Below are positions 1 to 64,000 of a DNA stretch of 64,000 nucleotides, piece after piece. A program made the position numbers and the translations under genes. Source of the stretch: Gammaproteobacteria bacterium (lineage in GTDB: Bacteria > Pseudomonadota > Gammaproteobacteria > JADZEE01); contig JADZEE010000106.1 of the NCBI GenBank assembly GCA_020850735.1, positions 1 to 64,000 on the forward strand, read 5' to 3'. The notes under the pieces are model-generated. The model worked only from the letters and a program-made list of their open reading frames with translations. It searched no databases and was not told the origin of the DNA. Each line of letters opens with the position of its first letter. The stretch's first letter is position 1.

Positions 1-16
1 AATGGAGGGTAGGGTG

Positions 17-649
17 ATGAGAGTGCTCGCTTGGGTCGCCGCCGGCTGTCTGCTCGCCGCGACCAGTGCCCAGGCCACCGTCGTCTTCAACAACGGGGGG
101 CCGATCAACAACGGCGGCAACGACGCCACGCAATGGATACAGGCCGAGGACTTTTCCTTCGGCGCCAATCAGGCGGTGACCGGCGGCGGCATTTACGTCG
201 ACTTCCAGTCCACCGGCGCGACCTGGGACGGCACCTTCGACTACTTCCTGTTCGCCGATGCCGGCGGTACACCTGGCGGGACGCTGGCCAGTGGTGCGGC
301 GCAGAACGTGGTCGATTCCGACAGCGGGATACTGTCGTACGACGGCGTGCGCAACATCAGGCTCCTGACCTTCGACTTCCTGAGCACGTTCAATGCCCTC
401 GCCGGCACGACGTACTGGTTCGGGATCCATCTGTCGAGCGATTACATCCGCGATGACATCGCGTTCGCCACTACGGCGTCCGGCAACGGCCACGAGAGCA
501 ACGGCGGCACCTTGAACAACTGGTTCAACAATGGGCAGGACCACGCGTTCTACCTGAACGGCGGCGCGGTCCCTGAGCCCGTCAGCCTGGCGCTGCTCGG
601 ACTCGGCCTGCTCGGCATGGGCGGCTTCCGGCGCAAAGCGGCGCTGTAA
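17..649 (+). CDS. PEP-CTERM sorting-domain secreted protein
   Basis: Signal peptide MRVLAWVAAGCLLAATSAQA; C-terminus VPEPVSLALLGLGLLGMGGFRRKAAL is a canonical PEP-CTERM tripartite tail; GGAGGG upstream of the ATG at 17. Confidence 0.9.
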   Translation: MRVLAWVAAGCLLAATSAQATVVFNNGGPINNGGNDATQWIQAEDFSFGANQAVTGGGIYVDFQSTGATWDGTFDYFLFADAGGTPGGTLASGAAQNVVDSDSGILSYDGVRNIRLLTFDFLSTFNALAGTTYWFGIHLSSDYIRDDIAFATTASGNGHESNGGTLNNWFNNGQDHAFYLNGGAVPEPVSLALLGLGLLGMGGFRRKAAL

Positions 650-672
650 CGTCGGTTTGATCCGAACCGGGA

Positions 673-700
673 AAAGCGACCTTCGGGTCGCTTTTTTTTT
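673..700 (+). terminator. Rho-independent terminator
   Basis: AAAGCGACcttcgggTCGCTTTTTTTTT hairpin plus T tract just after the PEP-CTERM ORF. Confidence 0.9.
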
Positions 701-757
701 GCCCTGCCCGGACCGACCGATGTACCCGATCGGTTTGTGCTGCCCGTGCAGGCGAGT

Positions 758-1072
758 TCAGCGAAGCTCGCTCGGCGCCCCCGCGCCGTCATAATCGCGC
801 ACGCGGTCGAATTGCAGCTGCAGCGCCTCCTGCACGAGCTCCAGGTTGCGGATCGCGTAATCCCGGGCGACGTCGAGCTGGCGGAAATAGGCGAACCCGT
901 CGAGGCTGGCACCGGTCTCGGATTTTTTCCGCATCCGATCGAGCGCATCGAACTTGCGCAGGATCGCGGGGCCGCCCGCATGGCGATACTCGCGGTGCTG
1001 CGGCCCGATGCGTTCGATCCAGACCCGACCGCTTTCGACGATCACCTTGAAGTACGGATCGCCGTCTTTCAT
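758..1072 (-). CDS. hypothetical protein, 104 aa
   Basis: ORF MKDGDPYFKVIVESGRVWIERIGP... with protein-like composition, about 20 bp downstream of the PPK2 gene on the same strand. Confidence 0.55.
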   Translation of the reverse strand: MKDGDPYFKVIVESGRVWIERIGPQHREYRHAGGPAILRKFDALDRMRKKSETGASLDGFAYFRQLDVARDYAIRNLELVQEALQLQFDRVRDYDGAGAPSELR

Positions 1073-1094
1073 CGCCCGCTCCTCCCCCGGATCA

Positions 1095-1937
1095 TCAGTA
1101 CAGCTCCGCTACGAAGTTCTGGTCGGACAACGGCGGGCGCACGTGACCCTTGCGGCGCTCGGGAAGACGGCGGCTCAGCTTGATCGGCCGGGGCGTCACG
1201 TCCTCGTAGGGAATGAGCCCCAGCAGATGCCTGATGCAATTCAACCGTGCGCGCTTCTTGCTGTCCGCGTTGACCACGTACCAGGGCGCCTGCTTGATGT
1301 CGGTATGCGCGAGCATCTCGTCCTTGGCGCTCGAGTATTCCTGCCAGCGCTCGCGCGACTCGATGTCCATAGGGCTCAACTTCCAGAACTTGGTCGGATC
1401 GGCGGCGCGCGCGCGGAAGCGCCGCTCCTGCTCCTCGTCGCTCACCGAGAACCAGTATTTGATGAGGACCATCCCGGAGCGCACGAGCATGCGCTCGAAT
1501 TCAGGGCACGAACGCATGAATTCCCAGTAGTCCGCGTCGCTGCAAAACCCCATCACCCGCTCGACGCCGGCGCGGTTGTACCAGCTGCGGTCGAACAGCA
1601 CCATTTCGCCGGCCGCCGGCAGCGCGGCGACATAGCACTGAAAGTTCCATTGCGTTTTCTCGCGCTCGGTCGGGATTCCGAGCGCCACGATCCGGCTCAC
1701 GCGCGGACTGAGCGGCTCCGCGATGCGCTTGATCACGCCACCCTTGCCGGCCGCGTCGCGCCCTTCAAAGATCACCTCCACCCGCAGACCTCTGGCCTTG
1801 ATCCATTCCTGGAGCTTGACCAGCTCCACGTGCGCGGCGGCGAGAGCGGTAAGGTAGTCCTTGTTCTCGAGCGCCCGGGGAGCCGGCTCGCGATCGCTGC
1901 TGCCCGCACCCGATCCGCGCGCTCGTTTCCTAGTCGT
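1095..1937 (-). CDS. ppk2: polyphosphate kinase 2 (PPK2) family protein; start uncertain
   Basis: PPK2 motifs VELVKLQEWIKARGLRVEVIFEGRDAAGKGGVIKRI, LFDRSWYNRAGVERVMGF, DIKQAPWYVVNADSKKRARLNCI; no ATG/GTG/TTG at the expected N-terminus, so 1937 (an ACG) is only a tentative boundary. Confidence 0.8.
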   Translation of the reverse strand, partial: TTRKRARGSGAGSSDREPAPRALENKDYLTALAAAHVELVKLQEWIKARGLRVEVIFEGRDAAGKGGVIKRIAEPLSPRVSRIVALGIPTEREKTQWNFQCYVAALPAAGEMVLFDRSWYNRAGVERVMGFCSDADYWEFMRSCPEFERMLVRSGMVLIKYWFSVSDEEQERRFRARAADPTKFWKLSPMDIESRERWQEYSSAKDEMLAHTDIKQAPWYVVNADSKKRARLNCIRHLLGLIPYEDVTPRPIKLSRRLPERRKGHVRPPLSDQNFVAELY

Positions 1938-2217
1938 GGTGCACGGTGGTCTGCTTCGGCAGGGGCGCGGATGGACGCGTTCCGGCCTCGGCGCGCACGC
2001 GCAGGGCCGCCCGCACGAGTGCGTGCACTTCGAGCGCCGAGAGATCGGGAAATTCTTCGCGGAACATGCGAAATGCCGACAACTCGAGCGGAGCGCCACC
2101 CCAGCTCGCCCTGGCAGCGAGCAACTGGGCGATCATGGGGCGCGCCTCGTCGAAGATGGCCCGCAGGCGCAGATTCTCCCGCCGTTCGCTCGGCAGTTCT
2201 TGTCGTGCTTCTGTCAT
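1930..2217 (-). CDS. hypothetical small protein, 95 aa
   Basis: MTEARQELPSERRENLRLRAIFDEARPMIAQLLAARASWGGAPLELSAFRMFREEFPDLSALEVHALVRAALRVRAEAG...; overlaps the stop of an upstream ORF (ATGA at 2214-2217). Confidence 0.5.
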   Translation of the reverse strand: MTEARQELPSERRENLRLRAIFDEARPMIAQLLAARASWGGAPLELSAFRMFREEFPDLSALEVHALVRAALRVRAEAGTRPSAPLPKQTTVHHD

Positions 2218-2413
2218 GGCAGATCGTCCATCGCAGGCCGGCTCGCGGCGTCGTCGAGGGGATAGCGGCGCCACACGCCGAAACCTTTGAATGGCGGCGG
2301 CTCGCGGACGTGCCCAGGCGATCGGCGCGACCTCTTTGCGGGCCAGCGACGCGGGCTCGAAGGCGAGCAGTCGGGATCGGCGGATTTCGGCCGGTATCGC
2401 CGGATCTGCGGGA

Positions 2414-2655
2414 TCCGATCGGCCGGAGACCAGCTGAAGGTCGTGGCGCTCAGCGCGTAGTAGAGCGCCTGCTTGCGCGCCGGGATATTGTGGGCATAGG
2501 CCCAGGTCGCACCACCACCCCGGATGACACTGTAATTCACCTCCGACAGACCCCAGGGATTCCTCGGCCGCGATCCCGATGTCGCACGCCCCGACCAGCT
2601 CCATCCCGCCACCGAAGCACCAGCCATTGACCCTGGCAATCGACACCGCCGGGGC
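2414..2655 (-). pseudogene. frameshifted, truncated enoyl-CoA hydratase/crotonase-family fragment (hydroxycinnamoyl-CoA hydratase-lyase-like)
   Basis: Frame 1: ARVNGWCFGGGMELVGACDIGIAAEES; continues in another frame: WGLSEVNYSVIRGGGATWAYAHNIPARKQALYYALSATTFSWSPADR. Together they resemble the central crotonase block, split by a frameshift. Confidence 0.65.
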
Positions 2656-2803
2656 ACCGATCCCCGATCCGTGCAACGCCCGCAGCGGTGTTTAGATCGC
2701 TGGCGCGGCTCTGCCCACCATCGGATGATCGCTGCGTGCGGGGCGGCGCCGTTATCCTGGCAGAATTATCGCTGCACGCGGCCGAGGTCGCGCACGGCGC
2801 CGG

Positions 2804-3352
2804 CTAGGCTTCGGTGCGCGTGCGGCCCGTACGGATCAGGCCCAGCAGCGCTGCGGCGAACAGTGGCAGCGCCGGCGGCAGCGGCACGATCGTCACGCTC
2901 ATGGGCAGTTGCGTAGTACTGGCGGCACCGGCATCGCGCATCGCGAGCCGGTAGTCGACATCCATGTGGCCGGTCAGCATGGTCAGCCGGGCGGTGATCT
3001 GCGTATCGCTGGTCACCTGGCCGAGCGTGAAGCCCTGCCCGAATCCCGTCGAACCCACCAGGCCACCCAGGAAGGTCCAGGACACTCCCGCACCGCCGAG
3101 CAGCTGATTGGCGCTGTCGAACACCTGCAGGCTCCAGCTGTCGCCGACGTCGAAGCCGTCGGCGTTCGGAAACTGATAAACCGAAATGGCGGTGACGTAG
3201 GGCGGCTGGACGGGATCGGCGGAGAAGTCGTAGACCTGGATGAGCGTCTGGCCGGCCGTGAGACTGACCACGGCGGCCTGCGCGCCGGAGGCCAGGCAGG
3301 CGAGCGCGAAGAACCCGGCCAGGTGCAGGGGAAAGCGTCGGTTGCAGCGCAT
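2804..3352 (-). CDS. VPLPA-CTERM (PEP-CTERM variant) secreted protein
   Basis: Signal peptide MRCNRRFPLHLAGFFALACLASGAQA; C-terminus VPLPPALPLFAAALLGLIRTGRTRTEA. Confidence 0.75.
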   Translation of the reverse strand: MRCNRRFPLHLAGFFALACLASGAQAAVVSLTAGQTLIQVYDFSADPVQPPYVTAISVYQFPNADGFDVGDSWSLQVFDSANQLLGGAGVSWTFLGGLVGSTGFGQGFTLGQVTSDTQITARLTMLTGHMDVDYRLAMRDAGAASTTQLPMSVTIVPLPPALPLFAAALLGLIRTGRTRTEA

Positions 3353-3739
3353 GATGGAACACCTCGCGTTCAGGGCGCGATTGCGGCGCGCACGGAGCCA
3401 CAAAATCAAGAAGCAGCTTGAACAAGGTGAGGCAAGGTTCGGGCCATGGCTGGGAAACGGGGGCTTCAGGGGTGACGCCAGCCAGGATCTGTAAACGAGC
3501 CGGACAGCTCGGCGCTCCCGGGCGCGCCGACTTGCTTGCTCAGAACCGCCGGATTTCACCGGGTTACAATCACTTAGCGGGAACTTTCCGCCCCGGCCCG
3601 CGTGTCAACAAATTTGACGCCGGCGCCTGCGTGCTGCGGCCAAAATGTACGCCGCGACCACCGTCACGCACGCGCACGCGCCCGTGTTGCCCGATTCGTA
3701 CCGGATCCCTCAGCGCAGCGGATCAGCGACGATCGGCGC

Positions 3740-4192
3740 TCATCGCGCCGGCGCAGTCGGTCCGCCGGACGCAGGCAATTCGCGGGCGAGCGCATCGCTT
3801 CGACACCAGGCCGGCAGCCGCGCGTCGCGAACGCCAGGGGCGCGACACAACCGGTAGAACCGGCCGTTCTCGTGATAGGTCCGCAGCTCCGCCCATTTCC
3901 CCCGGAGCGGTCCGGGTTCGTGAAAGACGACGCGAACGCGGCCGTCCGGCGCGGCGTCGACACCAGCGACGGAATATTCCCCGGCATGGGTCGGCCAGGT
4001 GCCATTGGCCATTCGGTACGCAAGCAGTCGATCGGACACGTCCCGGGCGACCGCCAGCCGCGTGGTGATCAGATCCCGGAGCGTCATGTCGCGCTGCACC
4101 GGCACGACGACCAGCGCGGCGACGACCGCAAGCAGGATCACAACGATCGTTCCCACAACATGGCGTTTGCGGCAAGGCATCACGCGCACCAT
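3740..4192 (-). CDS. hypothetical membrane-anchored protein, possibly pilin-like
   Basis: N-terminal TM segment HVVGTIVVILLAVVAALVVVPV followed by a soluble domain. Confidence 0.5.
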   Translation of the reverse strand: MVRVMPCRKRHVVGTIVVILLAVVAALVVVPVQRDMTLRDLITTRLAVARDVSDRLLAYRMANGTWPTHAGEYSVAGVDAAPDGRVRVVFHEPGPLRGKWAELRTYHENGRFYRLCRAPGVRDARLPAWCRSDALARELPASGGPTAPAR

Positions 4193-4377
4193 CCGCCGTT
4201 CGCAATGTCCGCCATTGCATACACCTCATGCCGGCGCCCGCTCATTGGATCCCGCTGACATCACGCTGGCGCCGACGAACGATCCGCATTATCGACGGGC
4301 TCGTAAAGCGCCGCCACGAAGGCGCGGCGCAGCTCGCGATCCCCGGCGATGGCCGCGCGGGGCGTCAGCGGCTCGCG

Positions 4378-4686
4378 TTACCGTTGCTCGGGCGGGATGA
4401 GCCTGATTGCGGCGGAGAACCGCGCATGCGCCTGCGGATCGACCGGTCTGTGCCTGATCCGGGTGCTCGCCGGATCCTTGCCGAGGCAGTTGTCCCCTTT
4501 CCAGTTCCGCGCCGGCCGGATGGGTCTGGGCACGAAACCACCGCCGCAGTTCGGACAGACGTTGCCCAGCGGATCATCCACACACGCCGCGCAAAACGTG
4601 CATTCGTACGAACAGATCCGCGCTTCGACGGCGTCTGGCGGCAATGGCTTGTTGCAGTGCTCGCAGGTGGGTCTTAGCTCGAGCAT
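4378..4686 (-). CDS. DUF1272 domain-containing protein
   Basis: MLELRPTCEHCNKPLPPDAVEARICSYECTFCAACVDDPLGNVCPNCGGGFVPRPIRP, cysteine pattern typical of DUF1272. Confidence 0.85.
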   Translation of the reverse strand: MLELRPTCEHCNKPLPPDAVEARICSYECTFCAACVDDPLGNVCPNCGGGFVPRPIRPARNWKGDNCLGKDPASTRIRHRPVDPQAHARFSAAIRLIPPEQR

Positions 4687-4814
4687 GGGATTCTTTCCTG
4701 ATCGTTGACGCGCCATCGGATCGCAGAATGGGGTCAGGTCTTCAGTATTCGCAATCAACTACGACCGAGGGGAACTCCATACTCCGAGTTACGTAAACTG
4801 TCCCCAGAACTTCC

Positions 4815-5873
4815 TCAGCCGAAGTTGATCTTAGCCTCGAGGTTGGTGCGCGAATCCGCGTTCGCGAGGGCTTCCTCGAGACTGATCAGGCCCTCCTTGT
4901 AGAGGTTGAACAGGGCCATGTCGAAAGTCTGCATGCCCTTGGCGCCCGAGCCCGTCATGGCCTCTTTGATCTCGTCGAGGGCGCCCTTGAGGATGAGATC
5001 GGCGACGTGCGGCGTGTTGACCATGATCTCGATGGCGGCGACGCGCTTGCCGTCCATGCCGGAAACCAGTCGCTGGGAGATCACCGCGCGCACGTTCAGC
5101 GACAGGTCCAGGAAGAGCTGCTTGTGCAGATCCTGCGGAAACATGTTGATGACGCGTTCCATCGCCTGGTTGGCGTTGTTCGCGTGCAGGGTCGACATGC
5201 ACAGATGGCCCGTATTGCACAGCTCGAGCGCGGCTTCCATCGTTTCGCGATCGCGGATCTCGCCGATGAGAATCACGTCCGGGGCCTCGCGCAGCGAGCT
5301 TCTGAGCGCCGCGTGGTAGCTGAGCGTGTCGACGCTCACTTCGCGCTGATTGACGATCGCTTTGAGGTTCGGGTGTGAGAACTCGATAGGGTCCTCGATG
5401 GTGAGGATGTGACCCGCCATACGCAGGTTGCGCTCGTTGACCATGGCCGCGAGCGTGGTGGATTTCCCCGAGCCCGTCGCGCCGACCATGAGGATGAGAC
5501 CCCGCTTGTGCATGACCAGGTCCTTGAGGATCTCCGGCAGACCGAGCTCCTCGATGTTCGGGATCGTGGAGGGGATCCGGCGCAGCACCATCGCGACCTC
5601 GCCGCGCTGGCGGAAGACATTGACGCGAAAGCGCGTCGACTTGTCCGGCAGCGTGATCGCGAAATCCGATTCCATCGTCTGCTCGAACTTCTGTATCTGC
5701 TTCTCGGACATCAGCCCGTAGGCGGCGGCCTTGACGACGTCACCTGTGAGCATGGTCTTGCCGACCGAGTTGACCTGTCCCTCAATCTTGATTTTCACCG
5801 GCGAACCGACGGTGAAGAACAGGTCCGAGCCCAACTTCTCGGCGAGGAGCTTGAGGTAGGGGGTGATGTCCAT
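4815..5873 (-). CDS. type IV pilus retraction ATPase paralogue (PilT/PilU family)
   Basis: Walker A GATGSGKSTT, Asp box ILTIEDPIEF, Walker B DVILIGEIRD, His box CMSTLHANNANQAMERVI. Confidence 0.92.
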   Translation of the reverse strand: MDITPYLKLLAEKLGSDLFFTVGSPVKIKIEGQVNSVGKTMLTGDVVKAAAYGLMSEKQIQKFEQTMESDFAITLPDKSTRFRVNVFRQRGEVAMVLRRIPSTIPNIEELGLPEILKDLVMHKRGLILMVGATGSGKSTTLAAMVNERNLRMAGHILTIEDPIEFSHPNLKAIVNQREVSVDTLSYHAALRSSLREAPDVILIGEIRDRETMEAALELCNTGHLCMSTLHANNANQAMERVINMFPQDLHKQLFLDLSLNVRAVISQRLVSGMDGKRVAAIEIMVNTPHVADLILKGALDEIKEAMTGSGAKGMQTFDMALFNLYKEGLISLEEALANADSRTNLEAKINFG

Positions 5874-5951
5874 TTAGGTTCCTGTCTCTGTGCCCGGAAT
5901 GGTTCGGCGCGGCATGCGTTCGCGGGTGTCGGTCCGGCGGCGCGCCCGTGC

Positions 5952-7118
5952 TCAGCGCAGGAAGCCCTTCTGCTGCTCGCTTTCCTCGAGCGCTAGATGA
6001 TCGAGCCCCGAGAGTTTGTCGCGGCCCTTGCCCTCCTTGCCCTCGAGCTTGATGCGCAGGCGCAGCTCGTTCATGGAATCGGCGTTGCGCAGCGCATCGT
6101 CGTAGGTGATGTGATCGGACTCGTACAGGTCGAACAGCGCCTGGTCGAACGTTTTCATGCCCTGCTCGTTGCTGTTCTGCATCGCCTCCTTGAGGGTGTG
6201 TACTTCGCCCTTGAAGATGAGGTCGGCGACGTAAGGGGTGTTGATGAGGATCTCGATCGCCGCGACGCGGCCTTTGCCGTCACGCTTTTTCAACAGCCGC
6301 TGGGAGATGACGGCTTTGAGATTCAGCGACAGATCCATCAGCAGCTGGCTGCGGCGCTCCTCCGGAAAGAAGTTGATGATGCGGTCCATCGCCTGGTTGG
6401 AGCTGTTGGCGTGCAGCGTGGCCATCGCCAGATGACCGGTCTCGGCGAACGTGATGCCGAACTCCATGGTCTCGCGATCGCGGATCTCGCCGAGCAGGAT
6501 GACGTCGGGTGCCTGGCGCAGCGTGTTCTTGAGCGCGATCGCCCAGTCGTCGGTGTCCACGCCGACTTCGCGCTGGGTGATGATGCTGTTCTTGTGAGGG
6601 TGCACGTACTCGATCGGATCCTCGATCGTGATGATGTGACCGTAGGCGTTCTCGTTACGGTGGTTGATCATCGCGGCGAGCGAGGTGGATTTTCCCGAAC
6701 CCGTGCCGCCGACCATGATGACCAGACCGCGTTTGGTCATCGAGATCTCCTTCATCACCTCCGGCAGGCCGAGACCCTGGAGGGTCGGCACCGTGGTCTC
6801 GATGGTGCGCAGAACCAGACCGGTGCAACCCTGCTGCACGAGCGCGTTGACGCGGAAGCGTCCGATCCCGGGCGGCGCAATCGCGAAGTTGCACTCCTTG
6901 GTCGCCTCGAACTCCTTCACCTGGCGGTCGTTCATGATCGCGTAGGCGAGCGCCTTGGAGTTCTCGCTCGAGAGCTTGGTCTTGGACACCGGCGTGATCT
7001 TGCCGTCGATCTTGATGGCTGGCGGAAAGTCGACGGTGATGAACAGGTCCGAGCCCTTGCGATCGACCATGAGCTTCAACAGGTCGCGCATGAACTTGAT
7101 GGCTTGTTCGCGTTCCAT
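5952..7118 (-). CDS. pilU: type IV pilus retraction ATPase PilU
   Basis: GGTGSGKSTSLAAMINHRN, IITIEDPIEYVH, VILLGEIRDRETMEFGITFAETGHLAMATLHANSSNQAMDRIINFFP. Confidence 0.93.
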   Translation of the reverse strand: MEREQAIKFMRDLLKLMVDRKGSDLFITVDFPPAIKIDGKITPVSKTKLSSENSKALAYAIMNDRQVKEFEATKECNFAIAPPGIGRFRVNALVQQGCTGLVLRTIETTVPTLQGLGLPEVMKEISMTKRGLVIMVGGTGSGKSTSLAAMINHRNENAYGHIITIEDPIEYVHPHKNSIITQREVGVDTDDWAIALKNTLRQAPDVILLGEIRDRETMEFGITFAETGHLAMATLHANSSNQAMDRIINFFPEERRSQLLMDLSLNLKAVISQRLLKKRDGKGRVAAIEILINTPYVADLIFKGEVHTLKEAMQNSNEQGMKTFDQALFDLYESDHITYDDALRNADSMNELRLRIKLEGKEGKGRDKLSGLDHLALEESEQQKGFLR

Positions 7119-7275
7119 GATGTTTCTCCCGCGGCGATGTTGCGCTCAGGCGGCTCGCACGCGCGCCCGCTCGGCGGTTGGGGTCACGATCCCGCCCACG
7201 AGCCCGTGCAGCCGGCGGCGGCCGGAAGTGCCCGGCACTCCGCCCTTGGCGCCCGGATTGTGGCGGACCATGGTG

Positions 7276-8310
7276 TCAGAAGGAATCCTTGTTGACGGCA
7301 ACGTAGCGCGCGTCCTGGCGCGAGATGATGTTCTTTCGCACCATCTCCTGCAGGTTCTGGTCGAGCGTCTGCATGCCGAATTGCTGTCCGGTCTGGATGG
7401 CGGAATACATCTGCGCGACCTTGTTTTCGCGTATGAGATTGCGGATGGCGGGCGTGGCGATCATGATTTCGTGCGCGGCGACGCGACCACCGCCCGTTTT
7501 CTTGAGCAGCGTCTGCGAGATGACCGCGCGCAGGGACTCCGAGAGCATCGCGCGGATCATGTCCTTTTCGGCGGCCGGGAAGACGTCGACGATGCGGTCG
7601 ATCGTCTTGGCCGCCGAGCTCGTGTGCAGGGTGCCGAACACCAGGTGTCCCGTCTCCGCAGCGGACAGCGCCAGGCGGATGGTTTCCAGGTCGCGCATCT
7701 CACCGACCAGGATGGAGTCCGGGTCCTCGCGCAGGGCGCTGCGCAGCGCCTCGTTGAAGCCGAGCGTGTCGAGGTGCACCTCGCGCTGGTTGATGAGACA
7801 CTTCTTGCTCGTGTGGACGAACTCAATCGGATCCTCGATCGTCAGGATGTGGCCGTATTCGTTCTCGTTGACGTGGTTGACCATGGCCGCGAGCGTGGTG
7901 GACTTGCCCGACCCCGTCGGCCCGGTGACCAGTACCACCCCGCGCGGGTATTCGGAGATGTCCTTGAAGATCGCCGGACACTTGAGCTCCTCGAGGGTCT
8001 TGATGACCGAGGGAATCGTTCGGAAAACCGCCCCGGAGCCGCGATTCTGGTTGAAGGCATTGACGCGAAACCGCGCCAGCCCCGGCACCTCGAACGAGAA
8101 GTCGCATTCGAGGAACTCCTCGTAGTCCTTGCGTTGCTTGTCGTTCATGATGTCGTAGACGAGATCGTGCACCGACTTGTGATCCATGGGCGGCACGTTG
8201 ATGCGGCGCACGTCCCCGTCGACACGGATCATGGGCGGCAGCCCGGCGGACAGGTGCAGGTCCGAGGCGTTGTTCTTCACGCTGAAAGCGAGCAGTTCTC
8301 CGATGTCCAT
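7276..8310 (-). CDS. pilT: type IV pilus twitching motility ATPase PilT
   Basis: MDIGELLAFSVKNNASDLHLSAGLPPMIRVDGDVRRI..., GPTGSGKSTTLAAM, ILVGEMRDLETIRLALSAAETGHLVFGTLHTSSAAKTIDRIVDVFP. Confidence 0.95.
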   Translation of the reverse strand: MDIGELLAFSVKNNASDLHLSAGLPPMIRVDGDVRRINVPPMDHKSVHDLVYDIMNDKQRKDYEEFLECDFSFEVPGLARFRVNAFNQNRGSGAVFRTIPSVIKTLEELKCPAIFKDISEYPRGVVLVTGPTGSGKSTTLAAMVNHVNENEYGHILTIEDPIEFVHTSKKCLINQREVHLDTLGFNEALRSALREDPDSILVGEMRDLETIRLALSAAETGHLVFGTLHTSSAAKTIDRIVDVFPAAEKDMIRAMLSESLRAVISQTLLKKTGGGRVAAHEIMIATPAIRNLIRENKVAQMYSAIQTGQQFGMQTLDQNLQEMVRKNIISRQDARYVAVNKDSF

Positions 8311-8527
8311 AATCGATGCGGATCCTGTGGTTCGGGTTCTGGCCTGTCGTGCCGCAGCCGGCAGCGCGGGGCGCGTGCCGCGACCCGTATGATGCGCTGC
8401 ACGCACGGTCGCAGTCGAAAAGTAAACCCTTCGCCCGAGCCATACAAGTGGCGCCCGGGGCTTGCTGCGGCGTGCTGCGGCACGCTACCGTTCAGGGCGT
8501 CGCACCGACTCGCCGCAGAGTGCTTAT

Positions 8528-9238
8528 ATGGCCATCGCCGCCGGCGCCGGGAGCCGGACCCTTGAGCAGTGTTTCGAGGCCGTGCGGGCACGCATCGGCG
8601 CCGCGGAAAGGGCGGCCGGACGCAGCCCCGGCTCGGTACGCCTGCTCGCGGTGACCAAGACGCACAGCGCGGCCCTAGTACGCGCCGCGGCGATGCTCGG
8701 GCAACGGGCCTTTGGGGAGAATTACCTGCAGGAAGCCCTGCCCAAGCTCGACGCGCTGGCCGCTCTCGGCCTGCAGTGGCATTTCATCGGTGCGCTGCAG
8801 GCGAACAAGACACGCGCGGTGGCGGAGCACTTCGCCTGGGTGCACACCGTCGACCGGGATCGCATTGCCCGGCGCCTGAGCGAGCAGCGGCCGGCGACGC
8901 AGGCGCCGCTGGAGGTGTGCATCGAGGTCAACGTCAGCGGCGAGGCCAGCAAGGCCGGGGTCGAACCGGCCGCGCTCGATGCGCTGAGCGACTACGTCGC
9001 CGGGCTGCCGCGCCTGAAACTGCGCGGGCTCATGACGCTGCCGGAACCGAGCACGGATACTGCCCTGCAGCGTGCGGGATTCCGCCGGCTGGCGGATCTG
9101 CTCGCGCGCCAGAACGCGCGCGGCCACACGCTCGACACCCTGTCGATGGGCACGACCGGTGATCTGGAGGCGGCCATACACGAGGGCGCCACCATCGTGC
9201 GCGTCGGCACGGCACTGTTCGGGCCGCGTGTGCGCTGA
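8528..9238 (+). CDS. yggS: YggS family pyridoxal phosphate homeostasis protein
   Basis: LLAVTKTHSAALVRAA, FGENYLQEALPK, WHFIGALQANKTR, IEVNVSGEASKAG, LSMGTTGDLEAAIHEGATIVRVGTALFG. Confidence 0.93.
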   Translation: MAIAAGAGSRTLEQCFEAVRARIGAAERAAGRSPGSVRLLAVTKTHSAALVRAAAMLGQRAFGENYLQEALPKLDALAALGLQWHFIGALQANKTRAVAEHFAWVHTVDRDRIARRLSEQRPATQAPLEVCIEVNVSGEASKAGVEPAALDALSDYVAGLPRLKLRGLMTLPEPSTDTALQRAGFRRLADLLARQNARGHTLDTLSMGTTGDLEAAIHEGATIVRVGTALFGPRVR

Positions 9239-9358
9239 ACGGCCGTGAACCCGGGCGCCGGCCGGCTCATGCGGTGGCTTGCCGGCGGTCGCGACGGCTG
9301 GCGACAATAACCGCGAGCGCGCCGGCGGACCGCGGCCGCAACACGGGATCCTGGATAC

Positions 9359-10186
9359 ATGAAGGACTATCGCATCGGTTTCGTCGGCGCCGGCAACATG
9401 GGGCGGTCGCTCATCGGCGGGCTCGTCGCCGACGGTCTGCCGGCTGAGCACATTCTCGCCTGCGACCCGGACGCGGACCGGCTCGCCGAGCTCGTCCGCC
9501 GCTACGGCGTGCGGACGACCGATTCGGCGACGGCGATTCCCGCCGGCGTCGATATCGTCGTGCTGGCGGTCAAGCCCCAGGTCATGCGCGCCGTGGCGCG
9601 CGAACTCGCGGACGCACCGCGCGCGGCTGCGCCGGTGTATCTGAGCATCGCCGCCGGCGTGCGGACGACGGATCTGGCCCGCTGGCTGTGCGGCGAACCG
9701 GCGATCGTGCGGGCGATGCCCAACACGCCCGCGCTGGTCGGCAGCGGCGCCACCGCGCTGTTCGCGACCGCGGCGGTGCAGGAACACCAGCGCGAGCTGG
9801 CGGAAAACGTCCTGCGCGCGGTCGGAGTGGTCGCCTGGCTCGACGACGAGGCGCTGATGGACGCGGTCACGGCCCTGTCCGGCAGCGGGCCGGCCTACTA
9901 TTTCCTGGTCATGGAGATCATGGAACGCGCGGGTGTCGCCATGGGCCTGCCGGCTTCGACGGCCCGGCTGCTCGCCATCGAAACCGCCTTCGGGGCGGCC
10001 AAGATGGCGCTCGAGAGCGACACCGATCCGGCCACGCTGCGGGCCCAGGTCACCTCGCCCGGTGGCACCACCGAACGCGCCCTGGCGGTGCTCGAGCAGC
10101 GCGATCTCAAGGGGGTGCTCAGCGCCGCGCTCGCCGCGGCCCGGGATCGTTCTGCCGAGCTCGGCAGGGCGCTCGGGGAAGCGTGA
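9359..10186 (+). CDS. proC: pyrroline-5-carboxylate reductase
   Basis: IGFVGAGNMGRSLIGGL, VRAMPNTPALVGSGATALFA, ALSGSGPAYYFLVMEIMERAGVAMGL, VTSPGGTTERAL. Confidence 0.96.
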   Translation: MKDYRIGFVGAGNMGRSLIGGLVADGLPAEHILACDPDADRLAELVRRYGVRTTDSATAIPAGVDIVVLAVKPQVMRAVARELADAPRAAAPVYLSIAAGVRTTDLARWLCGEPAIVRAMPNTPALVGSGATALFATAAVQEHQRELAENVLRAVGVVAWLDDEALMDAVTALSGSGPAYYFLVMEIMERAGVAMGLPASTARLLAIETAFGAAKMALESDTDPATLRAQVTSPGGTTERALAVLEQRDLKGVLSAALAAARDRSAELGRALGEA

Positions 10187-10761
10187 TGGGCAACCCCTAC
10201 GTCAGCGACGCGGGCACCTACCTCGTCAGCGTGGTTTTCGGCCTGTACACCCTGGCGGTGATGTTGCGCCTGCTGTTTCAGATCGTGCGCGCCGACTTCT
10301 ACAACCCGCTGTCGCAGGCCATCGTGGCCCTCACCAATCCGCCGCTGCGCCAGCTGCGCCGCTTCATCCCCGGCCTCAAGGGGATCGATCTGCCGTCGGT
10401 GGTGCTGCTGCTGGCGCTGAAAATGACCGAGCTGTGGCTGACCCTGTTCATACGCGGGGCCGCACCGGCGTTGCCCGGCCTCTTCGTCGTGGCCGTGGCC
10501 ATGCTGCTCAAGCTCGCGGTCTACATCGTGATGTTCGCCATCATCCTCGAAGTGGTGCTGAGCTGGATATCGCCGGGCACCTACAACCCGGCGACCCAAC
10601 TGCTGTACAGCCTCACGCGGCCGGTGCTGCGGCCGGCGCGCCGTCTCATTCCGACACTCGGCGGGCTCGACCTGTCGCCGATGGTGGCGATCGTGTTCCT
10701 GCAGATCGTCATCATGCTCGCGCTCAATCCGCTCGAGGATCTCGGCGCCCGCTGGTTGTGA
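10186..10761 (+). CDS. yggT: YggT family membrane protein
   Basis: Two repeated YGGT blocks (FYNPLSQAIVALTNPPLRQLRRFIP... and YNPATQLLYSLTRPVLRPARRLIPTLGGLDLSPMVAI); TGATG overlap with proC. Confidence 0.93.
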   Translation: MGNPYVSDAGTYLVSVVFGLYTLAVMLRLLFQIVRADFYNPLSQAIVALTNPPLRQLRRFIPGLKGIDLPSVVLLLALKMTELWLTLFIRGAAPALPGLFVVAVAMLLKLAVYIVMFAIILEVVLSWISPGTYNPATQLLYSLTRPVLRPARRLIPTLGGLDLSPMVAIVFLQIVIMLALNPLEDLGARWL

Positions 10762-11054
10762 ATACGCCCGCAATCGCACGCGAAGACGGTGCCATCGTGC
10801 TGCGCGTGCACGTACAGGCCAACGCGGGGCGTGACGAAATCGCCGGCCTGCACGGCGATCGCATCAAGCTGCGGATCGCGGCGCCGGCGCTGGAGGACCG
10901 GGCCAACGAACGCATCCGCCGTTACCTCGCGGCGCAATTCGGCGTCCCCCGCGCGCGGGTCGAGATCGTCACCGGCGCACGCGGCCGCGACAAGCGCGTG
11001 CGTATCACCGAACCCGTGCGCGAGCCGCATTGGCTGACCCGCTTTCAGGCGTGA
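10758..11054 (+). CDS. DUF167 family protein (YggU-like)
   Basis: LRVHVQANAGRDEIAGLHGDRIKLRIAAPALEDRANERIRRYLAAQFGV...VEIVTGARGRDKRVRI; GTG start overlapping yggT stop. Confidence 0.9.
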   Translation: MNTPAIAREDGAIVLRVHVQANAGRDEIAGLHGDRIKLRIAAPALEDRANERIRRYLAAQFGVPRARVEIVTGARGRDKRVRITEPVREPHWLTRFQA

Positions 11055-11146
11055 GCGCGCGTCGTCACGGCGGTACTTCCCGGCCGCAAACGGTCTGCTA
11101 TAGTTAGTCAACGGGCCGGTGGCGAAGCCTGCGAAGGGAGGGTGCC

Positions 11147-11590
11147 ATGGGACGAAAGCTGCGCGCGTTCAGCCTGCTCGCGACGGTGCTGCTGGCGGCA
11201 CCGGTGCCCGCGGAGCAGTCGGTGACGGTGGGCGAACACACCATTCACTACAACGCCCTGCCCACGGACATGCTCAACCCGGCGGTCGCCAAATCGTACG
11301 GCATCAAACGCAGCCACAGCCGCGCCCTGCTCAACGTGTCGGTCCTGAAGAAAACCTCGGGGCTCACCGGGCAGCCGGTGCGCGCGAAAGTCCGAGCCTC
11401 CGCGACCAACCTCAACGCCCAGCTGCGCAGCATCGACATGCGCGAGATCACCGAACAGGGCGCGATTTATTACATCGGCGAAGTGCCGGTGAGCGACGGC
11501 GAGACACTCAAGTTCAAGCTCGAGGTCACGCCTGAAGGCATGAACGAGCCCGCCGAGATCAGCTTCGACCAGGAGTTTTTCACCGAGTAG
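11147..11590 (+). CDS. DUF4426 domain-containing periplasmic protein
   Basis: Signal peptide; GEHTIHYNALPTDMLNPAVAKSYGIKRSHSRALLNVSVLKK... DUF4426 pattern. Confidence 0.85.
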   Translation: MGRKLRAFSLLATVLLAAPVPAEQSVTVGEHTIHYNALPTDMLNPAVAKSYGIKRSHSRALLNVSVLKKTSGLTGQPVRAKVRASATNLNAQLRSIDMREITEQGAIYYIGEVPVSDGETLKFKLEVTPEGMNEPAEISFDQEFFTE

Positions 11591-12428
11591 GGCGAGCATC
11601 CTCGCGCCGGCGGTCCCTGGTCCGCCCCCGCGGGCGCGCCGCGGCCGCCGACGCCCCGATATCGAAATCGTAGTCGATCGTCAGCGGGGCGTGGTCGGAG
11701 AAACGTTCGTCCTTGTATATGGACGCGGCCTGCACCCGCGCGCGCAGACCCGGCGTGATGATCTGGTAGTCGATACGCCAACCGACGTTTTTCTCCCAGG
11801 CGCGACCACGGTTCGACCACCAGGTGTACTGGCGCGGCTCGCCGTTGACGACGCGAAACGCGTCCACCCAGCCGCGCTCGTCCAGCAGCGTGGTCAGCCA
11901 CGCCCGTTCCTCGGGCAGGAAGCCCGAATTTTTCTGATTACCACGCCAGTTCTCGATGTCGATCTTGTGATGGGCGATGTTCCAGTCGCCGCACAGGATG
12001 AACTCGCGGCGCTGGCGGCGCATGCGGGCGACCACCGGTGACATGCGGTCCATGAAGTCGAATTTGACCGCCTGCCGCGCCTGTCCGGAGGAGCCCGAGG
12101 GCAGGTAGATGGACGCCACGCTCAGCTTGCCGAAGTCGAGCTGCAGGAAGCGCCCCTCGGCATCGATGTCGGCCATGCCGAGGCCCGGGTACACGGCCGT
12201 GGGCAGGTAGCGGCTGTAGACGGCGACGCCGCTGTAGCCCTTTTTCCCGGCGTCGTGGAACCAGGCGTGATAACCCGGCACGCGCGTGATGGATTGGGAC
12301 AGATCGGCCTGGTGCGCCTTGGTCTCCTGGATGCACACGACGTCCGCGTCCTGCTTTTGCAGCCAGGCGAAAAATCCCTTACGTTCGGCCGAACGGATAC
12401 CGTTGGCGTTGAGCGTTATAATTCTCAC
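11580..12428 (-). CDS. xthA: exodeoxyribonuclease III
   Basis: VRIITLNANGIRSAERKGFFAWLQKQDADVVCIQETKA, CGDWNIAHHKIDIENW, WWSNRGRAWEKNVGWRIDYQIITP, ERFSDHAPLTIDY; GTG start preceded by AGGAGGG. Confidence 0.95.
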   Translation of the reverse strand: MRIITLNANGIRSAERKGFFAWLQKQDADVVCIQETKAHQADLSQSITRVPGYHAWFHDAGKKGYSGVAVYSRYLPTAVYPGLGMADIDAEGRFLQLDFGKLSVASIYLPSGSSGQARQAVKFDFMDRMSPVVARMRRQRREFILCGDWNIAHHKIDIENWRGNQKNSGFLPEERAWLTTLLDERGWVDAFRVVNGEPRQYTWWSNRGRAWEKNVGWRIDYQIITPGLRARVQAASIYKDERFSDHAPLTIDYDFDIGASAAAARPRGRTRDRRREDARPTR

Positions 12429-12514
12429 GACGATGCCCTCCTGTCCGGCCGGCATGATACCGGCAGGTGCGGCGCGCCCGCACCCGCCCATGCAAGGTCG
12501 GATCGAATTCCCGG

Positions 12515-13162
12515 ATGAGTGATTTCCGACGCGAGTTCATCGAGTTCACACTCGGCTGCGACGTGCTGCGCTTCGGCGAATTTCAGCTCAAGTCAGGTCG
12601 TCGGAGCCCGTATTTCTTCAACAGCGGCCTGTTTAATACCGGCGCGCGGCTCTGGCGCCTCGGCGAGCTGTACGCCGCGGCGGTGATGGCCTCCGGGGTG
12701 ACCTTCGACATGGTGTTCGGTCCGGCCTACAAGGGCGTGCCGCTCGCCTGCGCGCTCGCGGTGGCGCTGGCGGCCCGCCACGGCCGGGACCTGCCCTTCG
12801 CGTTCAACCGCAAGGAAGTCAAGGATCACGGCGAGAGCGGCGTCATCGTCGGCGCACCGCTCGCCGGGCGGGTGCTGATCGTGGACGACGTGATTTCCGC
12901 CGGCACGTCGGTACGTGAGTCGGTCGCGCTCATACGGGCCGGCGGGGCGACGCCCGCGGCCGTCAGCATCGCCCTCGACCGCCAGGAGCGCGGCGCCGGG
13001 GCGACGTCGGCGGTGCAGGAGGTCGAACGCGACTTCGGTATACCGGTGGTGAGCATCGTCACGCTCACCGATCTCGTCGAGTACCTGCGCGCCGATCCCG
13101 CACGGGCGGCGGATCTCGCCCGTATCGAACGCTACCGGGCCGAATACGGCGTTCAGGTGTGA
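12515..13162 (+). CDS. pyrE: orotate phosphoribosyltransferase
   Basis: [64 protein letters not shown]. Confidence 0.96.
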
Positions 13163-13321
13163 TTCAGCCGCCGCGGGCGAGCATGTTCCTGCGCGCGATC
13201 AGAATCGCGGGGATCGGGGCGTTATAATGGACCGCGGACGGCGCCGTTGCCGCGCCGGCGGCCGCACAGGACGGCTCGCGGACACCGCGAGCGAGCGCAA
13301 GTCGTTCGAGGAGCGTCGCAG

Positions 13322-13957
13322 ATGATTGGTGAGAATTCCCGCAGTGCATTTCGCCCGCTGGCGATCCTGGTGGCCGGCGCGATCGGTTTCGCCCTGCCCG
13401 TGCAGGCGGCGATCAAGTGCTGGACCAACAAGGACGGCGTACGCGAGTGCGGCAACGCCGTGCCGCCGGAATACGCGCAGCAGGGACACGAGCAACTGAA
13501 CAAGCGCGGCATCGTCGTCGACGAGCAGGAACGCGCCAAGACCGAGGCGGAGCTCGAGGTCGAGCGCGAAGCGGCCGCTGAAGCGGCTGCGCAGGCCGAG
13601 CGCGATCGGCTGCAGGCGGAGAAGGACCGGGTGCTGATCGACACGTACTCCAGCGTCGACGATCTCGAGCTCACCCGCGACGGCCGCATCGATTCCATCG
13701 AGGGGCAGATCAAGCTCACCGAGAGCCAGGTCGAGAAGCTGCGCAAGAATCTGGACGAGATCATCGCCACGGCCGCCGAACTGGAACGCGAGGGGCAGAA
13801 GCCGTCGGAAAAAGTGCAGCAGGACATCGAGAACGTCAACCAGCAGATCGCACGCAAGCAGGCGTTCATCGACGGCAAGCGCCGGGAGCAGGACCAGGTG
13901 CGCACGGATTTCGCCGAGCAGATCGAGCGCTTCAAGGCCATTCGCGGCGACTTCTGA
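13322..13957 (+). CDS. DUF4124-like coiled-coil periplasmic protein
   Basis: Signal peptide, AIKCWTNKDGVRECGNAVPPEYAQQG (DUF4124-like), long Glu/Arg-rich coiled coil. Confidence 0.75.
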   Translation: MIGENSRSAFRPLAILVAGAIGFALPVQAAIKCWTNKDGVRECGNAVPPEYAQQGHEQLNKRGIVVDEQERAKTEAELEVEREAAAEAAAQAERDRLQAEKDRVLIDTYSSVDDLELTRDGRIDSIEGQIKLTESQVEKLRKNLDEIIATAAELEREGQKPSEKVQQDIENVNQQIARKQAFIDGKRREQDQVRTDFAEQIERFKAIRGDF

Positions 13958-13994
13958 AGCGCCGGCAAGGCACCGTGCGGAGACGGGCGGCGCG

Positions 13995-14585
13995 TCAGCC
14001 CTTGAAGCAGGTTTCGGCGAGCACCGGCCAGATCTCCTCCCAACCCTCGGTCGGCAAGGCCTTGAAACCACTGCGGGCGTAGCGGCTCATGCGTCCCTCG
14101 GCGAGAGCCAGCATGAGACCGGCCGCGGCCGCCATGGGCACCCGCGGGCGCGGGCCGTGACCCAGATTGGCCTCGCGCAGGCACTGGCGCAGCTGGGTTT
14201 CGATACGTTCGAAGAACTGGGCGGTGCGCCCGCGCAGGCGCTCGCTCTCCCCCGTGAGCGCATCGCCGATGAGGATGCGGCTGATCCCGGGATTCTTCTC
14301 CGCGAAGCCGAGCAGGAGCTGGACGATGGCGGCGCAGCGCCGCAGCGGGTCGGCATCCTCGGCCAGGATGCGGTTCACACGGGTGAATACGGCGTCCTCG
14401 GCGAATTCGATCAGGCCCTCGAACATCTTCGCCTTGCTCGGAAAGTGACGATACAGAGCGGCCTCGGACACCCCGAGCGAACGCGCCAGCGCCGCGGTGG
14501 TGATGCGCGAACCCGGATTGGCTTCGAGCTCGCGGGCCAGTACCTCCAGGATCTCCTGCCGCCGTCCCGTCCTGCGCGTCGTCAC
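13995..14585 (-). CDS. slmA: nucleoid occlusion factor SlmA (TetR family)
   Basis: RRQEILEVLARELEANPGSRITTAALARSLGVSEAALYRHFPSKAKMFEGLIEFAEDAVFTRVNRIL; ARSGFKALPTEGWEEIWPVL. Confidence 0.93.
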   Translation of the reverse strand: MTTRRTGRRQEILEVLARELEANPGSRITTAALARSLGVSEAALYRHFPSKAKMFEGLIEFAEDAVFTRVNRILAEDADPLRRCAAIVQLLLGFAEKNPGISRILIGDALTGESERLRGRTAQFFERIETQLRQCLREANLGHGPRPRVPMAAAAGLMLALAEGRMSRYARSGFKALPTEGWEEIWPVLAETCFKG

Positions 14586-14616
14586 CTGGCCTTCCTCGCC
14601 GCAACCCGATCCTGAC

Positions 14617-15591
<975 letters not shown>

Positions 15592-15640
15592 CTATTCTAA
15601 AGACGCGCCCGCCATTGTGCGACCGGCGCGGACGTGTCAT

Positions 15641-18214
15641 TCAGAACGGCAGGGTGAGATCGGGATCGATGCTGGCGATGAGGTCGCGAAAGTCGGTCTT
15701 GATCCGTTCCAGGGCCGGCTGGTCGTCGCCCTCGAAACGCAGCACCAGGCAGGGCGTGGTATGCGACGGCCGCACCACCCCCCAGGCATCGGGCAGGTCG
15801 ATGCGCAAGCCGTCGATGGTGGTGATCCGGGCGTCGTCGAAGCTCGCCTTGCCGATGAGCTCGGTCATGAACTGCGCGTGGCGTTCCTCGGCCATGTCGA
15901 TGCGCAGCTCCGGGGTCGCTATCCCGCCGGGCAGCTCGGCGAATACGTCCTTGGCCGGGCGATCGGCCGCGACCAGGATTTCGGTCAGGCGGGCGGCGGC
16001 GTACAGCGCGTCGTCGAATCCGTACCAGCGCTCCTTGAAAAAGATGTGCCCGCTCATCTCGCCGGCGAGCAAGGCACCGGTTTCGCGCATCTTCGCCTTG
16101 ATCAGCGAGTGTCCGGTCTTCCACATGAGCGGCTCACCGCCCGCGGCGTCGATGGCGGCAGCGAGATGACGGCTGCATTTGACGTCGAAAATAATCTTCG
16201 CGCCCGGGTTGCGCGACAGGATGTCGCGCGCGAACAGGATCATCTGCCGGTCCGGCCAGATCACGTTGCCGTCGGCGTCGACGACACCGAGGCGATCCCC
16301 GTCGCCGTCGAAGGCGAGCCCGAGATCCGCGTTCTCGAGCTTGACCATGTCGATGAGGTCGACGAGGTTTTCCGGCTGACTCGGGTCGGGATGGTGATTC
16401 GGAAAACTGCCGTCGACCTCGCAGTACAGCTCGGTCACGTCGTGGCCCAGCGCCCGCAGCAGCTGCGGCGCCACGATGCCGGATACGCTGTTGCCGCAGT
16501 CGACCACGATCTTGAGCGCGTTGCCGAGCGCGACCGGAACGTCCTCGCTCACGCGGCGGATGTATTCGGGGACAATCTCCGCGCTTTGCAGGCTGCCCGT
16601 GCCGGCGGTGAGCTCGCCCTTGGCGATCCGGGTGCGGATGGCCCGGATGGCGTCGCCGGCCAGCGCCTCGCCGTTGAGCACGATCTTGAGGCCGTTGTAC
16701 TCGGCTGGATTGTGGCTGCCGGTGACCATGACCCCGCTGGCCGTATCGAGGTAGTGGGTGGCGAAGTACAGCACCGGGGTCGGCGCGAGTCCGATGTCGA
16801 TGACGTCGCGCCCGGATTCTCGCAGCCCTGCGATCAGCGCTTCGGCGAGCTCGGGCGAGGAGCTGCGACCATCGCGGGCGACGACGATGCCCTGTTGCCC
16901 GCGCTCATAGGCTTCCGAGCCGATGGCACGGCCGATGGCGAGTACGCCCGCCGCGGTCAACGACTCGCCCACCACGCCACGGATGTCGTAATTGCGAAAG
17001 ATCACCGCCGGGATGTCGGCGACGTCATATTCCTCGGCCACCTCGATCCCGGTACTTTTTTCGTCGGCTTCATCGAAGAAGAAGGTGCCCGCGTCACCGC
17101 TCTCCGAGGCGGTGTCGGCCGCGTTCGGCGCAACCGCGAACCGGGTGATGTCGTCGCCCGCAACTCCGGCGGGCACCGATTCCGCGGGCGCGCGCACGGC
17201 GGTCGCCGCGCCGTCGAGCCCGGGTACGAGGCGCTCCAGACCCGGATGCGCACCCTCCATGATCGCGCGCACCGCGCCCTGGAGTATGACGACCTCGCCC
17301 GCCAGCTCTTCGCGGCGCCGGTGCAGGAACACGATTGCCGCCGCGCCCCCGCCGGCCAGCAACACGACGACCACGAGCGTGAACAGCATCGGGAAACCTC
17401 CTGTCGTGTCGGTAGCGGGGGCCGCCTCGGCGGCCGCCTGAGCAATGATCGCGCCACCCGGCACGCCCCAATACGCGATTTGCCATGCGGTGCCGGGAAC
17501 CTCGGCACCGGCCAGCGCAAGCCGCGCGGGCGGCGCGTCGCCGCCGCGGCGCACGAGCACCCGCGGGTCGCCCTTGACGAGCGGTTGGCGCAGCTCCACA
17601 TAGGCATCGCCGAGATCGAGGCCCGCCACGATCTGGCGCAGCAGCGCCGGCTCGAACGCCGCGTGCACGAAACCGACGAGGGAGCCGTCGGCGGCGCGCA
17701 CGCGCTCGATCAGCACCACGTGTGCGGCTTCGGTGCCGGGCAGATGCATCTCGGCCGGAACCGGTTCATCGTCGGCGCGCGCGTGGTTCAACATGTCGAG
17801 CGACGCATAGGTGAGCGGTGCAGTCGCCGTGTCGTCGGTCTCGTTGGTGTCCGCCGGCAGCAGACGCAGGCGCAGCAGGTGATCGATACCCGCGCCGAGC
17901 TCGTCGGCCAGCGCGGCCCGGGCCGGCGCACTGCCCGATTCCAGCACGCGCACGACTGCGGGATCGGACGCGATGGCGACCAGCCTGAGGCGCTCGGCCG
18001 TCATCGCCCTGTCCAGTTTCGCGGCCAGCGTGCGCGCCGCGATACCCTGCGCCGCGGCCAGCTCGGTGGCGGCCCTTTCCGCGTAGCCGCCGTACAGCCA
18101 GGCGCCGAGGCCGATGACGACCAGGGCGACGCCGCCGGCGACGCCGGCGATGGTCAGCGTCCGCGCAGTGGCGCGCTTGAATCGGCGCTTCGCGACCGGG
18201 GTAGCCGCCGTCAT
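15641..18214 (-). CDS. algC: phosphomannomutase/phosphoglucomutase with N-terminal membrane-anchored sensory-like domain
   Basis: C-terminal catalytic domain VFRNYDIRGVVGESLT, VMVTGSHNPAEYNGLKIV, LAFDGDGDRLGVVD, GEMSGHIFFKERW; N-terminal about 390 aa with two TM segments flanking a periplasmic region. Confidence 0.94.
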   Translation of the reverse strand: MTAATPVAKRRFKRATARTLTIAGVAGGVALVVIGLGAWLYGGYAERAATELAAAQGIAARTLAAKLDRAMTAERLRLVAIASDPAVVRVLESGSAPARAALADELGAGIDHLLRLRLLPADTNETDDTATAPLTYASLDMLNHARADDEPVPAEMHLPGTEAAHVVLIERVRAADGSLVGFVHAAFEPALLRQIVAGLDLGDAYVELRQPLVKGDPRVLVRRGGDAPPARLALAGAEVPGTAWQIAYWGVPGGAIIAQAAAEAAPATDTTGGFPMLFTLVVVVLLAGGGAAAIVFLHRRREELAGEVVILQGAVRAIMEGAHPGLERLVPGLDGAATAVRAPAESVPAGVAGDDITRFAVAPNAADTASESGDAGTFFFDEADEKSTGIEVAEEYDVADIPAVIFRNYDIRGVVGESLTAAGVLAIGRAIGSEAYERGQQGIVVARDGRSSSPELAEALIAGLRESGRDVIDIGLAPTPVLYFATHYLDTASGVMVTGSHNPAEYNGLKIVLNGEALAGDAIRAIRTRIAKGELTAGTGSLQSAEIVPEYIRRVSEDVPVALGNALKIVVDCGNSVSGIVAPQLLRALGHDVTELYCEVDGSFPNHHPDPSQPENLVDLIDMVKLENADLGLAFDGDGDRLGVVDADGNVIWPDRQMILFARDILSRNPGAKIIFDVKCSRHLAAAIDAAGGEPLMWKTGHSLIKAKMRETGALLAGEMSGHIFFKERWYGFDDALYAAARLTEILVAADRPAKDVFAELPGGIATPELRIDMAEERHAQFMTELIGKASFDDARITTIDGLRIDLPDAWGVVRPSHTTPCLVLRFEGDDQPALERIKTDFRDLIASIDPDLTLPF

Positions 18215-19464
18215 GCGCGTGCCTCCTGCGCCGCGGGCGCGTCGGCGGAGGTCGCGGCCGCACGAGTTTGCGCATAGCGGTCCGCGATCAACGCGACGAG
18301 CTCACGGGCGATTCGATCCTTGGGCGCGCGCGTCAGGCGCCGCTGGCCGTCCGCCCAGAATACGACCAGCTCGTTGTCTTCGGTATTGAAACCGATTCCC
18401 GGCGTGCCGACCAGATTGGCGGCCACCAGATCCAGATGCTTATCGATCAGCTTGGCGCGCGCATAGCGTTCCAGATCGCCCGTTTCGGCGGCGAAACCCA
18501 CTGCGAACAGGGGCGGTTCGCGGCGCGCCGCCTCGGCGAGAATATCGGTCGTGCGCTCCAGCGCCAGCGTGAGCGTCGCCGCATCTTTCTTGATCTTGTG
18601 CGCGGCGACGTGCGCCGGCCGGTAGTCGGCGACCGCGGCTGTGCCGATGAAGATGTCGGCGCCAGCGAGCCGGGCGCGTACGGCGCTCGCCATTTCCTCG
18701 GCCGTAGCGACGTCGATCCGCGTCACGGCCGCCGGCGTATCGAGGGCGGTCGGGCCGCTGACCAGTGTCACCCGCGCGCCGGCCTCGGCGGCCGCCCGGG
18801 CGACGGCATAGCCCATGCGACCCGAGCTGTGGTTGCTGACGTAACGCACCGGGTCGATCGGCTCACGCGTCGGGCCGGCGGTCACGAGCACACTGCGGCC
18901 CGCCAGCGCGCCGCTCACGAAACGCCGCTCGAGCGCGGCCAGGATCGCCGGCGGCTCGACCAGGCGTCCGGGACCGTTGTCGCCGCAGGACTGCCTGCCC
19001 TCGTCCGGGCCGAGCCGGTCGACGCCGCGGCCGGCGAGCAGCGCGCAGTTGGCCTGGGTCGCGGCGGCCCGCCACATCTGCTGATTCATCGCCGGCGCCA
19101 GCACCAGCGGCGCCGCCGTCGCCAGGCACACCGTGCTCAGCAGATCGTCCGCCTGTCCGTGCGCCAGGCGGGCGAGAAAATCGGCGGTCGCGGGCGCGAC
19201 GACGACGATGTCCGCCCAGCGGGCGATATCGATGTGCGCCATGCCTGCCTCGGCGTCGGCGTCGAGCAGCTCGACCCGGACCGGGTGACCGGACAGCGCC
19301 TGAAAGGTGAGCGGGCCGACGAAACCGGTCGCGCCGGGCGTCATGACCACGCGCACGTCGGCGCCGGCCTCGCGCAGGCGGCGCACGAGATCGGCCGCCT
19401 TGTAGGCGGCAATGCCGGCGGTCACGCCGAGCAGCACCCTTCTTTCCGCTAAGGCATTGATCAT
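18211..19464 (-). CDS. coaBC: bifunctional phosphopantothenoylcysteine decarboxylase/phosphopantothenate-cysteine ligase
   Basis: [97 protein letters not shown]. Confidence 0.96.
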
Positions 19465-19554
19465 CTGGCCCACCTGCTTTGGATTTTACCTGATGAGGAA
19501 CACCCCCATATACTGCCTTCGCTCAGCCAGTTACAGCGGACAAGGAGGTTCGCC

Positions 19555-20229
19555 ATGAGCATCAGGGAATGGCCCGCGGCGGAACGGCCGCGGGAGAAGC
19601 TGCTCAGCCGCGGTTGCGCGGCGCTTTCGGACGCCGAGCTCATCGCCATTTTGTTGCGCACCGGCGTGCGCGGCCGTACCGCGGTCGACCTCGCCCGGGA
19701 CCTGCTCGCGCGCTTCGGCGGCCTGCGCCAGGTGCTGGAGGCGCCCCGCGAGGAGTTCTGTGCGCTGGCAGGGGGCGGAGCGGCGAAGTTCGTCCAGCTC
19801 CAGGCCTGCATCGAGCTGGCCCGGCGCTGTCTGGAGGCCAAGCTCGCGCGGGGCGATGCCATCGCCAGCCCCGATGACACACGCCGTTTCCTGGGCGCCC
19901 GGCTGCGGGCGCACGGGCGCGAAGTGTTCGCCTGCATGTTCCTGGACAACCGCCATCGCGTCATCGCTTTCGAGGAGCTTTTCTACGGCACCATCGACTC
20001 GGCCACGGTTCATCCCCGCGAAATCGTCAAGCGCGCCCTGGCGCTCAACGCCGCCGCGCTCATCCTCGCCCACAACCACCCTTCGGGCGTGGCCGAACCG
20101 AGCCGCGCGGACGCGGCGCTGACGGCAAGGGTCAAGACGGCGCTGGAGCTGGTGGACATCCGCGTTCTGGACCATTTCGTGGTCGGCGACGGCGAGGTGG
20201 TGTCACTGGCCGAGCGGGGCCTGATCTGA
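19555..20229 (+). CDS. radC: DNA repair protein RadC (JAMM domain)
   Basis: [40 protein letters not shown]...; [22 protein letters not shown] motif. Confidence 0.95.
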
Positions 20230-20307
20230 GTCCGGTTGGCGCAGGGGCTGTTTCCCGGTAATATTGCGCCCCTTTTTCGACCCGCACGTACGACGAGGCC
20301 AGCCACC

Positions 20308-20544
20308 ATGTCCCGCATCTGTCAGATCACCGGCAAGGGCCCGATGTCCGGGAACAACGTTTCCCATGCCAACAACAAGACCCGGCGGCGTTTTCTGCCC
20401 AATCTCCAGTACCGCCGTTTCTGGGTACCGAGCGAGAATCGCTGGGTGCGCCTGCGTGTGAGCCGTCAGGGCCTGCGCATCATCGACAAGCGCGGCATCG
20501 AGCAGGTCGTCGCCGACCTGCGCGCGCACGGCACCAAGATTTAA
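20308..20544 (+). CDS. rpmB: 50S ribosomal protein L28
   Basis: [52 protein letters not shown]. Confidence 0.97.
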
Positions 20545-20556
20545 AGGAGAACGGTC

Positions 20557-20712
20557 ATGCAGGAGAAGATCAAGCTCGTTTCGAGCGCCGGCACCGGGCA
20601 CTTCTACACGACCACCAAGAACAAGAAGAACCACCCGGAAAAGCTCGAACGCAAGAAGTTCGACCCGGTCGTACGCAAGCACGTCATCTACAAGGAAGCG
20701 AAAATCAAGTAA
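20557..20712 (+). CDS. rpmG: 50S ribosomal protein L33
   Basis: Manual translation [51 protein letters not shown] (51 aa); AAAGGAGA RBS. Confidence 0.97.
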
Positions 20713-20736
20713 GCGCCGCGTCGCGACGCCCTGCTG

Positions 20737-20765
20737 AAAAAGCCCGCCGGATGCGGGCTTTTTCT
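20737..20765 (+). terminator. Rho-independent terminator after rpmB-rpmG
   Basis: AAAAAGCCCGCcggatGCGGGCTTTTTC. Confidence 0.9.
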
Positions 20766-20790
20766 TGGCCGCGGCGGTCGTGGCGTGCGG

Positions 20791-21996
20791 CTATCCGCGC
20801 ACGGGCATCGGCTGCAGGGCATAGCCGCGCAGCAGCGCCGCGAACTCCGCCAGGGCTTGAATGCCCGTTTCCTCCGCCTGCCGGCACCACTCGTTGAGCT
20901 GCTGCAGCAGGCGTTCCTGGCTGGCCCCGCGCTCGCTCCACAGCGCGAGCAGTCGCGCGCGAAACTGCACCACCACGGCCAGCCGGCGACTCGCCGCGAG
21001 CACGCCCGCGAGGCGGTGCTGCGCGTTGGCGTCCAGTGCCGAGGGATCGCGCGCGAGCAGCCCGCGAACTGATTTCAGCGCCGCCCGATACTGGCTGCCG
21101 GCCTGCCCCAGCTCGTCGCGATAGACCCGCCTGACGACCTGGCGCGCGTAGTCGGACATGACTTCCAGACGTGCGGTCACGACCGCCCGTACGGTCTCCA
21201 TGTCCACTTGCGCCTGGCGCCGGCGGATGTAACGCCGCGGCGCGAGCTTTTTCACGCGCGCAAGACGGGTCGCGGCGAGCATGCGGATGTAGGCCCAGCC
21301 CAGGTCGAATTCCCACCACCGCGCCGAAAACCTGGCGGAACTGGCAAAGGCGTGGTGGTTGTTGTGCAGCTCCTCGCCGCCGATGAGCACACCCCAGGGC
21401 ACGATGTTGCGCGAGGCGTCCGGGCTGTCGTAGTTGCGGTATCCAGCCCAGTGACCGATGCCGTTGATGATGCCGGCCGCGAAGAACGGGATCCAGGCCA
21501 TCTGGATCGCCCAGACGGTCAGCCCGAGCCAGCCGAACAGCAGGACGTTGACGAGCAGCATCACGGCGATACCCAGACCGCCGCGGGAACCGTAGAGGTG
21601 GCGTTCCAGCCAGTCATCGGGCGTACCGTGGCCGTAGCCGGCCACCACCGCCGGATCACGGGCCGCGCGCTGGTAGATCTCGGCGCCTTGCCACAGCACC
21701 TTGCGGATCCCGAGGATTTGCGGACTGTGGGGATCGCCGGACTGTTCGACGTGGGCGTGGTGCTTGCGGTGCACCGCCGCCCATTCCCGGGTCGACATGC
21801 CCGTCGACAGCCACAGCCACAGGCGGAAGGCGTGCGCCACCAGCGGGTGGAGATCGATGGCGCGGTGCGCCTGATGGCGGTGCAGATAAATGGTGACCGC
21901 GATGATGGTCGCATGCGTGAATACCAGCGTCACCAGCACGTAGCCCCACCAGGGGAGCTCCAGAAGGCCTTGATACATATTGGATACCTGTGGCAA
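20791..21996 (-). CDS. acyl-CoA (fatty acid) desaturase with C-terminal extension
   Basis: Histidine boxes HRHQAHRA, HRKHHAHVE, ELHNNHHAF; hydrophobic TM pairs. Confidence 0.9.
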   Translation of the reverse strand: MPQVSNMYQGLLELPWWGYVLVTLVFTHATIIAVTIYLHRHQAHRAIDLHPLVAHAFRLWLWLSTGMSTREWAAVHRKHHAHVEQSGDPHSPQILGIRKVLWQGAEIYQRAARDPAVVAGYGHGTPDDWLERHLYGSRGGLGIAVMLLVNVLLFGWLGLTVWAIQMAWIPFFAAGIINGIGHWAGYRNYDSPDASRNIVPWGVLIGGEELHNNHHAFASSARFSARWWEFDLGWAYIRMLAATRLARVKKLAPRRYIRRRQAQVDMETVRAVVTARLEVMSDYARQVVRRVYRDELGQAGSQYRAALKSVRGLLARDPSALDANAQHRLAGVLAASRRLAVVVQFRARLLALWSERGASQERLLQQLNEWCRQAEETGIQALAEFAALLRGYALQPMPVRG

Positions 21997-22037
21997 AACG
22001 GTTAAATCCTAACGGACGCCGCGCGGCCGGTACAATG

Positions 22038-24053
22038 TCAGCGGGCGCCATCGCGGCGCAGCAGGTGCAGGTTGCCACAGTTGTCCACACGCGCGCTCCA
22101 GTGCGGCGCGATCCAGGTCGTGGCGCCGCTTTCGGTGACGATGGCCGGCCCCTCGATCTGCGCCGCGGCAGCCAGATCGGTGCGCCGGTAGACCGGAACC
22201 GGCGCCGCCTGCCCGTGTACGGGCACGCGGCTCGCCGGGCGCAGGGCGGCCGGCGCGGCCGGCGCACGGGTGGTGAGCACGGCCGCGGGACCGCGCAGCC
22301 CCAGGCGCAGGTTCACCAGCTCGACCGGGGCGTCGAGGCGATGCCCGTAGCAGGCCTCGTGCGCGGCGTGGAATGCCGCCTGTGCGGCAGCCGGGTCACC
22401 GGTCCAGTCCACGTCCAGGGCGGCGGATTGGCCGCGATAGCACAACTCCAGTCGGGCGTGCCGTTCGATCCGTGCGCTGGCGATGCCCTCGGCGCGCAGT
22501 TGGGCCTCGCCACGTTCGGCAAGGCCGGCGAATCCGGTATCGATGGCCGTCGCCGCCAGCGCCGCGAGCGGCAGACCGACGGTATGCGACAGTTCCCGGC
22601 CGGCCGGCGCGACGACCATGCCGAAGGCCGACAACACGCCCGGGCTCTGCGGTACCAGCGCCCGATGCAGGCCGAGCAACTCGGCCAGATCGCAGACATG
22701 AAGACCACCGGCACCGCCGAAGGAAGTAAGCACATACTCATGCGGATCGATCCCGCGCTGTACGGAAACGACCCGCAGTGCCTGGACCATGCGATCGTTG
22801 GCGAGGCGCAAGACCCCGATGGCCGCGGCGGCCGCGTCGCCCAGCGCCAGTCGTCGCGCCAGCGCCGCCAGGGCCGCACGGGCGGCTTCGCCATCGACGG
22901 CCAGCTGTCCGGCCAGACACGCCCCGGCCGGGATGCGACCGAGGACGACGTTGGCGTCGGTCACGGTCGGTTCGTGCCCGCCGCGGCCATAGCACACCGG
23001 TCCGGGGACGGCGCCGGCCGAGCGCGGTCCGACCTGCAGCGCCCCGCCCGCATCGACGAAAGCGATGGATCCGCCGCCGGCGCCGATGGTGTGTATGTCG
23101 GCCATCGGCACTGCGACCGGATAGGGGCCGATGCGGCCGTGGCGGGTCAGGCGGATATCGCCGTCGACGATGGCGACGTCGGTGGAAGTACCACCCATGT
23201 CGAAGGTGAGCAGGCGGGCGATCCCGGCCATGGAGCCGACCGCACGCGCGCCCGCCAGACCACCGGCGGGGCCGGACAGCAGCAGGTGAACGGCGAGGCG
23301 GCCCGCCTGCGCGGCGTCGCAGGTGAGCCCCGAGCTCTGCATGACCGCCACGGGTGCCGGCGCAATGGACGCCGCCAGGCGCTCCAGATAGCGTTGCAGC
23401 AGCGGGCCGACGTAGGCGTTCAGCCACGTCGCCATGGCGCGCTCGTACTCGCGCAATACCGGCAGCACGGCGGACGAGCGGCTGACGAACAGCGCTGCGG
23501 GCATGGCTGCTGCCACAGCCCGCTCGAAGCGGTCGTCGAGAAACGAGAACAGCAGGCAGATGGCGACCGCTTCGGGGCCACAGCCGACGATCGCCGTGCG
23601 CAGTTGCTCGAGGTCGGCGTCGGACAGCGGCTCCACCACCGTGCCGTCGGCTGCGAGCCGGCCGCCGGTCTCCAGGCACAGCTCAGGCGGCACCGGCGGT
23701 GGCACCGGGACCGGCGTCAGGTCGTACAGCTCACGGCGCGCCTGACGACCGATCGCGAGCAGATCGGCGAGGCCGCGGTTGGTCACGAACGCCGTGCGCG
23801 CGCCACGACCCTCGAGGACGGCGTTGGTCCCCACCGTCGAGCCGTGTACGAGGCGCGCACGCAGCGGATCGACGTTGAGCGCGGCGAGGCCGGCGAGTAT
23901 CGCCTGCTCGGGCGCCGCCGGGGTCGACAGCAGCTTGTGCGTACGCAGACCCTCGTCGTCATGGCAGACGAAGTCGGTGAAGGTGCCGCCGGTGTCGACG
24001 CCGACGATCTGCGGCCCGTGCCTGCTCACGACGGGGCGATCGGTCGAAGGCAT
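22038..24053 (-). CDS. hydantoinase/oxoprolinase family protein (HyuA-like)
   Basis: GVDTGGTFTDFVCHDDEGLRTHKLLSTPAAPEQAILAGL, FDMGGTSTDVAIVDG, GAGGGSIAFVDAGGALQVGPRSAGAVPGPVCYGRGG. Confidence 0.93.
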   Translation of the reverse strand: MPSTDRPVVSRHGPQIVGVDTGGTFTDFVCHDDEGLRTHKLLSTPAAPEQAILAGLAALNVDPLRARLVHGSTVGTNAVLEGRGARTAFVTNRGLADLLAIGRQARRELYDLTPVPVPPPVPPELCLETGGRLAADGTVVEPLSDADLEQLRTAIVGCGPEAVAICLLFSFLDDRFERAVAAAMPAALFVSRSSAVLPVLREYERAMATWLNAYVGPLLQRYLERLAASIAPAPVAVMQSSGLTCDAAQAGRLAVHLLLSGPAGGLAGARAVGSMAGIARLLTFDMGGTSTDVAIVDGDIRLTRHGRIGPYPVAVPMADIHTIGAGGGSIAFVDAGGALQVGPRSAGAVPGPVCYGRGGHEPTVTDANVVLGRIPAGACLAGQLAVDGEAARAALAALARRLALGDAAAAAIGVLRLANDRMVQALRVVSVQRGIDPHEYVLTSFGGAGGLHVCDLAELLGLHRALVPQSPGVLSAFGMVVAPAGRELSHTVGLPLAALAATAIDTGFAGLAERGEAQLRAEGIASARIERHARLELCYRGQSAALDVDWTGDPAAAQAAFHAAHEACYGHRLDAPVELVNLRLGLRGPAAVLTTRAPAAPAALRPASRVPVHGQAAPVPVYRRTDLAAAAQIEGPAIVTESGATTWIAPHWSARVDNCGNLHLLRRDGAR

Positions 24054-24213
24054 CGATATCCGGATGGCGGCAGCGGTGGTTGGTCAGTGGCGATCACGGC
24101 TGGCTGTCGGCGCGCGGCGTGGTCCGGCACGCTTGCAATGGGGACGCCGACGCCAATAATAGCGCAGCCATGCCACAACCCCATCCTGTCGCGCTGGCCG
24201 TCGGCACGCCGCG

Positions 24214-25164
24214 ATGACCGAGTCCGCGCCCCAGCCCCTGCTCACTGCCGAGCGCCTCAGCCGGTACTACGGCGAGCATTGCGCTGTCCGTGAGTTGTCG
24301 CTCGCGCTGCACCGTGGCGAGGTCCTCGGCTTTCTCGGCCCCAACGGCGCCGGCAAGTCCACGACCATGAAAATGCTCGCTGGCGTGCTGGCGCCGAATG
24401 ACGGGGACGTCGTCATCGAGGGCATCGATCTCACTGCCGATCCGCGCGCCGCCAAGAGCCGGCTCGGCTACCTGCCCGAGCACCCGCCGCTCACACGGGA
24501 GCTGACCGTCGACGAATTCCTCGATTTCTGCGCCCGCCTGCATCGCGTTCCCGCACGCGACGTGCGTGCCGCGCGGGAACGCGTCAAGGCACGCTGTGGC
24601 CTGAACGCGGTGGGACGGCGACTGCTCGGCAATCTCTCCAAGGGCTTTCAGCAACGCGTGGGTATCGCCCAGGCGATCATCCACGCGCCGGCGGTGGTGA
24701 TCCTGGACGAGCCGACCGTCGGCCTCGATCCGATCCAGATCCGCGAAATCCGGGCGCTCATTCGCGAGCTCGGGCGCGACCACGCGGTGATCCTGTCCAC
24801 GCACATCCTGCCCGAGGTGCAAGCGGTGTGCGAACGCGTGGTCATCATTCATGCCGGTCGCATCGTGCTCGACGAGCGCGTCGAGGCACTCGCTGATCGC
24901 AGCGGCGCAGGAGCGCTGCGCGTGGGCCTGCGGCGCGCGCCGCCCGTCGCGGTGCTGGCCGCACTGCCGGGCGTGAGCGCCGTCGAAGCGCTCGGCGCAG
25001 ACCGTTTCGTCCTGCGCCACGACGGCGGCGACGCACTCGTCGAAACGCTTGCCGCACGCGCGGTCGGCGACGGCTGGGGGCTCACCGAGCTCACACCGGT
25101 CGGCACCTCGCTCGAAGAGGTGTTCGTCGCCCTCACCGGCGGCGATGCGGAGGCCGCCGCGTGA
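24214..25164 (+). CDS. ABC transporter ATP-binding protein (GldA-like)
   Basis: GPNGAGKSTTMKMLAGVLAPNDGDVVIEGIDL, LSKGFQQRVGIAQAIIHAPAVVILDEPTVGLDPIQIREIR. Confidence 0.94.
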   Translation: MTESAPQPLLTAERLSRYYGEHCAVRELSLALHRGEVLGFLGPNGAGKSTTMKMLAGVLAPNDGDVVIEGIDLTADPRAAKSRLGYLPEHPPLTRELTVDEFLDFCARLHRVPARDVRAARERVKARCGLNAVGRRLLGNLSKGFQQRVGIAQAIIHAPAVVILDEPTVGLDPIQIREIRALIRELGRDHAVILSTHILPEVQAVCERVVIIHAGRIVLDERVEALADRSGAGALRVGLRRAPPVAVLAALPGVSAVEALGADRFVLRHDGGDALVETLAARAVGDGWGLTELTPVGTSLEEVFVALTGGDAEAAA

Positions 25165-25916
25165 TCCGCGCGATCGCGGGCCGTGAGCTGCGCGTGATGT
25201 TCGCTTCGCCACTCGCCTGGGTGGTGCTGGCCGTCATCCAGTTCCTGACCGCCTGGTTCTTTCTCGGCAACCTGGAGTACTACACGCAGGTACAGCCACG
25301 CCTCGCCGCGCTCGGAGCCGAGCGTGGCGTCACCGATCTCGTCATCGCGCCGACGCTCGCCACGGCCGCCGTGCTGCTGCTGCTCGCGGCGCCGCTGCTG
25401 ACCATGCGCGCGGTGAGCGAGGAGCGGCGCAACGACACACTGACGCTGCTGCTCGCCGCGCCGCTGTCCGCGCTCGAGATCGTGCTCGGCAAGTTCCTCG
25501 GTCTGCTCGCGCTGTTCACCCTGATGGCCGTGATGATCGGTCTCATGCCGCTCAGCCTGCTCGCCGGCACGAATCTCGATTTCGGCCAGCTCGCCGCGGC
25601 GTGGATGGCGCTGGTGCTGCTGCTCGCGGCGTTCGCCGCGATCGGCCTGTTCGCCTCCTGCCTCACGGCGCAACCGGTCATCGCCGCGATGGTGAGCTTC
25701 GGCGTGCTGCTGCTGCTGTGGGTCATGGACATCGCCGTCGTCGCGCGGGGCGACGACGCGCCGGGTGTGCTCAGCTATCTGTCCATGCTGCGCCACTTCG
25801 AGTCCCTGTTGCAGGGTGTATTCGACAGCGCCGACGTCGCGTATTTCGTCATTCTCGTCGCCGTGTTCATCACCTTGTCCACCTGGCGGCTCGAGGCCGA
25901 TCGGCTGGAGCGCTGA
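25161..25916 (+). CDS. ABC transporter permease (GldF-like)
   Basis: Six hydrophobic segments; AGRELRVMFASPLAWVVLAVIQFLTAWFF; GTG start overlapping the ATPase stop. Confidence 0.88.
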   Translation: MIRAIAGRELRVMFASPLAWVVLAVIQFLTAWFFLGNLEYYTQVQPRLAALGAERGVTDLVIAPTLATAAVLLLLAAPLLTMRAVSEERRNDTLTLLLAAPLSALEIVLGKFLGLLALFTLMAVMIGLMPLSLLAGTNLDFGQLAAAWMALVLLLAAFAAIGLFASCLTAQPVIAAMVSFGVLLLLWVMDIAVVARGDDAPGVLSYLSMLRHFESLLQGVFDSADVAYFVILVAVFITLSTWRLEADRLER

Positions 25917-25923
25917 AGCCCCG

Positions 25924-27279
25924 ATGCGAGCATTTTCCGGCAAGCGCGGGCTCATGCGTGTGCAGCTGTGGTTGTTCGCTGTGCTCGTAATCGCCGTCGC
26001 GGGGCTCAGCGCCTGGCTGAGTACGCGCTATCGTTTCGAGATCGATCTCACGGCGACCGGGCGGCACACGCTGTCCGCGGCGAGCCGGGATGTGCTGGAC
26101 GTGCTGGCCGGGCCGGTGGTCGTCACCGCCTATGCCGGCCCCGATCCAGGACTGCGCGCTCGGATCCGCAACCTGGTCGAGCCCTACCAGCGGCGCAAAC
26201 CGGATGTGGAACTGCGTTTTCTCGACCCCGACACGGTCCCGGATCTGGTGCGCGAGCAGGGCGTCAGCACGGCTGGAGAGCTGGTGATCACTTACGCCGA
26301 GCGCCGCGAACACGTGCAGCAACTGACCGAGCAGGCGCTCACCAATGCGCTCGTGGCCGTCGGGCGTGGCGGCGAACGCTACGTCGCATTCGTGGAGGGT
26401 CATGGCGAACGCAGCCCGTTCGGCGAGGCCAACTTCGACGTCGGCGAATGGGCGCAGCATCTGCAGAGCCGCGGTTTCAAGGTGCAGAACGTCAATCTGG
26501 CGCAGCAGTCGGGCGTACCGGACAACACCACCGTGCTCGTCATCGCTTCGCCCCAGGTGAGCTACCTGCCGGGTGAGGTGGCTGCAATCGGCGATTTCAT
26601 CGCCCGCGGCGGCAATCTGTTGTGGCTGCTCGAGCCCGGCGATCTGCACGGTCTCGCGTCGCTCGCCGCGACGCTCGGGATCGAGCCTGTCGGCGGCACG
26701 ATCGTCGACCCGGCGACGCAGCTGTTCGGCATCGATCAGCCGGCATTCGTGGTCGTGACCGGTTATCCCGCAATCGACCCCGTGCGGGATTTCGGCTATC
26801 CGACGGTGTTTCCGCTGGCCAGCGGCCTCGGCCACGGCCAGGGCGGCGAGTGGACGCAGGAGACCATCCTGTCGACGGGTGACGGCGCGTGGAGCGAAAC
26901 CGGCGAGCTCGCCGGCAATGTCGGCTACGACGAGGAAAGCGACTTCCCGGGTCCGCTCGCGATCGGCGTGACCATCGCCCGCAGCCGCAGCGGCCCGGGC
27001 GGCGATGCGCGGCAGCGGGTGGTCGTGATCGGCGACGGCGACTTCCTTGCCAACAGCTACCTCGGCAACGGCGGCAATCTGGATCTCGGCTTGCGCCTGG
27101 TCAACTGGCTGGCCAGCGACGAGCACCTGGTCGACGTGCCGGCACGCACCGCGCCGGATCTCAATCTGGAGCTGTCGCCCGCGACCGGCATCGGCCTGGC
27201 GGTGTGGTTTTTGTTCGGCTGCCCGGTGCTGCTCGCCGGCATCGGCGTCGCCGTCTGGCGCCGGCGCCGGCACGCCTGA
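25924..27279 (+). CDS. GldG-like ABC auxiliary protein
   Basis: N-terminal TM, RYRFEIDLTATGRHTLSAASRDVLDVLAGPVVVTAYAGPDPGLRARIRNLVEPYQRR, FVEGHGERSPFG, C-terminal TM. Confidence 0.88.
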   Translation: MRAFSGKRGLMRVQLWLFAVLVIAVAGLSAWLSTRYRFEIDLTATGRHTLSAASRDVLDVLAGPVVVTAYAGPDPGLRARIRNLVEPYQRRKPDVELRFLDPDTVPDLVREQGVSTAGELVITYAERREHVQQLTEQALTNALVAVGRGGERYVAFVEGHGERSPFGEANFDVGEWAQHLQSRGFKVQNVNLAQQSGVPDNTTVLVIASPQVSYLPGEVAAIGDFIARGGNLLWLLEPGDLHGLASLAATLGIEPVGGTIVDPATQLFGIDQPAFVVVTGYPAIDPVRDFGYPTVFPLASGLGHGQGGEWTQETILSTGDGAWSETGELAGNVGYDEESDFPGPLAIGVTIARSRSGPGGDARQRVVVIGDGDFLANSYLGNGGNLDLGLRLVNWLASDEHLVDVPARTAPDLNLELSPATGIGLAVWFLFGCPVLLAGIGVAVWRRRRHA

Positions 27280-27284
27280 TCCGG

Positions 27285-28142
27285 ATGCAGCGACGTACGC
27301 TGGTGAACGTGGTGCTGGCCGGCATCGTGGCCGCGCTGGCCGCCGTTGCCCTGCTGCAGCCGGGGCGATCGCCGCCGCCGGCGCCCCAGCCGATCGCCAG
27401 CATCGATGCGCAGACCGTGCGCACGATCACCATCGAGCGCCCGGACCAGCCCGACATACTGATGGAGCGTGACGAGGGCAACTGGTGGCTGCACGCGCCG
27501 CTCGCGGGACCGGCCAACCCGGTGCGCATCGATACGCTGCTGGAACTGCCGGCAACGCGCACCGCCACCCGCCTGGAAATACAGCCCGGCGAGCTGGGAC
27601 GCTACGGTCTGGCGCCACCCCGGGCGAGCGTGAGTTACGACGACCTCACGATCGACGTGGGCGATACGCAGCCGCTGGACGGCCGTCGCTACGTACGTGT
27701 GGGCACGAGCGTATTTCTGGTGCACGAGATGGTGTATGCCTTCCTCGTCAGCCATGCCGCCGAGTTCATGCGGCCTGATCTCGTCGATCCCGGTGCGCAG
27801 CTGACCGCGATCGTGCTGCCCGATCGCGCGCTCGGGCTGCACGACGGACACTGGCGGGTCGTGTCGGGCGCCCCGCTCGAGGACGCCGGCGTGCAGGCAA
27901 TCGTCCGCGCGTGGCAGCAGACGCGGGCGGTGCGCGTGGCTGCGCGCGACGAACGTGCCGCACAAGCGACCATCACGCTCGAATTCGTCGGCGGTGCACG
28001 GGTCGATTACGACGTACTCGCCACCACGCCGTTGCTCGAGCTCGGCCGCGCTGACCGCGGCGTGCGCTACCAGATAGACGGTCCGAGCGCTGCGAGGCTG
28101 CTGGCGAAATCGCAGGAGAACACGACGGCGACAGCGCCCTGA
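27285..28142 (+). CDS. DUF4340 domain-containing protein
   Basis: N-terminal TM; ITIERPDQPDILMERDEGNWWLHAPLAGPANPVRIDTLLELP, GLAPPRASVSYDDLTIDVGDTQPLDGRRYVRVG. Confidence 0.85.
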   Translation: MQRRTLVNVVLAGIVAALAAVALLQPGRSPPPAPQPIASIDAQTVRTITIERPDQPDILMERDEGNWWLHAPLAGPANPVRIDTLLELPATRTATRLEIQPGELGRYGLAPPRASVSYDDLTIDVGDTQPLDGRRYVRVGTSVFLVHEMVYAFLVSHAAEFMRPDLVDPGAQLTAIVLPDRALGLHDGHWRVVSGAPLEDAGVQAIVRAWQQTRAVRVAARDERAAQATITLEFVGGARVDYDVLATTPLLELGRADRGVRYQIDGPSAARLLAKSQENTTATAP

Positions 28143-28954
28143 TGCCCGAGCTACCCGAAGTCGAGACCACGCGCCTCGGCATCGAGCCCTGCTTGCAGAG
28201 TCAACGCATCCGCACCGTGGTGGTGCGCGACGCGAGGCTGCGCTGGCCGGTCGCCGCCGATCTCGGCGCGCGACTGGCCGGGGCGTGGATCACGGGCGTG
28301 CGCAGGCGCGCGAAGTACCTGCTCATCGACACCTCCGGCGGCACGCTGATCGTGCACCTGGGCATGTCCGGCAGCCTGCGGGTCGTGCCGGCCGCGACCC
28401 CGCCGGGAGCGCACGATCACGTCGACGTCGTGCTCGGCAATGACCGTTGCCTGCGCCTGCGCGATCCCCGCCGCTTCGGCAGTGTGCACTGGAGCGCGCA
28501 GCCGGAACGGCACGCGCTGCTCGCCAGGCTCGGGCCGGAACCCTTCGACGCGGTCTTCGACGGCCGCTACCTGCGCGCGCGCGCGCGCGGCCGCCGCCAG
28601 CCGGTGAAGAGTTTTCTGATGGATGCGCACACGGTCGTCGGCGTAGGCAACATCTACGCGTCCGAGTCCCTGCACCGCGCCGGGATCCATCCGTGCCGCG
28701 CGGCGGCTCGGATCAGTGGTGAACGTTACGAGCGGCTCGCCCGGTCGGTGGTCGCGGTGCTGCGCGAAGCGATCAGCGCCGGCGGGACGACGCTGCGCGA
28801 TTTCGTTGCCAGCGACGGCAGCCCGGGGTATTTCCGCGCCCGGCTGGCCGTCTACGATCGCGCCGGCGAGCCTTGCGTGCGTTGCGGTACCCGGATCCGC
28901 CGGCTCGTCGTCGGCCAGCGCGCGACCTACTACTGCCCGACCTGCCAGCATTGA
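28142..28954 (+). CDS. mutM: formamidopyrimidine-DNA glycosylase
   Basis: MPELPEVETTRLGI, VVGVGNIYASESLHRAGIHP, C-terminal zinc finger CVRCGTRIRRLVVGQRATYYCPTCQ. Confidence 0.96.
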   Translation: MPELPEVETTRLGIEPCLQSQRIRTVVVRDARLRWPVAADLGARLAGAWITGVRRRAKYLLIDTSGGTLIVHLGMSGSLRVVPAATPPGAHDHVDVVLGNDRCLRLRDPRRFGSVHWSAQPERHALLARLGPEPFDAVFDGRYLRARARGRRQPVKSFLMDAHTVVGVGNIYASESLHRAGIHPCRAAARISGERYERLARSVVAVLREAISAGGTTLRDFVASDGSPGYFRARLAVYDRAGEPCVRCGTRIRRLVVGQRATYYCPTCQH

Positions 28955-28969
28955 CCCGGTAAAACCGGT

Positions 28970-29054
28970 AAAACCGGGGTCAGACTCGAATTTCCCCCGC
29001 AAGCGTCCGAAAATCCACCACTGATTCCGGAAATTCGAGTCTGACCCCGGTTTT
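28970..29054. repeat. perfect 24-bp inverted repeat with 37-nt loop (REP/Y1-transposase-type repeat candidate)
   Basis: AAAACCGGGGTCAGACTCGAATTT (28970-28993) and exact reverse complement AAATTCGAGTCTGACCCCGGTTTT (29031-29054). Confidence 0.9.
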
Positions 29055-29060
29055 GCGGCG

Positions 29061-30734
29061 CTAGTCGTAGCCCGGGACGCCCTCGCCACGGGGATCACTG
29101 GCTGCCGTGACGGCGCCGGTCACGCGGTCCCACAGGACCGCCTGCATGTTGCCGTAGGTGCGGCCGACTTCGGTCAGGGTATGCCCGCGCGCACGCAGGG
29201 CGGCCTGCTCGGCGTCGTCCAGGCCACCGCGCTCGAACTGCACTTCATCCGGCAGGTACTGATGATGGTAGCGCGGCTCCGAAACCCAGCGCGCGGGCGG
29301 CTCGCCGGCGGCGAACTCCAGCACCCCCAGCAGCACCATGCTGATGATCCGGCTGCCACCGGGCGTACCGAGAATGCCGATGCGCGCGGGTGTCTCGACG
29401 AAGGTCGGCGTCATGCTCGACAGCGGCCGCTTGCCGGGGGCGATGGCGTTCGCGTTCACGCCCACCAGTCCATAGGCGTTGGGCGTCATCGGCTTGGCGG
29501 AGAAATCGTCCATCTCGTCGTTGAGAACCACGCCGGTACCGGGTGGCACGAAGGCCGCGCCGAACGGCAGATTGATACTGAGCGTGGCGGCGACGCGGTT
29601 GCCTTCGCGATCGATGACGGAGAAATGCGTCGTGTGCGTACCCACGGGTTCCGGCTCGCCGGCGGGCGGCAGTGAGCTGCTCGGCGTCGCGCGGGCGGGA
29701 TCGATACTTGCCCGCATTTTCGCGGCATATTGCGGATCGAGCAAATGCGTGACGGGCACGTCGACGAAGTCCGGATCACCGAGATAATCCGCGCGGTCGC
29801 GGTAAGCACGACGCATCGCCTCGATCACGACGTGATGGCGATCGGTAGCGCTCATGGATGGCAGATCCCAGGGCGCCAGGATATTCAGCGCCTCGAGCAG
29901 CACGACGCCGCCGGAGGACGGCAATGCGGCGGTGACGACACGGACGCCACGGTACTCGCCGATCACCGGCTCGCGCTCGATTACCCGGTACGCGGCGAGA
30001 TCGCGTCGCGACCAGCGTCCACCGGCAGCGCGAACGCCGGCCACCAGACGTTCAGCCACGTTCCCGGAGTAAAAACCGCGCGCTCCGTCTTGCGCGACGA
30101 TTGCCAGCGTCGCGGCGAGATCGGCCTGCTTGAGCACGTGACCGACCGGCGGTGGCTCGCCGTCGAGCAGAAATATCGCTGCCGCTTCGGGATCGCGGCG
30201 CAGCACATCGGCGCGGTAACCGGCGAGCATGCGGTAGCGCTCGGTGACCACAAAGCCGTCGCGTGCCAGACGAATGGCCGGCGCCAGGTTCCGCGCCAGC
30301 GGCAGTCGGCCGTAGCGCGAGGCGAGGTACTCGAGTGCCGCGACCTCGCCCGGGATGCCGGCCGCGAGCGGGCCGTTGACGGCACGATCGCGATCGACCT
30401 CACCGGTCGCGTTCAGGTACATGTCGCGGTCGGCCTCGGCGGGGGCAGTCTCGCGGCCGTCGATCATCACGTCGCGACCGTCACTCGCACGGTGCAGCAG
30501 CCAGAAGCCCCCGCCACCGAGTCCCGAGCTGTAAGGTTCGACCACGGCCAGCGCCGCGGAAACCGCCACGGCTGCGTCGAACGCGTTGCCCCCGGCCGCG
30601 AGGATCTCGATACCCGCTTCGGTGGCGAGCGGGTGCGCACTGGCGAGGGCCGCCCGCGGTGGCGCATCGGCCGCCGCCGCGGGCAACACAACGACGAGGA
30701 CCAGCGCGCACCAGTTGCGGTGCACTGCCCTCAC
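29061..30734 (-). CDS. ggt: gamma-glutamyltransferase
   Basis: [94 protein letters not shown]. Confidence 0.95.
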
Positions 30735-31210
30735 CGCCAGCGTTCCCGCAGCGCGGCCAGCACGCGCTTGTCGACGAACGCGCTGACGTCACCGCCCAGC
30801 GCCGCAATTTCGCGCACCAGGCTGGAGGAGATGTAACTGTACTGCTCGGCCGGGGTCAGGAAGATCGTGTCCGCTTCCGGGATGAGCTTGCGGTTCATGC
30901 TCGCCATCTGGAATTCCATCTCGAAGTCCGATACCGCGCGCAGACCGCGCAGCAGCAGCGTGGCGCCCACCTGACGGGCGAAGTCGGCGAGCAAGCCCTC
31001 GAAGCGTTGCACCTCGACATTGCTGAACGGGCTCAGTACGTCGCGTGCGAGCGCGACGCGTTCGTCCGCGGAAAACGCCGTCGCTTTCGCGGTCGACGCG
31101 GCGACACCCACGATGACGCGATCGAAGATGAGCGCGGCGCGCGCGACGATGTCGGTGTGGCCGTTGGTCACCGGGTCGAAAGTACCCGGGTAGATGATGG
31201 TGCCCTTCAT
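30731..31210 (-). CDS. coaD: pantetheine-phosphate adenylyltransferase
   Basis: [92 protein letters not shown]. Confidence 0.97.
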
Positions 31211-31342
31211 AAGGCTTCCTCAGAGGCTGAGATTCGTTCGTCGGTCATCGGGAGACTGTGCTCCTGCGCGTGTCCCTGGCCACGCCTTACCGCCGGGTCG
31301 GCTGCGAAGCGACGCACCAGGCGCGGCGACGGGATCACAGCC

Positions 31343-31939
31343 TCAAGGCTCCCTGCGCGACCCGGCGTCATCGCGATCCACGTGGTAGAGCGTCGCGTGC
31401 ACCCGGCCCGCATCGAGCTCACGATGAACGCGCCAGTGTGGCGGGACCGTCTCCGCCGGCGCGCCGCGCGGCCGCTCCACGTACACTCGGGCAGGCACGG
31501 CGAGCCAGCCGCCGTCGAGCAGCCTGCAGCACTCGCTGCGCAGATCGCACTGGTACGGGGGATCGAGAAACACGATGTCGAACGGTCGTGGTCGGCCCGC
31601 GAGCCAGGCCCGCACGTCGGCGCGCATTATCGTAACACCGACCGCCTGCAGGCGGGCGCAGGCGGCCTCGATCGCGTCCGCGGCGCGCCGATCCGACTCC
31701 ACGAAAACGACTTCGGCCGCGTCACGCGACGCGGCTTCCAGGCCGAGCGCCCCCGTGCCGGCACACAAATCCAGGCAGCGGGCGCCGGACAACACAGGCA
31801 TGATCCAGTTGAACAGGGTCTCGCGTACCCGGTCCGGCGTGGGCCGCAGGCCCGCGCAATCGGGCACCGCAATACGCCGGCCGCGCCAGCGCCCGGCAAT
31901 GATGCGCACCCTGCCGGGCAGCGCGGCGCGGGTTTTCAA
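31343..31939 (-). CDS. rsmD: 16S rRNA (guanine966-N2)-methyltransferase
   Basis: RIIAGRWRGRRIAVPDCAGLRPTPDRVRETLFNWI, CLDLCAGTGALGLEAASRDAAEVVFVE, FDIVFLDPPYQ. Confidence 0.95.
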   Translation of the reverse strand: MKTRAALPGRVRIIAGRWRGRRIAVPDCAGLRPTPDRVRETLFNWIMPVLSGARCLDLCAGTGALGLEAASRDAAEVVFVESDRRAADAIEAACARLQAVGVTIMRADVRAWLAGRPRPFDIVFLDPPYQCDLRSECCRLLDGGWLAVPARVYVERPRGAPAETVPPHWRVHRELDAGRVHATLYHVDRDDAGSRREP

Positions 31940-33249
31940 TTCCCACCCCCCACGATCACGGTGACGAAGCGATCAGGACGCACGCGGGCGCGAAAAGCAG
32001 CGTGGGCGCGAGCGGGCGTTACTTCGGCGATGCGGGCCGCGAAGGTGTCGAGATAATCGAGCGGCAGCTCGTAAAAGCCGATGAACGCGACGTATTGCAG
32101 CTTTTTCGCATTGTTGTCTATGCGCAGCGGAAAGCCGCCGATGATGTTCTGCTTCGAGCGCTCGACCTCCTGCGCCGTCGGCCCGTCGTCGATGAACGCC
32201 GCGATGGTCGCGCGCGCGGCGACCTGCGCGGCCTGCGCCTGATCGTTACGGGTCGCCAACGCCACCGAAAACGGTCCCGCGACGCGCAGCGGTTCGAAAT
32301 AGCTGGAAACATCGTAACTCAGGCCGCGCTTTTCACGGATCTCGTCGAACAGACGGCTCACGAAACCGCCACCGCCAAGCACGTGATTGGCCACATAGAG
32401 CGCGAAGTAATCGGGATCGCCGACCCGCATCCCGACCTGGCCCAGGCCGATGTGCGTCTGGCTGGAAGGCAGCGCGTCGTGCACGACGTCAGGCTCGGCC
32501 GGCGCTGCCGGTTCGGCCGGCAAGGGCGGCGCGACCTCGCCTGCGGGCAGCAGCGCAAGCGCACGGGCCACGAGCCGCTCGGCGGCGGCGCGATCGACGT
32601 CGCCGACGATAGCGACGACGGCATTGCGAGCGACGTAGTAGCGGTCGTGAAAAGCGGACACCACACTGGCATCGAGCGCGGCGACGCTGGCCGCCGTGCC
32701 GAGCACCGGTGTGGCGTACGGGTGACCACGGTAGATCTCGGCATACAGCCGGTCGGTGAGCCGTGCGTCCAGTGCCTGCGCGCGTTCCTCGATGCGCACG
32801 CCCTGGCGGGCGCGTTCACGGGCGACCGCCGCCGGCGCCAGCGCCGGCCGGCCGAGCACTTCGGCGAGCAGCTCCACCGCCGGATCGAGCCGGCGCGGGT
32901 CGCTCAGACTACGCAGGTTCACCCACGCCATGTCGCGGTCGACGTCGGTCGAGATCTTCGCCCCCAGCACTGCCAGGCGATCGAACAGATCCTGGGCGCT
33001 GCGGGTGGTAGTGGCTTCCTCGAGCAGGTGGTTGGTGAGTCGGGCGAGCCCCGCATGCTCGCCGTCGCGTGCACTGCCGGCGTCGAAGACCACGCGAACG
33101 TCCACGATCGGCAGCTCGCGGGCCGGCACGAAGTACACCCGCGCGCCGGCGTCGGTGCGCCAGTGCTCGATTCGCGGTCCCGCATGCACCGGCGCGACGC
33201 CGGGGAGCAGGGTGAGGGCGAACAGGGCAAACGCGAGCCGCAGGCGCAT
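31936..33249 (-). CDS. M16 family peptidase-like protein, apparently non-catalytic partner
   Basis: M16 architecture, but the zinc motif region reads HAGLARLTNHLLEEATT (no HxxEH). Confidence 0.88.
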   Translation of the reverse strand: MRLRLAFALFALTLLPGVAPVHAGPRIEHWRTDAGARVYFVPARELPIVDVRVVFDAGSARDGEHAGLARLTNHLLEEATTTRSAQDLFDRLAVLGAKISTDVDRDMAWVNLRSLSDPRRLDPAVELLAEVLGRPALAPAAVARERARQGVRIEERAQALDARLTDRLYAEIYRGHPYATPVLGTAASVAALDASVVSAFHDRYYVARNAVVAIVGDVDRAAAERLVARALALLPAGEVAPPLPAEPAAPAEPDVVHDALPSSQTHIGLGQVGMRVGDPDYFALYVANHVLGGGGFVSRLFDEIREKRGLSYDVSSYFEPLRVAGPFSVALATRNDQAQAAQVAARATIAAFIDDGPTAQEVERSKQNIIGGFPLRIDNNAKKLQYVAFIGFYELPLDYLDTFAARIAEVTPARAHAAFRARVRPDRFVTVIVGGGN

Positions 33250-33261
33250 CGTGGTTGGTGC

Positions 33262-34665
33262 TCAGTGCGCCGCGGCCGGCGGCTCTGGCTCCAGACGGGT
33301 GACGGTGCTCCCATCGGCGAGCAGGTACGCGCGCGCGACCGCCCGCACCTGTGCGGGCGTGACCCGACCGAGCGCGCCGTCATAGTCCTCCCGCAGGCGC
33401 CAGTCCAGACCCGCACTGACGATCAGACCGATTTCCATCGCCTGGTAGAACAGGGAGTCCTGGAGATACAGGCGATTGGTTACCAGACGCGTGCGTGCGC
33501 GCTCGAGCTCGGCGGCACTCACGTCTTGCGCGACGAAGCGGGTCAGGGCGTCCGCGAGCGCGGCTTCGGCGGCGTCGAGTGTCGTGCCGGCTGCGGGCGT
33601 AACCGTGAACGTGAACAGAGTCGGCAAGCGCGCGTACAGGTCGTACTCGCAATCGACGCTGGCGGCGATGGTGCGTTCGCGCACCAGCTCGCGGCGCAGC
33701 CGGGCTCCCGGATCGCCGCACAGGACGCCGGCCAGCAGCTCGAGGGCATATACATCGGCGATACTCGCCGGAGCGTCGCTGCGCACGGCCTGGGCGAGCG
33801 CCGGAACCTTGTAGTCGACGATGAGCAGCGGCAGGCGCGCCGGGATGCGCACGACAGCGCGCTTGGGTCCGAGCTGCGCCGGTTCGACGCGATCGGGCGG
33901 CGGTTCGACCGCGGCCCCGGAAAGGGTGCCGAACCAGCGCACGGCGAGTGCGTGGACGGCATCGGGCTCGACGTCCCCGGCGACGACGAGCACGGCGTTG
34001 GCGGGCTGGTACCAGCGCTCATACCAGCGGCGCAGATCGTCGACCGTAAGCGCGGCCAAATCGCTCATCCAGCCGATGATGGGCTGGCGGTAGGGGCTGA
34101 CCTGGTAAGCGACCGTCCGGGCGATTTCCCAGGCGAGCGCCTGCGGATCGTCATCTGTGCGCAGACGTCGCTCTTCCATGACCACCTTGAGCTCCCTGGC
34201 GAATTCCACGGGTGGCAGCTGCAGGTTGCGCATACGGTCGGATTCGAGCTCGAAGGACAAAGCAAGCCGGGATCGCTCGAGTTGCTGGAAATAGGCGGTG
34301 TAATCGCTGCCGGTGAACGCGTTCTCGCGACCGCCGGCGGCGCTGATGACGCGCGAGAATTCTCCCGGCCCGTAGGCGGCGGTACCCTTGAACATCATGT
34401 GCTCGAGCACGTGCGAAATGCCGGTATACCCGGGCGGCTCGTAGCTCGAACCGACCCGGTACCAGACCTGGGAAACCACGACGGGAGCGCGATGGTCTTC
34501 GTGCACGACGAGTCGCAATCCGTTGTCCAGTCGAAATTCGCGGGTGGCGGCCGCGAGCGGTGCGCACAGCAGCGTCAGGACGATGAGCAGCAGGACCCGG
34601 CCACGGCAGCACCGGGCCGGGTTCGATTCCGGGTCCGGGTAACGCAGTGTTACGATACGGGGCAT
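33262..34665 (-). CDS. M16 family zinc metallopeptidase
   Basis: FRLDNGLRLVVHEDHRAPVVVSQVWYRVGSSYEPPGYTGISHVLEHMMFKGT with intact HxxEH. Confidence 0.93.
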   Translation of the reverse strand: MPRIVTLRYPDPESNPARCCRGRVLLLIVLTLLCAPLAAATREFRLDNGLRLVVHEDHRAPVVVSQVWYRVGSSYEPPGYTGISHVLEHMMFKGTAAYGPGEFSRVISAAGGRENAFTGSDYTAYFQQLERSRLALSFELESDRMRNLQLPPVEFARELKVVMEERRLRTDDDPQALAWEIARTVAYQVSPYRQPIIGWMSDLAALTVDDLRRWYERWYQPANAVLVVAGDVEPDAVHALAVRWFGTLSGAAVEPPPDRVEPAQLGPKRAVVRIPARLPLLIVDYKVPALAQAVRSDAPASIADVYALELLAGVLCGDPGARLRRELVRERTIAASVDCEYDLYARLPTLFTFTVTPAAGTTLDAAEAALADALTRFVAQDVSAAELERARTRLVTNRLYLQDSLFYQAMEIGLIVSAGLDWRLREDYDGALGRVTPAQVRAVARAYLLADGSTVTRLEPEPPAAAH

Positions 34666-34744
34666 CCCACGGTTGCAGTGTTTCGCAATGTGGCCGGCTC
34701 TGACTGCCGCGAGATCCGAATTTTCCCGACTGTTACTGGCACGC

Positions 34745-35650
34745 ATGCTCGAACGTCTGAAGCAGGGCATCAATCGCTCGCGGCGCGGCTTTGCGGAACG
34801 CATTCGCGGGCTGCTCGGTGGTGGATCGGCGGTCGACGCGGCGACGCTGGACTCGATCGAGGAGATCCTGTTGACCGCCGACGTGGGCGTCGAGGCGACC
34901 GACCGGATCATAACAGAGCTGAAACGGAACCGGGATGGAGGCGAACACGCGATGCGTGCGCTGCGAGACCACATGGTCGCCATCCTCGAGCCGGTGGCCC
35001 GGCCGCTCGAAATCGTGCGCCGGCACGATCGACCGTACGTAATCCTCATGGTGGGAGTGAACGGCGTCGGCAAGACCACGACCATCGCCAAGCTGGCGAA
35101 GCAGTTCAAGGAACACGGTCACCGGGTGCTGCTCGCCGCCGGTGACACCTTCCGCGCGGCGGCGGTCGAACAGCTGACGATCTGGGGCGAGCGCCACGGT
35201 GTGCCGGTCGTGAGCCAGAAGCACGGGGCGGATCCGGCCTCGGTATTGTTCGATGCCGTGACCGCAGCGCGCGCCCGGCGACTCGACGTGGTCATCGCCG
35301 ACACGGCGGGGAGGTTGCACACGCAGTCCAACCTGATGGACGAGTTGCGCAAGGTGAAACGGGTTATCGCCAAGATCGATCCGGACGCGCCGGACGAGGT
35401 GCTGCTCGTGATCGACGCGACCACCGGCCAGAACGCGCTCGCGCAGACGCGCGAGTTCCACGAGGCCATCGGCGTCACCGGGATAGCGCTCACCAAGCTC
35501 GACGGCAGTGCCAAGGGCGGCATAGTGCTCGCGCTTGCCGAGCGCTTCGGGATTCCGATCCGTTACGTCGGCGTCGGCGAGGGCGCGAGCGACCTCATGC
35601 GCTTCGACGCGGCCGAGTATGTCGACGCGCTGCTTGCCACGGATCCGTGA
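34745..35650 (+). CDS. ftsY: signal recognition particle receptor FtsY
   Basis: [77 protein letters not shown]. Confidence 0.96.
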
Positions 35651-35663
35651 CGCCGGCGCTGGG

Positions 35664-36338
35664 ATGATCCGGTTCAGCAAAGTCGCGAAGGTGTACCCTG
35701 GCCGGCGCGAGGCGCTGCGCGAGCTGGATCTGGAGATCGAAAGCGGGGAGATGGTGTTCGTGACCGGGCATTCCGGAGCCGGCAAGAGCACGCTGCTCAA
35801 GCTCGTCGCCCTGATCGAACGCCACGATCGCGGCCAGATCGTGGTCGACGGCCAGAACCTCGAACGACTGGCGCGGCGCGAGGTGCCGTTTTTCCGCCGG
35901 CGCATCGGTTTCATCTTCCAGGACCACCGCCTGCTCGCGGACCGGACGGTATTCGACAACGTCGCGCTGCCGCTGGTGGTTGCCGGACATCGACATCAGG
36001 AGATCGGCCGGCGCGTACGCGCTGCACTCGACAAGGTGGGGCTGCTGGCACGCGAACGCGCGCAGCCGCGTGCGCTCTCCAGTGGCGAGCAGCAGCGAGT
36101 GGGCATTGCCCGCGCCGTCGTCGCACGGCCGGTGCTGCTGCTCGCGGACGAGCCGACCGGTAACCTCGACCCCGAGCTGTCATTGGAGATCATGCGCCTG
36201 TTCGAGCAGTTTCGCGCCGTCGGCGTGACGGTCGTCATCGCGACGCACGCACTGCATCTGGTCGCGGCGATCGGACACCGATCCATACGGCTGCGCGATG
36301 GCAGGCGCGCGGACGACGGCGCAGCCGCGTTGACATGA
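35664..36338 (+). CDS. ftsE: cell division ATP-binding protein FtsE
   Basis: MIRFSKVAKVYPGRREALRELDLEIESGEMVFVTGHSGAGKSTLLKL, FIFQDHRLLADRTVFDNVALPL, LLADEPTGNLDPELS. Confidence 0.96.
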   Translation: MIRFSKVAKVYPGRREALRELDLEIESGEMVFVTGHSGAGKSTLLKLVALIERHDRGQIVVDGQNLERLARREVPFFRRRIGFIFQDHRLLADRTVFDNVALPLVVAGHRHQEIGRRVRAALDKVGLLARERAQPRALSSGEQQRVGIARAVVARPVLLLADEPTGNLDPELSLEIMRLFEQFRAVGVTVVIATHALHLVAAIGHRSIRLRDGRRADDGAAALT

Positions 36339-37324
36339 GCTTGCGGCGCAAACGCAGCCGGATCCAGGGCGCGCCGGCGCGTTGGCGCGCCGACGCCTGG
36401 CTGACTGGTCACGCGCGTGCGTTTCTGTTCAGCCTCGGCCAGCTCGTGCGCGCGCCGGCGAATACGCTGATGACGGCGGCCGTCATCGGCATCGCGCTCG
36501 CGCTGCCGGCCGGATTGCTGGTGCTGCTGGAGGACCTGCGGGACCTCGGCCGGGGCCTCGACACGGAGGCGCAGGTGTCACTGTTCCTCCAGCCGACAGT
36601 GCCGGACGAGAGTGCCCGCAGGCTCGCGAGCGAGCTCGAGCGCCGGCGCGACGTGGCTCGGGTTGAAGTGATCGACCGGCTCGCGGCGCTGGCCGAATAC
36701 AGCCGTGCCAGTGGATTCGGGGAAGCGGTCGCGCTGCTCGACGAAAACCCCTTACCCGCGGTGCTGGTCGTGCACCCGCGCGCCGACGCGTCGACGGCCG
36801 CCGCCGTGGAGGCGTTCGCGGCAGCGATGGAGCGCCGGCCGGAGGTTGCGGTGACGCAGGTGGATCGGGCCTGGCTGCAGCGCCTGCATGCGATGACGGC
36901 GCTGGCTCGCCAGGCGGTGCTGGTCCTGGCGGTGCTGCTCGGTGTCGCCGTACTGCTGGTGGTGGGAAACACGATCCGGCTCGGCATCGCAAATCGCCGC
37001 GCGGAAATCGACATTGCACAACTCGTAGGCGCTACCGACGCCTTCGTACGCCGGCCGTTTCTCTATCATGGTGCGCTGCTGGGCGTGTTCGGGGCGCTGA
37101 TGGCCTGGGTCACCGTAGTCGCGAGCCTGCTCGCCCTGCAGGGCCCGGTCAGCCGGCTCGCGAGCCTCTACGGCAGCGGGTTCTCACTCGGCGGGCCCGG
37201 CCTGGCCGGTGCGCTGCTGCTGCTGCTCACGGGCGGCGGGCTCGGCCTGCTCGGCGCCTGGGTTGCGGTGGCGCACCAGCTCGCGTCGCTGCGCCGCCGT
37301 ACCGGCAGCTGGTTCGTAGAGTAA
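36335..37324 (+). CDS. ftsX: cell division protein FtsX
   Basis: Follows ftsE with ATGA overlap; four TM topology; LVGATDAFVRRPFLYHGALLGVFGALMAW. Confidence 0.93.
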   Translation: MSLRRKRSRIQGAPARWRADAWLTGHARAFLFSLGQLVRAPANTLMTAAVIGIALALPAGLLVLLEDLRDLGRGLDTEAQVSLFLQPTVPDESARRLASELERRRDVARVEVIDRLAALAEYSRASGFGEAVALLDENPLPAVLVVHPRADASTAAAVEAFAAAMERRPEVAVTQVDRAWLQRLHAMTALARQAVLVLAVLLGVAVLLVVGNTIRLGIANRRAEIDIAQLVGATDAFVRRPFLYHGALLGVFGALMAWVTVVASLLALQGPVSRLASLYGSGFSLGGPGLAGALLLLLTGGGLGLLGAWVAVAHQLASLRRRTGSWFVE

Positions 37325-37465
37325 GCGCTCACTGCGCAGTATCGAGCGTAGTGACAATGACCTTTGAAGCATGGCGATGGCGCACGGCGAGTGGCTGCGC
37401 GGTGGTCTCGGGGCCGACCGCGACGAGCCCCCGGCCCGAGCCGCCGGACGGAACCGGGGCGTGGC

Positions 37466-37492
37466 TTAGCACTCCAACCCACGGAGTGCTAA
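37466..37492 (+). promoter_or_regulatory. CIRCE element (HrcA operator) upstream of rpoH
   Basis: TTAGCACTC-CAACCCACG-GAGTGCTAA: both 9-bp half-sites and the 9-nt spacer match CIRCE exactly; overlaps a candidate promoter TTAGCA (37466-37471) - 18 nt - TAAAAT (37490-37495). Confidence 0.93.
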
Positions 37493-37529
37493 AATCACCG
37501 TCAAGGCCAACGAACGGAGGAAACTGAAG

Positions 37530-38402
37530 ATGAGCTCGATCGCTGTACCCGTGACGCTGCCGGGAGGCTCGTTGGACAGCTATATCCAGCGCGTCATCAG
37601 CTTTCCGATGCTCAGCGCGACCGAGGAACGTGAACTGGCCGAGCGCTTCCGCCGCGACGAGGACCTGGACGCCGCCCGGCAGTTGGTACTGGCGCACCTG
37701 CGGTTCGTGGTGCGCGTGGCCGCCGGCTACGGCGGCTATGGTCTCGCGCAGAGCGACCTCATCCAGGAAGGCAACATCGGTCTGATGAAGGCGGTCAAGC
37801 GCTTTGATCCGGACATGGGCGTGCGGCTCGTGTCGTTCGCGGTGCACTGGATCCGTGCCGAGATCCACGAGTTCATCCTGCGCAACTGGCGTATCGTCAA
37901 GGTGGCCACGACCAAAGCGCAGCGCAAGCTGTTCTTCAACCTGCGCCGGGCGAAAAAACGGCTCGGCTGGATGAATTCCGGCGAGGTTCGGGCCGTGGCC
38001 CTGGATCTTGGTGTCAGCGTGCGTGACGTCGTCGAGATGGAGCAGCGGCTCAACGCCCATGACGCCACCTTCGACGGCGCCCCCGAGGACGACGAGGACT
38101 GTGTGTTCGCGCCGGCGAGCTATCTGGAGGACTATCGTTACGAGCCGCAGGCGCTGGTCGCCGAAGCCCAGGTGGAGGCCATGCAGCAGCAGCGTCTGCA
38201 GGCGGGTATCGCCACGCTGGACGAGCGCAGCCGCGACATCATCGAGGCCCGCTGGCTGACCGAGCCCAAAGCCACGTTGCAGGACCTGGCCGAACGCTAC
38301 GGGGTGTCTGCCGAACGCATCCGCCAGATCGAGCAGGGTGCTTTCAAGCGCCTGCGCAATTCGCTCGCCGACGAACCGGCACTGCTGCCCGCGCCCGCCT
38401 GA
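37530..38402 (+). CDS. rpoH: RNA polymerase sigma-32 factor
   Basis: [65 protein letters not shown] (RpoH box), region 4 [29 protein letters not shown]. Confidence 0.97.
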
Positions 38403-38484
38403 GATCCCCGCGCAGCGCCGGCGACACCCGCCGGCACACGAACGACTCCGCGCGGGCCGCAGGCTCAGGCCCGGCCGCGGCCGC

Positions 38485-39177
38485 TCACTTCGGCTGCGGC
38501 TGCGCGAGGCGCTCCCGAAACCTGAGGCGCGCATGCACGGCGGCTAGGTACAAGGCCAGGAACACGCCGAAGTACAGCTCCTGCGGCTCGCTCCAGCGCA
38601 GCTCGAGGGGCAGCGGGCCGAGGTGCAGGAGATCCTTGAGGTGATCCGGCATCCGGATCAGGATCGCCAGCGCGGCCGCGGGAAAGCACAGTGGCGCGGG
38701 CCAGAACCAGGACCGCCAGTCGTCGTCGGGCCAGCGCGCGCGGCGGCGCAGCAGCGGCAGCAGGACGCCCCCCACCAGTACCCATAGCTCGAGCAGCAGA
38801 CGTGGCTTCTGGTCCAGCCAGCTCGTCATGTTGTGCAGGTTGGTTTCGTTCTGGTCGTTCAGGGCCCGGACAGCCTCGGGTGTGGCCCAGCCGAACAACT
38901 GCTGCCCCCAGCTGAGCTCTTCACCCGCGAAGTAGACGCAGCCGAGCACGACGCACGCCATCCAGGCTGCGAGCCAGCGGGCCGGCAGCAGCCGCGCGCG
39001 GCGCAGCGTGTGGATACCGTGGATGATGCCGACGACGAGCACCGCCGGGGTCGCCAGCTCAATGATCCCGAGTTCGCCGTCGAACAGTTTTCGGTACAGC
39101 GGCGCGCTGGCGATTCGCACCCCGAGCAGCACGGCCATGAAACCGAGCGGCAGCCACAACCAGGCCCAGCGTGGCAT
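38485..39177 (-). CDS. hypothetical integral membrane protein
   Basis: Multiple TM helices; FAGEELSWGQQLFGWATPEAVRALNDQNETNLHNM. Confidence 0.7.
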   Translation of the reverse strand: MPRWAWLWLPLGFMAVLLGVRIASAPLYRKLFDGELGIIELATPAVLVVGIIHGIHTLRRARLLPARWLAAWMACVVLGCVYFAGEELSWGQQLFGWATPEAVRALNDQNETNLHNMTSWLDQKPRLLLELWVLVGGVLLPLLRRRARWPDDDWRSWFWPAPLCFPAAALAILIRMPDHLKDLLHLGPLPLELRWSEPQELYFGVFLALYLAAVHARLRFRERLAQPQPK

Positions 39178-39214
39178 CAGGCTCGGGACCGGTGGCGGGT
39201 GGGCAGACACGTAC

Positions 39215-40141
39215 TCAGAGCTGCGCGAGCAGCGCGCGCACGGGCAGATAGTAGTGATCGAGGAACAGGGCGAGAAACACACCCATCAGGTAAACGATGG
39301 AGTAGGCGAAGGTGCGCAGTGCGAGGCGGTCGTCGGCATCGATCTGCATGCGCACGGCGTAGTACAGGAACACCATGTCGAGGGGCACGACGCAGGCCAG
39401 GTAGATGGGGCCGCTCATGTAGGTTGCATACGGGAGCAGCGTGCAGGCGATCAGCACCAGTGTATAGAGCAGGATCTGCAGGCGCGTGTAATCGACCCCG
39501 TGCGTCACCGGCAGCATCGGCACGTCGGCGCGCGCATACTCGTCGCGACGGTAGATCGCGAGCGACCAGAAGTGTGGCGGCGTCCAGGCGAAAATGATGA
39601 GGAAAAGCAGCAGGCTGTGCGGGTCGACACTGCCGGTGACGGCGGTCCAGCCCAGTACCGGTGGCGCGGCACCCGCGGCACCGCCAATGACGATGTTCTG
39701 CGGTGTCGCCCGCTTGAGGTACAGGGTGTAGATCACCGCATAGCCGATCAGTGACGCGAAAGTCAGCGCCGCCGTGAGCACGTTGACGAACACGACCAGG
39801 ATGACCATGGCAAGGACGCCGATCGTGACGGCGAACAACAGCGCCTGCGCGCGGTTCAACTCGCCCTGGGGCAGCGGCCGATGGCGCGTGCGATCCATCA
39901 GCGCGTCGATACGGTGATCGGCCACGTGGTTGATGGCGGCGGCGGCGGCGGCCGCCAGCCCGATGCCGAGCGTCGCCGCGACCAGCACGGTCGGCGTCAC
40001 GAGCCCGGGGGTGGCCATCAGCATACCCACGATCGCGGTAAAAACGATGAGCGCGACGACGCGCGGCTTGCACAATTCCAGGTAGTCGCGCCAGGAAGCG
40101 CTCGCTGCAGTCAGCGTCGTGGTGGGTAGACGGGTATTCAT
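39215..40141 (-). CDS. ctaB: protoheme IX farnesyltransferase (heme O synthase)
   Basis: [74 protein letters not shown]. Confidence 0.95.
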
Positions 40142-40259
40142 GCGGTATCCCGGGCCGGCGGGCGGCCCGCGCCGAATGCAGCCCAGCCACCGGGCGACAA
40201 TGATAGCGGAGGGGTAGCGCCGGGCCTAGTGCGGCCGGAATTGAAACGCGTGCCCACCA

Positions 40260-40886
40260 TCAGCCGCGACCTCCGCTCGCGACGCCGAGCAGGCGCTTGA
40301 GATCGTCGACGAATCCGGTAAAGGGAAACTCCGGCGGATAGCGGACGACGGCCCGGCCACCCGGATCGATCACCATGACCGTTGCAGCGGGCGCGCCGGC
40401 CGTGTCGGTGCGCAGCAGGGGCGCGATCGCCGACCAGGCGGCAGGTGGCAGACGGGTGGCCGCCGCGGGCGGCTGGGGCTCCAGCAGCGCGCGCGCAGCG
40501 GGTGGCGCATCCGGCGCCTGCAGCAGCACGCGCTGGAGACGCAGCGTATGTTTGCCGGTCGCGAGCTGCGCGCGGCGCAGCGCCTCCAGAGCGGCAACGC
40601 ACGGCGCGGCGCACGCGCCGTTCACGACCAGTGCCAGCAACCACGGGTTGCCGTCACCCGGCACGCGCAGCTCCCGTCCCCCGGGCAGGTTGGCCGCAAT
40701 CGCGGGCAACGGCCGGGGCGGTGTGTACAGCTCGCCGTGAACGACGAGCTGCGCGGGGCGCCACGCGGGTATCCCAACGACCAGCAGCCACGCGATCAGC
40801 GCCGGCAGCACGCAGATCACGACGATGGCAATCAGCGCCGGGCGCGCCGATGAATGCCGTAGCGGCGCGGACTCGCGGTCATTCAC
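40260..40886 (-). CDS. membrane-anchored cytochrome oxidase-associated protein
   Basis: Single N-terminal TM plus thioredoxin-fold-like soluble domain, located between surf1 and ctaB; GTG start at 40886. Confidence 0.65.
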   Translation of the reverse strand: MNDRESAPLRHSSARPALIAIVVICVLPALIAWLLVVGIPAWRPAQLVVHGELYTPPRPLPAIAANLPGGRELRVPGDGNPWLLALVVNGACAAPCVAALEALRRAQLATGKHTLRLQRVLLQAPDAPPAARALLEPQPPAAATRLPPAAWSAIAPLLRTDTAGAPAATVMVIDPGGRAVVRYPPEFPFTGFVDDLKRLLGVASGGRG

Positions 40887-41613
40887 GATCGGTGCTGCCT
40901 GCGCTGCTGAAGCCGTAGAACCCGTAGATGAACACCAGCGCCAAGGCGAAACCGAACCATTGCACGGCGTAAGCGACGTGACGTTCGGGCTGCGGTGAAG
41001 GTGGCGGCGGCAACGGCGCGAGCGCGGCGGGGGATCCCGTATCGAGCGCGAGGACGAAGGGCGCGATTGCGTGCTCGAGCACCCGGGCAGCGGCGGCCGG
41101 ATCGACGGCGAGCGCCCGCCAGGTACCGACGTCCAGGGCTTCCATGCGTTCGTCGCCGAGTACCACGCCCGGGCGATAGGGGACACGAACGACCCCGACC
41201 AGCCGCGCCGACGCCGGCGCGTCCGCAACCAGCGGAAGCCGATCCCGTGCGCCGCCCGCGGCGGACCAGCCGCGCTCCACGAGCAGCCAGGTCGCGGCGC
41301 CGGCGGGCGCGAACACGTCGAGGACTGCGTAACCCGGCACACCCGCACGCGCAATGTTGTCGACGAGAAAACGCGCCCGCGCAACGAAGTCGCCCCGGAT
41401 CGCCAGGTGCTGGCCGGGGGCGAGCGGCGGCAGCGGGCCCGTGGGGACCTCGATTGCGGTCAGCTCGGTGCCGCGTGCTTCGGTGGCGGCAAACGCACGC
41501 TTGTCGTCCGCGCGATGCAGTTGCCACATCCCGAGGATTGAGAACAGCGGCACGAGCAGCAAAGTCAGCACGGTCGGCCAGCGCCCCGGCCGGAATCCGC
41601 GCACGGCACTCAC
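40879..41613 (-). CDS. SURF1 family cytochrome oxidase biogenesis protein
   Basis: FSILGMWQLHRADDKRAF, GYAVLDVFAPAGAATWLLVERGWSAAG, HVAYAVQWFGFALALVFIYGFY. Confidence 0.92.
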   Translation of the reverse strand: MSAVRGFRPGRWPTVLTLLLVPLFSILGMWQLHRADDKRAFAATEARGTELTAIEVPTGPLPPLAPGQHLAIRGDFVARARFLVDNIARAGVPGYAVLDVFAPAGAATWLLVERGWSAAGGARDRLPLVADAPASARLVGVVRVPYRPGVVLGDERMEALDVGTWRALAVDPAAAARVLEHAIAPFVLALDTGSPAALAPLPPPPSPQPERHVAYAVQWFGFALALVFIYGFYGFSSAGSTDRE

Positions 41614-41685
41614 GGCTGGCGGACAGGTGCAGCGCCGGCGGCGCAGCGGTTACACTGGCGAGGCAATCGGGCGGGGATCCGCATC

Positions 41686-41901
41686 ATGTCGCTGTTCAAG
41701 ATCGTCGTCATAGCGTTTCTCGTGGCCATCGCCGGCAGTCTCGGCACCGCGCTGTTCACGCTCGTGCGGGACAAGGGTCAGAGCAGACGGACCTTGAATT
41801 CGCTGACGCTGCGCGTGGTGTTATCCATCGGGCTGTTCGCGTTGCTGATGTTCGGCTTTCTCACCGGACTGATTCAACCGCACGGGGTCTACCCCCGATA
41901 A
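41686..41901 (+). CDS. DUF2909-like twin-TM protein
   Basis: MSLFKIVVIAFLVAIAGSLGTALFTLVRDKGQSRRTLNSLTLRVVLSIGLFALLMFGFLTGLIQPHGVYP. Confidence 0.82.
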   Translation: MSLFKIVVIAFLVAIAGSLGTALFTLVRDKGQSRRTLNSLTLRVVLSIGLFALLMFGFLTGLIQPHGVYPR

Positions 41902-41904
41902 AAC

Positions 41905-41940
41905 GAAAAAGGCGCTGCCCAGCGGCAACGCCTCTTTTCC
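41905..41940. terminator. probable bidirectional terminator between DUF2909 gene and coxC
   Basis: GAAAAAGGCGcTGCCcagcGGCAaCGCCTCTTTTCC. Confidence 0.7.
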
Positions 41941-41957
41941 GGTCGCGGGCGGACCGT

Positions 41958-42833
41958 CTACAACCAGTAGACGAACACGAACAGCCCGAGCCAGACCACG
42001 TCGACGAAGTGCCAGTACCACGCGACTCCTTCGAACGCGAAGTGGTGATCGGGCGTAAAGTGACCCTTGATGCAACGCATCAGGATCACGAACAGCATCG
42101 TGGCGCCGATGGTGACGTGCGCGCCGTGAAAACCGGTGAGCATGAAAAACGTCGCGCCGTAGATACCGGAGCTGAGCTTGAGGTTCAGCTCACTGTACGC
42201 ATGGTGGTATTCGTGCGCCTGCAGGCCGATGAACAGCACGCCGAGAGCGACGGTCAGCGCCAGGAAGGCGATGAGCAGGCCGCGTTTGCCCGCCTTGAGC
42301 GCGTGGTGGGCGATGGTGACCGTGACGCCGCTCGACAGCAGGATCAGCGTGTTCACGGCGGGAATGCCCCAGGCGGGGATTACCTCGCGGGCCAGCGTGA
42401 AATTCGTGCCGTCCGGCAGCTTGAGCAGCGGCCACACGGCTTCGAAGTCCGGCCACAGCAGTTCCCCGGTCAGCAGCTTGGTGCCCTGACCGTCCAGCCA
42501 CGGGACCGAATACTGGCGCGCGTAGAAAAGCGCGCCGAAAAAGGCGGCGAAGAACATCACCTCGGAAAAGATGAACCACGCCATGGCCCACCGGTAGCTG
42601 CGATCGACCTGGTTGTTGAACAGCCCGCGCTCGCTCTCGCCGATGACCTGGCCGAACCAGCCCACCATCATGAGCACCACGACGGCGAAGCCGAAGCCCA
42701 TGACGAACGTGCCGATGCCGACGCCGTTGATCGTGAGCGCGAGTCCGCTCAGCGTCATGAACAAGCCCACCGTGCCCGTGAGCGGCCAGTGGCTCGGCTC
42801 CGGCAGGTAGTAACCCGTGTGTGTATCTGCCAT
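41958..42833 (-). CDS. ctaE: cytochrome c oxidase subunit III
   Basis: YYLPEPSHWPLTGTVGLF, FSEVMFFAAFFGALFYAR, GFHGAHVTIGATMLF, VAWYWHFVDVVWLGLFVFVYWL. Confidence 0.96.
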   Translation of the reverse strand: MADTHTGYYLPEPSHWPLTGTVGLFMTLSGLALTINGVGIGTFVMGFGFAVVVLMMVGWFGQVIGESERGLFNNQVDRSYRWAMAWFIFSEVMFFAAFFGALFYARQYSVPWLDGQGTKLLTGELLWPDFEAVWPLLKLPDGTNFTLAREVIPAWGIPAVNTLILLSSGVTVTIAHHALKAGKRGLLIAFLALTVALGVLFIGLQAHEYHHAYSELNLKLSSGIYGATFFMLTGFHGAHVTIGATMLFVILMRCIKGHFTPDHHFAFEGVAWYWHFVDVVWLGLFVFVYWL

Positions 42834-42906
42834 GGTTTCCCCTTAGTCCTCGTGATTGCCGATCGTTGTTTTCATGCCAGGGCCCGCGAGCGGTGTGCCG
42901 GCGCTT

Positions 42907-43467
42907 TTACCCGGGCTTGGCCTTCCACCCCGCGTCGGCACCGAAAAAAGTGTATGAAAGCGTCAGTGTCCGGATGTGATCGGGCAGACGCGCGTCGATT
43001 ACGAAACGCACCGGCATGGTCCGACCCTCGCCACCGGCGAGCGTTTGCGACGTGAAACAGAAGCACTCCGTCTTGAAGAAATATTTGGACGCTTCCGCGG
43101 GCGCCACGCTCGGTACGGCCTGCCCCAGGCGCTCGTGCGCGGACAGGTTCTCGGCGTAGAAATCCACCTCCGTGAGCTGGCCCGGATGCACGCGTATCCG
43201 TTTCACGACCGGTTCGAGCCGCCAGGGCAGACCGGAATTCACGCTGCCGGTGAATTCAACCGTGACCAGCCGGTGTTCGTCGACTTCACGGCTGAGCGCT
43301 TCGGCCGTCTCGAGCCTGCCCGTCTTGCCGTTCAATCCGGTGATGTCACAGAACACCCGGTAGATGGGCACCAGCGCGTAGCCGAAACCGAACATCGCGA
43401 CGACGACCAGCGCCAGGCGGCCGATCAGACGCCGGTTCGCGGCCGGGGAGGGCTTCGACGTGTTCAT
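42907..43467 (-). CDS. ctaG: cytochrome c oxidase assembly protein CtaG/Cox11
   Basis: GFGYALVPIYRVFCDITGLNGKTG, ECFCFTSQTLAGGEGRTMPVRFVIDARLP. Confidence 0.95.
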   Translation of the reverse strand: MNTSKPSPAANRRLIGRLALVVVAMFGFGYALVPIYRVFCDITGLNGKTGRLETAEALSREVDEHRLVTVEFTGSVNSGLPWRLEPVVKRIRVHPGQLTEVDFYAENLSAHERLGQAVPSVAPAEASKYFFKTECFCFTSQTLAGGEGRTMPVRFVIDARLPDHIRTLTLSYTFFGADAGWKAKPG

Positions 43468-43598
43468 GCCATCTTCAGGATGAACGCGACGTAGAGCAGG
43501 GCTGCGATGGCACCGAGCATGACAGCCAGGCGCACGTTGCGCGCCGAACGGCTGCGCACGAGCTCCTCATCGGGTGTCGGGGCCGGCGACGCGCCCAT
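43464..43598 (-). CDS. cytochrome oxidase small assembly protein, 44 aa
   Basis: Manual translation MGASPAPTPDEELVRSRSARNVRLAVMLGAIAALLYVAFILKMA*; ATGA overlap with ctaG. Confidence 0.78.
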   Translation of the reverse strand: MGASPAPTPDEELVRSRSARNVRLAVMLGAIAALLYVAFILKMA

Positions 43599-43608
43599 CG
43601 CGTGTGCC

Positions 43609-45198
43609 CTAGCTCACCACCGGCGGTGTCGTGAAACTGTGATAGGGCGCCGGCGTCGGCAGGGTCCATTCGAGTCCGTCGGCTCCCTCCCAGACGCGCG
43701 GATCGCTCGTTTTCGCCCCACTGCGTACCGTCGCGACGATAATGTAAAGGAGCAGGAGCTGTGAGGCCCCGAAAACCCACGCGCCTATCGAAGACAACGC
43801 ATTGAAATCCGCGAATTGCAGTGAGTAGTCCGGGATGCGCCTCGGCATGCCGGCAAGTCCGAGGAAGAACTGCGGGAAAAAAACCACGTTGACCGAGACG
43901 AGCGAGAGCCAGAAATGGATCTGGGCCAGCTTCTCGTTGTACATCCTGCCGGTCAGCTTCGGCATCCAGAACAGTACGGCGCCGACGATGGTGAAGATGG
44001 CGGAGATGCCCATCGTGTAGTGGAAGTGCGATACCACGAAGTAGGTGTCGTGATACTGGAAGTCGGCCGGCGCCATGCCGAGCATCAGCCCGGTGAACCC
44101 GCCGATGCTGAAGATCATGATCGCGCCGATTCCCCACAGCATGGGCGCCTCGAAAGTCATCGAGCCGCGCCACATGGTTGCCACCCAGTTGAAGATCTTT
44201 ACCGCCGTCGGCACCGCGATCAGGATGGTTGCGTACATGTAATACAGCTCGCCGGCGAGCGGCATGCCGACGGTGTACATGTGGTGCGCCCAGACGATGA
44301 ACGACAGAAACCCGATGGCTGCCATCGCGTAGACCATCGAGGCATGGCCGAACAGCGGTTTGCGCGCAAAGGCCGGAATGAGGTGGGAGATGATGCCGAA
44401 GCCCGGCAGGATGATGATGTACACCTCGGGGTGACCGAAGAACCAGAAAACGTGCTGGAACAACACCGGGTCACCGCCACCGGCGGCATCGAAGAAACTG
44501 GTGCCGAAGTGGCGGTCGGTCAGCAGCATGGTCACGGCGCCACCGAGCACCGGTAGCGCGGCGATGAGCAGGAACGCGGTGATGAGCCACGCCCACACGA
44601 ACAGCGGCATTTTCATCAGCGTCATGCCGGGTGCACGCATGTTCAGGATGGTCACGATGATGTTGATCGAACCGACGATCGAGGACAGGCCGAGCAGGTG
44701 CACGGAAAAGATCAGGAAATCGCCACCGAGCTGCGGCTTGCCCGAACTGCCGACGATCGACAGCGGCGGATAGAGCGTCCAGCCCGCTTCCGGCGTGCCC
44801 GGGACGAACATCGACAGCACCAGCAGCGTGGCTGCGAACGGCAGCACCCAGAAAGCCCAGTTGTTGACGCGGGGCAGCGCCATGTCGGGCGCCCCGATCA
44901 TCATCGGAATGAGCCAGTTCGCGAGCCCGGCGAAGGCCGGCATCACCGCGCCGAAAACCATGATCAGCCCGTGCAGGGTGATGAGCTGGTTGAACGTCAG
45001 CGGGTCCAGGAACTGCAATCCGGGCTCGAACAGCTCGGCACGGAACGTCATCGCCATCGAGCCACCGATCAGAAACATCGTCGCGCTGAAAATCAGGTAC
45101 ATCGTGCCGATGTCTTTGTGGTTGGTGGAAAACAACCACCGTTTCAGGCCGGTCGGACGATGACCGTGGTGTTCTGCTGCGTGCGCCGCTGTGCTCAT
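43609..45198 (-). CDS. ctaD: cytochrome c oxidase subunit I
   Basis: [70 protein letters not shown]. Confidence 0.97.
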
Positions 45199-45241
45199 TC
45201 GTCTCGTCTCCTGAAAATTCTGCGCAAGTTATGCCACGCGC

Positions 45242-46375
45242 TCAGCGGGCAGCCTTGACGTCCGCCGGCTGGACCACGTCGCCGCTGTCGTTGCCGAAAG
45301 CGTTGCGTTCGTAGGTGATCACGGCGGCGATATCCAGATCGTTCAGCTGTGCTCCGAACGCCTGCATGGCCGTGCCGGCCTTGCCGTTGACGACGATATT
45401 CAAGTGCCCGGCCACGGGGCCCGTGGCGATCGCGCCGCCTGCCAGCGCCGGGAAGGCGCCCGGCACACCCTGACCGTTGGCCTGGTGACAGGCGACGCAG
45501 GTGGTCTGGTAGACTTTCTCGCCCGCGGCCATGAGCTCTTCCGTGCTGTAGGCCTTGTCACTCGCACTGGCCGCTTCAGCCATCGCCAGCTTCTGCCGTG
45601 CCACCCACTGCCGGTATTCATCTTCGGGAACGGCCTGAACGACGATGGGCATGAACCCGTGATTGCGCCCGCAAAGCTCCGCGCACTGGCCCCGGTACGT
45701 GCCGGGTTCTTCGATGTAAGCCCAGTTTTCGTTGATGAATCCGGGAATGGCGTCCTGCTTCCAGCCGAAGTCCGGCACCCACCACGCGTGCAGCACATCG
45801 TTGGCGGTGATGACAAAGCGTATTTTCGTCTTGATGGGCAGCACCACCGGGTTATCGACGTCACGCAGGTAGTTCTCGTCCTTGGCGGCGCTGCCGTCTA
45901 TCTGTTCCGGCGGAGTCTTCAGGTTGCTGAAGAAGCTGATGCCCTCGTCGAGGTAATCGTAATGCCACTTCCACTGGTAGCCGGTGACCTTGACGGTCAT
46001 GTCGGGATCGGAGGTGTCGTACAGCTTGATCATCGCCTGGGTGGCGGGAATGGCCATCAACACCAGGACGACGGCCGGGATGACGGTCCAGACCACCTCG
46101 AGGGTGGGGTGCTCGTGAAACTGCGCCGCGACTGCGCCCTTGGACTTGCGATGATTGAAAATCGAATAGAGCATGACCGCGTACACGGCCAGACCGATGG
46201 CCACGCAGATCCAAAGGATCAGCATGTGCAGGTCGTAGACCTCGTGCGCGACCGGCGTCACGCCGCGAGTCATGTTGAACCGGGGCTCGGCTGCCATCGC
46301 GGCCTGGCCGTAGCCCAGCAGTGCGACACCCCCCATGAGCGCGGGCAGGAAACGATTACGCATGGTCTTGGACAC
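45242..46375 (-). CDS. ctaC: cytochrome c oxidase subunit II with C-terminal cytochrome c domain (caa3-type)
   Basis: VTGYQWKWHYDYLDEG, GQCAELCGRNHGFMPIVV (CuA), CVACHQANGQGVPGAFPALAGG (CxxCH). Confidence 0.96.
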   Translation of the reverse strand: MSKTMRNRFLPALMGGVALLGYGQAAMAAEPRFNMTRGVTPVAHEVYDLHMLILWICVAIGLAVYAVMLYSIFNHRKSKGAVAAQFHEHPTLEVVWTVIPAVVLVLMAIPATQAMIKLYDTSDPDMTVKVTGYQWKWHYDYLDEGISFFSNLKTPPEQIDGSAAKDENYLRDVDNPVVLPIKTKIRFVITANDVLHAWWVPDFGWKQDAIPGFINENWAYIEEPGTYRGQCAELCGRNHGFMPIVVQAVPEDEYRQWVARQKLAMAEAASASDKAYSTEELMAAGEKVYQTTCVACHQANGQGVPGAFPALAGGAIATGPVAGHLNIVVNGKAGTAMQAFGAQLNDLDIAAVITYERNAFGNDSGDVVQPADVKAAR

Positions 46376-46425
46376 TCCTCGCGTGGCTCAGTATCTGTTT
46401 TATTCGGAACCCGCCCAAACCGCCG

Positions 46426-46986
46426 CTACGCCGCGGACGGCTCAACGTATCGCGGGGTGACGCAGCGCGCCAGCTCTCTCCCCAGGGCCTGACGCTCATC
46501 TTCGGTCAGAAACGATCCTATCTCGATTTCACGACCGTGAGATCGCAGTGTCAGCCGACTCGGGTGCCAGGTCCCGGCCGGTCGCTCGAGCACCACCTGG
46601 ACCCAGGCGCGGCTGAGCTCGAACAGGGTCTCGGGGCGCCGGCACCCGAACTCGACGGTAATACGATGCGCACCGATCGACACGACTTCCTGCCGGCTGG
46701 CGTCGCGCATGCTCAGGTACAGGGCGATGCCCAGAACAAGCATCTCGATGCCGGAAAAAGGCAGGACGAGCGGCAGGCCGCGGACGAAAAACGCCATTCC
46801 GATACCGAACGACAGCAGCACACAGAGCCCGAAAAACACGCCGGCCTGCAGCCACGTCAGGGATCGGTTCGGACGAATGACGAATCGCTGTTCCACCGTC
46901 CCTGGCTGTTGTGCATCGGAGATTACCAACCGAACTCCCGCCGCCGTCGGTCGACGACCGCGCCGGCTCAAGCCCGACGCGGACAT
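46426..46986 (-). CDS. DUF2244 domain-containing membrane protein
   Basis: FVIRPNRSLTWLQAGVFFGLCVLLSFGIGMAFFVRGLPLVLPFSGIEMLVLGIALYLSMR. Confidence 0.86.
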   Translation of the reverse strand: MSASGLSRRGRRPTAAGVRLVISDAQQPGTVEQRFVIRPNRSLTWLQAGVFFGLCVLLSFGIGMAFFVRGLPLVLPFSGIEMLVLGIALYLSMRDASRQEVVSIGAHRITVEFGCRRPETLFELSRAWVQVVLERPAGTWHPSRLTLRSHGREIEIGSFLTEDERQALGRELARCVTPRYVEPSAA

Positions 46987-47066
46987 TTAGAACCGGTCCA
47001 GATGCTAGCCGATGGTGTTTGTGCATGCAACAAAACACGTCGGCCCGCCGTCGGCGTGCGCAGATG

Positions 47067-47780
47067 CTAGGCGATTGCGTCGGCGTGCATGCGTGCGGCG
47101 AGACCCGCCAGCGCGGCGTCCACCGGTTCGTGATCGGCGCGCGCGCAATGCGGCACGACGCCTAGACACGGCGCAACGATTCGGGCCTGGAGCGCGGCGA
47201 CGGTTTCGTTCACACCCGGGTAGGCGGGATCCACGCATGAGCAGACGTAGCCGAGGAGCCGGGAGCCCGCGTTTTCGATCGCCCGGGCGGTGAGCAGCGC
47301 GTGGTTGATGCAGCCCAGCCGCAGGCCGACGACGAGCAGCACGGGCAGATCCAGGTGTCTGGCGAGATCAGCGACCGTGCCGGTCTCGTTCAGTGGTACC
47401 AGCCAGCCGCCGACGCCCTCGACCACGATGAATTCCGCGTGCCGGGACAGACGCCGCCAGGCGGCGTGGATGACCTCGAAATCGATCCGGATATCTGCCG
47501 CCGTCGCGGCCAGGTGGGGTGCGACAGGCGGCGCGAACACGTAGGGATTGACGTCGGCATACGGCGGCGCGCTGCCCGCGGCGGCCTGCAATGCGAGTGC
47601 ATCGTCGTTGACCAGCGCGCCGGCCACGCGCATGGCGCCGGTCGCGACCGGCTTCATGCCGGCGGCAGCGATACCGCGGCGTACCAGCGCCCGGACGAGG
47701 GCGCTGGTGACGAAGGTCTTGCCGATGCCAGTGTCGGTGCCGGTGACGAACACGCCGCCGGCACGGCCCGTCGCGCTCAC
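47067..47780 (-). CDS. bioD: dethiobiotin synthase
   Basis: GVFVTGTDTGIGKTFVTSALVRAL, KPVATGA, VVEGVGGWLVPLNE. Confidence 0.95.
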   Translation of the reverse strand: MSATGRAGGVFVTGTDTGIGKTFVTSALVRALVRRGIAAAGMKPVATGAMRVAGALVNDDALALQAAAGSAPPYADVNPYVFAPPVAPHLAATAADIRIDFEVIHAAWRRLSRHAEFIVVEGVGGWLVPLNETGTVADLARHLDLPVLLVVGLRLGCINHALLTARAIENAGSRLLGYVCSCVDPAYPGVNETVAALQARIVAPCLGVVPHCARADHEPVDAALAGLAARMHADAIA

Positions 47781-48661
47781 GTTTTTCGCCGCGGCAGGAA
47801 ATGCACCGGTGCCGCGGACACGGTGCTGCCGTCCTGCGAGCGGGTACCGGGCAGCGGCGCCCACGCGTGGCCGTACACGATCTCGAAAGTCGCCGGGAGC
47901 CGGCCTGCGACGCGCTCGACTTCGTAGGCGTCGACGAAGCGCTGCCAGCGACGCGGACCCGTCAGGGTGCGCGGCCGGCCGGTGGTGGCGTTGTGCGCCC
48001 CGATCTTCTTCAGGTCGGTCACGAGCGCGCGCACGTCGGGGTAAGTCATGACGATGTGCTCGACGTCGAGCACCGGGCTGGAAAATCCGGCCCGGATGAG
48101 GGCATCACCGATGTCGTGCATGTCGATGAACGCGCTGACGTGCGAATAACGGTCGACGGCCCGCCACGCTCGGCGCAGCTCGCACAGCGTGTCCGGTCCC
48201 AGCGTGGAAAATAACAGCAGCCCGCCCGGCGAAAGCACGGAGCGACAGCAGTCGAGCACCGCGTCGAGCGCGTTGCACCACTGCAGCATGAGATTGCTGA
48301 ATACGAGATCGATACTGCCTGGGGCGAGCGGAATGGCCTCTGCGTCCGCACACAGGTAACTGTGCCGACCACGCAGCCAGCGACGGCGCCGGCGTGCTTG
48401 ACGCAACATGCCCAAGGCGATGTCGAGCGCGAACACTCGGGCACCGTGGTAGCGACGGCCGAGCGCCCGGGCGGTGACGCCGGTGCCGGCGCCGAGATCG
48501 AGGATGCGGCGGGGTTGCAGCCGAACGAGATCGAGACGTTCGAGCATGCGTGCGGCAACGGTGCTCTGCAACAGCGCGTGCGCGTCGTAGGAGCCCGCCG
48601 CGGCGGAAAAGCCTGCCGCGACGCGCGTCTTGTGCAACAGATACTCGGTTTCCACACTCAC
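47777..48661 (-). CDS. bioC: malonyl-ACP O-methyltransferase BioC
   Basis: ILDLGAGTGVTARALGRRYHGARVFALDIALGML, LVFSNLMLQWCNALDAVL, LLFSTLGPDTLCELRRAW. Confidence 0.94.
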   Translation of the reverse strand: MSVETEYLLHKTRVAAGFSAAAGSYDAHALLQSTVAARMLERLDLVRLQPRRILDLGAGTGVTARALGRRYHGARVFALDIALGMLRQARRRRRWLRGRHSYLCADAEAIPLAPGSIDLVFSNLMLQWCNALDAVLDCCRSVLSPGGLLLFSTLGPDTLCELRRAWRAVDRYSHVSAFIDMHDIGDALIRAGFSSPVLDVEHIVMTYPDVRALVTDLKKIGAHNATTGRPRTLTGPRRWQRFVDAYEVERVAGRLPATFEIVYGHAWAPLPGTRSQDGSTVSAAPVHFLPRRKT

Positions 48662-49851
48662 GGCGACGCGCCCTCACGACGCAGCAATTCGTCCAGCGTC
48701 TCCACGAGCGCGTCCACGTCGGTGGCGCAATGCCTGGCGGTGAGCGAGATGCGCAGGCGTGCGGTTCCCGCCGGCACGGTGGGCGGGCGGATCACCGGCA
48801 CGTTGAACCCACGCTCGCACAACGCGTCACCGAGACGCAGTGCGCGTCGCGCGTCGCCGACGGGAACGGGCTGGATCGGTGTGCTCGAGGGCAGCACGCC
48901 GATGCCGGCCGCGGCGGCAGCGGCGCGAAAGTGATCGATCAGGCCGGCAAGGTGAGCGCGCCGCCAGGGCTCTTCGCGGATGATGGCGAGAGCGGCGCGC
49001 GCCGCGGCGGTCGCAGCCGGCGCCAGCGCCGTGGTGTACGCATAGGTGCGGCCGTGCTGAAGGACCGCCTCCATGAGATCGGCGGGCCCGGCGGCGAAAG
49101 CACCTGCGGCGCCGAACGCCTTGCCGAAAGTCCCGACGAGCAGCGGTACTTCGGCCTCGCCACAGGCGTGCAGGTCGACCGCGCCGCGGCCGCCCGGACC
49201 GATGACGCCCAGACCGTGCGCGTCGTCGATGAACAGCACGGCGTCGTGGCGGCGGGCGACGCGCGCGAGATCGCGTACGGGTGCGATGTCACCGTCCATG
49301 CTGAACACACCATCGCTGACCACGAATTTCAGCGCCGCGCGGGAAGCGCCGAGTTGGGCGGCGAGAGCCGCCGGATCCCGGTGTGCGTAGCGGCGCAGCC
49401 GCGCACGACTCAGCACGATCGCGTCGATCAGGGAAGCGTGCACGAGCCGATCGGCGAATACCGCGTCGCGGCGGCGGGCGAGAGCGCCAAGCACGGCGAG
49501 ATTGGCGTGATAACCCGATGGAAACACCAGCGCGCGCGAACGGCCGGTGAAATCGGCGAGCTCCAGTTCGAGCGCGGCATGGAGATCGGTGTAGCCGCAC
49601 ACGAGGGCGGAGGCGCCGCTGCCCGCGCCGTAAGCGGCGGCGGCGCGCACGGTGGCGGCGCGCAGTCGCCGGTCGGTGCTCAGACCGAGGTAATCGTTGC
49701 TGGCAAAATTGCGCGCGGCGAGTGCGCGTTGCGCGGCGCCGCGCGGGCGCCGCACGCGCACCAGCGCCGCGGTGTTGCGCGCGCCTGCGAGCGCCTGCAG
49801 CCGGTTGGCGAGTGGGATCGGAAGCTTGACGGTGGCGTGGCCCGTACTCAT
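48658..49851 (-). CDS. bioF: 8-amino-7-oxononanoate synthase
   Basis: [94 protein letters not shown]. Confidence 0.96.
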
Positions 49852-50882
49852 CCGTTCGCGCGTTCGGCCGCGAGGCCGAGATCCGCGAACAGCGCCTGGT
49901 CCTCGTCGAGCGCCGGGTTCGCGGTCGTGAGCAGACGTTCGCCATAGAACAGGGAGTTCGCGCCGGCGAGAAAGCACAACGCCTGCTCGGCGCGAGACAG
50001 ACGGCTGCGGCCCGCGGAAAGGCGAACGTAGGATTGCGGCATGAGCAGGCGCGCGACGGCGATGGTGCGCACCAGGTGCAGCGGTTCGAGCGGCGGAACC
50101 GACGCCAGGGGAGTGCCCGCCACCGGGACGAGCAGGTTGATCGGAACGCTTTCCGGGTGCACCGGAAAACCCGCGAGCTCGACCAGCAGTCCCAGGCGAT
50201 CAGCCAGCGATTCACCCATGCCGATGATGCCGCCGCAGCACACCTTCAGACCCGCGTCACGGACGTTGCGCAGCGTCTGCAGGCGATCCTCGTAGCTGCG
50301 CGTGCTGATGATCGCGTCGTAATGCGCGGCCGAGGTGTCGAGATTGTGATTGTAATAGTCGAGTCCGGCCTGTTTCAGACTCGCCGCCTGCGAACCCGTG
50401 AGCATACCGAGAGTGACGCAGGTCTCCATGCCGAGCGCCGCGACGCCGGCGACGAGCTCGGCGACGCGTTCGACATCCCGGTCACGCGGTGCGCGCCAGG
50501 CGGCGCCCATGCAGAAGCGGGTCGCGCCGGCGTCGCGGGCACGGCTCGCGGCCTCGATGACCTGCGGCAGCGGCAGTAGCGACGTCGCGGTCACACCGGT
50601 GTCGTGGTGCGCGCTCTGCGGACAGTAGGCACAGTCCTCGGGGCAGCCGCCGGTCTTCACGTTCAGCAGCGTGCTAAGCTGCAATCGATTGGGATCGAAG
50701 TAGTGCCGGTGCAGTGCCTGCGCGGCGAAGACGAGGTCGGTGATCGGCGCCTCGTAGAGCGCGCGCGCTTCGGTCAGGGTCCAGTCGTGCTGGGCGCCGA
50801 GCTCACGCGCCGCATCCGCCTTGGCAAACGCGCGGGCGCCGGGGTGGTCGGTGGTCGAGTGCATGGCGGCAAGGCTCCACAT
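49848..50882 (-). CDS. bioB: biotin synthase
   Basis: [65 protein letters not shown]. Confidence 0.97.
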
Positions 50883-50899
50883 TCGGCGAAATCAGCATT

Positions 50900-50933
50900 T
50901 CGTCAACCCGTAAGGAAGCGGGTTGGTTGACAG
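50900..50933. promoter_or_regulatory. candidate BirA operator between bioB and comF
   Basis: TCGTCAACC-N16-GGTTGACAG; same architecture and spacer as E. coli bioO (TTGTAAACC-N16-GGTTTACAA). Confidence 0.82.
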
Positions 50934-50949
50934 TATATAAGGAAGCGCG

Positions 50950-51624
50950 ATGCTGCTGCGGGCCCGCTGCGCCCTGTGCGACGCGGCTATCGATTGGGAT
51001 TGGGGTGCCCTGTGCGGCGCCTGCGTGCGGGATCTCCCGCGACCCGGCGAGCAATGCCGGCGCTGCGCCGAGCCACTGCCGGGAGGCGGATTGTGCGGCC
51101 GCTGTCAACGCGCGCCGCCACCGATCGACAGGACCGTCGTGGCCCTGGCCTACGGTTACCCCGTCGATCACCTCGTTCACCTGTTGAAATTCCGCCGCGG
51201 CCTGGAGTTAGGACGGCCGTTCGGGCGGCTGCTCGCCGGCGCCGTGCGGGACAGCGGCGGCGCGCCGCCGGATTGCCTGGTGCCGGTGCCGCTGCACTGG
51301 CGGCGCCAGGCCGCTCGCGGCTACAACCAGGCGCTGCTGATCGCAGCGCAGATCGGCGGGCAACTCGGCGTTCCGGTGCGCCCGTCACTGTGCAGGCGTA
51401 TTCGGGAAACGCCGGCGCAGAGCGGCCAGGACCGCCGCGCACGGCTGGCAAACGTACGCGGATCGTTCGCAGTGAACGTCCCGGCGGGGGTGCGTTCAGT
51501 GGCCATCGTCGATGACGTGGTGACCACGGGGGCCACGGCCGGTGCGATGGCATCGGCGTTGCGTCGCGCCGGTGCGCAACACGTCGAGCTGTGGGCCTGC
51601 GCACGCGCGCAAGGCGCGCGCTGA
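50950..51624 (+). CDS. comF: ComF family phosphoribosyltransferase-like protein
   Basis: C4 zinc-finger-like N-terminus CALCDAAIDWDWGALCGACVRDLPRPGEQCRRCAEPL, LVPVPLHWRRQAARGYNQALLIA, VAIVDDVVTTGATAGAMASAL. Confidence 0.95.
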   Translation: MLLRARCALCDAAIDWDWGALCGACVRDLPRPGEQCRRCAEPLPGGGLCGRCQRAPPPIDRTVVALAYGYPVDHLVHLLKFRRGLELGRPFGRLLAGAVRDSGGAPPDCLVPVPLHWRRQAARGYNQALLIAAQIGGQLGVPVRPSLCRRIRETPAQSGQDRRARLANVRGSFAVNVPAGVRSVAIVDDVVTTGATAGAMASALRRAGAQHVELWACARAQGAR

Positions 51625-51631
51625 ACCATGC

Positions 51632-55158
<3,527 letters not shown>

Positions 55159-55162
55159 CTGC

Positions 55163-56260
55163 TCAGAGCCGCATCGGCATGATGACGTATCTCGTCCGCT
55201 CGTCGCCCACCGGTGACAACAGGCAGCTGTTGTTGGCGTCCAGGAACACCATTTTCACCACGTCCGCCTTGACGGTGCCGAGCACATCGAGCAGGTAGGT
55301 CGCATTGAAACCCACCTCCAGCTCGCCGCCCTCATACTCGACCTCCATCTGCTCCTCGGCTTCCTCTTGCTCCGGATTGTGCGCCGATGCAGTCAGGGAG
55401 CCGGGTTTGATGCTCAACCGGATGCCGCGGAATTTCTCGTTCGACAGGATCGAAGTACGCGCCAGCATCTGCCGCAGCGCTTCCCGATCGGCCAGCACTT
55501 CCTTGTCGCCGCCGCGTGGCAATACCCGCTCATAATCCGGGTATTTCCCGTCGATCAGCTTGCTCGTCACGCATTGGCCACCGGACCGGATCCGCAGATG
55601 GTTATCACTCACCGCCAACTCGACCTCCGCACCCGGCTCCAGCACCCGCAACAACTCACTCACGCCTTTTCGTGGCACGATCAGCTGGCGCACAGCATCG
55701 ATCTCCGTCGCCAGATCCACTTCCGACATCGCCAGACGGTGACCGTCGGTCGCGACGCTGCGCAGGCGCGCCGCACCGAACTCCAGCAGCAGGCCGTTGA
55801 GGTAATAACGCACGTCGTTGTGCGCCATGGCAAATTGCGTCTGCTCGATCAGCGCCCGCAGGCCCGCGCCATCCAGTCGCACCGTGAACGCCGCTTCGAA
55901 ATCGCCGATGTTGGGGAACTCCGCGGCTGGCAAGGTGCTCAAGGCAAAACGGCTGCGTCCGGAACGGATCACCGCCTGTTTATCGCCCAGGTTCAGTTCC
56001 ACCGGCGCGCCGGCCGGCAGGGCGCGCACGATGTCGAGCAGCTTGCGTGCGGGCAACGTGACCGTAGCGGCGGATTTGGCATCGCAGTTCAGCGTCGTCA
56101 CGGTCTCGACTTCCATGTCGGTCCCCGTGAACGTAACCGAGCCTGGTTCCACCACGACGAGGACATTGGCCAGAATCGGCAGACTCTGGCGCCGTTCTAC
56201 GACGTTGTGAACTGCGCTCAGCGGGGCGAGAAGCTCATCTCTATTAAGTAAGAGTTTCAT
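55163..56260 (-). CDS. dnaN: DNA polymerase III subunit beta
   Basis: MKLLLNRDELLAPLSAVHNVVERRQSLPILANVLV, SVATDGHRLAMSEVDL, VVKMVFLDANNSCLLSPVGDERTRYVIMPMRL. Confidence 0.98.
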   Translation of the reverse strand: MKLLLNRDELLAPLSAVHNVVERRQSLPILANVLVVVEPGSVTFTGTDMEVETVTTLNCDAKSAATVTLPARKLLDIVRALPAGAPVELNLGDKQAVIRSGRSRFALSTLPAAEFPNIGDFEAAFTVRLDGAGLRALIEQTQFAMAHNDVRYYLNGLLLEFGAARLRSVATDGHRLAMSEVDLATEIDAVRQLIVPRKGVSELLRVLEPGAEVELAVSDNHLRIRSGGQCVTSKLIDGKYPDYERVLPRGGDKEVLADREALRQMLARTSILSNEKFRGIRLSIKPGSLTASAHNPEQEEAEEQMEVEYEGGELEVGFNATYLLDVLGTVKADVVKMVFLDANNSCLLSPVGDERTRYVIMPMRL

Positions 56261-56447
56261 TGCCTTTTGTTCTAATTAGGGTTTGGGATAACTCGGCCTT
56301 TTGGTCATTCAGAGCCATTAAATCAGAATCTTAACTCCCGAAGAAACTGTTCCTAAACTGCTTGCCGCAAGCCTGCCCACCTGTGGGAAACCTGTGCTTC
56401 GACGGCGGCTTTTTGCTCCATCCCAAGTTATTCACAGGTTGTCCCCA
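56235..56447. other. AT-rich dnaN-dnaA spacer, candidate oriC/DUE or dnaN promoter region
   Basis: Conspicuously AT-rich stretch (about 56240-56360) in a GC-rich window; DnaA-box-like TTATTCACA (8/9) at 56428-56436. Confidence 0.45.
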
Positions 56448-57785
56448 TCAAGCGCTCAAGATTCTCCCAAGATTAGTGTAATCTTCGTTTATCTTCGCTT
56501 CACTGCGCCTAAGATCCGCTATCTTCCGGCAAGCGTGCAGTACTGTCGTGTGGTCACGCCCGCCAAATGCATCGCCGATCTCCGGCAGACTGTGGTTGGT
56601 GAGCTCTTTCGCCAGTGCCATCGCGATCTGCCGCGGTCTGGCCACCGACCGGCTGCGACGCTTGGAAAGCAGATCGGCGAACCGGATCTTGTAGTACTCG
56701 GCCACGGTCTTCTGGATGTTTTCGATGGTGATCAGCTTGTCCTGCAGGGCCAGCAGATCCTTGAGCGCTTCCTTGACGAAATCCAGCGTGATCGCCCGCC
56801 CGGTGAAATGCGCATTGGCGATGACCCGGTGCAAAGCCCCTTCCAGATCGCGAATGTTCGATCGAAAACGCTTGGCCACGAAGAACGCCACCTCGTCCGG
56901 CAGCGAGATGTGCACGAGTGCCGCTTTGCTCATCAGAATCGCGACCCGTGTCTCCAGCTCCGGCGGCTCGGTCGCGACCGTCAGCCCCCAGCCAAAGCGT
57001 GACTTCAACCGCTCCTCCACTCCCGAGACCTCACGCGGGTAGCGATCGCAGGTGAGCACGATCTGCTGCTGGCCCTCTAGCAAGGCGTTGAAGGTGTGAA
57101 AAAATTCTTCCTGCGAGCGTTCCTTGTTCGCGAAGACCTGGATGTCATCGATGAGCAAGGCGTCCACCGACCGGTAAAAGCGTTTGAAATCGTTGATGGC
57201 GTTGTGTTGCAGCGCCTTCACCATGTCGGCGACGAAGCGTTCCGAATGCAGGTATACCACCTTGGCACCGGGGCGCATCGCGAGGATCAGGTTGCCGAGC
57301 GCGTGCATCAGGTGTGTCTTGCCGAGGCCTACACCGCCACAGATGAACAACGGGTTATAAGCCTTGCCCGGATTGCCGGCGACCTGCATCGAGGCCGCGC
57401 GCGCCAGCTGATTCGATTTGCCCTCGACGAATGTGTCGAAGGTGAAGTCCGGTTTCAGCCCACTCGCGTGTCGCGGTGAGCGTCCTGCTCTGTCCGCCGC
57501 GCCGACCTGCGGCGCTGCCGCGACCGTGATGGCTTCCGGCGTGTCGCTGCCAATCGTGAGTTCGACACCGTAGGCGCCGTTGCCGGAAACCTCCCGCAGC
57601 AGATCGGTGATCCGTGTCAGGTATCGTTCCCGGATCCAGTCACGTACGAACCGGTTCGGCGCCAGCAGCTCCACTGCGGCACCATTCTCGCGGGCGTGCA
57701 GCGGGCGGATCCAGGTGTTGAACTGTTGCGGCGGCAGCTCGCTCTCGAGGCGCTCCAGACAGCGCCGCCACACCTGTACCCCCAC
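56448..57785 (-). CDS. dnaA: chromosomal replication initiator protein DnaA
   Basis: [110 protein letters not shown]. Confidence 0.98.
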
Positions 57786-57880
57786 GGTGACTCTTCCCCC
57801 TGCGACGATTGGTTTTCGACTGCACTGATGGGGCGACCATCGGTGACTGGAGACCGCCAGTCTATACCCGCACGCAGGCG

Positions 57881-57889
57881 TTATCCACA
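57881..57889. promoter_or_regulatory. perfect DnaA box between dnaA and rpmH
   Basis: TTATCCACA exact match. Confidence 0.8.
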
Positions 57890-57988
57890 GCCTGTCTGCG
57901 CGCGCGCCGCCGCCAAAATTGACAGAAATTGCCCGCAGATCGTAGTATTCGCAGCCTTTTTTTGCTCCGCAGGCCTGAGGGGCCAGTC

Positions 57989-58123
57989 ATGAAACGCACG
58001 TATCAACCCAGCAACACTAGGCGCAAGCGCACCCACGGCTTTCGTATTCGCATGCGCACGAAGAACGGCCGCAAGGTTCTCGCCGCGCGCCGAGCGAAGG
58101 GCCGCGTCCGCCTCGGCGTCTGA
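57989..58123 (+). CDS. rpmH: 50S ribosomal protein L34
   Basis: [44 protein letters not shown]. Confidence 0.98.
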
Positions 58124-58133
58124 TCGCCCGCGG

Positions 58134-58508
58134 ATGCGCCGGCCACGCGTTCTCGCCCCGCTGCGCGGCGCTGAAACCTTCCGTCAGGTTCTGAGTCGGG
58201 GTGCGCGTGTGCGCACCGCCTGTTTCCGGGCTCGGGCGCAGGTCTGCGCCGCCTCGCTTCCTGTCAGGCTCGGATTCGCCATCGGTCGGCGCGCCGTCCC
58301 GCGCGCCGTCGATCGCAATCGACTCAAGCGTCTGGTCCGGGAGAGTGCCCGTCGATCTGCCGCGTCCCTGTGCGGCCTCGAGATCGTCGTCGGCGCCGAG
58401 CGCTGTGCGCTCGCGCTCAGCAATGCGCAAATCACGCTGCAGCTCGACCGCCTCTGGAGTCGCCTCAACCACGACCGCGCTCGACAAAGCGGCAGCACCT
58501 CGCCATGA
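58134..58508 (+). CDS. rnpA: ribonuclease P protein component
   Basis: RLGFAIGRRAVPRAVDRNRLKRLVRESAR. Confidence 0.94.
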   Translation: MRRPRVLAPLRGAETFRQVLSRGARVRTACFRARAQVCAASLPVRLGFAIGRRAVPRAVDRNRLKRLVRESARRSAASLCGLEIVVGAERCALALSNAQITLQLDRLWSRLNHDRARQSGSTSP

Positions 58509-58547
58509 TGTCGGCCGCCCGGCTCCTCACCCCGCCGCATCGTTACC

Positions 58548-60194
58548 GTGGATAATCCCCGCCTGTTTCTGCTCGTCGCGTTCGCTTTCGTCAGCCTCAT
58601 GCTGTGGCAGGCCTGGCAGCGTGATTATGGACCGCAGCGAGCGCCCCCCGCGGTCCAGGCACGGTCGCAGGGCGAGAGCACGGCCGACGTCGCCGTACCG
58701 ATCCCGGACGTCGGCACGGCGCCGGCCGAGACACCGGCACCGCCCGGCATGGCCGCGGTGCGCGATGAGACGCCGGTGTCGGCACGGATCAGCGTACGCA
58801 CCGACGTGCTCCACGTCGGCATCGACATGGCGGGCGGCACGATCGCCCATGTGTCCCTGCCCGCCTACCCGCTCACGCTGGACGAACCGGGCGAGGGGCT
58901 GGTCCTGCTCGACGACTCCGAGGAGCTGTACTTCGTGCTCCAGAGCGGTCTGCTCGGCAGCGAGGATGCGCCCGCGCACCGGGACACCTTCGAGGCCGAC
59001 GCCGAGCGTTACGAACTCGCTCCGGGCAGCGAGCAGATCGAGGTCCGCTTGCACCGGCGCAGCGCCGGCCTCGACGTCACGAAGGTCTTTACGTTCAGGC
59101 GCGGCAGCTACCTGGTGGACATGCGCTACGAGGTACGTAACGACGGCAGCGCAGCCGTGCAGTTGCGTCGCTACGATCAGCTCCAGCGCGCCATGCCGCC
59201 GAACAAGCGCGGACTGGTGCGAACCTTCACCGGTGCCGCGCTGTCGCCACCGGACAGCCGTTACGAGAAGCTGAGCTTCGAAGACCTTGCCAAGGAACCG
59301 GTCGATTACAGCAAGGTCGATGGCTGGCTCGCTTTCATCCAGCACTACTTCGTCGCCGCGCTGGTGCCGCCTGCCGGACTCGAAGCCCACTATTACTCAA
59401 AGGCGCTACCCAATGATCGCTACCTGGTCGGCGTCTACGGACCCGCGCAGACCATCGCGCCGGGCGCCAGCGCGAGCTTCGCGGCCGCCGCCTATCTCGG
59501 GCCCAAGGACCAGGACACCCTGGAGACCATCGCCCCGGGCCTCGATCTGACGGTCGATTACGGTGTGCTCTGGTTCATCGCCAAGCCGCTGTTTCACACC
59601 CTGACGTTCATCCACCGCGTCACCGGCAACTGGGGCTGGTCGATCATTCTGCTCACGGTTCTCGTCAAGGCGCTGTTCTTCTACCCCTCCGCCATCGGCT
59701 ACCGCTCGATGGCGAAAATGCGTCGTGTCACGCCGCGCCTGCAGGCCATCCGCGAGCGCTACGCCGACGACCGCGCGCGCCTGCAGCAGGCGATGATGGA
59801 GATCTACAAAGAAGAGAAGATCAATCCGCTCAGCGGCTGTCTGCCCATTCTCATCCAGGTGCCCGTGTTCATTTCCCTGTACTGGGTGCTGCTCGAGAGT
59901 GTGGAGCTGCGCCAGGCACCGTTCATCCTGTGGCTGCACGATCTGTCCACGCCCGATCCCTTCTTCGCGTTGCCGCTTTTCATGGGCGTCACGATGTGGG
60001 CGCAGCAAAAGCTCAATCCCGCACCGCTCGACCCCGTGCAGCAGCGGGTGATGCAGTTCCTGCCCGTGGTGTTCACGGTGATGTTCGCGTGGTTCCCTTC
60101 CGGTCTCGTCCTGTACTGGACGGTGAGCAATATTCTGTCCATCGCCCAGCAGTACGTGATCACCCGTCGCATCGAGCAGGGCATCGAGGCCTGA
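58548..60194 (+). CDS. yidC: membrane protein insertase YidC
   Basis: DNPRLFLLVAFAFVSLMLWQAWQRDYGP, GWSIILLTVLVKALFFYPSAIGYRSMAKMRRVTPRLQAIRERYADDRARLQQAMMEIYKEEKINPLSGCLPILIQVPVFISLYWVLLESVELRQAPF; GTG start. Confidence 0.97.
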   Translation: MDNPRLFLLVAFAFVSLMLWQAWQRDYGPQRAPPAVQARSQGESTADVAVPIPDVGTAPAETPAPPGMAAVRDETPVSARISVRTDVLHVGIDMAGGTIAHVSLPAYPLTLDEPGEGLVLLDDSEELYFVLQSGLLGSEDAPAHRDTFEADAERYELAPGSEQIEVRLHRRSAGLDVTKVFTFRRGSYLVDMRYEVRNDGSAAVQLRRYDQLQRAMPPNKRGLVRTFTGAALSPPDSRYEKLSFEDLAKEPVDYSKVDGWLAFIQHYFVAALVPPAGLEAHYYSKALPNDRYLVGVYGPAQTIAPGASASFAAAAYLGPKDQDTLETIAPGLDLTVDYGVLWFIAKPLFHTLTFIHRVTGNWGWSIILLTVLVKALFFYPSAIGYRSMAKMRRVTPRLQAIRERYADDRARLQQAMMEIYKEEKINPLSGCLPILIQVPVFISLYWVLLESVELRQAPFILWLHDLSTPDPFFALPLFMGVTMWAQQKLNPAPLDPVQQRVMQFLPVVFTVMFAWFPSGLVLYWTVSNILSIAQQYVITRRIEQGIEA

Positions 60195-60378
60195 GAGGCT
60201 GTGAAACCATCACCGCGCCTGCTGCGACGGCTCCTGTACGCCCCTGGCGGCGTTGCGGGGACCCCCGAATTCGTTGCCGCAGGCCCGCTGTGCGCGCGAT
60301 CTTGTGCACCCCCGCGCCTGGCCACAAACGCCCGGGAACCGTCTCGCTACGGCGGGCGAATGTTTCACAAGCTCTGAG
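60191..60378. repeat. 188-bp candidate MITE/REP-like element with imperfect terminal inverted repeats
   Basis: CTGAGAGGCTGTGAAACCATC (60191-60211) vs reverse complement of GAATGTTTCACAAGCTCTGAG (60358-60378): 16/21 identical; left end overlaps the yidC stop codon. Confidence 0.55.
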
Positions 60379-60403
60379 TGGGGCAGTTTCGCGCTCGCCG
60401 CCG

Positions 60404-61753
60404 ATGGCGTCGTCGTCCACCGATACCATCGCCGCCATCGCCACCGCGCACGGTTACGGCGGTATCGGCATCGTGCGCATCTCCGGACCGGCTGTGCCGG
60501 CCATCGCCGCCGCCGTTCTCGGCCGCGTGCCGCGCGCACGCCACGCCACGTTCAGCCCGTTTCTCGATGCTTCGGCTGCGCCCATCGACGCCGGCATCGC
60601 CCTGTACTACCCGGCGCCCCGCTCCTATACCGGCGAGGACGTGCTCGAGCTCCAGGGCCACGGCGGTCCGGTCGTCCTCGAGTTGCTGCTCGAACGCGTC
60701 GTTCAGGCAGGCGCGCGCCGGGCCCGTCCCGGCGAATTCTCCGAGCGCGCGTTCCTGAACGGGCGTATCGATCTCGCGCAGGCCGAAGCAGTCGCCGACC
60801 TCATCGCCAGCACCTCCGCCCGCGCGGCCCGCGCTGCCACCCGAACCCTGCAGGGCGCGTTCTCGCAGCGCGTGCACGCGCTCACCGAAGCGCTGATCGC
60901 CCTGCGTGTCGACGCCGAGGCGAGTATCGATTTCAGCGTCGATGACATCGAGCCCGGGAACGCCTTCACCGAGCGTCTCGAACGGCTCCTGAACGACGTC
61001 GCCGCGCTGCGCACGCAGGCCCGAGCGGGGACCGTCCTGCGCGATGGCGTCGATGTCGTCATTGCCGGCGCGCCGAACGCCGGCAAGTCTTCGCTGCTGA
61101 ATCGCCTCGCGCGCAGCGAACGCGCGATCGTCACCCCCGTGCCGGGCACGACCCGCGATCTGGTGCGCGAGCAGATCGTGCTCAATGGTCTGCCGCTGCA
61201 GATCGTGGACCCGGCCGGGCTGCGCGAGGATGCCGACAGCGTCGAGGCGGAAGGGATCCGGCGCGCGCAGTCAGCCATCCGTACCGCCGACGAGGTGTTG
61301 CTCGTCAGTGTCGCCGGGCAGGAGGATGACGGCATGGAGGCGCGGGTGCGTGTGCTGCTCGCGCCCGGCGCCCGGCTCACGCGGGTCGTCAACAAGATCG
61401 ATCTGGTCGGCTGGGAGGCGGCGGTGGTCGCCACGGGCGACGCTACCGAGATCCGCGTGTGCGCCGTGAGCGGCGCCGGCATCGATGCGCTCGAAGCCCA
61501 CCTGTGCACGGCGCGAGCCGGGCGTGGTGCGCCGGGTGAAGGCGATTTCACCGCCCGTGCCCGCCACGTCGACGCTCTGACCCGTGTCCACGACACGCTC
61601 GCTTGCGCCCGCGACCTCGAAACCGAGGGCACCATCGATCTTTTCGCCGAACACCTGCGCTTGGCGCAGCTCACCCTCGCCGAGATCACCGGAGACTTCA
61701 CGGCCGACGACCTGCTTGGCGCCATCTTTTCGAGTTTCTGCATCGGCAAGTGA
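60404..61753 (+). CDS. mnmE: tRNA uridine-5-carboxymethylaminomethyl(34) synthesis GTPase MnmE
   Basis: DTIAAIATAHGYGGIGIVRISGPAVP, GAPNAGKSSLLNRLARSERAIVTPVPGTTRDLV, NKIDL, C-terminal FSSFCIGK. Confidence 0.96.
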   Translation: MASSSTDTIAAIATAHGYGGIGIVRISGPAVPAIAAAVLGRVPRARHATFSPFLDASAAPIDAGIALYYPAPRSYTGEDVLELQGHGGPVVLELLLERVVQAGARRARPGEFSERAFLNGRIDLAQAEAVADLIASTSARAARAATRTLQGAFSQRVHALTEALIALRVDAEASIDFSVDDIEPGNAFTERLERLLNDVAALRTQARAGTVLRDGVDVVIAGAPNAGKSSLLNRLARSERAIVTPVPGTTRDLVREQIVLNGLPLQIVDPAGLREDADSVEAEGIRRAQSAIRTADEVLLVSVAGQEDDGMEARVRVLLAPGARLTRVVNKIDLVGWEAAVVATGDATEIRVCAVSGAGIDALEAHLCTARAGRGAPGEGDFTARARHVDALTRVHDTLACARDLETEGTIDLFAEHLRLAQLTLAEITGDFTADDLLGAIFSSFCIGK

Positions 61754-61843
61754 CCGTGTCGCCTTGCGATCACCGAGTCGCCGTCGCCGCGCCATCCGGT
61801 ATCTGCTAACGTCCCGTCATGCGCTCGTGGAGAATTGCCCGTC

Positions 61844-62248
61844 ATGACCCTCATGGTCCCGGTGTCCGTCGGTGAGCTGATCGACAAGATCACGATTCTC
61901 GAAATCAAGGCCGAGCGCATCGCCGATCCGGTCAAGCGCGGCAACGTCGAACGCGAGCTGGCCATGCTGCGCGAGGTCTGGCGCAAGTGCGAGCACGCCA
62001 GCGCTCCGATCGACGAAGAGTACGCCGCGCTCAAGCGAGTCAATTCCACACTGTGGGACATCGAGGACCGTATCCGCGACAAGGAACGCACCGCGCAGTT
62101 CGATGCCGGTTTCATCGAGCTCGCCCGTCAGGTCTACCTGAACAACGACGCGCGCGCGGCGCTCAAGCGCGAGCTGAATGTCAGGCTCGGTTCGACGCTG
62201 GTGGAGGAGAAGTCCTACAGCGTCTACCAGGACACGCCGGGCGACTAG
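61844..62248 (+). CDS. DUF6165 family protein
   Basis: MVPVSVGELIDKITILEIKAERIADPVKRGNVERELAMLREVW...ALKRVNSTLWDIEDRIRDKE...LARQVYLNNDARAALKRELN. Confidence 0.85.
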   Translation: MTLMVPVSVGELIDKITILEIKAERIADPVKRGNVERELAMLREVWRKCEHASAPIDEEYAALKRVNSTLWDIEDRIRDKERTAQFDAGFIELARQVYLNNDARAALKRELNVRLGSTLVEEKSYSVYQDTPGD

Positions 62249-62251
62249 CGG

Positions 62252-63226
62252 ATGCCGAGCCTGCTCGTCTACGTCATCGGTGACCGCCTCGGTGACGGCA
62301 TGCTCAAGCTGCCTCTCATCCGCGCGCTGCGCGGCGCGTTTCCCAATCACCGCATCGTCTGGATGGCCGGCTGGCGCAAGAGCGTGTTCAAGGGACCGCT
62401 CGCACCGCTCGTCACCGGTCTCATCGACGAAGTGCGCGAGGAGGCGGGACTGGGGGTGAGCCTGCGCGAGCTGTTGCGCCGGCCGCTCGCGGCAGAGCGC
62501 TTCGACATCGTCATCGACACGCAGCAGCGCCTGGTCACCACACTCGTCCTGCGGCGCATCCCGCACGATCTGTTCGTGTCGCCTGCGGCGCGCTTCCGGC
62601 TTTCGGACCGGCGCCCCGCAACCCCGCGCCCGCACTCGGTCACGGCCCGTCTGCTGCAACTGTTCGAACTCGCCGCCGGCCGTCCTCTGCAAGTCGACCC
62701 CGTCGTGCGCGTGGACGAAGCGTTCGAACGCGCGGCAGCCGCGCTGCTGCCGGCCGGTCCCCGGTACCTCGGTTTCGCGCCCGGGGCCGGCGGTGCCCGC
62801 AAGCGCTGGCCGCTCGAGCGATTCATCGATCTCGCCGCGCGCTTTGCCGCACGCGGCTGCGTACCGGTGTTCTTTCTCGGCCCGGACGAGGCCGCCTGGC
62901 GGGAGCGCATCGCCGCCGCCGTGCCTGCGGCACGCTTTCCGGAACACGAAGGCGGCCAGCGCGCCGGCCCGCTGCTCGCCGTGGCGCTCGGCGCCCGCCT
63001 CGCGGCGGCGGTCAGCAACGACGCCGGTCCCGGGCACCTGCTCGCCGCGAGCGGTATCCCCGTGCTCACCCTGTTCGGACGAACGGCCGCCGGGAAGTTC
63101 GCGGCCGCGCCCAATCGTCACGTGCTGCGCGCGGCCGATTTCGGCGGCGACGACGTGGCCTGCATACCGGTCGATGCGGTCGCCGGCCGGATCGAGCTGC
63201 TGCTGCGGCCGGCGCCGCCGGCATGA
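62252..63226 (+). CDS. glycosyltransferase family 9 (heptosyltransferase-like)
   Basis: YVIGDRLGDGMLKLPLIRALRGAFPNHRIVWMAG, GPRYLGFAPGAGGARKRWPLERFIDLA, AVSNDAGPGHLLAASGIPVLTLFG. Confidence 0.9.
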   Translation: MPSLLVYVIGDRLGDGMLKLPLIRALRGAFPNHRIVWMAGWRKSVFKGPLAPLVTGLIDEVREEAGLGVSLRELLRRPLAAERFDIVIDTQQRLVTTLVLRRIPHDLFVSPAARFRLSDRRPATPRPHSVTARLLQLFELAAGRPLQVDPVVRVDEAFERAAAALLPAGPRYLGFAPGAGGARKRWPLERFIDLAARFAARGCVPVFFLGPDEAAWRERIAAAVPAARFPEHEGGQRAGPLLAVALGARLAAAVSNDAGPGHLLAASGIPVLTLFGRTAAGKFAAAPNRHVLRAADFGGDDVACIPVDAVAGRIELLLRPAPPA

Positions 63227-64000
63227 GCCCGCAGGCACTGCTCGTGGCGCTCAGCAACGTCGGTGATGCCGTGCTGACGACGCCCGTGCTGGAAGCGCTG
63301 CACGCATTCGATCCGCGACTGGTCATCGACATCGTCGCCGATCGTCGATCCGCGCAGCTGTTCGAGCACTGCCCCTACCGCGGTCGCATCGTGCTCAAGG
63401 ACAAACGCGCGGGACTGGGCGGTGTGGTCGCGCTGGTTCGGGAGCTGCGCCGCGTGCGCTACCGTTACGTCGTCGATCTGCGCACCCACGTCCTCGGCTA
63501 TCTCCTGCGCACCGACCGGGTACTCGCCAAGTGGCGATCGCCTCCGGCCGGTGTGCACGCCGTCGAGGAGCACTGCGCGGTTCTGCAGCCGCTGGTCGGC
63601 GATCGGGTGCCGCCGCCCGCGCGGATCTGGCTGACGGAAAGACTACGCGCGGATGCCCGCATTGCGGTCGGCGCCCGCGGCGAGGAGCGCGTGCTGGCCC
63701 TGGGGCCCGGCGCCAACTGGCCGGGCAAGATCTGGCCCGCCGCGCGTTACCGCGAGCTCGCGGCCCGCGTATGCGCGGACTTCGATCGTATCGTCATCCT
63801 CGGCAATTCGGCCGAGCGCGAGCTCGGCGAGCAAGTGCGGGCCGGCATCACGCTGCCCGCCGTCAACCTGGCCGGCGCGACCGATCTGCTCCAGGCGGCC
63901 GCCGTACTCGGCGGCTGCCGGGCGTTCGTCGGCAACGATTCGGGCCTCGGGCATCTGGCGGCGGCCATCGGTACACCGACGCTGGTCGTGTTCGGTCCGG
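63223..64000 (+). CDS. glycosyltransferase family 9 (heptosyltransferase-like), truncated by window end
   Basis: MSPQALLVALSNVGDAVLTTPVLEALHAFDP, LALGPGANWPGKIWPAARYRELA, FVGNDSGLGHLAAAIGTPTLVVFGP; ATGA overlap with previous GT9. Confidence 0.92.
   Translation, partial: MSPQALLVALSNVGDAVLTTPVLEALHAFDPRLVIDIVADRRSAQLFEHCPYRGRIVLKDKRAGLGGVVALVRELRRVRYRYVVDLRTHVLGYLLRTDRVLAKWRSPPAGVHAVEEHCAVLQPLVGDRVPPPARIWLTERLRADARIAVGARGEERVLALGPGANWPGKIWPAARYRELAARVCADFDRIVILGNSAERELGEQVRAGITLPAVNLAGATDLLQAAAVLGGCRAFVGNDSGLGHLAAAIGTPTLVVFGP

Follow-up and report, generated by a model that had tools for sequence, protein, structure and literature searches.

A perfect CIRCE palindrome, the predicted operator for the HrcA repressor, stands just upstream of rpoH in this gammaproteobacterial contig, which raises the question of how transcription of the sigma-32 gene might be controlled here. 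Textbook sigma-32 control is that of E. coli, where regulation of rpoH is mainly post-transcriptional, with sigma-E acting in addition at the P3 promoter. Comparison of rpoH upstream regions across the class suggests a different arrangement, in which HrcA would gate the transcription of rpoH from a housekeeping and an envelope-stress promoter alike, and which is probably ancestral. We give this reading, which comes from sequence comparison, a probability of nearly 0.8.

The region upstream of rpoH

The window is the whole stretch of 64,000 nucleotides that was analysed. Its features at and around rpoH are as follows.

34673..37324, + strand: ftsY-ftsE-ftsX, upstream of rpoH, an order also found before E. 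coli rpoH (ftsX-rpoH)
37450..37456, + strand: sigma-E-type −35 element GGAACCG, matching GGAACTT at 5 of 7 positions and placed at the very offset where the class profile has its peak
37466..37492, + strand: predicted CIRCE operator for HrcA, the perfect palindrome TTAGCACTC-N9-GAGTGCTAA, found by pattern search and kept upstream of rpoH in HrcA-bearing genomes
37466..37471, + strand: sigma-70 −35-like element TTAGCA, inside the left CIRCE arm, from a promoter scan
37473..37477, + strand: sigma-E-type −10 element TCCAA, formed by the last two left-arm bases and the first three of N9, with a 16-nt spacer from the −35
37487..37495, + strand: extended −10 element TGC-TAAAAT, formed by the right CIRCE arm and AAT, from the promoter scan
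37516..37520, + strand: Shine-Dalgarno sequence GGAGG, read directly
37530..38402, + strand: rpoH (sigma-32), 290 aa, containing QRKLFFNLR (TIGR02392, 401.7 bits; equivalog cut-off 323.1)

The palindrome is an exact 27-bp CIRCE, TTAGCACTC-CAACCCACG-GAGTGCTAA, in which all 18 arm positions are perfect, and 37 nt separate it from the rpoH ATG. Within the window it was the only match with up to 3 mismatches, where shuffled sequences led us to expect 0.01, and it is the sole exact copy in the whole genome (4.99 Mb in 170 contigs). The initial annotation had placed an exact CIRCE just before rpoH and a sigma-70-like promoter over it, and its description of these elements proved right in every respect that we checked. 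The promoter, TTAGCA-N18-TAAAAT, was recovered by the scan with 9 of 12 matches and a TG before the −10, and it was the only sigma-70-like promoter found in positions 37200–38500 (shuffles, mean 0.0, sd 0.2). The left CIRCE arm supplies its −35, and the right arm together with the three bases that follow supplies its −10; the putative start behind it is that of the leader of about 28 nt predicted in the initial annotation.

TTGGCA variants of the left arm were considered as proof that this arm acts as a −35 element, an argument that we dropped because groES CIRCEs vary alike and in the same orientation. The mirror position almost never varies. The RpoH protein encoded here contains QRKLFFNLR, which we take to be the segment named the RpoH box in E. 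coli, so that DnaK/FtsH feedback may act on it as well.

hrcA and the distribution of CIRCE

As the proposal of HrcA control presupposed, the genome carries an hrcA gene. There is one copy (PF01628, 226.6 bits), with a wHTH domain (PF03444, 24.9 bits; cut-off 21). CIRCE-like sites also lie upstream of groES on contigs C140 (1 mismatch), C72 (G000:C72:175-201; 2 mismatches) and C102 (3 mismatches), and in the hrcA/nadK gap (3 mismatches). A backward control pattern gave 2 matches genome-wide against 5 CIRCE-like sites, so that some of the 3-mismatch sites are possibly due to chance; despite this non-negligible background, gene context argues for them. The groES promoter on C140, CTTGACA-N12-CCCCTATA, stands immediately before its CIRCE and resembles a sigma-32 promoter. 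C72 is a 4-kb contig on which the groES-CIRCE-dsbD arrangement resembles the dsbD-groES locus of C140 in a different order. It may be of foreign origin or a contaminant, and the assembly is 5.9% contaminated.

The hrcA frame on contig C66 (L253) runs into grpE, giving a single 569-aa frame with HrcA domains and a GrpE domain. The start expected for grpE within the joined frame is a GTG with a Shine-Dalgarno-like GGGAG, and three other genomes that were examined showed a normal end of the hrcA frame. Because no stop separates the two genes, the joined frame may be either an HrcA-GrpE fusion or an assembly error.

A sample of 275 genomes was taken from the class, and their rpoH and hrcA genes were located; 200 have hrcA, and the DNA upstream of rpoH was read for 159. 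A CIRCE was counted when it had at most 3 mismatches and lay no farther than about 500 bp upstream of rpoH. The rpoH set was filled in descending order of HMM score, a choice biased toward typical RpoH. A CIRCE was present at rpoH in 116 of 125 hrcA-bearing genomes compared with 7 of 34 genomes without hrcA, a group whose membership is uncertain where assemblies are incomplete (Fisher p = 1e-16, with counts that overstate independence because the genomes share ancestry). When one genome per family was taken, which lessens but does not remove this dependence, the figures were 72 of 77 and 6 of 19 (Fisher p = 4e-8). By these counts of predicted operators, a CIRCE at rpoH is the usual arrangement in HrcA-bearing Gammaproteobacteria.

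The relatives compared share only the class with the window's source, and no genus, family or order, so that conservation is read at class distance. At that distance the palindrome is kept together with hrcA upstream of rpoH, in line with the conservation that the earlier reading had anticipated. Since all of the relatives found are of the same class only, the source appears to be an isolated gammaproteobacterial lineage. Among 80 RpoH relatives from named genomes, 35 had a CIRCE with no more than 2 mismatches upstream of rpoH, and CIRCEs were seen in records of Dyella, Woeseiaceae, Chromatiaceae, Alishewanella and Ketobacter. None was found in the Pseudomonas, Halomonas, Legionella and Aeromonas records among these 80.

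Because the CIRCE at rpoH tracks hrcA, HrcA control of rpoH is very likely. The palindrome has the arms of a CIRCE operator, occurs in a genome with hrcA and holds a promoter placement that is conserved with hrcA, all of which argues that it is one. A functional HrcA operator would be expected to be conserved along with hrcA in this way, and thus the window is not anomalous. The initial annotation had singled out the CIRCE at rpoH as a regulatory anomaly; we rejected that reading, given that the arrangement is found class-wide and was also predicted in Geobacter sulfurreducens (Rodionov et al. 2004, PMC545781). Because of that prediction, the CIRCE-rpoH pairing is itself not new. The part of the paper that deals with this site gives the same perfect operator at −51 from the rpoH start codon, with groESL and hrcA as further CIRCE genes; it concerns one site, predicted in a different phylum, and sigma-E overlap, conservation and promoter geometry are not described there.

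The CIRCE could instead be a non-functional relic, or be bound by HrcA with no effect on rpoH. Some Mesorhizobium/Rhizobium groESL operons that have a CIRCE are unaffected by loss of hrcA (PMC3989490), and the joined hrcA-grpE frames of this genome also fit such a reading. However, the arms are perfect in the window and vary hardly at all across the class, whereas the rest of the flank has diverged, and the operator has mostly been lost where hrcA was lost. We consider a relic or an inert site very unlikely.

A sigma-E-type promoter in register with CIRCE

A profile was taken from 114 rpoH CIRCEs with no more than 2 mismatches, offsets were counted among 123 rpoH CIRCEs, and 22 groES CIRCEs served for comparison. 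Besides the arms, the profile conserves GGAACTT at −16 to −10, T[A/C]A at N1–N3 and AAT after the palindrome; the flanks hold no comparable signal elsewhere. A sigma-E promoter has just this layout, GGAACTT followed by 16 nt and TC-TNA, and AAT completes the sigma-70 −10 element. The GGAACTT −35 was found at 70 of 114 rpoH CIRCEs but at 0 of 22 groES CIRCEs, TNA at N1–N3 at 67 of 114 but 1 of 22, and T at the third base after the CIRCE (AAT) at 104 of 114 but 2 of 22. In the larger set the −35 stood at −16 in 75 of 123 rpoH CIRCEs, an exact offset shared by 0 of the 22 groES sites, at −17 in 13, at −15 in 7 and at no other single offset in more than 6. At the Dyella locus (L072) the sigma-E elements are shifted, and the Alishewanella locus (L054) has no clear −35. 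The −35 and −10 elements are also coupled, as N3 is A in 66 of 75 sites with the −35 but in 27 of 48 without it (p = 9e-5; p = 0.004 with one genome per family). The groES(L) CIRCEs of the same class share the operator with rpoH and likewise combine HrcA with a heat-shock promoter. However, they directly follow a CTTGAC...CTAT-type promoter and lack GGAACTT, TNA and AAT, whereas the rpoH CIRCE overlies the promoters themselves.

The window's GGAACCG-N16-TCCAA, which the initial annotation had overlooked, stands in this class register. It corresponds to the elements of a P3-type rpoH promoter for sigma-E (RpoE/ECF02), weakly in the window itself (5/7) and strongly in the class profile, from which the case for a sigma-E promoter here is drawn. 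RpoE is encoded in the genome (297.6 bits), and the promoter of its own gene, CGAACTA-N16-TCTGA, likewise reaches 5/7 with an identical spacer. Given this match and the class register, we consider the window's sigma-E element probably active in this organism, though less certainly so than in the class. The small ORF directly behind rpoE looks like an RseA anti-sigma factor by position and sequence.

It is possible, if unlikely, that HrcA acts on rpoH through the sigma-70 promoter only, and that GGAAC/TCNNA is decayed here or a chance match. The window elements are weak to moderate, with a −35 of 5/7 and a non-canonical −10, the promoter scan found the sigma-70 element alone, and 48 of 123 CIRCE-bearing genomes have no good −35 at the exact offset. 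However, in about 20 of those 48 the motif lies one base off, the window's −35 falls at exactly the class-wide offset, and a match of 5/7 to GGAACTT is reached by 0.8% of the 7-mers in the window. The equal score of this genome's rpoE promoter also speaks against decay or chance.

A further reading takes the palindrome as mainly an RNA element, a hairpin in the rpoH leader of ftsYEX read-through transcripts that would affect stability or translation. The ftsX-rpoH gap is 205 bp and no terminator was found within it, so that read-through is possible, and the palindrome could pair as RNA. In contrast, both predicted transcription starts lie in or after the palindrome, such that the main transcripts would not contain the whole of it; its presence tracks hrcA, and the conserved promoter elements keep a fixed register to it. 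No Rfam family scored above threshold, and the leader fold was unremarkable (z −1.16), with 31 of 200 shuffles folding equally well. We rejected this reading as highly improbable.

The preferred reading, HrcA gating of both promoters, retains part of the hierarchy of HrcA over sigma-32 that had been proposed at the outset. The palindrome at rpoH does follow hrcA, but the description was incomplete: because a sigma-E-type promoter shares the same DNA, the predicted circuit is more than a repressor over one sigma-70 promoter. In the part of the literature that was covered we found no published account of a CIRCE/sigma-E composite at rpoH; PMC545781 cites a 2003 paper by Permina and Gelfand on HrcA regulons of the beta, gamma and epsilon groups.

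A model for HrcA gating of rpoH and its evolution

In the model that we propose, HrcA bound to the CIRCE at 37466–37492 would repress rpoH at initiation. Because the CIRCE overlaps two predicted promoters, a bound HrcA dimer would exclude both the housekeeping holoenzyme (TTAGCA and the extended −10 TGCTAAAAT) and the sigma-E holoenzyme (GGAACCG and TCCAA). Upon heat shock HrcA would lose DNA binding, either because it is thermolabile, because unfolded protein titrates away its helper GroE, or both; the HrcA of Campylobacter no longer binds DNA at 42 C, and GroE stimulates it (PMC8533110). Derepression of rpoH would then allow sigma-32 to be made and to drive the groES promoters, which themselves have a CIRCE. 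HrcA would in this way oppose groES both directly and through rpoH, which drives groES. Envelope stress would enter through sigma-E, gated by HrcA.

The sequence upstream of E. coli rpoH, TGAACTT-N16-TCTGA, corresponds to the known sigma-E promoter P3. It has the same −35 and −10 elements and 16-nt spacer as the rpoH CIRCE profile, but E. coli is without HrcA and has no CIRCE at rpoH (best match, 8 mismatches). Both hrcA and the CIRCE are absent from 27 genomes, 9 of which still have a sigma-E-like promoter no farther than 300 bp from rpoH, compared with 0.4 in shuffles. In Bordetella bronchiseptica, the rpoH (fam) promoter region supported transcription by SigE in vitro (PMC3490749); HrcA and CIRCE are not mentioned in that report.

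We lean toward the view that the ancestral gammaproteobacterial rpoH promoter was a composite, in which the CIRCE contained the sigma-E −10 and both sigma-70 elements and HrcA gated sigma-E-dependent and basal transcription. E. coli-type lineages would have lost hrcA and the operator and kept the sigma-E promoter P3, and the E. coli paradigm would be the remnant after hrcA loss. E. coli, without HrcA, looks like the exception among arrangements, and its rpoH layout would be derived. If the model holds for most HrcA-bearing Gammaproteobacteria, a cytosolic repressor and the envelope-stress and sigma-32 pathways would meet on about 50 bp.

Departures from the usual arrangement occur in both directions. 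Nine hrcA-bearing genomes have no CIRCE at rpoH, and seven genomes in which no hrcA was detected have one with 0–3 mismatches (G014, G036, G072, G090, G098, G121 and G194). G072 and G194 share an altered palindrome, TGTGCACTC-N9-GAGTGTTAA, perhaps the target of another regulator or a relic. In G074 and G195, two of the nine genomes that have a sigma-E-like promoter at rpoH but neither hrcA nor a CIRCE, the left CIRCE arm TTGGCACTC is retained inside the promoter and the right one is degraded. Upstream of rpoH in G008 (L129), G050 (L232) and G243 (L237), the first CIRCE seemingly has another beside it, full or partial.
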